From positions 1 to 41,333 of the forward strand of contig WHSL01000025.1 in the NCBI GenBank assembly GCA_009380095.1: DNA of 41,333 nucleotides, written 5' to 3'. This document shows, piece by piece, positions 1 through 41,333 of this stretch. The position numbers were made by a program, and so were the translations under genes. Every line of letters begins with the position of its first letter. Positions within the stretch are counted from its first letter, which is position 1. The notes under the pieces are model-generated. The model was not told the origin of the DNA. It saw nothing but the letters and a program-made list of their open reading frames with translations, and searched no databases. The stretch comes from Streptosporangiales bacterium. GTDB taxonomy: Bacteria > Actinomycetota > Actinomycetes > Streptosporangiales > Streptosporangiaceae.

Positions 1-400
1 CCGTCCATCGGGCGATCTCGACGGCGATGACCGGCCCGTCCGGTGGGTCGGCGCGATATTGGGCGTAGCGCTCTTGCAGGAGAGCGAGGGGTGGCGCCAT
101 CTCCGCCGGGTCGGTGAGGATGTGGGCCGTGCCGTCGGCGCGGACCCACCACAGCCGCGTCCAGTCTTCGTCGTAGTGGTCGGCGAGCGCGGCGACGGCC
201 GGATTCTCGTGGATGTTGCGCAGTCGTTTGAGGTCTCGGGTCGACTTCGGCTTCTGGTCCACGGCGGTGAACAGCCGGTCGCCGTCGAGCGCGAACGTGA
301 CGACCACGAGGTGCGGCCGGCCGGCGGCGTCGGCCGTGGCCAGCCGGACCACCCGCCGCGCGCCGAGCCGTCGGCGCGCCTCCGCCTCCTCCAGCCTCAT
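1..400 (-). CDS. PPOX-class F420-dependent oxidoreductase (3' end cut by window edge)
   Basis: Reading from the ATG at 400 leftwards gives 133 uninterrupted codons that run off the window, so the stop is not seen. The N-terminus MRLEEAEARRRLG is followed by VVRLATADAAGRPHLVVVTF, the start of a split beta-barrel flavin-binding fold, and then by TRDLKRLRNIHENPAVA and a DWTRLWWVRADGTA segment. This pattern fits the small actinobacterial PPOX family (pyridoxamine 5'-phosphate oxidase-like, TIGR03668 type), whose members are usually about 130-145 residues, so only a few residues should be missing. Members bind F420 or flavin; the substrate is unknown. It lies downstream of disA on the same strand, but a CCCCTG repeat and a terminator-like hairpin separate the two. 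Family assignment is from recalled sequence pattern. Confidence 0.8.
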   Translation of the reverse strand, partial: MRLEEAEARRRLGARRVVRLATADAAGRPHLVVVTFALDGDRLFTAVDQKPKSTRDLKRLRNIHENPAVAALADHYDEDWTRLWWVRADGTAHILTDPAEMAPPLALLQERYAQYRADPPDGPVIAVEIARWT

Positions 401-431
401 CCCTCCGAACCTAGAGCCGCCCCGGGCGGGC

Positions 432-494
432 CCCCTGCCCCTGCCCTGCCCCTGCCCCTGCCCCTGCCCTGCCCCTGCCCCTGCCCTGCCCCTG
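432..494. repeat. CCCCTG/CCCTG simple tandem repeat
   Basis: Eleven head-to-tail units, eight CCCCTG and three CCCTG, alternate without interruption between the PPOX gene and disA. The unit-length variation (6 or 5 bases) is typical of slippage. It sits immediately beside the hairpin at 497-516 and 32 bases upstream of the PPOX start codon, so it lies in that gene's 5' region. No protein-coding role is apparent. Confidence 0.9.
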
Positions 495-496
495 GC

Positions 497-516
497 GCCG
501 GGGCTCTGACCCCGGC
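497..516 (-). terminator. Hairpin terminator downstream of disA
   Basis: GCCGGGG and CCCCGGC form a perfect 7-bp stem with a 6-base loop, 24 bases past the disA stop codon. There is no T-run, which is common for actinobacterial terminators. It would separate disA from the PPOX gene. Confidence 0.6.
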
Positions 517-539
517 TGACACGGTGCCCAGGCAGGGGG

Positions 540-1628
540 TCAGACGTAGCGCTCGAGGATGGAGGACTCCGCCAGGCGGGAGAGGCCCTCGCGCACGCTC
601 CTGGCGCGGGACTCGCCGACTCCGCCCACAAGCTGCAGGTCGTCGATGCTGGCCGCGAGCAGCTTCTGTAGCCCGCCGAAGTGCTCGACCAGCCGCTCCA
701 CCACGAGCGTGGGCAGCCGCGGCACCTTGGCGAGCAAGCGGTAGCCCTTCGGGCTGACCGGTGCGTCGAGCGACTCGTTGCCGATGAAGCCGAGCACCTG
801 GGCGACCGTGGTGAGGTCGAGCAGCTCGGTGGCGGTCAGTCGGTCGAGGTCGCGGAGCACCTCGAGCACCTGCTGGTCGGCGGGGCCGTCGGGCGGGGTC
901 ACGTAGTCGCGGACGATCAGCTCGCGGTCCACGTCGACGCCCGCCACGAGCTCGTCGAGCTGGAGTGAGAGCAGCCGGCCGTCTGTGCCGAGCTCGACCA
1001 CATACCCCTCGATCTCGTCGGCGATGCGGCGCACCATCTCCAGCCGCTGCACCACCGCGCTCACGTCCCGGACGGTGACGAGATCCTCGATCTCCAGCGC
1101 GGACAGCGTGCCGGCCACCTCGTCGAGCCGCAGCTTGTAGCGCTCCAGCGTGGCCAGCGCCTGGTTGGCGCGGGACAGGATGGCCGCCGAGTCCTCCAGC
1201 ACGTAGCGGGAGCCCTCGAAGTAGAGCGCGATGATGCGCATGGACTGGCTGACCGATATCACCGGGTAGCCGGTCTGCTTGGCCACCCGCTCGGCGGTGC
1301 GGTGCCGGGTGCCGGACTCGTCGGTGGGGATGCCCGGATCGGGCACCAGGTGCACGGCCGCCCGGACGATCCGCCCGCCCTGGTGGTCGAGCACGATCGC
1401 GCCGTCCATCTTGGCCAGCTCGCGGAGCCGGGTGGCGGAGAACTCCACGTCGAGCTCGAAACCGCCGGTGCACAGGTCCTCGACGGCGTCGTCGTAGCCG
1501 AGGACGATGAGCGCGCCGGTGCGGCCGCGCAGGATGCGCTCGAGCCCGTCCCGCAGCATGGTGCCGGGGGCCACCGCGGCGAGAGTGGCCCTACGACGCT
1601 CGTCAAGCCCCTTGTCGTTGACTGGCAC
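540..1628 (-). CDS. disA: DNA integrity scanning diadenylate cyclase DisA
   Basis: DisA makes cyclic di-AMP from two ATP and is inhibited when it meets branched DNA, so it reports chromosome damage. The 362-residue product has the N-terminal DAC domain with the catalytic DGA motif (residues 75-77, MDGAIVLD) and GTRHRTAER (106-114), a helical linker, and a C-terminal helix-hairpin-helix DNA-binding region ([18 protein letters not shown]) ending ERYV. Length matches the family (about 355-360). The chosen start is GTG at 1628 ([12 protein letters not shown]), where family similarity begins; an overlapping ATG at 1630 is out of frame. It follows radA by 131 bases on the same strand, the usual actinobacterial and Bacillus pairing, and is probably co-transcribed with it. 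c-di-AMP also controls potassium and osmotic balance in many Gram-positives, but no ydaO-type riboswitch was recognised in this window. Confidence 0.97.
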
Positions 1629-1759
1629 ATGACCCCCGGAGGTCGCTGGACGCCGCCAGTTTACCGAGGAACCGCGCGAGGGTTCCGGAACCGGGGCGGA
1701 GTCGCGAAGTGCGTCGCGCGGCTCGTCGGGTGCGGGAGGCCAGGTCGGGGACAACGCGA

Positions 1760-3118
1760 TCACCGCCCGGCGGCGATCGCCGCGTGCAGCGCGCCGCCCA
1801 GGTCGTCGACCTCGGCGACGCGCATGCCCTCGGGAGGAGCGCCGGTGCCGCGCGGCACGATGGCCCGGGTGAAGCCCAGCCGCGCCGACTCCGCCAGCCT
1901 GCGCTGGACCCCGGTGATCTGCCGCACCTCGCCGGCGAGCCCGACCTCGCCGCACGCCACCAGATCGGCGGCGAGCGGACGATCCGCCTCGGAGCTGGCC
2001 ACGGCGAGAGCGACGGCGAGATCCACCGACGGCTCCGAGAGTCGCACGCCGCCGACAGTCGCCGCATAGACGTCGTACTTGCCGAGTTGCATGCGGGCGC
2101 GTCGTTCGAGCACCGCGAGCACCATGGACACCCGGGCGGAGTCCAGCCCCGACGTGGCGCGCCTGGGCGTGGCCAGGGAGGAGGGCGCGACGAGCGCCTG
2201 CACCTCGGCGACCAGCGGCCGCCGGCCCTCCACGGTCACGGTGACGCAGGTGCCCGGCACAGGGGTCTCTCGCCGGGTGAGGAAGAGCCCGCTGGGATCC
2301 GGCAGGCCCTCGATGCCGGAGTCGTTGAGATCGAAGCAGCCGATCTCGTCGGTGGGGCCGTAGCGGTTCTTCACCGCGCGGACCATCCGCAGCCGGGAGT
2401 GCCGGTCGCCCTCGAACTGGAGCACCACGTCGACGAGGTGCTCGAGCACCCGGGGGCCGGCGATGGAGCCGTCCTTGGTCACGTGGCCGACGATCACCGT
2501 GGTGATGTTGCGCTCCTTGGCGACCCGGATGAGCGCGCCGGCGACCGCGCGCACCTGGGTGACCCCGCCGGGCGTGCCGTCGGTGCCGGGCGCGGCCACG
2601 GTCTGCACGGAGTCGACGATCAGCAGCTCGGGGGCGATCTCGTCGATGTGCGACATGACCGCCGCGAGGTCGGTCTCCGCCGCCAGGTAGAGGCCGTCGG
2701 CGACCGCGCCGATGCGGTCGGCCCGCATGCGCACCTGAGCGGAGGACTCCTCCCCCGTGACGTAGAGCACGGGGCCGCGCCCGGCGCACTGGGCCGCGAC
2801 GGCGAGCAGCAGGGTGGACTTGCCCGCGCCGGGCTCGCCCGCGAGCAACAGCACCCCGCCGGGGACGAGGCCGCCGCCGAGCACCCGGTCGAACTCCTCG
2901 ACACCGCTCGGCCGCGCCGCCGCGGCCTCGACGTCGACCTCCCCGATGCGCTTGGCCGGGGCGCTCACCGGGCCCGCGGGAACGGCGCGCAGGCTCGCCG
3001 CGCCGATCTCTTCGATCGTGCTCCACCCCTGGCACTCGCCGCAGCGGCCGACCCACTTCAGGGTCTGCCAGCCGCACTCGGTGCAGCGGTACGTGGGCTC
3101 GATTGACGTCTTGGCCAT
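1760..3118 (-). CDS. radA: DNA repair protein RadA
   Basis: RadA is a RecA-related, DnaB-like branch-migration ATPase that processes recombination intermediates. The 452-residue product has, in order, the C4 zinc finger (C12, C15, C26, C29), the RecA-like core with Walker [10 protein letters not shown] (94-102), the RadA-specific KNRYG motif (250-254) and a C-terminal Lon-protease-like domain. Length is typical. The ATG at 3118 starts exactly at the conserved zinc-finger N-terminus ([12 protein letters not shown]), which settles the start. It heads a probable radA-disA unit. In Bacillus subtilis RadA and DisA are functionally linked in genome surveillance, and the pairing here fits that link. 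The upstream 317 bases are shared with the divergent SGNH hydrolase gene. Confidence 0.97.
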
Positions 3119-3435
3119 GGGGCCACCGTAGGGCCGTCCGCCGACAGAACCGGCCCGAGCGCGCCGTCGTCCACCGTTCTGTGGACAACGGCGGGGACCG
3201 TAGCCAGTTGTCCACAGGTCCGTGTACGGCCCTGGACGCGGCGGATCCGGCGCGGGATCGTTGGCACGTCCCAGCCCACGCCCAAGCCCCCGATCGGTCC
3301 CCCGTCCGGCGCACGCCCCGCGAAGTCCCGGCCATCGACCTCGGCCGCTTCCGGCCGCGTTCGTTGACCCAGAGTCGCCGATCTTGCACGATCCGAAACC
3401 ATGCCGGGTGCTTACCGGCCAGTAAGGAGGGCTCC

Positions 3436-4341
3436 GTGCCTCGCAGGCGTTCACTTCGATCCTGGTTCCGCCCGCCCGGCCTGGCCGTCGCCGCGGTCGC
3501 GGGCCTCGCCCTGTTCACCGGGCCCGCGGCGGCCGACGCCACGAGCGACGTCGCCGAGCGGTATGTGGCACTCGGCGACTCCTTCACCTCCGGCCCGCTG
3601 GTGCCGAACCAGACCGGCGAGCCGCTGCTCTGCCTCCGGTCCGACCACAACTACCCGCACCTCGCCGCCGAGGCGCTCGGGGCGGGCGAGTTCCGCGACG
3701 TCTCCTGCGGCGGCGCGACGACCGAGGACATGACGGAGCCGCAGTCGCTCCCGCTCGGCTCGGAGAACGCGCCGCAGTTCGACGCGCTGACCGAGGACAC
3801 CACGCTCGTCACCCTGGGCATCGGCGGCAACGACATCGGCTTCGCCGACATAGTCGTCACCTGCGGCACGCTGAGCGTGACCGACCCGTTCGGCAACCCC
3901 TGCGAGCGGCGCTTCACCGAGCAGGGCGACGAGCTCCGCCAGCGGATCAAGGACACCGCGCCCAAGCTGGCGGCCGTGCTGCAGGGCATCAAGGAGCGCG
4001 CGCCCCAGGCCAAGATCGTCGTGGTGGGTTACCTGCAGGTGCTGCCCGAGTCGAAGGGCTGCTGGCCGAGGGTGCCCATGGCCGCCGGCGACGTGCCCTA
4101 CATCGACGGCGTGCAGCAGGACCTCAACGGCATGCTGGCCGAGCAGGCCGCCGCGCACGGCGCCGCCTATCTCGACGTGCTCGAGCGCGGGCACGACGTG
4201 TGCGCCGCCCGCAGCGACCGGTGGGTCGAGGGGATCTTCCCGACCAACCCGGCCGCGCCGGTCCACCCCAACGCCGACGGCATGGCGGCGGTCGCCGACC
4301 GGCTGACCGCACTCCTGGGAGAGGACACCGACGTGCGCTGA
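3436..4341 (+). CDS. Secreted SGNH/GDSL-family esterase-lipase
   Basis: A secreted hydrolase of 301 residues. The GTG start at 3436 is preceded 5 bases upstream by a perfect AAGGAGG (3424-3430); the open frame extends further upstream but without signal-peptide character. Residues 1-33 form a signal peptide (Arg-rich n-region, hydrophobic core, AAADA cleavage area). Block I is [11 protein letters not shown] with nucleophile S49, block III is GIGGNDIGF, and block V is HPNADG carrying the catalytic His, with the Ser-His dyad expected of Streptomyces SGNH lipases. Six cysteines are placed as three likely disulfides, as in the Streptomyces rimosus lipase family. It probably cleaves short- to medium-chain esters outside the cell; the substrate is not predictable. 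No T-rich terminator follows; a long repeat-rich gap does. Confidence 0.92.
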
Positions 4342-4859
4342 CATAGCCGGGGGCCCACCCGACGGCCGGGGGCGACGCACGGACGCGTGGACGCGAAGCG
4401 GGCCCGGCACGGGGCACGGCCGCGCGAAAGGCGTGCCTCGCCGCGGGGCGCGGAACCTCTCAGCCGACGTGCCGGCTGCGCCGCGGAGCCGTGCAGCGGG
4501 CAGGCCGTGCGGGGGGCGGAGCCGTGCAGCGGGCGTGCCGGGCGGGGCGCGGAGCCGGACAGGGGGCGGAGCCGTGTAGCGGGCGTGCCGTGCGGGGGGC
4601 GGAGCCGTGTAGCGGGCGTGCCGTGCGGGGGGCGGAGCCGTGCAGCGGGCAGGCCGTGCGGGGGGGTAACGGGGCGGAGCCGTGTAGCGGGCGTGCCGGG
4701 GAGCGCGTGGAGCCGCAGCGGGCGTGCCGGGCGGGGCGTGGAGCCGTGCGGCGCGCGTGCCGGGCGGGGCGTGGAGCCCGTGCGGCGGGGGAGCCGGGTG
4801 CGGCGCTGAGCCGCGGAGCGGGCGTGGCGGATGGGGCGCGGGGGGTCGGAGCGGGTTCG
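4342..4859. other. Gene-free, extremely GC-rich stretch
   Basis: About 520 bases with no gene I can support. Every frame on both strands is unusually open because a 33-bp repeat (a multiple of three) runs through the region, so the long open frames here read low-complexity Gly, Arg, Ala and Pro runs and are not credible proteins. The first 140 bases hold G-rich non-repetitive sequence. The array starts at about 4483 and decays by about 4830. Confidence 0.7.
4483..4800 (+). repeat. 33-bp GC-rich tandem repeat array, about 10 units
   Basis: Units starting GCGGAGCCGTG and ending in a G-run begin at about 4483, 4516, 4549, 4566, 4599, 4632, 4674, 4707, 4738 and 4771. Most spacings are exactly 33 bases. 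The exceptions are one truncated copy (17 bases at 4549), one copy with a 9-base insertion (42 bases at 4632, reading GGGGTAACG) and one 31-base unit. The units differ at a few shared positions (GCAGCGGGCAGGCC versus GTAGCGGGCGTGCC), so two subtypes alternate. There are no spacers, so it is a minisatellite and not a CRISPR array. The degenerate tail runs to about 4830, just before the methyltransferase promoter. Confidence 0.88.
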
Positions 4860-4865
4860 TAGGCT
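4860..4865 (+). promoter_or_regulatory. -10 box TAGGCT of a leaderless gene
   Basis: TAGGCT lies 6 bases before the methyltransferase ATG at 4872. Transcription would begin at or within a base or two of the start codon, and no Shine-Dalgarno sequence is present. Confidence 0.55.
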
Positions 4866-4871
4866 GCGTGT

Positions 4872-5579
4872 ATGGCGCGTGTGGTGGGGACGGCACCTGG
4901 GGCGATTCCTAGTCCGAACATTTGGAAGTATCCGGAGATCTATGAGAAGGAGAACCGTGCCGTCGATCCCGAGGGGTTGATCGAGGCGGAGATGCGCCGG
5001 ATCCGTCCCTGGGATGGTGCCAATGTGCTCGATATCGGCTGCGGTACCGGCTTTCATCTGCCGCGTTTCGCTGTGGACGCCGCTCGGGTGGTCGGTGTGG
5101 AGCCGCACCCTCGGCTCGCCGCGCTGGCCCGCGCGCGCACCGCGGGCGACGACCGGGTCCGGGTGCGCGACGGCGGCGCCCAGGAGCTGCCGGCGCCGGA
5201 CGCGTCGGTGGACGTCGCGCATGCCCGCTGGGCGTACTTCTTCGGCCCCGGGTGCGAGCCCGGGCTCGCCGAGCTCGCGCGGGTGATGCGGCGCGGCGGG
5301 GCCGCGTTCGTGATCGACAACGACGCTACCCGCAGCACGTTCGGCGGCTGGTTCCGGCGCTTCCTGCCCGCGTACGACCCCGTCGCCGTGGAGCGGTTCT
5401 GGGCCCGGCACGGCTTCACCCGCACCCAGCTGACCATCCGCTGGAGCTTCACCGAGCGCGCCGACTTCGAGGCCGTCCTCGGCATCGAGTTCACCCCGGA
5501 GCTCGCCGCGGCCATCGCCGCCGAGCACCCCGGCCTGGAGGTCGACTACGCGGTGAACTTGTGGTGGCGCCGGTATTAA
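4872..5579 (+). CDS. Class I SAM-dependent methyltransferase
   Basis: A 235-residue soluble protein with the Rossmann-type methyltransferase signature VLDIGCGTGFHLPRF (about residues 51-65, SAM-binding GxGxG). Motif II VVGVEPHP (acidic residue for ribose), DASVDVAHARWAYFF (motif IV/post-I region) and LARVMRRGGAAFVIDND (motif VI) follow in the expected order. The methyl acceptor is unknown; the fold is closest to the Methyltransf_11/25 group. The start is the ATG at 4872, six bases after a TAGGCT -10 box, so the mRNA is probably leaderless. It stands alone: a decayed repeat array lies upstream, and the next gene, 88 bases away, has its own -10 box. Confidence 0.85.
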   Translation: MARVVGTAPGAIPSPNIWKYPEIYEKENRAVDPEGLIEAEMRRIRPWDGANVLDIGCGTGFHLPRFAVDAARVVGVEPHPRLAALARARTAGDDRVRVRDGGAQELPAPDASVDVAHARWAYFFGPGCEPGLAELARVMRRGGAAFVIDNDATRSTFGGWFRRFLPAYDPVAVERFWARHGFTRTQLTIRWSFTERADFEAVLGIEFTPELAAAIAAEHPGLEVDYAVNLWWRRY

Positions 5580-5655
5580 CGGCGCCATCAGCGCCTCTGC
5601 GAGCCGCTGACCGGCGGGATGCGCAGGCCCGGCACGTCGCGGCATGGCGACCGCA

Positions 5656-5661
5656 TAGTCT
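5656..5661 (+). promoter_or_regulatory. -10 box TAGTCT of a leaderless gene
   Basis: TAGTCT ends 6 bases before the GTG at 5668. The spacing puts the transcription start on the start codon, which supports GTG 5668 as the true start of the isomerase-like gene. Confidence 0.55.
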
Positions 5662-5667
5662 GACGGA

Positions 5668-6543
5668 GTGAACGATGTCGTCCAGGTTCCCGACGCGCGG
5701 ATCGCGCTCTCGACCGCCTCGGTCTACCCGGAGAAGACTCCCGATGCCTTCGAGACGGCCGCCAGGCTGGGCTACGACGGCGTGGAGGTCATGGTCTCGA
5801 CCGACCCGGCGAGCCAGGACATCGACGTTCTACGCCGGCTGTCCGACTATCACCAGGTCCCGATCCTGGCCGTGCACGCGCCATGTCTGCTGGTGACCCA
5901 GCGCGTGTGGGGCCGTGACCCGTGGGGGAAGCTCGTCCGGGCCAAGGAGGCGGCGGAGGCGCTCGGCGCCGAGGTCGTGGTGGTCCACCCGCCGTTCCGC
6001 TGGCAGCGCGACTACGCCAGGGAGTTCACCACCGGCCTCGACCGCATGCAGGACGAGACCGACGTGGTGTTCGCGGTGGAGAACATGTTCCCGCTGCGCA
6101 TGCGCGGCTCGCAGGTCGCGCCGTACGCGCCCACCTGGGACCCGGTCGACCAGGACTACCCGAGCGTCACCCTGGACCTCTCGCACACCGCGGTCTCCGG
6201 CTCAGACGCGATGGACATGGCGCGCCGCCTCGGCGACCGGCTCGCGCACGTGCACCTCGCCGACGGGATCGGCCTGCAGAACCGGGACGAGCACCTCGTG
6301 CCGGGGCGGGGCAACCAGCCGTGCGCGGAGCTGCTCGGGCACCTCGCCGAGCGCCGCTTCGACGGCCTCGTGGTGCTCGAGGTGAACACCCGGAAGGGCG
6401 ACCGCGAAGAGCGCCTGGCCGACCTCAACGAGGCGCTCGCCTTCACCCGGCTCAACCTGGCCGCGGCCGACCCGGCGGGCGCCGGGGCGTACGGCGGGGT
6501 CTGGGCCGTCGGCACCGACGGCACGGTCACCCGGGGTCGCTGA
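5668..6543 (+). CDS. Sugar phosphate isomerase/epimerase (AP endonuclease 2 TIM-barrel family)
   Basis: A 291-residue TIM-barrel protein of the xylose-isomerase-like / AP-endonuclease-2 superfamily. The barrel pattern is visible as alternating strands and metal-ligand sites: [47 protein letters not shown] (metal-binding Glu), [12 protein letters not shown] (Asp and His), HVHLADG and LVVLEVN (C-terminal Glu). The metal-binding Glu, Asp, His and Glu appear intact, so it is probably an active divalent-metal enzyme; the sugar substrate is unknown. Start is GTG 5668, with a -10 box 6 bases upstream. Its stop overlaps the start of the following TetR gene (TGATG), so the two are translationally coupled and the regulator may serve this gene or the nearby proline dehydrogenase. 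Confidence 0.85.
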
Positions 6544-7136
6544 TGGCGCGGCGTCCAGGCAGGCGTCCGGGCCCGACCGAGACGCGGGGGGCGATCCTGT
6601 CCGCCGCCCGCGAGATGTTCGCCGAGCATGGGTACGATCGCGCGACCATCCGCGGCATCGCCCGCCGCGCGGAGGTGGATCCGGCGCTCGTCCACCACTT
6701 CTTCGGCAACAAGGAGCAGGTCTTCGTCGCCGCCATGGAGCTGCCGTTCCAGCCGGCCGACGTGCTGCCCGAGCTGCTCTCGGGCCCGCAGGAGGAGCTG
6801 CCGGAGCGCCTGGTGCGGTTCTTCTTCTCGGTCTGGGAGGATCCGGACCGCCGGGCCCCGTTCATCGGGCTGCTGCGCAGCGCGCTGACCGCCTCGGGCG
6901 AGACCACGATGATGGGCGAGTTCGTGACGAGCGCGCTGTTCGAGCGCGTCGCGGAGCACGTGGGCGTGCCGGAGAGGGACGCCACCCTGCTGATGGGCCA
7001 GCTGGTGGGCGTCGCGATGCTGCGCTACGTCGTTCGCATAGAACCGCTGGCGTCGGCCGAGGTCGAGGACGTCATCCAGGGCGTGCTCCCCGCCGTCCGC
7101 AGCTACATCGTGCGGAGCCCGCAGCCGGAGGCCTGA
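6543..7136 (+). CDS. TetR/AcrR family transcriptional regulator
   Basis: A 197-residue regulator. The N-terminal TetR helix-turn-helix is clear: ETRGAILSAAREMFAEHGYDRATIRGIARRAEVDPALVHHFFGNKEQVF in residues about 13-61, with the canonical G-Y-x-x-x-T, HTH and YxxFxxK-like VHHFFGNKE pieces. The C-terminal half (LPERLVRFFFSVWEDPDRR, then ATLLMGQLVGVAMLRYVVRIEPLAS) is the variable ligand-binding domain, resembling the TetR_C_33 type with the typical QLVGVAMLRYV helix. The ATG at 6543 overlaps the stop of the upstream gene. The targets are likely local (isomerase or proline dehydrogenase), which is inference. No clear TetR palindrome was found in the 186 bases downstream. Confidence 0.93.
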   Translation: MARRPGRRPGPTETRGAILSAAREMFAEHGYDRATIRGIARRAEVDPALVHHFFGNKEQVFVAAMELPFQPADVLPELLSGPQEELPERLVRFFFSVWEDPDRRAPFIGLLRSALTASGETTMMGEFVTSALFERVAEHVGVPERDATLLMGQLVGVAMLRYVVRIEPLASAEVEDVIQGVLPAVRSYIVRSPQPEA

Positions 7137-7246
7137 CCTCACACTCCGTGGGCCGGGACGTGGGCCGGGACGAGGGCAAAGACATGGCCAGGGACGCACC
7201 AGAGACGTGGACGGAGCGCGGTTCCGGGCAGGGGACGCGGGGGATG

Positions 7247-7274
7247 TTTGGGGGTCCCTGGTGCCGCGTAATCT
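7247..7274 (+). promoter_or_regulatory. Promoter of proline dehydrogenase gene
   Basis: TTTGGG (7247-7252), a 16-base spacer and TAATCT (7269-7274) form a plausible housekeeping promoter. The leader would be about 40 bases and carries GGAGG ahead of the GTG at 7323. Confidence 0.45.
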
Positions 7275-7322
7275 AGACATCGCGGCGGAACAGCGTCGTT
7301 CCGTCCGGGAGGTGCGAACCCA

Positions 7323-8249
7323 GTGCTGCGTCAGGCTCTGTTGGCCGCGTCGGACAGCGAACGGCTCGGCGAGCTGGTCCGGACCGTACCGATCGCCCGC
7401 GGCCTGGTGCGCCGCTACGTGGCGGGCGAGACCACGGCCGACGCCCTCCGCGTCGCCGCGCGACTGCGCGAGGAGGGCCTGCTCGTCTCGCTCGATCACC
7501 TCGGCGAGCACACCACCGAGCCGGAGCACGCCGAGGCCGCCGTGGACGCGTACGTGGAGCTGCTCAAGGGGCTCGCCGACCAGGGCCTGAGCGACGCCGC
7601 CGAGGTCTCGATGAAGCCGTCCGCGGTGGGGCTCCACCTCGACGACGGCGAGGCCACGGCGACCGCGAACGTGCGCCGGGTGTGCGAGGCGGCGGCGGAC
7701 GCGGGCACCACTGTGACCCTCGACATGGAGGACCACAACACCGTCGACGCCACCCTGCGCATCGTGCGCGAGATCCGGCGGGACCATCCCGAGCTGGGCA
7801 GCGTGCTGCAGAGCTACCTGCGCCGCACCGAGGCCGACGTGGCGGAGATGTCCTACCAGGGCTCGCGGGTGCGGCTCTGCAAGGGCGCGTACGCGCCCAT
7901 CGAGAGCGACTCCTACACGGAGAAGCGCGACATCGACGCCTCGTACGTGCGGTGCATGAAGCGGCTGATGTCCGGCAAGGCGTACCCGATGCTCGCCACC
8001 CACGACCCGCGGCTGATCGAGATAGCGGGCTCGCTGGCGGTGCTGAACGAGCGCCCGGAGGACGAGTTCGAGTACCAGATGCTGTACGGCATCCGCCCGG
8101 ACGAGCAGCGCCGCCTGGCCCGCATGGGCGGCCAGGTCCGCGTCTACGTCCCGTACGGCACCGACTGGTACGGCTACCTCATGCGCCGGCTCGCCGAGAA
8201 GCCGAGCAACCTCGCGCTCTTCCTGCGCTCCCTGCCCGGCCGGGGGTAG
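7323..8249 (+). CDS. Proline dehydrogenase (monofunctional, FAD-dependent)
   Basis: Oxidises L-proline to pyrroline-5-carboxylate, passing electrons through FAD to the membrane quinone pool. The 308-residue length fits monofunctional bacterial ProDH (about 300-310). The beta8-alpha8 barrel signatures are present: EVSMKPSAVG, TVTLDMEDH, SVLQSYLRRTEADV, VRLCKGAY, MLATHDPRL, EFEYQMLYGIRPDEQRR and the C-terminal YVPYGTDWYGYLMRRLAEKPSN helix that contacts proline (Tyr and two Arg). The GTG start at 7323 has GGAGG about 10 bases upstream and its own promoter. No P5C dehydrogenase is adjacent, whereas P5C reductase (proC), which runs the opposite direction, lies 1.1 kb downstream. Confidence 0.95.
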   Translation: MLRQALLAASDSERLGELVRTVPIARGLVRRYVAGETTADALRVAARLREEGLLVSLDHLGEHTTEPEHAEAAVDAYVELLKGLADQGLSDAAEVSMKPSAVGLHLDDGEATATANVRRVCEAAADAGTTVTLDMEDHNTVDATLRIVREIRRDHPELGSVLQSYLRRTEADVAEMSYQGSRVRLCKGAYAPIESDSYTEKRDIDASYVRCMKRLMSGKAYPMLATHDPRLIEIAGSLAVLNERPEDEFEYQMLYGIRPDEQRRLARMGGQVRVYVPYGTDWYGYLMRRLAEKPSNLALFLRSLPGRG

Positions 8250-8428
8250 GGCGCGCCTCCCCGAGCCGCTCGAACCGTCTGCCGGCGCCGTTGCTCACCG
8301 CGTACCAGAAGCGGGCGCCTCCGTCGATCCACTGCGGTCTGACCTGCGGCCGCCCACGAGCTCGCCAGGGCGGGCGGGCCGCGGAGCAGTTGCTCCGCGG
8401 CCCGATAGTCCCGAGTGGTGGTGGTCAT
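8174..8428 (-). CDS. Possible small or degenerate ORF coupled to the DUF4097 gene
   Basis: An ATG at 8428 is preceded by GAGGAGC that overlaps the DUF4097 stop codon, a textbook translational-coupling arrangement. The 84-residue product starts MTTTTRDYRAAEQLLRGPP and then loses recognisable protein character (Arg- and Pro-rich), ending inside the antisense strand of proline dehydrogenase. The first about 25 codons look coding, while the rest does not. DUF4097 genes are often followed by ABC transporter genes, so this may be the stub of a deleted partner, or simply chance. It contains the perfect inverted repeat at 8376-8403. Confidence 0.3.
   Translation of the reverse strand: MTTTTRDYRAAEQLLRGPPALASSWAAAGQTAVDRRRRPLLVRGEQRRRQTVRAARGGAPYPRPGRERRKSARLLGFSASRRMR
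8376..8403. terminator. Perfect 13-bp inverted repeat between convergent genes
   Basis: GGGCCGCGGAGCA is followed after 2 bases by its exact reverse complement. It lies 127 bases after the proline dehydrogenase stop and 37 bases beyond the DUF4097 stop on the other strand, the expected place for a bidirectional terminator. There is no T-run on either side. Confidence 0.6.
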
Positions 8429-8439
8429 ATGGGTGCTCC

Positions 8440-9108
8440 TCAGAGGCTGCGGGCGTCGATGCCGCCGTGGCCGGTGGTCGCGTGGATGTTCAGGTCGGCG
8501 GCGCCCTCGGTGTTCTTGAGCGCGTTGTGAATCCGCCCGTAGCCGGTGCCGGCGTCCAGGGAGGCGGAGACTCCGGCGGCGGCGCCGACCGACACGTCGC
8601 CCATCTGGGTGCTCAGCACGACCGTGCCGCGTACGGCCTCGGCGATCCGGATGTCACCCTTCTGGGTGTTGATCTCCGCGGGGCCGTTGAGGCGGCCGAC
8701 CGAGATGTCACCGGCGAGGGCGGTGAGGCGGACGCTCGCGGCCTCGTCGAGCTTGGTCGCGCCGTGCGCGCCGTCGATGGCGACGTCGCCAAACCGTCCG
8801 ACGGCTCGGAACTCGGCGCCGGCCGCCTCCGCCTCGATGTGGGAACCGGCGGGCAGCCGGACCGTCACCTCGATGGAACCGGAGGGGCCGAAGTACTGGT
8901 TCTTCGCCGCCGGAGCCTCGATCCGCAGGACGCCGTCGCCGTATTCGACCGTGGTCTGCTCGGCCGCCTTCACGTCGCGGCCCTTCGAGGCGTCCGCGGG
9001 CAGGACCTCGACCGTGGTGTCGGCCCGGCCGGCGGCGATGAGCTGGACGCGCCCCGCGGGGATGTCGAGGACGGCGGAGATCGGGGTGGGGGTGTCGAAC
9101 CTCTGCAT
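8440..9108 (-). CDS. DUF4097-family beta-strand repeat protein
   Basis: A 222-residue protein made of repeated short beta strands of the DUF4097 (adhesin-like, right-handed beta-helix) family. Successive turns such as GSIEVTVRLPAGSHIEAEAAGAEFRAVG, GDVAIDGAHGATKLDEAASVRLTALAGDISVG, GPAEINTQKGDIRIAEA, GTVVLSTQMGDVSVG and ADLNIHATTGHGGIDARSL show the roughly 20-residue period. No signal peptide or membrane segment is visible, so it is probably cytoplasmic. The function of this family is unknown; in actinomycetes it is commonly linked to a HicB-like gene and ABC transporters, none of which is intact here. AGGAGAG precedes the ATG by a few bases. A possible coupled remnant follows. Confidence 0.8.
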   Translation of the reverse strand: MQRFDTPTPISAVLDIPAGRVQLIAAGRADTTVEVLPADASKGRDVKAAEQTTVEYGDGVLRIEAPAAKNQYFGPSGSIEVTVRLPAGSHIEAEAAGAEFRAVGRFGDVAIDGAHGATKLDEAASVRLTALAGDISVGRLNGPAEINTQKGDIRIAEAVRGTVVLSTQMGDVSVGAAAGVSASLDAGTGYGRIHNALKNTEGAADLNIHATTGHGGIDARSL

Positions 9109-9126
9109 CGCGCTCTCCTGTGCTCG

Positions 9127-9252
9127 TTGTTTCCGACCCTCGACTTCGTCGGCGAGAGCATCACCCGCGCCGCGGAGCAGGCCCGCGAGGTCCTCTACAC
9201 GAAAACCGAGGGGACCTCAGGCGGCACCGCCACGCCGGATCCTTCGACCTGA
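9127..9252 (+). pseudogene. Orphan coding-like fragment, possibly the 3' end of a lost gene
   Basis: In the plus strand, a short frame from TTG 9127 to TGA 9252 reads FPTLDFVGESITRAAEQARE and then VLYTKTEG, a convincing amphipathic helix. Almost every codon in that stretch ends in G or C, as in the real genes here, while the opposite strand does not show this bias. It has no ribosome binding site and would overlap the DUF4097 5' leader. It may be the leftover tail of a gene deleted when the DUF4097 gene arrived, or a small protein of its own. I do not recognise the family. Confidence 0.3.
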
Positions 9253-9359
9253 GCCGGCCGGGCCCGCCCGGAGACCTCCCCCGCGCCGCCCGCTCCGTCG
9301 TACGGCCCCACTACGCTGAGGACTCAGACCAGGGGAATCCTCGACGAGGCGGGCATTTG

Positions 9360-10154
9360 ATGATCGCGATTCTGGGCGCGGGAAAGATGGGCGAGGCGCT
9401 GCTCTCCGGGCTGCTGCGGGCCGGCACGCAACCGTCGGACCTTCTCGTGACCACCCGCAGGCCGGAGCACGCGACGCGGCTGCGCGACACCTACGGTGTC
9501 GAGTCGGCGTCCAACGCGGAGGCGGCGAAGACGGCGGACACGCTCGTGCTGGCGGTGAAGCCGCAGGACATGAGCGCCCTGCTGGACGAGCTCGCCGCCT
9601 ACGTGCCGACGGACACGCTGGTCATCTCCGCCGCGGCCGGCATCACCACCGCGTTCGTGGAGGGCCGCCTCGCCGACGGGGTGCCCGTCGTCCGGGTCAT
9701 GTCGAACACGCCCGTGCTCGTCGACGAGGCCATGAGCGTGGTCTCCGCGGGCAGCCACGCCGCCCCCGAGCACCTGGAGCGCACCGAGGCCATGCTGCGG
9801 CCGGTGGGCCGGGTGGTCCGGGTGCCGGAGTCCCAGCAGGACGCGGCGACCGCGCTCTCCGGCAGCGGGCCGGCCTACTTCTACTACCTCGTCGAGGCGA
9901 TGATCGACGCCGGGATACTGCTCGGCGTGCCGCGCACCGTGGCGCACGAGATGGTCGTGCAGGCCGCGGCCGGCGCCGCGGCGATGCTGCGGGAGACCGG
10001 CGAGCACCCGGTCAGCCTCCGGGAGGCCGTGACGTCGCCGGGTGGTACCACGATCTCCGCGATCCGGGAGCTCGAGCGTCACGGGGTGCGCGCCGCCGTG
10101 ATCGAGGCCATCGAGGCCGCCCGCGATCGCGGGCGTCAGCTGGCGGCCGGCTGA
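9360..10154 (+). CDS. proC: Pyrroline-5-carboxylate reductase
   Basis: Catalyses the last step of proline synthesis, NAD(P)H-dependent reduction of P5C to proline. The 264-residue length is typical. The Rossmann loop GAGKMG is at residues 6-11, VMSNTPVLVDEAMSVVS is the conserved P5CR middle segment, and the signature ALSGSGPAYFYYLVEAMIDAG is followed by SLREAVTSPGGTTISAIRELE, the active-site region of the C-terminal dimerisation domain. The start is ATG 9360 (an in-frame TTG lies at 9357); a TACGCT -10-like box is at 9312-9317. Downstream come the acuC-phosphatase-HTH genes, an order I recall from Streptomyces. The 3' end overlaps a small antisense membrane ORF by 19 bases. Confidence 0.96.
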   Translation: MIAILGAGKMGEALLSGLLRAGTQPSDLLVTTRRPEHATRLRDTYGVESASNAEAAKTADTLVLAVKPQDMSALLDELAAYVPTDTLVISAAAGITTAFVEGRLADGVPVVRVMSNTPVLVDEAMSVVSAGSHAAPEHLERTEAMLRPVGRVVRVPESQQDAATALSGSGPAYFYYLVEAMIDAGILLGVPRTVAHEMVVQAAAGAAAMLRETGEHPVSLREAVTSPGGTTISAIRELERHGVRAAVIEAIEAARDRGRQLAAG

Positions 10155-10423
10155 GCTCGCCCGCGATTGAGGGCGGCGGGCCCGGGGTGCCCGGCGTGGG
10201 TGCGGGCGCGTACGGGATGCGCGGCTCGTAGTGGAAGGGTGGCCGGTGGTTCCGTACGGACAGCCGGAGGAGTCTTCGGCAGGCGTTCGCCGCGTGTGAC
10301 GGCGCCCGGCGTTCGGTGAGCGAACAGGTTCGGTCCTCGCGCGAGCCCGTATCGGATCACGATCGCGGCTCCGGTGAGCATCCCCGTCAACAGCACTCCA
10401 AGGCCAATGGCCAGCACACCCAT
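10136..10423 (-). CDS. Possible small single-span membrane protein
   Basis: Ninety-five codons from ATG 10423. Residues 1-25 (MGVLAIGLGVLLTGMLTGAA and on to VIRYG) form one good transmembrane helix, followed by a basic, Pro- and Arg-rich tail that looks disordered. A G-rich stretch sits upstream but no strong Shine-Dalgarno. The 3' end runs 19 bases into the end of proC on the other strand. The hydrophobic start is unlikely to arise by chance in this GC-rich DNA, but the tail may be out of frame with any real protein. I recognise no family. Confidence 0.4.
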   Translation of the reverse strand: MGVLAIGLGVLLTGMLTGAAIVIRYGLARGPNLFAHRTPGAVTRGERLPKTPPAVRTEPPATLPLRAAHPVRARTHAGHPGPAALNRGRAQPAAS

Positions 10424-10652
10424 GTGATCGCCCCCCGCGCGCGGTGGCTTCGCCTTCCGGCTTCGTCCGTGTCCCGTCTCCCCGGTTTCTCGAGCACTGC
10501 CCCTTTTGTCCCTATGGTGACATGTTGGGCGGTTTCAGTCGCCCGGCGGCCGGGTGCCGGGCGGACCGGATCAGGCGCTACCGTGGGCACGCGGACCTCC
10601 GCTAGGGCCAGTCAGACAGGCCCTCGGCCGGCCGGAGAAGGGAGGAGCCCTG

Positions 10653-11831
10653 GTGAGCAATGCGGTTCGGGTGGTCTGGGACGACGCCCTGTGCTCCTAC
10701 GATTTCGGCCCCGGGCACCCGCTGGCGCCCGTACGGGTGGAGCTGACGATGGCGCTCGCCCGCTCCCTCGGGGTGTTCGACTCCCCTTCGGTGGAGGTGA
10801 CCGGCGTGACCCCCGCCGACGACGAGTTGCTCCGGCTGGTGCACGACCCCGGCTATATCGCGGCCGTACGGAAGGCGGGGGAGACCGGTGTGCCCGACCC
10901 GGCGTACGGGCTCGGCACCGACGACAACCCGGTCTTCCCCGGCATGCACGAGGCCTCGGCGCTCGTCGCCGGCGCCTCGGTGGCGGCGGCCGAGGCCGTG
11001 TGGAGCGGCGCGGCGGAGCACGCGGTGAACGTGGCGGGCGGCCTGCATCACGCGATGGCCGCGGCCGCGTCGGGCTTCTGCGTCTACAACGACCCCGCCA
11101 TCGCCATCGCCCGGCTGCTCGAGCGGGGCGCGCAGCGCGTCGCGTACGTGGACATCGACGTGCACCACGGCGACGGCGTACAGGCCGCCTTCTACGACGA
11201 CCCGCGGGTGCTCACGATCAGCCTGCACGAGACGCCGCGGATGCTCTTCCCCGGCACCGGCTTCCCGCAGGAGGCCGGTGGACCGAACGCCGAGGGCTCC
11301 GCCGTCAGCGTGGCCCTGCCCGCGGGCACCGGGGACGACGGCTGGCTGCGCGCCTTTCACGCGGTGGTGCCGGAGCTGCTGACCGCGTTCCGCCCGGAGA
11401 TCCTGGTCACCCAGCACGGCTGCGACTCGCACGCGCTGGACCCGCTGGCCCACCTGATGCTCAGCGTGGACGGGCAGCGCACCGCGCACCAGGCGCTGCA
11501 CCGGCTGGCGCACGACGTCGCGGGCGGGCGCTGGGTCGCATACGGTGGAGGTGGCTACGAGCTCGTACAGGTCGTGCCGCGGTCGTGGACGCATCTGCTC
11601 GCCGAGCTCGCAGGTGCGCCGATCGCGCCGGAGACGCCCACCCCCGAGGACTGGCAGGAGTTCGCCCGTCGCCGTACGGGCGAGACGGCCCCGCGCCGGA
11701 TGACCGAGGGGCGCACGCCGGGATTCCGCCGCTTCGAGGATGGTTACGATCCGGCGGACCCGCTCGACCGGGCGATCGTCGCCACTCGGAACGCCGTTTT
11801 CCCCGCACACGGCGTGGATCCGAGCCTGTGA
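10653..11831 (+). CDS. acuC: Acetoin utilization protein AcuC (class I histone deacetylase fold)
   Basis: A zinc-dependent deacetylase of the arginase/deacetylase fold, 392 residues. The catalytic His pair is GGLHHA (H132, H133), the metal ligands are in YVDIDVHHGDGVQ (D169, H171) and GCDSHALDPL (Asp), and the catalytic Tyr lies in YGGGGYEL. AcuC in Bacillus deacetylates and reactivates acetyl-CoA synthetase; here the acetyl-protein target is inferred and not shown. GTG 10653 is preceded by GGGAGGAG with good spacing, which fixes the start. It is followed 24 bases later by a phosphatase-annotated gene on the same strand and probably co-transcribed with it. Confidence 0.93.
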   Translation: MSNAVRVVWDDALCSYDFGPGHPLAPVRVELTMALARSLGVFDSPSVEVTGVTPADDELLRLVHDPGYIAAVRKAGETGVPDPAYGLGTDDNPVFPGMHEASALVAGASVAAAEAVWSGAAEHAVNVAGGLHHAMAAAASGFCVYNDPAIAIARLLERGAQRVAYVDIDVHHGDGVQAAFYDDPRVLTISLHETPRMLFPGTGFPQEAGGPNAEGSAVSVALPAGTGDDGWLRAFHAVVPELLTAFRPEILVTQHGCDSHALDPLAHLMLSVDGQRTAHQALHRLAHDVAGGRWVAYGGGGYELVQVVPRSWTHLLAELAGAPIAPETPTPEDWQEFARRRTGETAPRRMTEGRTPGFRRFEDGYDPADPLDRAIVATRNAVFPAHGVDPSL

Positions 11832-11855
11832 CGTGTCTGCGACGAAAGGTGTGCC

Positions 11856-12653
11856 GTGACCGGCGTTCCCACCCGTGACGAGCTGATCGCTCACCTGGTC
11901 CGTAAGAAGATCGCGGGGGAGGTCGCGACGCCGCGGCAGAGCAACCTCAAGCACTACCACCTGCTCGCCCAGCGCGACCCGTACTACCTGCTGGGCCTGT
12001 CCCTCACCTGCACCTGGTCGTTCGACGAGGTGCTCGCGCTGATGGCGAAGCGGTGCGGGGTCAGCCCCGACGAGCGCCACCTGCGCGGCCAGGACACCAT
12101 CGATCCGGAACTGACCGCCGACGCGCTGGACGCCATGGCGGAACGGATCGGCGCCGCGGCACGGCCCGGCGTACGGGTGCTGCTGGCCACCGGCCACCCG
12201 GACGGCCTGCTCGACGTCTACCGGAGCCTGGCCGTGGCGCTCGCGCGGGCCGGCTGCGCGGTGCTGACCCCGGCCGAGGGCTGGACGTACCGGGACCCGT
12301 CCGCCTACGGGCCGTCACGGCGCACGCTCGTCTACCGCGAAGGTGTCGGTGTCGTTACCGATGGGAAGCGCGACCGCCACAGTCACGCTCCGGAACCGAT
12401 GCAGGCCATCCTGGCCACATCGCCCCGTGACGAGTGGCCGGATCTGGTCATCGCGGATCACGGGCTCGCGGGAGCGGCCGGGGAGGCGGGTGTGGCAACC
12501 GTGGGGTTCGCGGACTGTAATGACCCTGCCCTGTTCGTGGGGGAGGCGGAGGGCAAGATCGCCGTTTCGGTTCCGCTCGACGACAACGTCATGCCGGGCC
12601 ATTACCTGCCCTTGACCAGATACCTCCTGGCCCAAGCCGGTCTCCGAGGCTGA
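11856..12653 (+). CDS. HAD-like phosphatase (conserved actinobacterial)
   Basis: A 265-residue soluble protein usually annotated as a phosphatase in actinomycetes and conserved next to acuC and the HTH gene that follows. Visible features: a helical N-terminus (RDELIAHLVRKKIAGEVATPR), RVLLATGHPDGLLDVYRSLA, where a TGHP motif lies in a Rossmann-like strand-loop, VVTDGKRDRHSHAPEPM and LVIADHGLAGAAGEAGVATVGFADCNDP, a nucleotide- or phosphate-handling look. I do not see a canonical HAD DxDxT, so the phosphatase label is by family recall. The ATG/GTG area at 11856 begins 24 bases after acuC, with GAAAGGTG upstream. Confidence 0.65.
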   Translation: MTGVPTRDELIAHLVRKKIAGEVATPRQSNLKHYHLLAQRDPYYLLGLSLTCTWSFDEVLALMAKRCGVSPDERHLRGQDTIDPELTADALDAMAERIGAAARPGVRVLLATGHPDGLLDVYRSLAVALARAGCAVLTPAEGWTYRDPSAYGPSRRTLVYREGVGVVTDGKRDRHSHAPEPMQAILATSPRDEWPDLVIADHGLAGAAGEAGVATVGFADCNDPALFVGEAEGKIAVSVPLDDNVMPGHYLPLTRYLLAQAGLRG

Positions 12654-12661
12654 AGCCGGGC

Positions 12662-12690
12662 TTTGCGCTTTCACCCTGGCGATTTACGCT
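12662..12690 (+). promoter_or_regulatory. Promoter of the HTH (BldC-type) gene
   Basis: TTTGCG (12662-12667), a 17-base spacer and TACGCT (12685-12690). Transcription would start near 12697, leaving about 60 bases before the ATG at 12758. Confidence 0.55.
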
Positions 12691-12757
12691 GAAACAGGAC
12701 GTGACTGAAGACACCGGAGGGAAGCCCGGTACCGCCGCGTCCGGAAGAAGGCGTCCG

Positions 12758-12961
12758 ATGAGTTCGGGTGAGAGACCACTCAGTGAGGTCAAGTTCCTCA
12801 CCGTGGCCGAGGTGGCCACGATCATGCGCGTGTCCAAGATGACCGTCTATCGGCTGGTGCACTCCGGTGAGCTGCCCGCGATCCGGGTCGGCCGGTCATT
12901 CCGGGTCCCCGAGCAAGCCGTCCACGACTATCTGCGTGAGGCCTACATCGAGGCGGGCTGA
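12758..12961 (+). CDS. MerR/excisionase-type helix-turn-helix DNA-binding protein
   Basis: A 67-residue protein that is one winged HTH of the BldC/excisionase type: SEVKFLTVAEVATIMRVSKMTVYRLVHSGELPAIRVGRSFRVPEQAVHDYL. It is the orthologue by position and sequence of a conserved Streptomyces gene in the same block (recalled as SCO3328). The start is ATG 12758 with GAAGAAGG upstream; an in-frame GTG at 12701 would add 19 residues and lies close after the -10 box, so a longer leaderless form cannot be excluded. BldC-like proteins bind direct repeats as oligomers and regulate development. The target here is unknown. Confidence 0.85.
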   Translation: MSSGERPLSEVKFLTVAEVATIMRVSKMTVYRLVHSGELPAIRVGRSFRVPEQAVHDYLREAYIEAG

Positions 12962-12969
12962 CGATCGAA

Positions 12970-12993
12970 GGCCCAGGGGGGACCCTCTGGGCC
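12970..12993 (+). terminator. Strong hairpin terminator after the HTH gene
   Basis: An 11-bp stem (GGCCCAGGGGG against CCCTCTGGGCC, one G-T pair) with a 2-base loop begins 9 bases after the stop codon. No T-run follows. Confidence 0.65.
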
Positions 12994-13229
12994 GTCCCGC
13001 TCGCCGGCGGGTGGTCCCGCTTCGCGCTCGATGCCCGCGTAACGGCGTGCTTGCATCGGTAATCCCGTGAATGATCGCCGGTTGGCGAGCCGGGGGGAGA
13101 AGCGGCCGGTGGCGGCGGTACGCTGTGATGCCGGGCTCGCCGTACTCTCGGCCGCCGTATGGCCATGGCCGCGGTTCCTGAGCCCGTCTGATCCGGCCTT
13201 CCCTCGGGCGAAACGAATTGGGGTTACCC

Positions 13230-13328
13230 ATGGGCTCTGTCATCAAGAAGCGCCGTAAGCGCATGGCCAAGAAGAAGCACCGCAAGCTGCTCAAGCGGAC
13301 GCGCGTCGCCCGTCGCAACAAGAAGTAG
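13230..13328 (+). CDS. Small ribosomal subunit protein bS22 (AURKAIP1/COX24 domain)
   Basis: Thirty-two residues, [19 protein letters not shown] followed by [13 protein letters not shown], over half Lys and Arg. It matches the tiny extra ribosomal protein bS22 first seen in mycobacterial ribosome structures, which binds near the decoding centre rRNA. The AURKAIP1/COX24 domain is also found in mitochondrial ribosomal mS38. The ATG at 13230 is the only sensible start; no strong Shine-Dalgarno precedes it. It is followed at once by a hairpin terminator, and by position it is single-gene transcribed, probably at a high level. Confidence 0.93.
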
Positions 13329-13333
13329 TCACC

Positions 13334-13349
13334 AGCCCCCCTGGGGGCT
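13334..13349 (+). terminator. Hairpin terminator after bS22
   Basis: AGCCCCC and GGGGGCT pair perfectly with a 2-base loop, 5 bases after the bS22 stop. It is followed by a short GCGCGCCAC direct repeat (from about 13364). Confidence 0.6.
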
Positions 13350-13489
13350 CTGACGCGCGCCACGCGCGCCACGCGGGCGCGCGGCATCCGTCGGCGGAGA
13401 TCACTCCCCGCCGGTCCGGATCGATGCCACAATCGCACCCGCCGCGCACGCGGCCGGCCGGTCACGGTCTCGGTACGGAAGGGGCACGC

Positions 13490-14506
13490 ATGACGCGCAC
13501 CGTCCTCGTCACCGGGGTGTCGCGCTACCTCGGTGCTCGCGTCGCGAACACCCTGCAGGCCGACCCCGCGGTCGGCCGGGTGATCGGGATCGACGCGGTG
13601 CCCCCGAAACGGCCGCTCGGCCGTACCGAGTTCGTCCGGGTCGACCTGCGCACGTCCGGCATCGCCGCGCTGATCGAGAGCGCCTCCGTCGACACCGTCG
13701 TCCACCTCAGCCTGGTCGCCACACCCGCTGGGGCGGGCGGACGGATGTCGATGAAGGAGAGCAACGTCATCGGCGCCATGCAGCTGCTCGGCGCCTGCCA
13801 GCGTGCGCCGAGCGTGCGCCGCCTCGTCGTACGGTCCACGTCGGCTGTCTACGGCGCGTCCCCCCGGGATCCCGGGCTGTTCACCGAGTCGATGGAGCCG
13901 CACGAGACTCCGAAGACCGGCTACGCCAAGGACGCCGCCGAGGTCGAGGGGTACGTACGCGGGCTCGGCCGGCGCCGCCCGGATCTGTGGATCGCGGTGC
14001 TCAGGTTCGCCAACTTCATGGGCCCCACGGTCGACTCACCGCTCACCCGCTACCTGCGCATGCCGGTGGTGCCGACGGTGCTGGGGTTCGACCCCCGGCT
14101 GCAGTTCGTGCACGAGGACGACGGGGTCGACGTGATCCGCAGGATGGCCACCTCCGACCACACGGGGCTGTACAACGTGGCCGGGCACGGGGTGCTGCTG
14201 CTCTCGCAGTGCCTGCGCCGGGCCGGGCGGGTTGAGCTCCCGCTGCCCGCCCCGCTGCTCCGGTACGGGGGCGGCGTCGCCCGCCAGGCCGGGCTCAGCG
14301 ACTTCTCCCCGGAACAGCTGGCCCTGCTGGCGCACGGCCGGGTGATGGACTGCGGCAAGCTCGAACGCACCCTCGACTGGACCCCGGCGCACACCACGGC
14401 CGAGGCCTACGACGACTTCGTCCGCACCCACGGCGACGGGCGGAACGCCCCGGTGGAGGCGCTCGACCGGCTGACCGAGCAGCTGAGGGCGGTGATGGGG
14501 CGATGA
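13490..14506 (+). CDS. NAD-dependent epimerase/dehydratase (extended SDR)
   Basis: A 338-residue extended short-chain dehydrogenase/reductase. The N-terminal VLVTGVSRYLGARVA is a variant of the TGxxGxxG NAD(P) motif (second Gly to Tyr-Leu-Gly spacing kept), with VIGIDAVPP for the adenine ribose, VVHLSLVATPAG, and YAKDAAEVE supplying the catalytic YxxxK. It groups with the actinobacterial SDRs that lie next to a PlsC-type acyltransferase. The substrate is unknown, possibly a sugar or lipid precursor. ATG 13490 has GGAAGGGG about 7 bases upstream. Its stop overlaps the next start (ATGA), so it is coupled to the acyltransferase. Confidence 0.87.
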   Translation: MTRTVLVTGVSRYLGARVANTLQADPAVGRVIGIDAVPPKRPLGRTEFVRVDLRTSGIAALIESASVDTVVHLSLVATPAGAGGRMSMKESNVIGAMQLLGACQRAPSVRRLVVRSTSAVYGASPRDPGLFTESMEPHETPKTGYAKDAAEVEGYVRGLGRRRPDLWIAVLRFANFMGPTVDSPLTRYLRMPVVPTVLGFDPRLQFVHEDDGVDVIRRMATSDHTGLYNVAGHGVLLLSQCLRRAGRVELPLPAPLLRYGGGVARQAGLSDFSPEQLALLAHGRVMDCGKLERTLDWTPAHTTAEAYDDFVRTHGDGRNAPVEALDRLTEQLRAVMGR

Positions 14507-15492
14507 CCGGCACCGACCGGGTGGTCGTCCCGATCACCTCCGACGGCGAAGGCCACGACGGCACGCCCGGCGGCGGACCCGGCGGACGACGAGCACACGG
14601 CGGACCCGGGGAACAGGGCGGACGCGGCGGACCGGGGGAGCCGCCGGAGACCGAGGCCGCCTGGGAGCGCGGGCTCGCCACGGGCCTGGCCCTGCTGCGG
14701 CGCCGGCTGACCGGCGCGTACGAGGTCGACGAGCTCGGCTTCGACCGCGAGCTGACCGACGACCTGGTGGTCCCGGCGCTGCGGCTGCTCTATCATCACT
14801 GGTTCAGCGTGCGGGTGCGCGGGCTGGAGCACGTCCCCGACACGGGCGGCGCGCTGCTGGTCGGCAACCACGCCGGGGTGCTCCCGGTGGACGCGCTGAT
14901 GCTCGGTGTGGCCCTGTACGACGAACACCCGGAGAACCGCAAGCTCCGCCTGCTCGGCGCGGACCTCGTCTACCAGCTGCCGTTCCTGTCCCACCTGGCC
15001 CGCAAGAGCGGGTCCACGCTGGCCACCCCCTCCGACGCCGAGCACCTGCTGCGCGCCGGCGAGATCGCCGGAGTCTTCCCCGAGGGCTTCAAGGGCATCG
15101 GCAAGCCCTTCGCCGAGCGGTACAGGCTGCGCCGGTTCGGCCGGGGCGGCTTCGTGACCTCGGCCATCCGCGCCGGAGTGCCGATCGTGCCGGTCGCCAT
15201 CGTGGGGGCCGAGGAGATCTATCCGAAGATCGCGGACTTCAAGCCGCTGGCCCGGATGCTCGGGCTGCCGTACTTCCCGATCACCCCGACCTTCCCCTGG
15301 CTGGGGCCGCTCGGGCTGGTACCGCTGCCCAGCAAGTGGATCATCGAGTTCGGCGAGCCGGTCCGGACCGACGGGCTGCCGCCGGACGCCGCCGAGGACC
15401 CGATGGTCGTCTTCGACCTCACCGACCGCGTCCGCGGGCTCATCCAGACCCGCCTCGATCACCTCGTCGAGGAGCGCGGTTCCGCGTTCTGA
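14503..15492 (+). CDS. Lysophospholipid acyltransferase family protein (PlsC-like)
   Basis: A 329-residue membrane-associated acyltransferase that would acylate lysophosphatidic acid or a related glycerolipid. Residues 1-50 are Gly-rich and disordered (GGGPGGRRAHGGPGEQGGRGGPGE). The catalytic motif is GNHAGVLPVDALM (family form of the HxxxxD box), motif III is GVFPEGFKGIGKPF and motif IV is VPIVPVAIVGAEE. Start ATG 14503 overlaps the epimerase stop by four bases. Its own stop (TGA 15490-15492) abuts the stop of the convergent HAD gene with no gap. In Streptomyces the same SDR-PlsC-HAD trio is conserved, which suggests a shared lipid or envelope role. Confidence 0.9.
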   Translation: MTGTDRVVVPITSDGEGHDGTPGGGPGGRRAHGGPGEQGGRGGPGEPPETEAAWERGLATGLALLRRRLTGAYEVDELGFDRELTDDLVVPALRLLYHHWFSVRVRGLEHVPDTGGALLVGNHAGVLPVDALMLGVALYDEHPENRKLRLLGADLVYQLPFLSHLARKSGSTLATPSDAEHLLRAGEIAGVFPEGFKGIGKPFAERYRLRRFGRGGFVTSAIRAGVPIVPVAIVGAEEIYPKIADFKPLARMLGLPYFPITPTFPWLGPLGLVPLPSKWIIEFGEPVRTDGLPPDAAEDPMVVFDLTDRVRGLIQTRLDHLVEERGSAF

Positions 15493-16365
15493 TCAGCGAA
15501 GGTGGCGGCGCATGGCGATGCCCACCGCCAGGCCGCCGGCGAGGGCCCCGAGGCTCGCGGCGGGCACGGCGATCTTGGAGGCGCTGCGCCCGGTACGGAA
15601 GTCGTGCACCGGCCACCCCATGTCCTTCGCGTGCTCCCGCAGGTCGGGGTCGGGGTTGACGGCGTGCGGGTGGCCCACCGCGGCGAGCATCGGCACGTCG
15701 TTGGCGGAGTCGCTGTACGCGGAGCAGCGCCGCAGGTCGAGACCCTCCCGCTCGGCGAGCGCGCGGATCGCCTCCGCCTTGGCGGGGCCGTGCAGCATGT
15801 CGCCGACGAGCCGGCCGGTATAGACACCGTCGACGTGCTCGGCGACGGTGCCGAGCGCGCCGGTGAGGCCGAGCCGGCGGGCGATGATGCGGGCGAGCTC
15901 CACCGGCGTCGCGGTGACGAGCCACACCCGCTGCCCCACGTCGAGGTGGCGCTGCGCCAGGTTGCGGGTGCCCTGCCAGACCCGGTCGGCCATGGTCTCG
16001 TCGTAGATCTCCTCGCACAGCTCGACGAGGTGGGCGACCTTGTGCCCGGCGACGAAGGAGAGCGCGGCCTCGCGCGCGGCCTGCATGTGGTCGGCGTTCT
16101 CGCTGCCGCTGGCGCGGAACACGACCTGGCCCCAGGCGAACCTCGCGAGGTCACGGGTGGTGAAGAGATCACGGGAGGCGAGGCCGCGGGCGAAGTGGTA
16201 GATCGACGCGCCCCGCATGATCGTGTTGTCGACATCGAAGAAGGCGGCCGCGGTCAGGTCGGGCTCGGGCGCCTCGACCGGCTCCGTCATCTCCGCCGCG
16301 GCTGCCGCGGCCTTGCCCGCGAGCTCGGCGCGCTCGCCGTCACGCCGCCGGATGAGCCCCTTCAT
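15493..16365 (-). CDS. HAD-IB family hydrolase (SerB-like) with C-terminal membrane anchor
   Basis: A 290-residue phosphatase of the HAD-IB (phosphoserine phosphatase-like) subfamily. The nucleophile motif is FFDVDNTIMRG (DxDxT), motif II is VWLVTATPVELA and motif IV is CSAYSDSANDVPML. The last about 25 residues (LGALAGGLAVGIAMRRH) form a hydrophobic helix with a basic end, typical of the actinobacterial HAD-IB proteins next to PlsC, so it may dephosphorylate a lipid-linked substrate at the membrane (inference). ATG 16365 lies 6 bases after TACCCT, so it is probably leaderless; no Shine-Dalgarno supports another start. Its stop abuts that of the acyltransferase. Confidence 0.88.
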   Translation of the reverse strand: MKGLIRRRDGERAELAGKAAAAAAEMTEPVEAPEPDLTAAAFFDVDNTIMRGASIYHFARGLASRDLFTTRDLARFAWGQVVFRASGSENADHMQAAREAALSFVAGHKVAHLVELCEEIYDETMADRVWQGTRNLAQRHLDVGQRVWLVTATPVELARIIARRLGLTGALGTVAEHVDGVYTGRLVGDMLHGPAKAEAIRALAEREGLDLRRCSAYSDSANDVPMLAAVGHPHAVNPDPDLREHAKDMGWPVHDFRTGRSASKIAVPAASLGALAGGLAVGIAMRRHLR

Positions 16366-16371
16366 ACCTTG

Positions 16372-16377
16372 AGGGTA
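16372..16377 (-). promoter_or_regulatory. -10 box TACCCT of the HAD gene
   Basis: TACCCT ends 6 bases before the ATG at 16365, consistent with a leaderless transcript and fixing the start. Confidence 0.5.
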
Positions 16378-16411
16378 AGCGGTCGCGTGAGTGCGCCGGG
16401 TGAAGTCTCGA

Positions 16412-16639
16412 TCAACGCGTGGGGACGACGTCGCGGCGGCCCGCCTCCGGCCGGGCGCACTCGCGGACCCGGGAAGCGGCGGGCGCGGCCGGGCCGGACC
16501 CCGGGCCCAGGTCGCCGAGCAGGTCGGTGAGCCGCAGCATGCGATCGAGCTCGGGGTCGCCGGACGGCGGACGTTCATCTCGGGGGACTTCGACCAGCAG
16601 CGCGAAGCGCTCCTCCTGCGTCGTCCGCCTCGTCGTCAT
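16412..16639 (-). CDS. Small protein resembling a truncated anti-sigma factor (DUF5667-like)
   Basis: Seventy-five residues, MTTRRTTQEERFALLVEVPR to VPTR. Residues 8-45 (EERFALLVEVPRDERPPSGD then PELDRMLRLTDLLGDLG) resemble the cytoplasmic sigma-binding start of DUF5667 and RsbN-type anti-sigma factors, which sit beside bldN in other actinomycetes, but the expected transmembrane helix and extracytoplasmic domain are missing. It lies just downstream of bldN on the same strand, the position of rsbN in Streptomyces. It may be a soluble, reduced anti-sigma factor or a gene in decay. No strong ribosome binding site is seen; similarity is by recalled pattern. Confidence 0.5.
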   Translation of the reverse strand: MTTRRTTQEERFALLVEVPRDERPPSGDPELDRMLRLTDLLGDLGPGSGPAAPAASRVRECARPEAGRRDVVPTR

Positions 16640-16760
16640 GCGCGCACACCCCTGCGTTCTCGGTGGGCCGCGCCCCCTCGGTGCGGCCACCATCACTTCG
16701 ACAACGATTCCCCGGCGCCCCGGTTACGGCACGGCCCGATGTGAGGTGTAACGCGGGAAC

Positions 16761-16781
16761 AATTGGATGGCTCATCCAATT
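16761..16781. promoter_or_regulatory. 9-3-9 AT-rich perfect palindrome downstream of bldN
   Basis: AATTGGATG, 3 bases, CATCCAATT. It is conspicuously AT-rich for this genome and lies between the bldN stop (16885) and the small ORF start (16639). It could be an operator for the downstream gene or the stem of a bldN terminator; there is no T-run on the bldN strand. Confidence 0.5.
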
Positions 16782-16884
16782 ACGAGGCGCCGGTTTCGGG
16801 CCCGACCTGCGTGATCGCGTCCCCGGCCGGCCGCCCTCGATGCCCGGAATGGGCGTCCGAAATTCACTTTGCGGTACCGAACGT

Positions 16885-17505
16885 TTATGGCCCGAAATCG
16901 CTGGGAAGTCGCCGCGCGAGCGCGCGTACGGCCCGATACTGCAGCGCCTTGATCGCGCCCTCGTTCCGGCCCATGACCGCGGCGGTCTCCGCGAGGCTGA
17001 GTCCGTGCAGGAAGCGCAGCACGATGCACTCGCGCTGCGCCGGGCCCAGCCGGCCAAGCTCGCCGAGCACCGTACGGCGCGTGAACGCGTCCAGCACGCG
17101 GTCCTCCGGGCCCTCGCTGAGCGGGCCGTACGGCTCCGGCTCGAGCGGGTCGGCGATGCACACCTCGAGCCGGTGCCGGCCGGACTTGAAGTGGTCGATG
17201 ACGAGGTTCCTGGCGATCGTCATCAGCCAGGCGCCGAAGTCGGTGCCGCGCCAGGTGAAGCCGTCGATGCGGCGCAGCGCGCGCAGGAACGTCTCGCTGG
17301 CCAGGTCCTCGGCGAGTGCCCGGTCGCCGACCCGGAAGTAGATGAAGCGCTGGACCGGGGCGGCGTAGCGGGCGTACAGCAGGCCGAACGCCTCCGCGTC
17401 GCCGTCCCGGGCCCGGGCGATCAGCGCAGGGGCGTCCGCGTCCAGGTCCGCCGCGTACGACCCCCGGGCAGGGGTGTCGCCGGGAGCGGGGGCGCTGACG
17501 GACAT
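16885..17505 (-). CDS. bldN: ECF sigma factor BldN-like
   Basis: A 206-residue ECF sigma factor that directs RNA polymerase to developmental promoters. Region 2 (about 30-105) includes RFIYFRVGDRALAEDLASETF and DFGAWLMTIARNLVIDHFKS, and region 4 (140-200) includes RECIVLRFLHGLSLAETAAVMGRNEGAIKALQYRA. The FTWRGTDFGAWL and HFKSGRHRLEV stretches match Streptomyces BldN as I recall it. The start is ATG 17505 with AGGAGG 4 bases upstream; an in-frame ATG at 17562 would add 19 residues. Streptomyces BldN carries an extra N-terminal proprotein segment of about 86 residues, absent here, so processing probably does not apply. The usual partner is the membrane anti-sigma RsbN; only a stunted candidate lies next door. 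Confidence 0.87.
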   Translation of the reverse strand: MSVSAPAPGDTPARGSYAADLDADAPALIARARDGDAEAFGLLYARYAAPVQRFIYFRVGDRALAEDLASETFLRALRRIDGFTWRGTDFGAWLMTIARNLVIDHFKSGRHRLEVCIADPLEPEPYGPLSEGPEDRVLDAFTRRTVLGELGRLGPAQRECIVLRFLHGLSLAETAAVMGRNEGAIKALQYRAVRALARRLPSDFGP

Positions 17506-17570
17506 CGGTCCTCCTGGGGGCGGATTTCGGACATCGTAGGTACCGGCCAGTAACTTGAACAAGCCCCCAC

Positions 17571-17598
17571 GTGATTTAGTTCACGGTGACCGTATGAT
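17571..17598. promoter_or_regulatory. bldN divergent promoter region with GTGA-N6-TCAC repeat and -10 TATGAT
   Basis: GTGATTTAGTTCAC (17571-17584) is an inverted repeat, followed by the strong -10-like TATGAT at 17593-17598 pointing to the 7-TM gene. On the other strand TACGAT near 17530 could serve bldN. The repeat does not match the BldD box as I know it; another developmental regulator may bind. Confidence 0.4.
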
Positions 17599-17723
17599 GA
17601 CCGGCCGGAAACCTCCCTCGGGTCCGGTGCGCTGGGAGCTTCGCCCCGGTTCGTCCGGACTCGTCACAGCCGGCGGCGACCAGGACTACGCAGATGGCCC
17701 TCGCGTCCAGCATGATGTGAAGA

Positions 17724-19043
17724 ATGCTCGGGGTAGCAATCGCCTTCATCGGCGCCCTCGTGGCCTGGGTGGCCGCCGGGGCGCTGATCGGCCGCGCCTT
17801 CCGCGACCGCAGGCTCTTCCTGCTCGGCTGGGCCGGCGCGGGCCTCGGCCTGGCGGCCGCGCTCGGCGCCCAAGCGGTCGGGTACGTCGTCGGTTTCGGC
17901 CCGGCCCTGTTCCGGGCGATCCAGATCGGCGCGTCACTGCTGGCCCCGCTCTGGCTGGCCTGGGGCGCGGCGGAGCTCGTGATCCGGCAGATCCAGGGCC
18001 GCTTCGCGGCGCGGCTCCTCGTCGTCGCGCTCACCCTGGTGCCCGGCGTGACGCTGGCGCTGGACCCGTTGAAGGGCACGTTCGGCACCGAGTACCCGTC
18101 TCTCGGCGATCACTACCAGATCGTCCCCCGGTACGCCCTCATGGGCGTGCACGCGGTGGCGGTCGTCGCGCTCGTCGGGCTCACCCTCGCGGTCGCCATG
18201 CGTGTCCGCTCCGGGGACGAGGTGGCCTGGCCACAGGCGATCGCGGTCAGCCTGGCGAGCCTGGGCGGCGTCCTCGCGGTGATCAGCGCGCGGTTCTCGC
18301 TCGGCGCGATCGCCCCGCTGCTACTGCTCGTCGCGGCCTGCCTGCTCTGGTATGCGGCGATCCAGGCCACCGCGGAGGTGGCGGAGCGCGGGCGGCGCGG
18401 CCGGCGCGCGGCCGACCGGCGCTCCGACGACTACAAGTACGACGACGACTACTACGACGAGTACGACTACGAGGACGAGCATCCCCCGCGCCGCCGCGAG
18501 GGGCTGGACACCGACGCCGTCCCCGTCGCTCCCGCCCCGCCCGGCCACCCCGGCCAGCACGGCCCCCGCCCCGCCGGGGGCCCCATGGGCAACGGGGTGC
18601 CGGAGGGCGCGGCCTTCCCGCCCGCCCCGGCGGGCCCGGCCAAGCTGTCGGACTACGTGGCCGCGGCCTCGGCGCCGCCGGCCGGCCAGGGGGAGTCCCT
18701 CTCCCCGGACCTGTACGGCATGATCGCCGTCTTCACCCTGCAGGACGGGCACGGCGAGCCGTTCGACCGGCTCGCCGAGCAGGTCGTGGACGACGTACGG
18801 CGCAGTGAGCCGGACACGTTGATATTCGCGTGTCACCACGTGCCAAGCGCGCCCATGCAGCGGATCTTCTACCAGCTCTACCGGGACCGGGTCGCGTACG
18901 AGGAGCACGAGCGCAAGCCGTACGTGCAGCGCTTCCTCGAGGAGCGCCAGGCGCACGTACTGGCCACCAACGTGATAGAGCTGAAGATGACCTCGGCGAA
19001 GGTCTCCCCGGCGCTCCTCGGCGCGCTCACCGTGCGCCCCTGA
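17724..19043 (+). CDS. Seven-helix membrane protein fused to a C-terminal ABM-type domain
   Basis: A 439-residue protein. Seven transmembrane helices occupy residues about 1-22, 32-56, 66-90, 97-115, 137-160, 168-188 and 194-215. A cytoplasmic linker follows with a striking acidic-tyrosine run (DDYKYDDDYYDEYDYEDE, about 235-252) and a Pro/Gly-rich spacer. Residues about 329-423 (LYGMIAVFTLQDGHGEPFDR to LATNVIELKM) form an antibiotic biosynthesis monooxygenase (ABM, dimeric alpha/beta barrel) domain, which in other proteins oxidises quinols or degrades heme. ATG 17724 lies 7 bases after CATGAT, probably leaderless. It is transcribed divergently from bldN and ends 34 bases before a glutaredoxin-like gene. 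Function is unknown; quinone or redox sensing is a guess from the ABM fold. Confidence 0.75.
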   Translation: MLGVAIAFIGALVAWVAAGALIGRAFRDRRLFLLGWAGAGLGLAAALGAQAVGYVVGFGPALFRAIQIGASLLAPLWLAWGAAELVIRQIQGRFAARLLVVALTLVPGVTLALDPLKGTFGTEYPSLGDHYQIVPRYALMGVHAVAVVALVGLTLAVAMRVRSGDEVAWPQAIAVSLASLGGVLAVISARFSLGAIAPLLLLVAACLLWYAAIQATAEVAERGRRGRRAADRRSDDYKYDDDYYDEYDYEDEHPPRRREGLDTDAVPVAPAPPGHPGQHGPRPAGGPMGNGVPEGAAFPPAPAGPAKLSDYVAAASAPPAGQGESLSPDLYGMIAVFTLQDGHGEPFDRLAEQVVDDVRRSEPDTLIFACHHVPSAPMQRIFYQLYRDRVAYEEHERKPYVQRFLEERQAHVLATNVIELKMTSAKVSPALLGALTVRP

Positions 19044-19077
19044 ACCGTTCCGCGCCCGTCCGTGAAGAGGTGTCCCA

Positions 19078-19323
19078 TTGGCGAACGAGCCGCGCGTCGT
19101 CCTGCTCGGCAAGGACGGCTGCCACCTGTGCGCGGAGGCGCGCGAGGTGGTCGCCGCGGTGGCCGGCGAGCTCGGCGTGTCCTGGGCCGAGCGGGACCTG
19201 ACGGCGGCGCCGCAGGAGGAGCGGGACGCGTACTGGGACAAGATCCCGGTGGTGTTCGTGGACGGCCGGCCGCACGACTTCTGGCGGATCGACCCCGGCC
19301 GCCTCCGCGCCGCGCTGTCCTGA
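19078..19323 (+). CDS. Glutaredoxin-family (thioredoxin-fold) protein
   Basis: Eighty-one residues with the thioredoxin-fold redox motif CHLC (residues 16-19, KDGCHLCAEAREVV) and the cis-Pro segment KIPVVFVDGRPHDFWRID. It would reduce or isomerise thiols, possibly through mycothiol in this lineage (inference). The TTG start at 19078 is supported by GAAGAGG at a normal distance. It lies between the bldN-linked membrane protein and rex, the same place as in Streptomyces, and may be transcribed from the membrane-protein promoter. Confidence 0.88.
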   Translation: MANEPRVVLLGKDGCHLCAEAREVVAAVAGELGVSWAERDLTAAPQEERDAYWDKIPVVFVDGRPHDFWRIDPGRLRAALS

Positions 19324-19390
19324 CCCGCCGCCGCGCGGCAGGCGGAACGCTGTCTCGTCGATCACACTGCGGCCGGACCGGGCCCCGACT

Positions 19391-19408
19391 TTGTGCGCGT
19401 GTTCACAA
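19391..19408 (+). promoter_or_regulatory. Rex operator (ROP) overlapping the rex promoter
   Basis: TTGTGCGCGTGTTCACAA is an inverted repeat matching the Streptomyces Rex box TGTGAAC-N3-TTCACA at 14 of 16 core positions counting the free ones. The same bases give a -35 (TTGTGC), 17-base spacer and -10 TAACCT (19414-19419). Rex bound here would block its own operon, released when NADH rises. Confidence 0.8.
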
Positions 19409-19462
19409 AGGAATAACCTGATGGGAAGTCCACATCGATTTCCCTCAGGAGCGTCGGCCCCC

Positions 19463-20149
19463 GTGACACGCCGTCCACAGCAGGCTCGCGAAAGAGGCAT
19501 ACCGGAGGCGACGGTGGCGCGGCTGCCGGTCTACCTCCGGGCCCTGCACGCGCTCGCCGAGCGCGGAGTCGCAACCGTGTCGTCCGAGGAGCTCGCCTCG
19601 GTCGCCGGGGTGAACTCGGCGAAGCTGCGCAAGGATCTGTCGCATCTGGGCTCGTACGGCACCCGCGGCGTGGGCTACGACGTCGAGTACCTCATCTACC
19701 AGATCTCCCGCGAGCTCGGCCTCACCCAGGACTGGGCGGTCGCGATCGTGGGTGTCGGTAACCTCGGCCGCGCCCTCGCCAACTACGGCGGCTTCGCCTC
19801 CCGCGGGTTCCGGATCGCGGCCCTGCTGGAGGCGGACACCTCCATCGTGGGGTCGCGCATCGCCGGCCTGGCGGTGGAGCACATCGACAAGCTCGAGGCG
19901 ACGGTCAAGCAGCACGGGGTGTCCATCGGCGTCATCGCCACCCCCGCGGCCGCCGCTCAGCAGGTGTGCGACAGGTTCGTCGCGGCGGGTGTGACGAGCG
20001 TCCTCAACTTCGCGCCTGTGGTGTTGACGGTCCCCGAGGGCGTGGATGTGCGTAAGGTCGACCTGTCCATCGAACTCCAGATCCTGGCGTTCCACGAACA
20101 ACGCAAGTCGGGCGCGGAACGCGAGTGGATCCAGGCGGTTGACGCATGA
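19463..20149 (+). CDS. rex: Redox-sensing transcriptional repressor Rex
   Basis: Rex binds DNA when NAD+ is abundant and leaves when NADH accumulates, derepressing respiration and heme genes. The 228-residue product has the N-terminal winged helix (SSEELASVAGVNSAKLRKDLSHLGSYGTRGVGY), the Rossmann loop GVGNLGRAL for NAD(H) and the C-terminal SIELQILAFHEQRK swapped helix. I chose GTG 19463 (AGGAG 11 bases upstream), since the upstream ATG at 19421 and TTG at 19391 would lie before the predicted transcription start or inside the operator. It opens the rex-hemA-hemC-hemD-hemB operon, as in Streptomyces, and overlaps hemA by 4 bases. Confidence 0.96.
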   Translation: MTRRPQQARERGIPEATVARLPVYLRALHALAERGVATVSSEELASVAGVNSAKLRKDLSHLGSYGTRGVGYDVEYLIYQISRELGLTQDWAVAIVGVGNLGRALANYGGFASRGFRIAALLEADTSIVGSRIAGLAVEHIDKLEATVKQHGVSIGVIATPAAAAQQVCDRFVAAGVTSVLNFAPVVLTVPEGVDVRKVDLSIELQILAFHEQRKSGAEREWIQAVDA

Positions 20150-21498
20150 GTTTGCTAGTCGTAGGCCTCAGTCATCGCAGCGCGCCGGTGAGCCTGCTGG
20201 AGCGCGCCGCCGTCACCGGTGATCGCGTCGCCAAGCTGCTGCGCGACATGCACTCGGCGGAGCCGGTCAGCGAGGCCATCCTGCTGTCCACCTGCAACCG
20301 GGTCGAGGTCTACGCCGAGATCGACAGGTTCCACGCCGGCGTGTCCGCGATATCGGAACTGATCGCGCAGTACGCCGAGGCCGGGCTGGACGAGCTCGCC
20401 AAGCACCTGTACGTGCACTACGAGGACCGTGCGGTGCAGCACATGTTCTCGGTGGCGTGCGGCCTGGACTCCATGGTCGTCGGGGAGGGCCAGATCCTCG
20501 GCCAGGTCCGCGAGGCGCTGAAGCTGGCGCAGGCGGAGGAGACCGCCGGGCGGGTGCTCAACGAGGTCGGCCAGCAGGCGCTGCGGGTCGGCAAGCGCGC
20601 GCACACCGAGACGCGCATCGACCAGGCCGGCGCGGACATGGTGACGGTGGCGCTGAGCGCCGCGGCGCGCCAACTGGGCCCGCTGGCCGGGCTGCGCGCG
20701 CTGGTGGTGGGCGCCGGCTCGATGAGCGCGCTGGCCGCCAACACGCTGGCGCGCGGCGGGGTCGGGGAGGTCGCGGTGGCCAACCGCACCCCGGAGCGCG
20801 CGGAGCGGCTCGCCGAGTGCCTCGGCTCCGCGTACGACGAAGTCGTCGGCAGGGCGGTGCCGTTCGACGCGATCGGCCCCGCGCTCGCCGAGGCCGACCT
20901 GGTGATCTCCTGTACCGGAGCACAGGGCGTGGTCATCTCTGAGGAGACCGTACGGACCGCGCGGCACGGCCGGGAGGCGCCGCTGGTGCTGCTGGACCTG
21001 GCGCTGCCGCACGACGTGGACCCAGCCGTGGGAGACCTGCCGGGCGTGACGCTGGTGGATCTGTCCCGGCTGCAGGTGGCCTCGGCCGGCGGCGAGGGGC
21101 AGACCGTCACCGCCGACGACGTCGCCGCCGTGCAACGGATCGTGTCGGAGGAGGTCACGGCGTATCTTGGGGAGCAGCGCAAGGCGCGCGTCGCTCCCAC
21201 CGTGGTGGCGCTGCGCGCCCGGGCCACGGGGGTCGTCGAGGCGGAGCTGGCGCGGCTGCTCGGCCGCCTGCCCGAGCTCGACGAACGCGCGCGTGCGGAG
21301 GTCACCCAGGCGCTCCGCCGCACCGCGGACAAGATATTGCATCAGCCGACCGTCCGGGTGAAGGAGCTCGCGGGCTCACCGGACGGAGCCGGCTACGAGA
21401 CCGCCCTGCGCGAGCTGTTCGACCTCGACCCGAAGGCACCCGAGGCCGTGGCCCGCGTAGAGCTCCCCGGAGAGGACGAGGCCTGTGACCGACGGTGA
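20146..21498 (+). CDS. hemA: Glutamyl-tRNA reductase
   Basis: Reduces glutamyl-tRNA to glutamate-1-semialdehyde with NADPH, the committed step of C5-pathway tetrapyrrole synthesis. The 450-residue protein has GLSHRSAPVSLLER, catalytic Cys50 in STCNRVE, VACGLDSMVVGEGQILGQV, the NADPH Rossmann loop VVGAGSMSALAA with VANRTPERAERLA, and a C-terminal helical dimerisation domain with LLGRLPELDERARAEV. Start ATG 20146 overlaps the rex stop (ATGA). Family members from actinomycetes have a slightly longer C-terminus, seen here. Its product feeds HemL, encoded 8.5 kb away at 30012. Confidence 0.97.
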   Translation: MSLLVVGLSHRSAPVSLLERAAVTGDRVAKLLRDMHSAEPVSEAILLSTCNRVEVYAEIDRFHAGVSAISELIAQYAEAGLDELAKHLYVHYEDRAVQHMFSVACGLDSMVVGEGQILGQVREALKLAQAEETAGRVLNEVGQQALRVGKRAHTETRIDQAGADMVTVALSAAARQLGPLAGLRALVVGAGSMSALAANTLARGGVGEVAVANRTPERAERLAECLGSAYDEVVGRAVPFDAIGPALAEADLVISCTGAQGVVISEETVRTARHGREAPLVLLDLALPHDVDPAVGDLPGVTLVDLSRLQVASAGGEGQTVTADDVAAVQRIVSEEVTAYLGEQRKARVAPTVVALRARATGVVEAELARLLGRLPELDERARAEVTQALRRTADKILHQPTVRVKELAGSPDGAGYETALRELFDLDPKAPEAVARVELPGEDEACDRR

Positions 21499-22411
21499 GC
21501 GGCCGCTGCGGCTGGGCACCCGCCGCAGCCTGATGGCCATGACGCAGTCCCAGGCGGTGGCCGACGAGCTGACCCGCCGGACCGGCAGGGCCGTCGAGCT
21601 CGTCGGCGTGACCACGTACGGGGACGTCACGCGCACCCATCTGGCTCAGCTCGGCGGCACCGGCGTGTTCGTCAACGCGCTTCGCGACAGGCTGCTCACC
21701 GGCGAGATCGACTTCGCCGTGCACTCGCTGAAGGACCTGCCCACCAAGCCGGCCGACGGGGTCGCGATGGCCGCGCTGCCGGCCCGGGACGACCCGCGGG
21801 ACGCGCTGATCGCCCGGGACGGCGCGAAGCTGGCCGACCTTCCCGCCGGCGGGACGGTGGGCACCGGCTCGCCGCGCCGCGTCGCGCAGCTGCGGCGGCT
21901 CCGGCCCGACCTGGCGTACGTGCCGATCCGGGGCAACGCGGACACCCGGCTCGGCAAGGTCCACGCGGGCGAGCTGGACGCGGTCGTGCTCGCGTACGCG
22001 GGCCTGGCCCGGATCGGCCGGCTGGACGAGGTCACGGAGGCGTTCGACACCGACGCGCTGCTGCCCGCGCCCGGCCAGGGCAGCCTGGCCGTGGAGTGCG
22101 TCTCCGGCTGCCCCGGCCTCATCGATCTTCTCGCGGTCATCGACGACGCGTCCACCCGGGCCGCCGTGACCGCGGAACGAGCCGTGCTCGCCACCCTCGA
22201 GGCCGGCTGCTCCGCCCCCGTGGGGGCGTACGCGGTCGTCCACGACGGGGCCGTGCACCTGCGGGCGGTGGCCGTCTCCACCGACGGCGGCACCGCCGTA
22301 CGTATGGCGAGGAGCGGTCCTCCCACCCAGGCCGAGCAGCTGGGACGCGCCCTCGCGTCCGAGATGCTCGCGCAGGGGGCCGCCGAACTGATCGGGGAGC
22401 CCGCCCGTTGA
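21485..22411 (+). CDS. hemC: Hydroxymethylbilane synthase (porphobilinogen deaminase)
   Basis: Joins four porphobilinogen molecules into hydroxymethylbilane. The 308-residue protein has LGTRRSLMAMTQSQ, the catalytic Asp84 region IDFAVHSLKDLP, GTGSPRRVAQLRRLRPDL, the RGNADTRLGK segment that binds substrate carboxylates, and Cys242 (LEAGCSAPVGAYA), which carries the dipyrromethane cofactor. GTG 21485 starts within the last 14 bases of hemA, and the TGA overlaps the following TTG. It is translationally coupled in the operon. Confidence 0.97.
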   Translation: MTDGERPLRLGTRRSLMAMTQSQAVADELTRRTGRAVELVGVTTYGDVTRTHLAQLGGTGVFVNALRDRLLTGEIDFAVHSLKDLPTKPADGVAMAALPARDDPRDALIARDGAKLADLPAGGTVGTGSPRRVAQLRRLRPDLAYVPIRGNADTRLGKVHAGELDAVVLAYAGLARIGRLDEVTEAFDTDALLPAPGQGSLAVECVSGCPGLIDLLAVIDDASTRAAVTAERAVLATLEAGCSAPVGAYAVVHDGAVHLRAVAVSTDGGTAVRMARSGPPTQAEQLGRALASEMLAQGAAELIGEPAR

Positions 22412-24000
22412 ACAGCACCAGCACGAACGAATCGACCGCGACCGGCGCGGTGTGGATGATCGGCGTCGGCCCCGGTGACGCCGAGCTCCTCACGCTCCGC
22501 GCGGTGAAGCTGCTCGGCGAGGCCGACGTGGTGATCGCGCCGCCCGGCATCGTGACGCCGTACGAGACCCACGTGCGGCCCGGCGCCGAGATCGTCGAGG
22601 GTGCCGAGCTGGGGCCCGGCGAGGCCGACAAGCTGGCGCTGAAGTCCGCCAAGGGCGGGCGCAAGGTGGCCCGGCTGTACCCGGGCGACCCGCTCTTCTA
22701 CTGCAAGGCCGCGGATCTCGCGGTCTCCGCCCGCAAGGCGGAGGTGCCGTTCGAGATCGCCGCCGGGGTGCCGGTGCCGACCGGGGTCGCCAGCTACGCG
22801 GGCACCCCGCTGGTCGCCGCGGGACAGGGCGAGGTCCGCACGCTGGACGCCGGCGAGGTGAAGGACTGGTCGGAGCACGCGGCCTCCTCCGCGACGCTGG
22901 CCATCATGTTCGGCGAGGAGTCCGTACCGCAGCTCGCCAAGGAGCTGATCGCCGGCGGCCGGGCGGAGTCCACCCCGGTGGCGGTGACCTCGCTGGGCAC
23001 CACGACCCGCCAGGCCACCGTGTCCGCCACGCTGAAGACGATCGCCGCCGCGCTGAAGTCCGCCGGCGGCGTGGACGGGCCCGCGACGATCATCGTCGGA
23101 GAGGGCGCGGGGCGGCGCGAGGCGCTGTCCTGGTTCGAGACGAGGCCGCTGTTCGGCTGGCGGGTGCTGGTGCCGCGCACCAAGGAGCAGTCCGGCGCGC
23201 TGATGGAGCAGCTCCGCTCGTACGGAGCCGTGCCCGAGCAGGTGCCGACCATCTCGGTGGAGCCGCCGCGCACCCCGCAGCAGATGGAGCGCGCGGTCAA
23301 GGGCCTGGTCACCGGGCGCTACCAGTGGGTGGCGTTCACCTCGACGAACGCGGTGCGCGCGATCCGCGAGCGGTTCGAGGAGTACGGCCTGGACGCGCGC
23401 GCCTTCGCGGGCGTCAAGGTGGCCGCGGTGGGCGAGCAGACCGCCGCCGCGCTCGTGGCCTTCGGCATCCAGCCCGACCTGGTGCCGGACGGGCAGCACT
23501 CCAGCGAGGGGCTGCTCGAGGTGTGGCCGCCGTACGACCCGGACCTCGATCCGCTGGAGCGGGTGCTGCTGCCGCGGGCCGACATCGCCACCGAGACGCT
23601 CGTCGCCGGCATAACCGAGCTGGGCTGGGAGGTCGAGGACGTGACCGCCTACCGTACGGTCCGGGCCGCGCCGCCGCCCGCGCCGACCCGCGAGGCGATC
23701 AAGGGCGGCGGGTTCGACGCGGTGCTCTTCACGTCCTCGTCGACCGTGCGCAACCTGGTGGGGATCGCGGGCAAGCCGCACGCCGCCACCGTGATCGGCG
23801 TGATCGGCCCGCAGACCGCCAAGACCGCGGAGGAGTTCGGGCTCCGCGTCGACGTGCACGCCTCGCGGGCCTCGGCGTCCGTGCTCGCGGCGGAACTGGC
23901 GACCTACGGTGCCGCACACCGGCAGAAGCAGATCGACGCGGGCGCCGTCGTACGGCGGCCCAGCCAGATGCGGCGGGGAGCGCGGCGCCGCGCGAAGTGA
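22408..24000 (+). CDS. hemD: Uroporphyrinogen-III synthase fused to a tetrapyrrole methylase-like domain
   Basis: A 530-residue fusion. Residues about 14-235 resemble the tetrapyrrole (corrin/porphyrin) methylase fold of SUMT/CobA ([23 protein letters not shown]), and residues about 248-505 form uroporphyrinogen-III synthase ([42 protein letters not shown]), which closes and inverts ring D. The methylase part is diverged: the KGGDP loop reads YPGDP and the substrate segment of true SUMT is hard to find, so its activity is doubtful. The TTG start at 22408 overlaps the hemC stop; the C-terminal tail is basic (RRGARRRAK). Confidence 0.93.
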
Positions 24001-24020
24001 CGTCCCCTGAGGAGACAGCG

Positions 24021-25004
24021 ATGACCGCACAGTTCCCGGTGAACCGGCCACGGCGGCTGCGGCGCACGCCCGCGCTGCGCCGGCTGACGGCGGAGACCCG
24101 GGTGCACCCGTCCGATCTCATCCTTCCGCTGTTCGTGAAGGAGGGGGTGGACGCGCCGGTCCCGGTGTCGTCCATGCCGGGGGTGTATCAGCACACCCGG
24201 GACAGCCTGCGCAAGGCCGTGGCCGAGGCGGCGGAGGCCGGCGTGGGCGCGGTCATCCTGTTCGGCATCCCGGCGGTCAAGGACGAGCGCGGCTCGGCCG
24301 CCGACGACCCGGCGGGCATCATGCAGAAGGCGCTCCGCGACGTGACCGCCGAGGTCGGCGACGCGCTGGTGGTCATGGCCGACCTGTGTCTGGACGAGTA
24401 CACCTCGCACGGCCACTGCGGCATGCTCACCTCCGCCGGCGAGGTCGACAACGACGCCACCCTGGAGCGGTACGCGTCCATCGCGGTCGCGCAGGCCGCG
24501 GCAGGGGTCCACCTGGTCGGGCCGAGCGGCATGATGGACGGCCAGGTCGGCGCGATCCGTAAGGCGCTGGACCGGGCCGGCTACACCGACGTGGGGATCC
24601 TGGCGTACTCGGCCAAGTACGCCTCCGCGTTCTACGGGCCGTTCCGCGAGGCCGCGGAGTGCGCGCCGCAGTTCGGCGACAGGTCGGCGTACCAGCAGGA
24701 CCCGGCCAACACCGACGAGGCGCTGCGCGAGGTCGAGCTGGACCTCGCCGAGGGCGCGGACATGGTGATGGTGAAGCCGGGGATCGCGTACCTGGACGTG
24801 CTGGCGCGGGTCGCCGCGCACGTGTCCGTGCCGGTGGCGGCGTATCAGGTCAGCGGGGAGTACGCGATGGTCGAGGCGGCCGCCGAGAAGGGCTGGATCG
24901 ACCGCGACCGGATCGTCATGGAGACGCTCACCGCGTTCAAGCGCGCCGGCGCGAGCTCCATCCTCACCTACTGGGCCACCGAGGCCGCCCGCCGCCTCGG
25001 CTGA
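24021..25004 (+). CDS. hemB: Delta-aminolevulinic acid dehydratase (porphobilinogen synthase)
   Basis: Condenses two 5-aminolevulinate molecules to porphobilinogen. The 327-residue TIM barrel has the Schiff-base lysines K199 (YSAKYAS) and K252 ([10 protein letters not shown]). The metal loop reads [14 protein letters not shown]: two cysteines (C123, C133) are present but the middle ligand of the three-Cys zinc site is Asp125, so this is neither the classic Zn nor the all-Asp Mg form, as I recall also for Streptomyces. ATG 24021 follows GAGGAGA by 7 bases, 20 bases after hemD. Its stop lies 5 bases from the end of the convergent kinase gene. Confidence 0.97.
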
Positions 25005-25009
25005 GGGTT

Positions 25010-26656
25010 CTAGTACCTGAAGGTCCGGGTGCCGCGCCAGGTCTGTTCGGTGATGCGGTAGTCGTGGGCCTTCTCCTGGGCGGTGTGGCTGGGGCCGACG
25101 TCGACCACGTCGGCGCGTTCCCATTCCTCGCCGATCCGCTGCTCGATCACGTACCGGAACTCGTTGAAGTCCTTGGTCGAGTCCTCGTAGGTGTTCCTGA
25201 TCGTGAGCCGGGACCGGCCGTCGGTGACCGAGAGCGGCAGCCGTACGGTCTGGTCCATCCAGGTGAGGCGGGCGCCGGGCACCGGTTCCCACATGCCCGC
25301 CGGCCTTCCGTTGACCGAGATCGAGGCGCTCTGCCAGGCGACGTCGGCGTCGAAGCGGCGGGTGATCCGTACGCCGGTGTTGTCCGGGTCGACGGTCACC
25401 GTGAACTGGCTCCACCCTCCCGACTGGAAGGCCCGGCCGTCATCGGTGACCTCCCGTCTCGGCGAGGGTGAGGGCGATGGAGACGGCGAGGGGGTCGGCG
25501 TCGGCGTCGATGTCGGCGTGGACGCCGGTGTCGGGGTCGGTGTCGCCGAAACGGGCGGCGGGGCCGTCGCACGTCCCGGGTCGATCAGGACGCCGATGGC
25601 CACGGCCGCGACACCGATGACGAGCGCGGCCCCCGGGACGATCAGCAGGAGCGGCCGCTTCCACAAGGGCGTCCTGGGAGGGCCCGGCGGCTCGCCTCCC
25701 GCTGGGACGGGCGGCGTCCTCCCCGGCTCTCCGGCGTCCGCGGCGCTCGATAGCAGGCCGAGGCTCTCACCCTTGGCCAGCCTGGCGGCCTCCCGCTCCT
25801 TCTCGACGATCATGCCGACGATCCGGGCCGGAAGCCAGCCGTCGTCCTCCGGCCACCGGTGCTCCAGCAGGGCGACGATCTCCTCCGGCCGCGGCCGTTG
25901 CGCGGGCTCCTTGCGCAGGCACCGGACCACGAGCTCACGCAGGTCGCCGTCGGGCAGGCGGGGGAACTCGGGCGGATCCGCGTCGACGCTGTTGATCGTG
26001 GGAGGGATCGTCTCGTCCAGGAAGGGGCTACGGCCGCTGGCGGCGAAGGCCAGCAGCGAGCCGAGGGAGAACACGTCACTGGGCGGCCCGACCTGCTCCC
26101 GGCTGAGCTGCTCGGGGGACATGTAGGCGTAGGTGCCCAGCAGGCTTCCCTGCGCCGTCAGTCGGCTGGCGTCCATGACCCGCGCGATGCCGAAGTCGAT
26201 GATCTTCGGCTGGTCGATGGCGAGGAGCACGTTCCGCGGCGTCAGATCGCGGTGGACGAGCCCGCTCGCGTGGATGGCGGCGAGCCCCGCGGCGAGACGG
26301 GCGGCGAGGAAGAGCGCCGCCCGGTGGCTCAGCGGGCCGTGCTCGTCCACGGCCTCCTGCAGCGACGGCGCGGGTATGTACGCCGTGGCCATCCAGGGAG
26401 GCGTGTCGTCCGGCCCCGCCTGCACGACCCGCGGGGTGTGGATCTCCGGAACCCTGGCGGCCGCCTCTATCTCGCGAGCGAAACGGGCGCGGAACCTCGG
26501 GTTCTGCGCGAGCGTGTCGTGGATGACCTTGATGGCGACGAGGCTGCCGTCCGGCGCCCGCCCGAGATACACCCGTCCCATGCCGCCCCTGCCGAGCTGT
26601 GCCAGCAGGGGGAAGGGGCCGATCGTGCGCGGATCACTGGGTTCCAGCGGCTTCAC
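25010..26656 (-). CDS. Receptor-like Ser/Thr protein kinase with altered catalytic loop
   Basis: A 548-residue membrane kinase. The N-terminal kinase domain has the glycine loop GRGGMG (22-27), VAIK Lys43, DFG 154-156 and MSPEQ (179-183). The catalytic loop reads HRDLTPRN: Thr139 replaces the usual Lys of HRDLKPxN, while Asp137 is kept. A transmembrane helix (about 333-358) leads to a Thr/Pro and Ser/Pro stalk and an extracytoplasmic domain of about 145 residues with no PASTA repeats; it has an immunoglobulin-like beta pattern (SQFTVTVDPDNTGVRITRRF, SISVNGRP, SRLTIRNTYE) that I do not recognise. ATG 26656 has CGAGGA upstream. It probably senses an external ligand and phosphorylates unknown targets. 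Confidence 0.9.
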   Translation of the reverse strand: MKPLEPSDPRTIGPFPLLAQLGRGGMGRVYLGRAPDGSLVAIKVIHDTLAQNPRFRARFAREIEAAARVPEIHTPRVVQAGPDDTPPWMATAYIPAPSLQEAVDEHGPLSHRAALFLAARLAAGLAAIHASGLVHRDLTPRNVLLAIDQPKIIDFGIARVMDASRLTAQGSLLGTYAYMSPEQLSREQVGPPSDVFSLGSLLAFAASGRSPFLDETIPPTINSVDADPPEFPRLPDGDLRELVVRCLRKEPAQRPRPEEIVALLEHRWPEDDGWLPARIVGMIVEKEREAARLAKGESLGLLSSAADAGEPGRTPPVPAGGEPPGPPRTPLWKRPLLLIVPGAALVIGVAAVAIGVLIDPGRATAPPPVSATPTPTPASTPTSTPTPTPSPSPSPSPSPRREVTDDGRAFQSGGWSQFTVTVDPDNTGVRITRRFDADVAWQSASISVNGRPAGMWEPVPGARLTWMDQTVRLPLSVTDGRSRLTIRNTYEDSTKDFNEFRYVIEQRIGEEWERADVVDVGPSHTAQEKAHDYRITEQTWRGTRTFRY

Positions 26657-26778
26657 GGTGTCCTCGGGAGCTAGAACAACACGTTACTCGTCGGAACAAT
26701 ACCCAGGCGTCCCCAGTGCGTGGGGCACGGATCCGCTGTCACCGTGGGGGATCGGGCGCCGGCCGGCCGCGCGGCGGC

Positions 26779-27444
26779 TCAGTCGTACGGCCGCAGGCCG
26801 GCCTTGGTGACGGCGCGGGTGAGCAGGGCGACGGTGGTGTCGCTGACCTTCCAGCCGTCCGTGGCGGAGCGGTCCGCGGTGTTGAGGTAGCGCCACGCGG
26901 ACGCGTACAACCCGCCCTCCCACTCCTCGACCGCGCCGCCGTCGTACGCCTCGCGCAGCCGCGCGCCGAGCCTGTCGTCCGCGGCGAGCAGCCGGTCGGA
27001 GACGTACACGTCGCCGATCCGGTCGCCGCTCTCGCCGAGCGCGCGCGGGGTGGACAGCGTGTTCTCCACGGCGAGCTCGCCGTACAGCGGATCGGTGGCC
27101 AGGCAGGCGGCGCGGAAGACGTCGTGCGCCCAGGCGCCGAGCCGGTACGCGGCCGTGCGCTCGGACGCGCTCCACAGCTCGTCCGGCACGCCGAGGTCGT
27201 CCGCGTACGTGATGATGGCCACCGGCGCCCGGTCGCCGTCCGCGCCGTGCAGCCGGGCGACCACGACGAGGCCGACGCGGGGCACGTCGAAGCCGGTGCG
27301 GGTGTCGTCCGCGTCCCCCGTCGCGGTCCCGCCGGCCGCCTCCACCACCCCGCAGAGCTCGGCGAAGACCTCCGTCTCCGGCCGGTTCTCCACGTAGACG
27401 GTGGCGGACAGGTGCGGGGGATCGGGATAGAGCCGTGCAGCCAT
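26779..27444 (-). CDS. Candidate immunity protein for the upstream HINT toxin
   Basis: A 221-residue soluble, acidic protein with no signal peptide or membrane segment. It starts MAARLYPDPPHLSATVYVEN and has alternating beta and alpha segments (VGLVVVARLHG, RAPVAIITYADDLG) and a helical C-terminal half. I recognise no family. It lies 19 bases downstream of the HINT-toxin gene on the same strand, the standard place for the cognate immunity gene in toxin loci, and that context is the only evidence for the role. Upstream of ATG 27444 is a weak GGAAG, and the tight spacing suggests co-transcription. A weak hairpin (26711-26725) lies downstream. Confidence 0.5.
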   Translation of the reverse strand: MAARLYPDPPHLSATVYVENRPETEVFAELCGVVEAAGGTATGDADDTRTGFDVPRVGLVVVARLHGADGDRAPVAIITYADDLGVPDELWSASERTAAYRLGAWAHDVFRAACLATDPLYGELAVENTLSTPRALGESGDRIGDVYVSDRLLAADDRLGARLREAYDGGAVEEWEGGLYASAWRYLNTADRSATDGWKVSDTTVALLTRAVTKAGLRPYD

Positions 27445-27463
27445 GCCGCCTATCTTCCCGTCC

Positions 27464-28906
27464 TTACTGGTTCTTCAGCATGCCGAGGATCTGGTTGAGC
27501 TGCTTCTGGTTCGGAACGAAGGCCGTCACCACGTCACCGGTGGTGGGGTGCGTCTGGACCGCGAAGTACTTCCCGTCGACCCGGGACAGCCGCAGGTGCG
27601 TCGCCTGGCTGCCGGTCTTCCACGGCACGATCTTGTTGCTCTTCAGGCCGCGCTCGAGCAGCGACTTCCACGCGGCCTTGTCGGCGTCCTTCACCCCGCG
27701 GCCGAACCACTGCTCGGCGTGCCGGCCGAAGGAGTGGTTGAGGCCGTGGTCGGTGATCTTGGGGGTCGGGCAGGACGTGGGCGCGTTGTGCACCAGGACC
27801 GGATTGTCCCCGGCCATCACGTAGAACGTGTGCGCGCCCGCGACGGTCAGGTTGTGCACCGTCTGCGACCGCCGGTACGCACGGACCCCGGCGACCTCGG
27901 CCGCCCGGCCGAACGGCAGCGTGAGCCGGTCCCCGGCGCGCAGCGCGCCGGCCTCCTGCCAGCGGCTCAGGGCCGGCACCCAGAACGGGTGCCGCGCGGT
28001 CGCGGTCACCGTACGGGCCGCGCCGCCGGGCCGTCCGTCGAGGTCCACCCGGACGTCGACCAGCTCGGTGGCGCCGCCGTGCGAGATCAGCGCGGTCACC
28101 GGCCGCGCGGACACGCTCCCGGTCCGCGGATCGCCGGCCAGCACCCGGTCACCGATCCGGACGTCCTCGATCGGGACCCGTTCGCCGTTGGCCAGCACGA
28201 CGCGCGTGCCCGGCACGAAGCTGCTCAGGCAGGCGGTGGCCGCGTCCTTCAGCTTGCTGTCCTTGAGCTTCTTGGCCTTGCGCGCGCTGCTGACCTTTTC
28301 GTACAGCTTCTGCCAGCGCCGGAAGAGCTTCCAGATCTTGGGGACCATCTTGGCGGCCTTGAACAGCTTGCCCCACGGGATCGCGGTCAGCAGCGTCTCC
28401 AGGCAGGCGCCGATGTCGCCCTTGGTGAAGCAGTCCTTCGCGGAGTTCCACCCGACCAGCTCCGCGACCAGGTCGAGCAGCTCCTCGTCGAGGTTGCCCC
28501 ACTCCTCCTCGGCCTCCGCGAGGTCGTCGTTGGCGGTGTTCGCCTCGTCCTCGGCGGTGGTGTAGTCGTCCGGCGGGCCGCCGGTGTCCTCGCCGGGATC
28601 GGACGGGTCGTTCGGGTCGCCGGTGGGGGGAGCCGTCGGATCGCCGGTGGGCGGCGCGGTGGGGTCGCCGGTCGGCGGGTCCGTGGGGCTCAGCGTGGGC
28701 TGCGGGCCCGGGCTCGCCGTCCCTCCCGCGCAGGCGGGGTTGTCGGAGTCGGTGACCTGGCAGACCGCCGAGCGCATGGCGGAGCCGATGTCGCCGGGCT
28801 GCAGGGTCAGCGCAAGCGCAACGACGACGCCGGCCACCACGATCGTGATGCCGACGTACTCGAGCATGTTGGCGCCGCGCTCGGCAGGCCCCCGCACCGT
28901 GAGCAT
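27464..28906 (-). CDS. Polymorphic toxin: Flp-prepilin-like N-terminus, HINT domain, C-terminal putative RNase
   Basis: A 480-residue modular protein. Residues 1-35 hold a type IVb prepilin-like signal: GANMLEY, with Gly11 then Glu and Tyr at +5 and +6, followed by a hydrophobic helix ([18 protein letters not shown]). A Pro/Thr/Gly-Asp stalk with PPTGDPTA repeats spans about 60-115, then an acidic and a Trp/Lys-rich helical region. Residues 226-374 form an intein-like HINT domain: [17 protein letters not shown] start, HPFWV, AGDRL, and VLVHN end. The C-terminal 106 residues ([43 protein letters not shown]) resemble compact RNase toxins of the BECR fold. ATG 28906 lies 7 bases after TAGGGT, probably leaderless; ATG 28942 also follows a TAGGGT. 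Its likely immunity gene follows. Confidence 0.85.
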
Positions 28907-28913
28907 GGCAGAG

Positions 28914-28919
28914 ACCCTA
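28914..28919 (-). promoter_or_regulatory. -10 box TAGGGT of the toxin gene
   Basis: TAGGGT lies 7 bases before ATG 28906. A second TAGGGT at 28953-28958 precedes an in-frame ATG at 28942 by 10 bases, so two starts are possible. Confidence 0.45.
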
Positions 28920-28974
28920 GGTTGGCGACGCCGATCGGGCATGGGTCCGCAGACCCTATTGACGGGCCCAATTA

Positions 28975-28989
28975 CGGACACGATGTCCG
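28975..28989. promoter_or_regulatory. Palindrome in the toxin/lipoprotein divergent region
   Basis: CGGACA, 3 bases, TGTCCG: a perfect 6-bp inverted repeat between the toxin promoter and the lipoprotein promoter, operator-like. The binder is unknown. Confidence 0.35.
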
Positions 28990-29055
28990 GATCTGGCCAG
29001 TGCCGGAGACCGGCCAATCGGTCAAGGGCACCCGATGCCGGGTTTCCCGGGCACG

Positions 29056-29061
29056 TAGGCT
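29056..29061 (+). promoter_or_regulatory. -10 box TAGGCT of the lipoprotein gene
   Basis: TAGGCT ends 9 bases before ATG 29071, so the transcript has almost no leader. It is the same hexamer as at 4860. Confidence 0.45.
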
Positions 29062-29070
29062 CCCTTCGCT

Positions 29071-29901
29071 ATGAAGGCTCTAGCTTCGGCCCTCGGGGTC
29101 GCCCTGCTCGCCGTCGGCGCCACGGCGTGCACGGGCGAGGAGCCACCGAAGACGGCCCCCAAGTCCACGCCTCCCTCGTTCACCGAGGTGCAGGCGCCCA
29201 CGCAGCCGGCCCAGGTCGCCCAGATCGCCGAGCGGGCCATGCAGGCGGCGCAGAGCGTGCAGGTGCGGGTCAGCTCGACGAGCCAGGCGGGCAACCCGGA
29301 CGAGTCGACGGCGCGCATCCGGTTCTCCGGCGGCTCCCCGATGGCGCACGTCACGCTGGTGGAGGGCAGCGGCACCAGCCAGGGCATCCTGCTCAACGGC
29401 ACGATGTACCTGCGCAGCGGCGACGAGCCGGTGGTGCCGGGCAAGCCGTGGCTCAAGCTCACCCGGCAGGACCTGGCGAACCCGAAGCTGGGCCCCTTCG
29501 GCCGGCTCTTCAAGCTGGTGTTCGACGAGATGGAGGCGGCGGTCAAGGACGCCACCGGGGACACCGGACTGGCGGTGGTCGGCGCGGGCACGCTGGACCG
29601 GCCGCCGGTGACCGAGAACCTCGGGGGCGTTCCGGTCACGCGGTACGACGGCAAGACCGACACCGAGAAGCTCCGCGCGGTGGACCGCGAGTTCGCCAGC
29701 CTGGCCGACCAGGGCGTGAAGAGCGTGCCCTGGCGGATGTGGATCGACCAGTACGGGCTGCCGCGCCGGTTCGTGATCGACCTGGAGACCCCCGCCGCCA
29801 AGGTGAGCAGCTCCGCCGTCTACTCCGAGTGGGGCAAGGACCAGTCCATCACGCCCCCGCCGGGCGGCCAGGTCGCCACCATCAACGACATCGGCAGCTG
29901 A
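29071..29901 (+). CDS. LppX/LprAFG-like lipoprotein
   Basis: A 276-residue secreted lipoprotein. The signal peptide ([20 protein letters not shown]) ends in a lipobox-like ATAC, giving Cys20 as the acylated residue. The mature part has the antiparallel beta-sheet pattern of the LppX/LprG superfamily: helix [20 protein letters not shown], strands [35 protein letters not shown], a middle [14 protein letters not shown] helix, and a C-terminal [18 protein letters not shown] segment. LppX-type proteins carry lipids across the cell envelope, which is family knowledge and not shown here. It has its own near-leaderless promoter, facing away from the toxin gene, and a hairpin follows (29923-29969). 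Confidence 0.82.
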
Positions 29902-29922
29902 GGCCGTCGGTCCCGTTAGAGC

Positions 29923-29969
29923 GAAGGGTTTTGCGGGTGCGACCTGGGGCTTCTCCCACAAAATCCTTC
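29923..29969 (+). terminator. Long imperfect hairpin between lipoprotein gene and hemL
   Basis: A 15-bp stem (GAAGGGTTTTGCGGG against CCCACAAAATCCTTC, one G-T pair and one mismatch) encloses a 17-base loop, 21 bases after the lipoprotein stop. It could terminate that transcript or act as leader structure for hemL 43 bases on. Confidence 0.45.
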
Positions 29970-29981
29970 CCCCGAAATGTT

Positions 29982-30010
29982 GGGGTGGGGTGGGCTGGAA
30001 GACTGGGGGG
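29982..30010 (+). other. G-quadruplex-like G-rich run before hemL
   Basis: Runs GGGG, GGGG, GGG and GGGGGG with loops of 1, 1 and 10 bases end just before the GTG of hemL at 30012. The last G-run doubles as a crude ribosome binding site. A similar element precedes the gene at 34734. Confidence 0.4.
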
Positions 30011-30011
30011 C

Positions 30012-31304
30012 GTGACTTCCCACAAGCGATCTCAAGAGTTGTTCGAGCGGGCCATCGCGGTCGTGCCGGGGGGCGTGAACTCCCCCGTCAGGGCGTTCGG
30101 CGCGGTGGGCGGCACGCCGCCGTTCATGGCGTCGGGGCACGGGCCGTACCTGGTCGACGCGGACGGCAGGGAGTACGTCGACCTGATCTGCTCGTGGGGG
30201 CCGCTGATGCTCGGCCACGCCCATCCGGCGGTGGTCGAGGCGCTGCGCGAGACGGCCGCCCGCGGCACGTCGTTCGGCGCGCCCACCGAGGGCGAGGTCG
30301 CGCTGGCGGAGGAGATCGCGGCCCGCACGCCGGTGGAGCGGGTACGGCTCGTCAACTCCGGCACCGAGGCCACCATGTCCGCGCTGCGGCTGGCGCGTGG
30401 CGTCACGGGCCGTACCAAGGTGGTCAAGTTCGCCGGCTGCTACCACGGGCACGTCGACGCGCTGCTGGCCGCGGCCGGCTCCGGCGTCGCGACGTTCGGC
30501 CTGCCGGACTCGCCGGGCGTGACCGGGGCGAGCGCCGCCGACACGATCGTGCTGCCGTACAACGACTTCCCCGCCGTGGAGCGGACGTTCGAGGAGCACG
30601 GCGACGTGATCGCCTGCGTGATCGCCGAGGCTTGCCCGGCCAACATGGGCGTCGTGCCGCCGCGGGACGGCTTCAACCTGGGCCTCAAGGCGCTCTGCGA
30701 GCGGTACGGGGCCCTGCTGATCCTGGACGAGGTGCTGACCGGCTTCCGGGTCACCCGGTCCGGGTGGTACGGACTCGAGGGCGTGGAGGCGGACCTCTTC
30801 ACGTACGGCAAGGTGATGGGCGGCGGGCTGCCCGCCGCCGCGTTCGGCGGCCGTGCCGAGCTCATGGACCGGCTGGCCCCGGCCGGCCCGGTCTACCAGG
30901 CGGGCACGCTGTCCGGGAACCCGCTGGCCACCGCGGCCGGCCTGGCCACGCTGCGGAACTGCACGGACGAGGTGTACGCGCGGATCGACGAGGCGGCCGG
31001 GAAGATCGCGCGGCTGGCCGGGGAGGCGCTGTCCGCGGCGGGCGCGCCGCACCGGGTGCAGACCGCCGGCAACCTCTTCTCGGTCTTCTTCACCGACGCG
31101 CCGGTCACCGACTTCGACTCGGCGCGCAAGCAGAACACCGAGGCGTTCGCCGCGTTCTTCCACGCCATGCTGGACCGCGGCGTCTACCTTCCGCCCGCCG
31201 CGTTCGAGGCCTGGTTCTTCTCGGCCGCGCACGACGACACCGCCCTGGAGCGCATCGCCGACGCCCTGCCGCACGCCGCCAAGGCCGCCGCTCGGGTGGC
31301 CTGA
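30012..31304 (+). CDS. hemL: Glutamate-1-semialdehyde 2,1-aminomutase
   Basis: Converts glutamate-1-semialdehyde (the HemA product) to 5-aminolevulinate using PLP. The 430-residue fold-type I aminotransferase has [23 protein letters not shown], the [11 protein letters not shown] Asp that binds PLP pyridine nitrogen, [18 protein letters not shown] containing the Schiff-base lysine, and [17 protein letters not shown]. Family length is normal. GTG 30012 follows a G-run. It is separated from the rex-hemACDB operon by about 5 kb of kinase, toxin and lipoprotein genes on the other strand or own promoters, so it is probably regulated apart. A convergent Prim-Pol gene ends 16 bases downstream. Confidence 0.97.
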
Positions 31305-31320
31305 CCCGGCCGGCGCCAGA

Positions 31321-31959
31321 TCACTCGCAGACGTCGGCCAGCACGTCGAGGAGCGGTACGGGGTCGGGCAGCGGGGCCCGCCCCGGGCCGCGGATCCAGC
31401 CGACCTCGTTGCCCGAGGGCAGCAGGGACGGCGCGGCGAGCACGTAGCTGTCCCGGCAGTGCCAGCGCAGCCCGGGCGTGTCGGCGATGGTCTCCGGCAC
31501 GCAGTCGAGCCGGCAGGACCACCACTCGTCCTCGTCGTCCGGCGCGCCGCGGGTGGTCACGAAGAACAGGTAGCGCTGCGCGTCGTACGCGGCGACCGGG
31601 CCGACCCGGACCCCGGTGCTCGCCATCCGGGCGAGCGCGGCGATGCCGGCCGCGGCGGGGACGTCGAGCACGTCGAAGACCCGCCCGGTGGGCAGGATCA
31701 GGTTGGCGTCGGGGTCGGCCGCCCAGCGGCGCTCGATCGTCTCGGGGTCGGTGGTCGCCTGGTGCTGCCAGCCGGGCGAGGTCGGATGCGCGCCCGGATC
31801 CGGACAGCCGAGCCGGTCGCACGAGCACGCGCGGGCGCCCTCCCGGAGCGGATGCGCGGCCGCGACCACCGGCCAGCCCAGCGCCGCGAGGTCGAGCGCG
31901 GCGGCCACCACGCGCCCGCGCGGCCGCCGTTCGGTCCCCCGTGCCATCACCTCGACCAT
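31321..31959 (-). CDS. Bifunctional DNA primase/polymerase (Prim-Pol) domain protein
   Basis: A 212-residue protein with one N-terminal Prim-Pol (archaeo-eukaryotic primase-like) domain and no helicase partner. Visible pieces: ALDLAALGWPVVAAAHPLREGARACSCDRLGCPDPGAHPT (Cys-rich zinc-binding-like loop with GAHP), NLILPTGRVFDVLDVP and WHCRDSYVLAAPSLLPSG. In the true enzymes the FDVLDVP site should have two acidic metal ligands (DxD); here only one Asp is well placed in each, so activity is uncertain. Similar stand-alone copies are common in actinomycetes with unknown roles. ATG 31959 has GGAGGGGG upstream; nearby ATGs at 31965 and 31947 are alternatives. Confidence 0.8.
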   Translation of the reverse strand: MVEVMARGTERRPRGRVVAAALDLAALGWPVVAAAHPLREGARACSCDRLGCPDPGAHPTSPGWQHQATTDPETIERRWAADPDANLILPTGRVFDVLDVPAAAGIAALARMASTGVRVGPVAAYDAQRYLFFVTTRGAPDDEDEWWSCRLDCVPETIADTPGLRWHCRDSYVLAAPSLLPSGNEVGWIRGPGRAPLPDPVPLLDVLADVCE

Positions 31960-32094
31960 GCGCATCCCCCTCCGTACCGGCCGCACCTCCATGGTGCAGC
32001 AGCTCCTCCCTCTCCCCAGTCTCGGGGGTTCCCCCGGGTCATGGAGCCGTTTTCGGCGTCGGTCCGGTGACGTTCGCGGCGACATTGGGGACGA

Positions 32095-32106
32095 GTACGG
32101 ACGTAC
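32095..32106. promoter_or_regulatory. GTACG-GA-CGTAC palindrome in divergent intergenic region
   Basis: A perfect 5-2-5 inverted repeat between the Prim-Pol gene and the STAND gene, 64 bases before the latter's ATG. It may be an operator shared by the two genes; no binder is known. Confidence 0.3.
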
Positions 32107-32170
32107 CAGCCCTCGACACCCGCATCTGGTAGAACCGCTTCGTCGCACCCCTTGAGCCGCCGGAGCCGCC

Positions 32171-34660
32171 ATGCCCCCGACCACCGCGAAGGCCGCCCGG
32201 CCGCGGCCCTCCCGGCGCGAGGGCGGGCCGTGGCTCGTCGCGCTGCTCAGCGCGCTCGTCACGGGCACGACGCTGGTCGCGGGCTTCCCTGACCTCAACA
32301 GCACGCTGCGGATCGTCATCACCGTGGCCTCCACCGTGGTGGCGGGCGTGGTGGCCTGGCTGCTGATCCCGCCCGCGGTGGCCGCGCCGCCGCCCGCGCC
32401 GCCGGCCGTCCCGGTGCCCGCCCAGCTGCCGCCCGACACGCCGTACTTCACGGGCCGTACGGACCTGCTCGCCGAGCTGGAGGCGGCGTTCGACGCGGGC
32501 GGCCCGTCCCGTTCGCCCACCATCATCGTGATCACCGGGCAGGCCGGGGTGGGCAAGACCGCGGTGGCCACCCGGCTGGCGCACCGCGTGCTCGGCAGGT
32601 TCCCGGACGGGCAGCTGTACGTGAACCTGCGCGGCGCCCAGTCCGACCCGCTGGCGCCCGGCGACGTGCTCATCGGCTTCCTGAAGGCGCTCGGCGTCGA
32701 CATGACGACCGCCCCCGGCGGCCTGGAGGAGCTGGTCCGGCTGTGGCGCACCTGGCTGGCCGGACGCCGCGTGCTCGTCGTGCTCGACAACGCCGCGAGC
32801 GAGGAGCAGGTCAAGCCGCTGCTGCCGAACGAACCCAGCTGCGCCGCGATCGTCACCAGCCGGCGGCCCCTGGAGCACCTCACCGGCACGCGCGCGCCGC
32901 TGGACGTGCTGCCCGCGGAGCAGGCGGTCGAGCTGCTCGGTCACCTCGCGGGCCAGGCGCGGGTGGCGGCCGACCCGGACGGCGCGCGGGAGATCGTGGA
33001 GCTCTGCGGCGCGCTGCCGCTGGCCGTGGCGATCGCCGGCGCCCGGCTGGCCGGCCGCCCGCATTGGCCACTCTCCCACCTGGCCGAGCGGCTGCGCGAC
33101 GCGCGCGGGCGGCTGTCCGAGCTGGGCGACGACGACCGGGGCGTACGGGCCAGCATCGGCCTCGGCTACCGCGCCTGCGACGAGCTGGAGCGGCTGGCGT
33201 TCCGCCGGCTCGGCCTGCTGGAGGCCCCGGACTTCCCGGCCTGGGTGGTGGCCGCGCTGGTGGACCGGCCCGCCGAGGCCGGCGAGGACATCACCGAGCG
33301 GCTCGTCGCCGCCCAGCTCGTGCAGCCCTCCGGTACGGACCCCACCGGCACGCTCCGCTACAAGCTGCATGACCTGGTCCGGGTGTACGCGCGGGAGCGC
33401 GCCGAGGCGGAGGAGGACGCGGCGGACCGTACCGCCGCCCTGGATCGGATGCTGGGCGGCTACGTGGAGCTGGCCAGCGTGGCCGCCGCGGCCCGCTGGC
33501 CGCAGGACTGGTCCGCCGAGTCCGGGGGCGCAGCCTTCTGGGCGCCGGGTGAGCGGGCCGCGCGGCCGGCCCGGGAGCGGCCCGCCGCCTGGCTCGCCGC
33601 CGAGCGCGCCTGCCTGGTGGAGGCCGTGGAGCAGGCGCACACGACGCGGCGGTGGGAGTCCTGCGCCGCGCTCGGCCGCGCCGTCGGCTCGCTCTGCCAC
33701 TCGCTGCGGTCGTTCTGGGGCGACTGGGAGAAGGTGGTCGGGCTGGCGCTCGACGCGGCGCGGCACTCGGGCGACCGGGTCGCGGAGGGCGCGCTGCTGC
33801 TGGAGCTGCAGGCGCTCTGCGCCGGCAAGGTGGACTGGGACCAGGCGCTGCGGCACGCGGAGGAGGCGCGGGCCGTCTTCGGCGAGCTGGGCGACCGCTG
33901 GTGGGCCGGGCGGGCCGAGCGCAGCATCGGGGTGACGCTGCGCGAGCGCGGCCGGCTCGCCGAGGCCGAGGGGCACCTCACCGCGGCCATCGAGACGTTC
34001 GGCGCGATCGGCGACCGCTGGTGGCAGGCGCGGACCCGGCGCAACCTCGCCGAGGTACGCGTCAAGCAGGGGCGGGCGGAGTCCGCGGAGGCGCTGCTGC
34101 GCGAGGCGCTGGCGCTGTTCCGCGAGCGCGGCAACCGGTACTCGGTGGCGCAGACGCTGCGCGCGCTGGGGGAGGTGCTGGACCGGCAGGACCGTACCGA
34201 GGAGGCGATGGCCTGCATCGAGGAGGCGCGGGAGCTGTTCCTGCTGCGCGGCGAGCGGTGGGACGAGGCGCGGGCGCTGCGCGCGCTCGGCGAGCTCGGC
34301 CGTCCCGGCGCGCAGCGGGAGGAGCTGGAGTATCTGCGGCGGGCGCTCGGCCTGCTGGGGGACCTGGGGGACCGGTGGGGGGTGGCCCGGACCGAGTGGA
34401 GCGTCGGGCAGGCGCTGCTGGGGCTGGACCGGCCGGACGAGGCGGCCGACTGCTTCCGCCGGTCCGCGGCGGAGTTCGACGCGCTGCAGGACCTGTGGTG
34501 GCGGTCGCGGGCGTGGCGGTCGCTCGGCCGCGCGCTGATCGCGGCGGGCCGTCCGGACGAGGCCCGTTCGCCGCTGGAGGACGCGCGGGCCGGATTCCGT
34601 ACGCTCGGCGACGCGGACGGCGAACGCCGCGTCGACGAACTCCTCGGCAAGACGAGCTGA
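32171..34660 (+). CDS. Membrane-anchored STAND (NB-ARC) NTPase with TPR repeats
   Basis: An 829-residue protein. Two transmembrane helices (about 21-38 and 46-67) are followed by a Pro-rich linker and a cytoplasmic NB-ARC switch ATPase: Walker A GQAGVGKT (123-130), Walker B VLVVLDNA, TSRRPL sensor, GALPLAVAIAG and a winged-helix region ending HDLVRVYARERA. Residues about 530-825 form at least six tetratricopeptide repeats with recurring RSLGEVL, GDRWW and AEAEGHLTAAIETF units. The core is like AfsR and GutR regulators, but the SARP DNA-binding domain is replaced by a membrane hairpin, so signalling through protein contacts is more likely than transcription. ATG 32171 is supported by the family start. 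No dedicated partner gene is obvious next to it. Confidence 0.87.
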   Translation: MPPTTAKAARPRPSRREGGPWLVALLSALVTGTTLVAGFPDLNSTLRIVITVASTVVAGVVAWLLIPPAVAAPPPAPPAVPVPAQLPPDTPYFTGRTDLLAELEAAFDAGGPSRSPTIIVITGQAGVGKTAVATRLAHRVLGRFPDGQLYVNLRGAQSDPLAPGDVLIGFLKALGVDMTTAPGGLEELVRLWRTWLAGRRVLVVLDNAASEEQVKPLLPNEPSCAAIVTSRRPLEHLTGTRAPLDVLPAEQAVELLGHLAGQARVAADPDGAREIVELCGALPLAVAIAGARLAGRPHWPLSHLAERLRDARGRLSELGDDDRGVRASIGLGYRACDELERLAFRRLGLLEAPDFPAWVVAALVDRPAEAGEDITERLVAAQLVQPSGTDPTGTLRYKLHDLVRVYARERAEAEEDAADRTAALDRMLGGYVELASVAAAARWPQDWSAESGGAAFWAPGERAARPARERPAAWLAAERACLVEAVEQAHTTRRWESCAALGRAVGSLCHSLRSFWGDWEKVVGLALDAARHSGDRVAEGALLLELQALCAGKVDWDQALRHAEEARAVFGELGDRWWAGRAERSIGVTLRERGRLAEAEGHLTAAIETFGAIGDRWWQARTRRNLAEVRVKQGRAESAEALLREALALFRERGNRYSVAQTLRALGEVLDRQDRTEEAMACIEEARELFLLRGERWDEARALRALGELGRPGAQREELEYLRRALGLLGDLGDRWGVARTEWSVGQALLGLDRPDEAADCFRRSAAEFDALQDLWWRSRAWRSLGRALIAAGRPDEARSPLEDARAGFRTLGDADGERRVDELLGKTS

Positions 34661-34683
34661 CCCGAGATCGACAAATTGTTGGT

Positions 34684-34707
34684 GGGGTGGGGCGGGTGAA
34701 CGGGGGG
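34684..34707 (+). other. G-quadruplex-like G-rich run before the broken transporter gene
   Basis: Runs GGGG, GGGG, GGG and GGGGGG with loops of 1, 1 and 5 bases, 24 bases past the STAND stop. It closely resembles the element upstream of hemL (29982-30010) and sits 27 bases before a GTG start. Confidence 0.4.
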
Positions 34708-34733
34708 TGAATCGCCGGGTTTAGGTTGTCGGC

Positions 34734-35365
34734 GTGAGTGCGACGGCGATCGGCTTGGTGCCGGCCGCGGCCGTCGTGCACGCCTCCTGGAACCTGCTCT
34801 CCAAGCAGGCCTCGGCCGCCGGCGGGGCGGCCTTCGTGTGGCTGGTGGCCGCCTGCTCCAGCGTGCTGTACGCGGTGCCCGCGATCGCGCTGATCGTGGC
34901 GGCCCGCCCCCAGGTGACCGGGCTGGGCGTGGTGTTCCTGATCGGCACCTCGGTGCTGCACGCGGGCTACTTCGTGGTGCTGCAGCACGGCTATCGGCAC
35001 GGTGACCTGTCCGTGGTGTATCCGCTGGCCCGGGGCACCGGGCCGCTGCTGTCCGGGCTCGCGGCGATCTGGCTCTTCGGCGAGGACCCAGGAGTGATCG
35101 GCGTCGCGGGGAGCTGGCCCTGCTCTGGCGGGACTACCGGCGGCAGGTGCTGGGCACCGCGGTGCTCGCCCCGCTGGCGTACGTGCTCGTGCTGATCGCG
35201 ATGGTGACCGCGCCGGTCAGCGCGGTGGCGCCGTTGCGCGAGGTCAGCGTGCTGATCGCGGTCATCATGGGCGGGCGGTTGCTGGCCGAGGGGGACCTGC
35301 GGCGGCGTCTCCCCGCGGCGGGCGCCATAGCCCTCGGCGTCGTCGCCATCGCCCTTTACGCGTGA
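34734..35365 (+). pseudogene. EamA/DMT-family transporter broken by internal deletion
   Basis: The first about 125 codons from GTG 34734 (preceded by TAGGTT, leaderless) read as a good EamA N-terminal half: hydrophobic helices from VHASWNLLSKQAS to YFVVLQHGYRHGDLSVVYPLARGT and WLFGEDPGVIGVAG. At about 35109-35111 the protein continues in another frame: ELALLWRDYRRQVLGTAVLA to VVAIALYA, the usual end of these carriers with the APLREVSVLIA motif. The two halves together have about 210 codons, while EamA proteins are about 290, so about 80-90 residues are missing and the total length is not a multiple of 3. An internal deletion with frameshift explains both. The frameshifted tail of the first half is cysteine-rich and not protein-like. 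An assembly error is less likely but possible. Confidence 0.88.
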
Positions 35366-35395
35366 CTCCTCCCCAATCTCCGCTGCTCGGAGCGG

Positions 35396-35401
35396 TACTC
35401 T
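35396..35401 (+). promoter_or_regulatory. -10 box TACTCT of the histidine phosphatase gene
   Basis: TACTCT ends 8 bases before ATG 35410; the transcript would start at or beside the start codon. Confidence 0.45.
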
Positions 35402-35409
35402 GAGCTGCG

Positions 35410-36042
35410 ATGTCTGAGATCACCGTCGTCCACCTGCTGCGCCATGGCGAAGTGGAGAACCCCAAGGGGGTGCTCTACGGGCGGCTTCCCGGGTACCACC
35501 TGAGCGATGCCGGCCGGCGCATGGCCGAGCTCGCGGCCGAGTGGTTCACCGGCCGCGACGTGGTGGCGCTGTTCTCCTCCCCGCTGGAGCGGGCCCGGGA
35601 GACCGCGGCGCCCCTGGCCACCGCGTTCGGCCTGCCCGTCGGCGTGGACGAGCGGCTGATCGAGGCCGGGAACAGGTTCGAGGGCCTGTCGTTCACCCGC
35701 CGCTCGTTGCGCGAGCCGCGGCACTGGTCGAAGTTCCACAACCCGTTCCGGCCGTCGTGGGGCGAGCCGTACAGTGAGATCGCGGCCCGGATGCTCGCCG
35801 CGGCCGAGCAGGCGCGCAAGGCCGGCGCCGGTCACGAGGTGGTCTGCGTGAGTCACCAGCTGCCCATCTTCACCGTGCGCCGGTTCGTGGAGCGGCGCCG
35901 GCTGTGGCACCGGCCGGACCGCCGGGAGTGCGGTCTGACCAGCGTGACCAGCTTCACGTACACGGACGACCGGATCGTGGCGGTGGACTACGCCGAGCCC
36001 GCCGGGCCGCTCGCCCGCCGTCCGGGCATCGCGGGGGCCTGA
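35410..36042 (+). CDS. Histidine phosphatase family protein (phosphoglycerate mutase-like)
   Basis: A 210-residue member of the RHG phosphatase superfamily. The catalytic LLRHGEVENPKG carries the phosphorylated His, SSPLERARETAAPLA the second basic site, and VCVSHQLPIFTVRRFV the second catalytic His; RFEGLSF and IEAGNRFEG show the usual acid residue. The substrate is unknown. It precedes the resA-ccdA-resB-ccsB genes, a conserved actinobacterial neighbour I also recall from Streptomyces. ATG 35410 comes 8 bases after a -10 box (leaderless); the next gene begins 88 bases on with its own promoter. Confidence 0.92.
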   Translation: MSEITVVHLLRHGEVENPKGVLYGRLPGYHLSDAGRRMAELAAEWFTGRDVVALFSSPLERARETAAPLATAFGLPVGVDERLIEAGNRFEGLSFTRRSLREPRHWSKFHNPFRPSWGEPYSEIAARMLAAAEQARKAGAGHEVVCVSHQLPIFTVRRFVERRRLWHRPDRRECGLTSVTSFTYTDDRIVAVDYAEPAGPLARRPGIAGA

Positions 36043-36130
36043 GGCCCACGCCGTTCGCCCGCGACGGTAGAGTCACAACTACTACGCTTTGTCGTTGAAC
36101 CGACGCTGTCACCCGAGAGCCGATCCTCCT

Positions 36131-36748
36131 GTGTCGTTCCTTCGCCCTGATTCCCGTCCAGGCCCACGTCGCGCCGTGCCCGCCGCCGTCTGCGGCGCGC
36201 TGGCGGCCCTGCTGCTCGCGGGCTGCGCCGGTCAGGCCGCCGGCTCCGGGCCGGACGGCGCGGACAACCGCTACGTCGCCGGCGACGGCTCCAGCCGGAG
36301 CATCCCCGCCGCCGAACGGGCGCCCGCCCCCGCCGTGGCCGGCACCACGCTCGACGGCGAGCGCACGTCGCTCGCCGACCGCAAGGGCAAGGTCGTGGTG
36401 ATCAACTTCTGGGCCTCCTGGTGCGCGCCCTGCCGGGCCGAGGCGCCGGCCCTGGAGGAGGTCGCCAAGGAGACCAAGGACGACGGCGTGGTCTTCCTCG
36501 GCATCAACATCAAGGACAACAAGGCGCCCGCGCAGGCCTTCGTCCGGAACTTCAAGACCTCGTATCCGAGCCTCTACGACCAGTCGGGCGCGGTCGCGAT
36601 GGGCTTCCGGCGGACGGTCCCACCCTCGGCCATCCCCAGCACGCTCGTCATCGACCGCCAGGGCCGGGTCGCCGCCGTGGTGATCGGCCAGACCAACTAC
36701 CGCGGCCTGAAGCGCCTCGTGGACCCGGTGGCGGCGGAACGCCCATGA
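36131..36748 (+). CDS. resA: TlpA/ResA-like thiol-disulfide oxidoreductase (lipoprotein)
   Basis: Reduces the heme-binding cysteines of apocytochrome c outside the membrane, taking electrons from CcdA. The 205-residue product has a signal peptide ending in LLLAGC (lipid-anchored Cys), then a TlpA/ResA thioredoxin fold with [11 protein letters not shown] (CxxC) and [14 protein letters not shown] (cis-Pro). GTG 36131 was chosen because it leaves a normal Arg-rich signal peptide; the TTG at 36089 is an alternative. TAGAGT at 36068-36073 is a likely -10 box. It begins the system II cytochrome c maturation set with ccdA 46 bases downstream. Confidence 0.92.
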
Positions 36749-36794
36749 TCACCGGAGCGAGCCGCGCGGAGCGCGTGAGGCGGGTGAGCGACCC

Positions 36795-37559
36795 ATGATC
36801 ATGACATCGGTCGCCGACACGGTCTCCGCGGGCTCGCTGCTGCTCGCGGTGCCGATCGCGGCCGCCGCCGGGCTCGTCTCCTTCCTGTCCCCGTGCGTGC
36901 TCCCGCTGGTGCCCGGCTACCTGTCGTACGTCACCGGGATGACCGGCGCCGACCTCGGCTCCGGCGACCCGGCGGCGGGCCGGGGCCGGATGCTGCTCGG
37001 CGGGCTCGGTTTCGTGCTCGGCTTCTCCGCGGTGTTCGTCTCCGCCGGGCTGTTCTTCGGCGGGGTCGGCGGCCTGCTGCTGGAGTACGCGCCGGTGCTC
37101 ACCCGCGTGCTCGGCGTGGCGACGATCGTGCTCGGCCTCGCCTTCCTGGGGCTCATCCCCGGGCTGCAGCGGGACCTCCGGGCGCTGCACCGGCTGCCCG
37201 CCGCCGGGCTGGCCGGGGCGCCGGTGCTCGGCGTGCTGTTCGGGCTCGGCTGGACCCCGTGCCTCGGCCCCACCCTGACCGTCGTCCAACTGCTCGCGTT
37301 CAGCGAGGCGAGCGCGGGCCGCGGCGCGCTGCTGTCCTTCGCGTACTGCCTCGGCCTCGGCCTGCCGTTCGTGGTCACCGCGGTCGCGTACCGCTGGGCG
37401 CTCGGCGCGTTCGGCGTGGTGAAGCGGCACTACCGGGTGGTCATGGGCCTCGGCGGCGGCATGCTCGTCACGCTCGGCCTGCTGCTGGTAACCGGCCTGT
37501 GGACGGACGTGACCGCCGGTCTCCAGGGCTGGGTCACCGGCTTCCGGACGGTGATCTGA
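36795..37559 (+). CDS. ccdA: Cytochrome c biogenesis protein CcdA
   Basis: A DsbD-family membrane protein that moves electrons from cytoplasmic thioredoxin to ResA. The 254-residue protein has six transmembrane helices and the two redox cysteines in [13 protein letters not shown] and [12 protein letters not shown], each followed by Pro, as the family requires. ATG 36795 is chosen (ATG 36801 also possible). It lies between resA and resB, with its stop immediately followed by the resB GTG. Confidence 0.94.
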
Positions 37560-39143
37560 GTGACGCAGACGACGCTCCGCGACATCGAGACCCGGCAGGA
37601 CGGCGGGCCCCGGCCGGCCGGCCTCGGCCCGCTCGGCTGGCTGCGCTGGGGGTGGCGGCAGCTCACCTCCATGCGCACCGCGCTGATCCTGCTGTTCCTG
37701 CTCGCGGTCGCCGCGGCGCCCGGGTCGTACCTGCCGCAGCGCGGGGTCGACCCCGGCAAGGTCACCGCGTACTTCCAGCAGCACAAGGAGCTCGCGCCGA
37801 TCCTGGACCGGCTGTCCCTGTTCGACGTCTACTCGGCGCCCTGGTTCGCCGCGATCTACCTGCTGCTGTTCATCTCGCTGGCGGGCTGCGTGATACCCCG
37901 GCTGGGGCAGCACACCCGCGCGCTGCGGGCCCGCCCGCCGGCCGCGCCGCGCAACCTGGGGCGGCTGCCGTACCACGCCACGTTCACCGTCACCGACGCT
38001 CCGGCGGACGTGCTCGCCGCCGCGCGCGCCACGCTCCGCGGCTACCGCGCCGACGGCACCGAGACCACGGTGGCGGCGGAGAAGGGCTACGCCCGGGAGA
38101 CCGGCAACCTGCTGTTCCACTTCGCACTGCTCGCGCTGCTGCTCGCCGTCGGCGCCGGCGCGGCGTTCGGCTACCGCGGGAACGTGCTGCTCAACGAGGG
38201 GAGCGGGTTCGCCAACACGGTCGCCGCCTACGACAGGTACATCCCCGGCTCGCTGGTCGGGGCGGGGGACCTGCAGCCGTTCTCCGCGCACCTGGAGGAC
38301 TTCGCGGCCACGTACGTGACCGAGGGGCGCACCCGCGGCCAGGCCTCGAGCTTCACCGCCAAGCTCCGCTACCGGGAGAGCCCGGAGAGCCCCGAGCGCC
38401 CCTACGACCTGCGGGTCAACCATCCGCTCGAGGTCGACGGCGCGAGGCTCTACCTGCTCGGCCACGGGTACGCGCCGGTCTTCAAGGTCACCGACGGCAA
38501 CGGCGAGGTGCCCTGGGACGGGCCGGTGCCGTTCCTGCCGCGCGACCAGATCACCTACACCTCCGAGGGCGTGGTGAAGGCTCCCGACGCCGGGCCGGAT
38601 CAGCTCGCCTTTCTCGGCTACTTCTTCCCCACCTCGGGCAAGACCGCGGACGGCAAGCTCACCTCCACGTTCCCCGCGCCCGATGACCCGACCGTCACGC
38701 TGCTGTCCTTCAAGGGCGACCTGGGGCTCGACGCGGGCGTGCCGCAGTCGGTGTACGCGATCGAGGCCAAGGGCCTCACCAAGATCGGCAAGTCCACCAC
38801 GCTGCGGCCCGGGGAGACCCTGGAGCTGCCGGACGGCGCGGGCTCCATCACCTTCACCGGGTACCGGGAGTGGGCGAGCCTGCAGATCACCAGCGACCCG
38901 GGCCGTACCTGGGCGCTCGTGGCGGCGGTGCTCGCGATCGCCGGGCTGCTGCCCGCGCTGACCGTGCGCCGGCGGCGGGTCTGGGTGCGGGCCCGGGCCG
39001 GCGACGGGGGCCGTACCGTGGTCGAGGTCGGCGGGCTGACCAAGGCCGACGGCGACGGCTTCGCCCCCGAATTCGACGAGATCACCGAGGGGCTGCGGGC
39101 GCGCCTGCGCGCCGCGCCCCCGTCCGTTGGCGACAAGGAGTAG
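37560..39143 (+). CDS. resB: Cytochrome c biogenesis protein ResB
   Basis: One half of the system II cytochrome c synthase that carries heme out and joins it to apocytochrome. The 527-residue protein has the family's membrane helices (WLRWGWRQLTSMRTALILLF, FAAIYLLLFISLAGCVIPRL, LLFHFALLALLLAVGAG and a C-terminal LVAAVLAIAGLLPAL) and a large extracytoplasmic domain between helices 3 and 4. ResB is often fused to CcsA; here it is separate. GTG 37560 abuts the ccdA stop with no gap. Confidence 0.94.
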   Translation: MTQTTLRDIETRQDGGPRPAGLGPLGWLRWGWRQLTSMRTALILLFLLAVAAAPGSYLPQRGVDPGKVTAYFQQHKELAPILDRLSLFDVYSAPWFAAIYLLLFISLAGCVIPRLGQHTRALRARPPAAPRNLGRLPYHATFTVTDAPADVLAAARATLRGYRADGTETTVAAEKGYARETGNLLFHFALLALLLAVGAGAAFGYRGNVLLNEGSGFANTVAAYDRYIPGSLVGAGDLQPFSAHLEDFAATYVTEGRTRGQASSFTAKLRYRESPESPERPYDLRVNHPLEVDGARLYLLGHGYAPVFKVTDGNGEVPWDGPVPFLPRDQITYTSEGVVKAPDAGPDQLAFLGYFFPTSGKTADGKLTSTFPAPDDPTVTLLSFKGDLGLDAGVPQSVYAIEAKGLTKIGKSTTLRPGETLELPDGAGSITFTGYREWASLQITSDPGRTWALVAAVLAIAGLLPALTVRRRRVWVRARAGDGGRTVVEVGGLTKADGDGFAPEFDEITEGLRARLRAAPPSVGDKE

Positions 39144-39146
39144 GCC

Positions 39147-40265
39147 GTGACCCCTTCGGCGTACGTGGCCGCCGCCCCGGCGGCGCAGGTGAACAGCGGC
39201 CTGGCGCAACTCAGCGACGACCTGATGATCATCGCGATCCTGGTCTACGCGGTGGCGCTGCTGGCCTTCACGATCGAGCTCGGGTACGGGCGGCGCCGCC
39301 GGACCGTGGCGGAGGCGGCCGAGGAGGCCGCGCCGGAGTTCGCGGGCGTCGCCGCGGCCGGCCGTACGACCGCGGCGGCCGGTGAGTCGGCGACGAGCGC
39401 GGTCGCGGGCGCTGGCGCAGTCACCGAGACCGGCGCGGCCGCGACCGGCGCGCCCGGGGCGAGTGCGGCCTCGGGCCGGCACGGGCCTGCGGACGACGCG
39501 GCCGGCGCGACCCACCGGGCCGGCGCGGTCGGCCTCGCCGCCACCGTGCTCGGGTTCCTCGTGCACGGTGGCATGGTGGCCACCCGCGGGCTGGCGGTGG
39601 ACCGCTGGCCGTGGGGCAACATGTACGAGTTCGTCGCGGCGATCACGCTCGGTGCCGTGGGCACGTTCCTGGTGGTCGCGTTCCGCTACCGGGCCCGCTA
39701 CCTCGGCGCGTTCGTGCTCATCCCGGTCCTGCTCGCGCTCGCCATCAACGTGCGCTACCTGTACGTGGACGCGGGCCCACTGGTCCCGGCGTTGCACTCG
39801 TACTGGATCGCCATCCACGTTACCGCCGCGATCATCGCCACCGGGGCGTTCACCGTCTCCGGCGCGTCGACCGTGATGTACCTGATGGCGGACCGCGCCG
39901 AGCGCAAGCGGGCGGCGGGGGAGGCCGTGAAGGGCGTGCTCGGGCGGCTGCCCGGCGCGGCGCTGCTGGACCGGCTGGCCCACCGGACCGTGGTCTTCGG
40001 CTTCCCGCTGTGGACGTTCGCGGTCATCGCCGGCGCGATCTGGGCGGACGAGGCCTGGGGCCGCTACTGGGGCTGGGACCCCAAGGAGGTCTGGTCGTTC
40101 ATCACCTGGGTGGTGTACGCGGGCTACCTGCACTCCCGGGCGACCGCCGGGTGGCGCGGGCGCAAGGCGGCGATCGTCTCGCTGATCGGTTTCGCCTGCC
40201 TGCTGTTCAACTTCTTCGCCGTGAACATCCTGTTCAGCGGGCTGCACTCGTACGGGGGCGTTTAG
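39147..40265 (+). CDS. ccsB: Cytochrome c biogenesis protein CcsB/CcsA (ResC)
   Basis: The heme-handling half of the system II synthase. The 372-residue protein has the tryptophan-rich heme site WGWDPKEVWSFITW and histidines in membrane helices (HGGMVATRGLAVDRWPWGN, ALHSYWIAIHV, VVFGFPLWTF). An extra Ala/Gly-rich linker of about 70 residues (about 55-120) follows the first transmembrane helix, longer than in Bacillus homologues. GTG 39147 starts 3 bases after the resB stop. It ends the cluster. Confidence 0.94.
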   Translation: MTPSAYVAAAPAAQVNSGLAQLSDDLMIIAILVYAVALLAFTIELGYGRRRRTVAEAAEEAAPEFAGVAAAGRTTAAAGESATSAVAGAGAVTETGAAATGAPGASAASGRHGPADDAAGATHRAGAVGLAATVLGFLVHGGMVATRGLAVDRWPWGNMYEFVAAITLGAVGTFLVVAFRYRARYLGAFVLIPVLLALAINVRYLYVDAGPLVPALHSYWIAIHVTAAIIATGAFTVSGASTVMYLMADRAERKRAAGEAVKGVLGRLPGAALLDRLAHRTVVFGFPLWTFAVIAGAIWADEAWGRYWGWDPKEVWSFITWVVYAGYLHSRATAGWRGRKAAIVSLIGFACLLFNFFAVNILFSGLHSYGGV

Positions 40266-40337
40266 CCCCGCCGAGGCGTGTAGTTCCCCCGAGGTCCGGC
40301 CTGGGGCCGGGCCCGGGCGGCCTGGGCGCCGCCGGGC

Positions 40338-40739
40338 TCAGTCGTCGTCGGTACGGTCGGGGTTGATGCGGCGGTCGAGACCGCGCAGGAAGTCGGGGTC
40401 GTCGTCGGGGCCCTTGGGCGCGGCCGTGGGGGACGCGGAGCCACCGAAGCCGCCCAAGTCATCGACACCGCCGAAGGAGGGGTCGACGAGGCCGGGCTCG
40501 CCGCTCGGCGCCGGGGGCGCCTGCGGGGCTTCGGCCGGGGTCTCGGCGCGCGGCGTCCGTGGCCGGCCGAGCACCAGCCACATCACCGCCCCGATGTGCA
40601 GGAGGGCGAGAATGAGTAGAACCCAGAGCGGTTTGGGGAGGTATCGACACTCTCGCGCGGGGGCGGTGAGCGCGTCGAACAGTGCGTAGACCCAGACCAC
40701 CAGGGCGATCAGACCGATGAGTCCACCGAGCATCGCCAT
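40338..40739 (-). CDS. PLD nuclease N-terminal (PLDc_N) membrane protein
   Basis: A 133-residue small membrane protein. Two transmembrane helices (LGGLIGLIALVVWVYALFDAL and LWVLLILALLHIGAVMWLVLG) flank the conserved RYLPKPLW of the PLDc_N family; a Pro/Gly-rich acidic tail follows (ending RINPDRTDDD). The family is often found as stand-alone membrane protein of unknown role. ATG 40739 lies 6 bases after TAGTCT (40746-40751), probably leaderless. It is convergent with ccsB. Confidence 0.85.
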   Translation of the reverse strand: MAMLGGLIGLIALVVWVYALFDALTAPARECRYLPKPLWVLLILALLHIGAVMWLVLGRPRTPRAETPAEAPQAPPAPSGEPGLVDPSFGGVDDLGGFGGSASPTAAPKGPDDDPDFLRGLDRRINPDRTDDD

Positions 40740-40745
40740 ACTTCG

Positions 40746-40751
40746 AGACTA
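40746..40751 (-). promoter_or_regulatory. -10 box TAGTCT of the PLDc_N gene
   Basis: TAGTCT ends 6 bases before ATG 40739; leaderless start, the same layout as at 5656. Confidence 0.5.
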
Positions 40752-40919
40752 ACCGCACTTGGGCCGTGCATAGTCCCGACCTTACTTTCCGGCCTCTTTG
40801 GGGACGATCGCGTTGCTGGAGGACAGGCCTTCCTGGACTGTAAATCGCCCGAGCATGCACCGCCGGTCATTGGGGTCAGACCGATATCCTCACGAATGGT
40901 GACCGATGATCACGAGGGG

Positions 40920-40948
40920 TGACGTTCAGCGTTCTCTCGGCTTACCCT
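40920..40948 (+). promoter_or_regulatory. Promoter of the charged ORF at the window end
   Basis: TGACGT, a 17-base spacer and TACCCT (40943-40948) lie 32 bases before ATG 40981. A strong GGGGAGG follows within the leader. Confidence 0.4.
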
Positions 40949-40980
40949 GACGGCGACCCGCGTTCAGGGGAGGCTGTTGC

Positions 40981-41333
40981 ATGCGGCTGTTCGACCTTCC
41001 CCGGCGTTCCCGGCCGGCCCGCGACGACCCCACCGGATCCGCGGCTCCCGGCGATCGGGGCCCGGAGTCCACCGGCCGGCACCGTCGGCCCGAGCAGCCC
41101 GATCCGGGCGAGCGCGACGAGCGTGCCCGGCGTTCCGAGCCCCGCTCGCTGCGGCAGCTGCTCGGCGAGTTCGGGCGCGACGCGCGGCGTCGCTCCCCGT
41201 ACCCATCGCCACCGCGCACCGACACCCTGGAACGCCCGTCCGAAACCCAGGATCGCCGCACCCCGCGCCAGGACCCCCGAGACCGCGGCACTACGCGCCA
41301 GGACACCCGGGACCGCGGTGAGCGCGGTGAGCG
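40981..41333 (+). CDS. Partial ORF, Arg/Asp/Pro-rich N-terminus (runs off window)
   Basis: From ATG 40981, 117 codons stay open to the window edge; the stop is beyond. GGGGAGG lies 7 bases upstream, so this is a real start. The visible part (MRLFDLPRRSRPARDD to RGERGE) has no membrane helix and is extremely rich in Arg, Asp, Pro and Glu, with a near-repeat RQDPRDRGTTRQDTRDRGER at its end. I cannot assign a family; such tails usually precede a membrane or nucleic-acid-binding domain in actinomycete proteins. Confidence 0.6.
   Translation, partial: MRLFDLPRRSRPARDDPTGSAAPGDRGPESTGRHRRPEQPDPGERDERARRSEPRSLRQLLGEFGRDARRRSPYPSPPRTDTLERPSETQDRRTPRQDPRDRGTTRQDTRDRGERGE

Follow-up and report, generated by a model that had tools for sequence, protein, structure and literature searches.

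Background

Rex is the textbook soluble redox sensor, reading NADH/NAD+ in the cytoplasm. Bacterial sensors with seven transmembrane (7TM) helices exist, the HemX protein of the Bacillus hem operon is a precedent for membrane control of HemA or tetrapyrrole flux, and the haem oxygenases IsdG and MhuD rely on an Asn-Trp-His catalytic triad. According to excerpts of its description, BtsS is a bacterial 7TM receptor with its N-terminus outside, whose pyruvate ligand is held by arginines from helices III and IV (PMC10653868). In the excerpts on Streptomyces avermitilis, deletion of rex delays morphogenesis (PMC5355995). Extracts of a comparative study confine convincing matches to the sigma factor BldN to morphologically complex genera (PMC4255298), and SepX is described, again in excerpts, as having three TM segments and two largely disordered cytoplasmic regions (PMC8748795). 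In the open-licence literature searched, we met nothing on a protein combining a 7TM domain with an ABM domain, or on a membrane partner of Rex.

Here we describe such a 7TM-ABM gene in a stretch of 41,333 nucleotides from a Streptosporangiales bacterium (contig WHSL01000025.1; hereafter the window). An initial annotation, made from the sequence alone, had noticed the gene beside a bldN-like sigma factor gene and redox-linked genes, and had proposed a membrane redox sensor for development.

Results

The fusion gene (positions 17724-19043, forward strand) encodes 439 aa from an ATG start. Divergent from it lies a gene for a BldN-family ECF sigma factor (16885..17562, reverse strand, likely ATG at 17502), followed by a HAD-family hydrolase gene (15493..16578, reverse strand) whose true start is probably inside the ORF. 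Downstream, on the forward strand, are genes for a glutaredoxin-like protein (Glrx; PF05768, 19078..19323, identified by Pfam and by the locus survey), for the redox-sensing repressor Rex (19391..20149, a mechanical ORF assigned by Pfam and NCBIfam), for glutamyl-tRNA reductase (hemA, 20146..21498) and for hydroxymethylbilane synthase (hemC, 21485..22411). The rex-hem arrangement and the type of operator upstream of rex are the same as in the Streptomyces rex-hem operon, as far as the excerpts of PMC5355995 describe it.

Searching named genomes yielded 290 relatives, the best 80 of which were analysed; they come from Actinomadura, Nonomuraea, Nocardiopsis, Thermomonospora, Planotetraspora, Microtetraspora and other genera. 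The survey of these 80 loci covered at most 7 kb on each side, some regions being truncated by contig ends. The HAD hydrolase was found at 77 loci, Glrx, Rex and HemA at 70 each, and HemC at 69. Glrx is encoded on the same strand as the fusion gene in 45 loci and on the opposite strand in 25. The centre of gravity of this neighbourhood is Rex and haem, not BldN. The redox-linked neighbours pointed out in the initial annotation thus recur, and the 7TM gene itself recurs beside rex across the phylum, as detailed below.

Three parts can be distinguished in the protein. Residues 1-225 (17724..18398) form the seven-helix membrane domain, delimited by AlphaFold2, fold searches, relatives and loop charges; residues 226-328 (18399..18707) form a linker predicted to be disordered from its low pLDDT and from length variation among homologues; and residues 329-426 (18708..19001) form the ABM domain, defined by Pfam, its fold and an alignment of 39 family members. 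AlphaFold2, run on the family alignment, gave a pLDDT of 81.4 for the whole protein, and of 96.8 (pTM 0.91) for the 7TM part alone. Helices were modelled at residues 2-28, 31-56, 60-86, 90-113, 133-162, 168-190 and 196-235, the seventh extending past the domain boundary at 225 to about residue 235, and an alpha-beta domain at residues 331-421. The pLDDT of the linker is below 50 across most of residues 238-326, and linker length ranges from 36 to 305 residues (median 79) in the 39 aligned members. An Asp/Tyr-rich acidic stretch (residues 234-252; 18423..18479) reaches 18 D/E/Y per 25 residues in the translation, and a 25-mer with at least 12 D/E/Y occurs in 18 of the 39 members, the window protein included. 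Pfam, AlphaFold2 and the translation agree with the anatomy first described for this protein (seven-helix unit, acidic stretch, ABM barrel); the D/Y-rich tail is present in the window protein but is not a general character of the family.

In the otherwise disordered linkers of Nonomuraea/Planotetraspora-type homologues, we also observed a short conserved motif around GLGDLVAEYRAGE (loci L011, L013, L015, L016, L021-L023, L025, L026, L048-L050 and L052). It is possibly a protein-binding motif.

The 7TM domain

The N-terminal half of the window protein matched no Pfam or NCBIfam family at cut-off, nor did any of ten 7TM relatives scanned; neither database has a name for the 7TM family. Among PDB structures, the 50 listed as similar to the 7TM model comprise GPCRs, GPR155/LYCHOS, which is GPCR-like, and designed folds of GPCR type (VIA Z 14.1-16.4, rmsd mostly 3.1-4 Å over about 200 residues), these being among the matches listed, so that other membrane families may fit too. 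Foldseek alone gave weaker results (best E 6.7e-3). As helical bundles can score 13-14 by VIA through common arrangement alone, the likeness to GPCRs is one of topology, not homology. No GPCR family appears among the Pfam matches listed for the window protein, the 39 members and the ten relatives. The modelled likeness implies no function and may be convergence.

Loop charges were averaged over the 39 members. The inside loops carry 2.33, 1.41 and 2.36 Lys/Arg against 0.56, 0.72 and 1.18 Asp/Glu, and the large outer loop carries 1.44 Lys/Arg against 2.62 Asp/Glu; the charge rule is broken by the third outer loop (0.56 against 0.33) and by the acidic C-tail (2.72 against 3.51). On balance, a GPCR-like N-out/C-in topology is predicted from the model and these charges. 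Two charged residues, R64 at the outer end of helix 3 and D114 at the outer end of helix 4, are invariant in the fused form; in 17 non-fused relatives the former is Arg in ten and the latter Asp in three. Conservation differs little between the outer half of the bundle and the inner one (entropy 1.70 versus 1.86 in the fused form, 1.82 versus 1.70 in the relatives). In the 7TM part, no position holds a His or Cys conserved in at least 35 of the 39 aligned members, which makes a haem- or thiol-based centre within the bundle unlikely.

Among described 7TM sensors, the LytS-type BtsS shares with the window protein seven helices, an outside N-terminus and outer-side charged residues in helices 3 and 4, as given in the excerpts of PMC10653868. 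Unlike BtsS, the window protein has no kinase domain, and the two are likened by fold features, not by sequence. The HisKA_7TM family (PF16927) is also similar in its seven helices and differs by the kinase, absent here. Profile comparisons with HisKA_7TM using three alignments gave probabilities of 3.8, 72.7 (200 columns) and 1.3; the family is absent from the 23 Pfam families that the 39 members together matched at E <= 1, has one match among the ten relatives (E 0.48, 10.7 bits, cut-off 28.6), and has no match in the window's own genome at E <= 0.001. 7TMR-DISM (PF07695), likewise of the bacterial 7TM signalling class, gave weak matches: the best among the ten relatives (16.2 bits) is below the cut-off of 29, one of the 39 members matched at E 0.036, and the profile comparison, a weak one with an alignment of three sequences, gave 0.1. 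Identity with SepX was considered and ruled out, the seven helices here contrasting with the three TM segments given for SepX in the excerpts of PMC8748795.

Searching with a profile built on the 7TM domains of 31 fusion proteins retrieved relatives from other parts of the phylum, the best at 1.6e-18. Conversely, a profile from 17 relatives only, four of them cut at an internal start in the alignment, finds the window 7TM at 5.5e-9 (positions 3-223 of 233) and has matches in 115 of the 396 Actinomycetota genomes sampled, one of them the window's own. These reciprocal searches link the fused and non-fused forms; the 7TM half is homologous to proteins that have no ABM domain. Residues W36, G53, F63, G81 and P125 are largely common to the fused form and the 17 relatives. 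Most open frames of the relatives span 210-350 residues, extra domains not having been ruled out one by one in the 114 other genomes, and no known output domain was found in the relatives without ABM. Among 80 of these 114 genomes, a set differing from the 80 used for the Rex lookup below, the fused type of ABM was found in 11 genomes at 14 places, none on the same contig as the 7TM gene. As the relatives elsewhere in the phylum occur without ABM, the fusion seems to be a local addition to an older membrane protein.

Within the GTDB family of the window, the fusion occurs widely, at one locus, in genera such as Actinomadura, Nonomuraea and Nocardiopsis. At least a partial match was obtained in 35 of 36 other same-family genomes, the miss being a genome 74% complete; only the ABM part was matched in one genome (G014) and only the N-terminal part in another (G028). 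In an even draw of 296 genomes of the class, 31 match the 7TM part, 28 from the same family (the window's own included) and three from one other family, with 245 unmatched genomes of the draw unlisted and possibly including same-family misses. Two loci read from that other family have no ABM. Elsewhere in the order, genome G037, from a second family, carries the fusion next to the sigma factor, Glrx and Rex genes, and three genomes of a third family (G038-G040) yielded one match, to the ABM part only. Within the genomes searched, the ABM fusion is confined to the Streptosporangiales lineage. The ABM part of the Nonomuraea gerenzanensis homologue lies at 1116026-1116382 of NZ_LT559118.1, where no gene is listed in an incomplete plasmid-collection table; that record is of chromosome size (11.85 Mb).

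The ABM domain

The ABM profile (PF03992, cut-off 23.1 bits) matches the whole window protein at 24.5 bits (residues 332-406) and its C-terminal part alone at 27.4 bits, and is matched at E <= 1 in all 39 members of the family alignment, the window protein included. The model of this domain shows a ferredoxin-like alpha-beta fold, with Foldseek E-values as low as 2.2e-5, a TMt above 0.75 for most single-domain chains, and VIA Z of 14.4-15.4 among the matches listed. Profile and fold searches thus bear out the ABM identity originally proposed from the sequence alone. The likeness to known ABM proteins (LsrG, PA3566 and putative quinol monooxygenases) lies in the fold and the above-cut-off profile match; unlike them, the window ABM is the C-terminal part of a membrane protein. 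Neither IsdG nor MhuD is named among the ten PDB sequences used for the ABM comparison.

Compared with 12 standalone ABMs taken from genomes of the class, the window ABM shows 30-46% identity. Seven residues (H371, R380, Y383, R387, D388, H395 and N416) are invariant in the 39 aligned members, H371 and H395 being common to all 12 standalone ABMs as well. The fused ABM has its own C-terminal strand, with N416, I418 and L420 invariant in the 39. Unlike the standalone ABMs, all of which have Glu at position 384, the fused copies have Glu in 17, Ala in 17 and another residue in five; the position of N416 is acidic in ten of the 12 standalone ABMs. With Glu384 lost in 22 of the 39 fused copies, catalysis in the fused form is possible but not uniformly expected from the alignment.

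These observations bear on a possible, rather unlikely, alternative to a receptor, namely a membrane-tethered enzyme: the ABM domain would work without a cofactor, as a monooxygenase or isomerase whose hydrophobic substrate would be a quinol or a polyketide-like compound, with the 7TM part anchoring it at the membrane and supplying that substrate. LsrG and proteins annotated as putative quinol monooxygenases are indeed among the ABM relatives, and the six invariant residues from H371 to H395 and the identity to the standalone proteins would suit an enzyme. Against this stand the frequent loss of Glu384, the asparagine at 416 where most standalone ABMs are acidic, the occurrence of the 7TM protein without ABM elsewhere and the absence of all 14 separate ABM places from the 7TM contig.

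The rex neighbourhood across the phylum

Of the 114 other genomes with a 7TM match, the first 80 in handle order were searched for Rex. It was found in 74, the remaining six being without Rex at the threshold used. The 7TM and rex genes are on one contig in 42 genomes, less than 10 kb apart in 37 of them and 21-361 kb apart in five, and on different contigs in 32; in two genomes of family f88 they are about 360 kb apart. The 37 close pairs fall in 11 of 29 families, a fairer count than that of genomes because same-family genomes are not independent. In the other 18 families, many of whose assemblies are fragmented, no pair within 10 kb was found. By our estimate, the chance for a random gene to lie less than 10 kb from rex is about 1 in 100 or fewer in a 2-4 Mb genome. 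The 7TM gene is a recurrent neighbour of rex beyond one order.

In 32 of the 37 pairs the 7TM gene is upstream on the rex strand; the other five pairs are divergent, with 71-187 bases between matches. We read in detail these five and 15 of the 32 co-directional pairs, the latter mostly with short gaps. A Rex-operator-like site is present in all five divergent pairs (2, 3, 2, 4 and 2 mismatches of 14), between the matches in four and overlapping the first bases of the rex match in the fifth (L269); shuffles gave 0.36 of 20 at four or fewer mismatches. The divergent pairs sharing an operator-like site with rex represent two families. Before the 7TM gene of the 15 co-directional pairs there is no site with fewer than six mismatches; ten of these pairs have a site with at most four before rex. 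In nine of the 15, the 7TM and rex genes flank a Glrx homologue. Neighbouring genes were called with a rough ORF finder before the Pfam scans, in which three of 20 proteins matched no family.

Three further loci add other neighbours. At L231 (6461-8198), an ABM-less 7TM gene is followed by genes for a DsbD_TM protein of CcdA type and for a Glrx-like one; the Rex lookup gave no match in that genome. At L224 the 7TM gene and hemA are divergent with about 0.75 kb between them, no Rex being detected in the genome, and at L228 the 7TM gene is beside genes for Glrx and a class-III aminotransferase, perhaps hemL. The last two loci, and the presence of hemA and hemC after rex at 70 and 69 of the 80 named loci, are what one would expect of a haem-supply regulator, that is, a membrane protein controlling HemA or tetrapyrrole flux in the manner of HemX, with the ABM as a haem-sensing or haem-handling tail. 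We consider this explanation improbable, given a 7TM part without widely conserved His or Cys and five divergent pairs that tie the 7TM gene to rex itself.

Regulatory sites

A Rex-operator-like site TTGTGCGCGTGTTCACAA (19391..19408, forward strand) differs at two of 14 positions from the consensus given in the excerpts of PMC5355995. It lies inside the mechanical rex ORF, so that the true rex start is probably downstream. Such a site, with at most three mismatches, precedes rex in all 70 loci of the window's family that have rex, while none at this level arose in shuffles and the regions upstream of hemC, read in 69 loci, gave none with fewer than five mismatches. Before the fusion gene, matches to the Rex operator are not above shuffle level in the 80 loci: the best site has 4, 5, 6 or 7 mismatches in 7, 9, 37 and 27 loci, against about 2, 12, 45 and 21 after shuffling. 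The seven sites with four mismatches were rejected as Rex operators, because they belong to another repeat, that of the Nocardiopsis lineage.

In the window, an inverted repeat CGTGATTTAGTTCACG of the GTGA-N6-TCAC type is found at 17570..17585 (forward strand), 154 bases before the start codon. We take this repeat to resemble a CRP/FNR-type site. Of 123 upstream regions, 29 contain it, where 0.4 would be expected; these belong to the window and to every one of the 28 Nocardiopsis-lineage loci in the set (within L006-L046 and L083-L138), some of which represent the same or a near-identical species twice, the lineage loci L019, L035 and L044 having been left out for want of an N-terminal BLAST match. 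In 25 of the 28 the repeat is 122-126 bases upstream, and in the others 133, 135 and 167. The half-sites are invariant and the flanks on average 51-55% identical. From this conservation, the repeat of the Nocardiopsis lineage looks like a conserved CRP/FNR-like operator, which could serve the divergent gene instead. As none of the 63 sigma-bearing named loci has the repeat, its occurrence in the window may be due to chance.

The question of BldN

A bldN-like sigma factor gene is divergent from the fusion gene in 63 of the 80 named loci. The 17 loci without it are ten of the Nocardiopsis lineage and seven others. Fourteen fusion-bearing genomes were selected, 12 of them for the absence of the sigma factor gene beside the fusion gene; 12 of the 14 are without a bldN orthologue (37% identity at best, or no match), and a sigma factor at 60% identity was found in G004 and G005 only. 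Rex is present in all 12 genomes with the Nocardiopsis-type layout, on the contig of the fusion gene in 11, at 11-18 kb. The best NCBIfam match of the window sigma factor is BldN, at 171.5 bits, below the cut-off of 206.45. The sigma factor of genome G057, to which that of the window is 58.7% identical, passes the BldN cut-off (262); the 7TM-ABM gene is missing from the G057 locus, and in that genome, which has Rex, no 7TM relative was found. Rex can therefore do without the 7TM protein.

The sigma factor gene is thus a frequent neighbour, not a required partner. A developmental membrane protein working with the BldN sigma factor, or a divisome-type scaffold, is very improbable and largely refuted as a general function, despite the divergent gene at most named loci and the morphogenesis phenotype of rex excerpted from PMC5355995, because the sigma factor is missing at the loci and in the genomes just described, because the 7TM family extends well beyond the morphologically complex genera with convincing BldN in the extracts of PMC4255298, and, for a scaffold, because SepX, as excerpted, combines three TM segments with disordered loops (PMC8748795). 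The link to development proposed in the initial annotation does not hold as a general statement, all the less as the 7TM gene lies by rex without the ABM fusion elsewhere in the phylum. The redox half of the proposed membrane redox sensor agrees with the rex neighbourhood, and the 7TM-ABM protein may have such a function; the developmental half fails as a general rule.

Downstream of the window sigma factor gene, at the place expected for rsbN, we observed an ORF of 93-94 aa (16412-16696, reverse strand). Its start resembles an anti-sigma domain by eye, it has no obvious membrane segment, and tblastn found no match to it in the 80 named loci.

Discussion

The reading we prefer, to which we would give nearly an even chance, is that this gene is the Streptosporangiales form of an ancient unnamed seven-helix protein of the Rex-glutaredoxin-haem locus, an N-out/C-in receptor coupled to a cytoplasmic ABM domain. 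The predicted topology, the R64/D114 pair and the precedent of BtsS would favour a receptor over a transporter or an enzyme anchor, a choice that we make with modest confidence. Several findings weigh against this reading: D114 is rare in the non-fused relatives, neither half of the bundle is clearly the better conserved, two segments break the charge rule, the relatives without ABM show no known output domain, 18 of 29 families yielded no close 7TM-rex pair, operator-like sites shared with the 7TM gene are confined to the five divergent pairs among those read, and G057 has Rex with no 7TM relative found. The 7TM receptor, its N-terminus outside, would bind a small extracytoplasmic or membrane-dissolved molecule reporting the respiratory or redox state. 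R64 and D114 would mark the likely pocket, by analogy with the helix III and IV arginines in the excerpted description of BtsS. The receptor state would then be relayed inside, alongside the reading of cytoplasmic NADH/NAD+ by Rex. In Streptosporangiales the leashed cytoplasmic ABM barrel would be the output or a second ligand-binding module; the leash being disordered and of very variable length, the ABM would probably act via local concentration or dimerisation rather than by rigid coupling.

A broader proposal, possible but doubtful, is that receptors of this GPCR-like topology form the membrane arm of the Rex circuit in Actinomycetota, reading a respiration signal in the membrane or outside, for example the quinone state, and that the ABM was gained in Streptosporangiales. 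The Rex and 7TM inputs would thereby be written into one locus together with glutaredoxin and haem synthesis. Structurally, the protein adds a seven-helix family of GPCR-like topology, as yet without a name in Pfam or NCBIfam, to those of bacteria. For the biology of Actinomycetota, a 7TM gene conserved at the rex locus in at least 11 families is a candidate membrane or respiratory-chain input to NADH sensing and haem supply.
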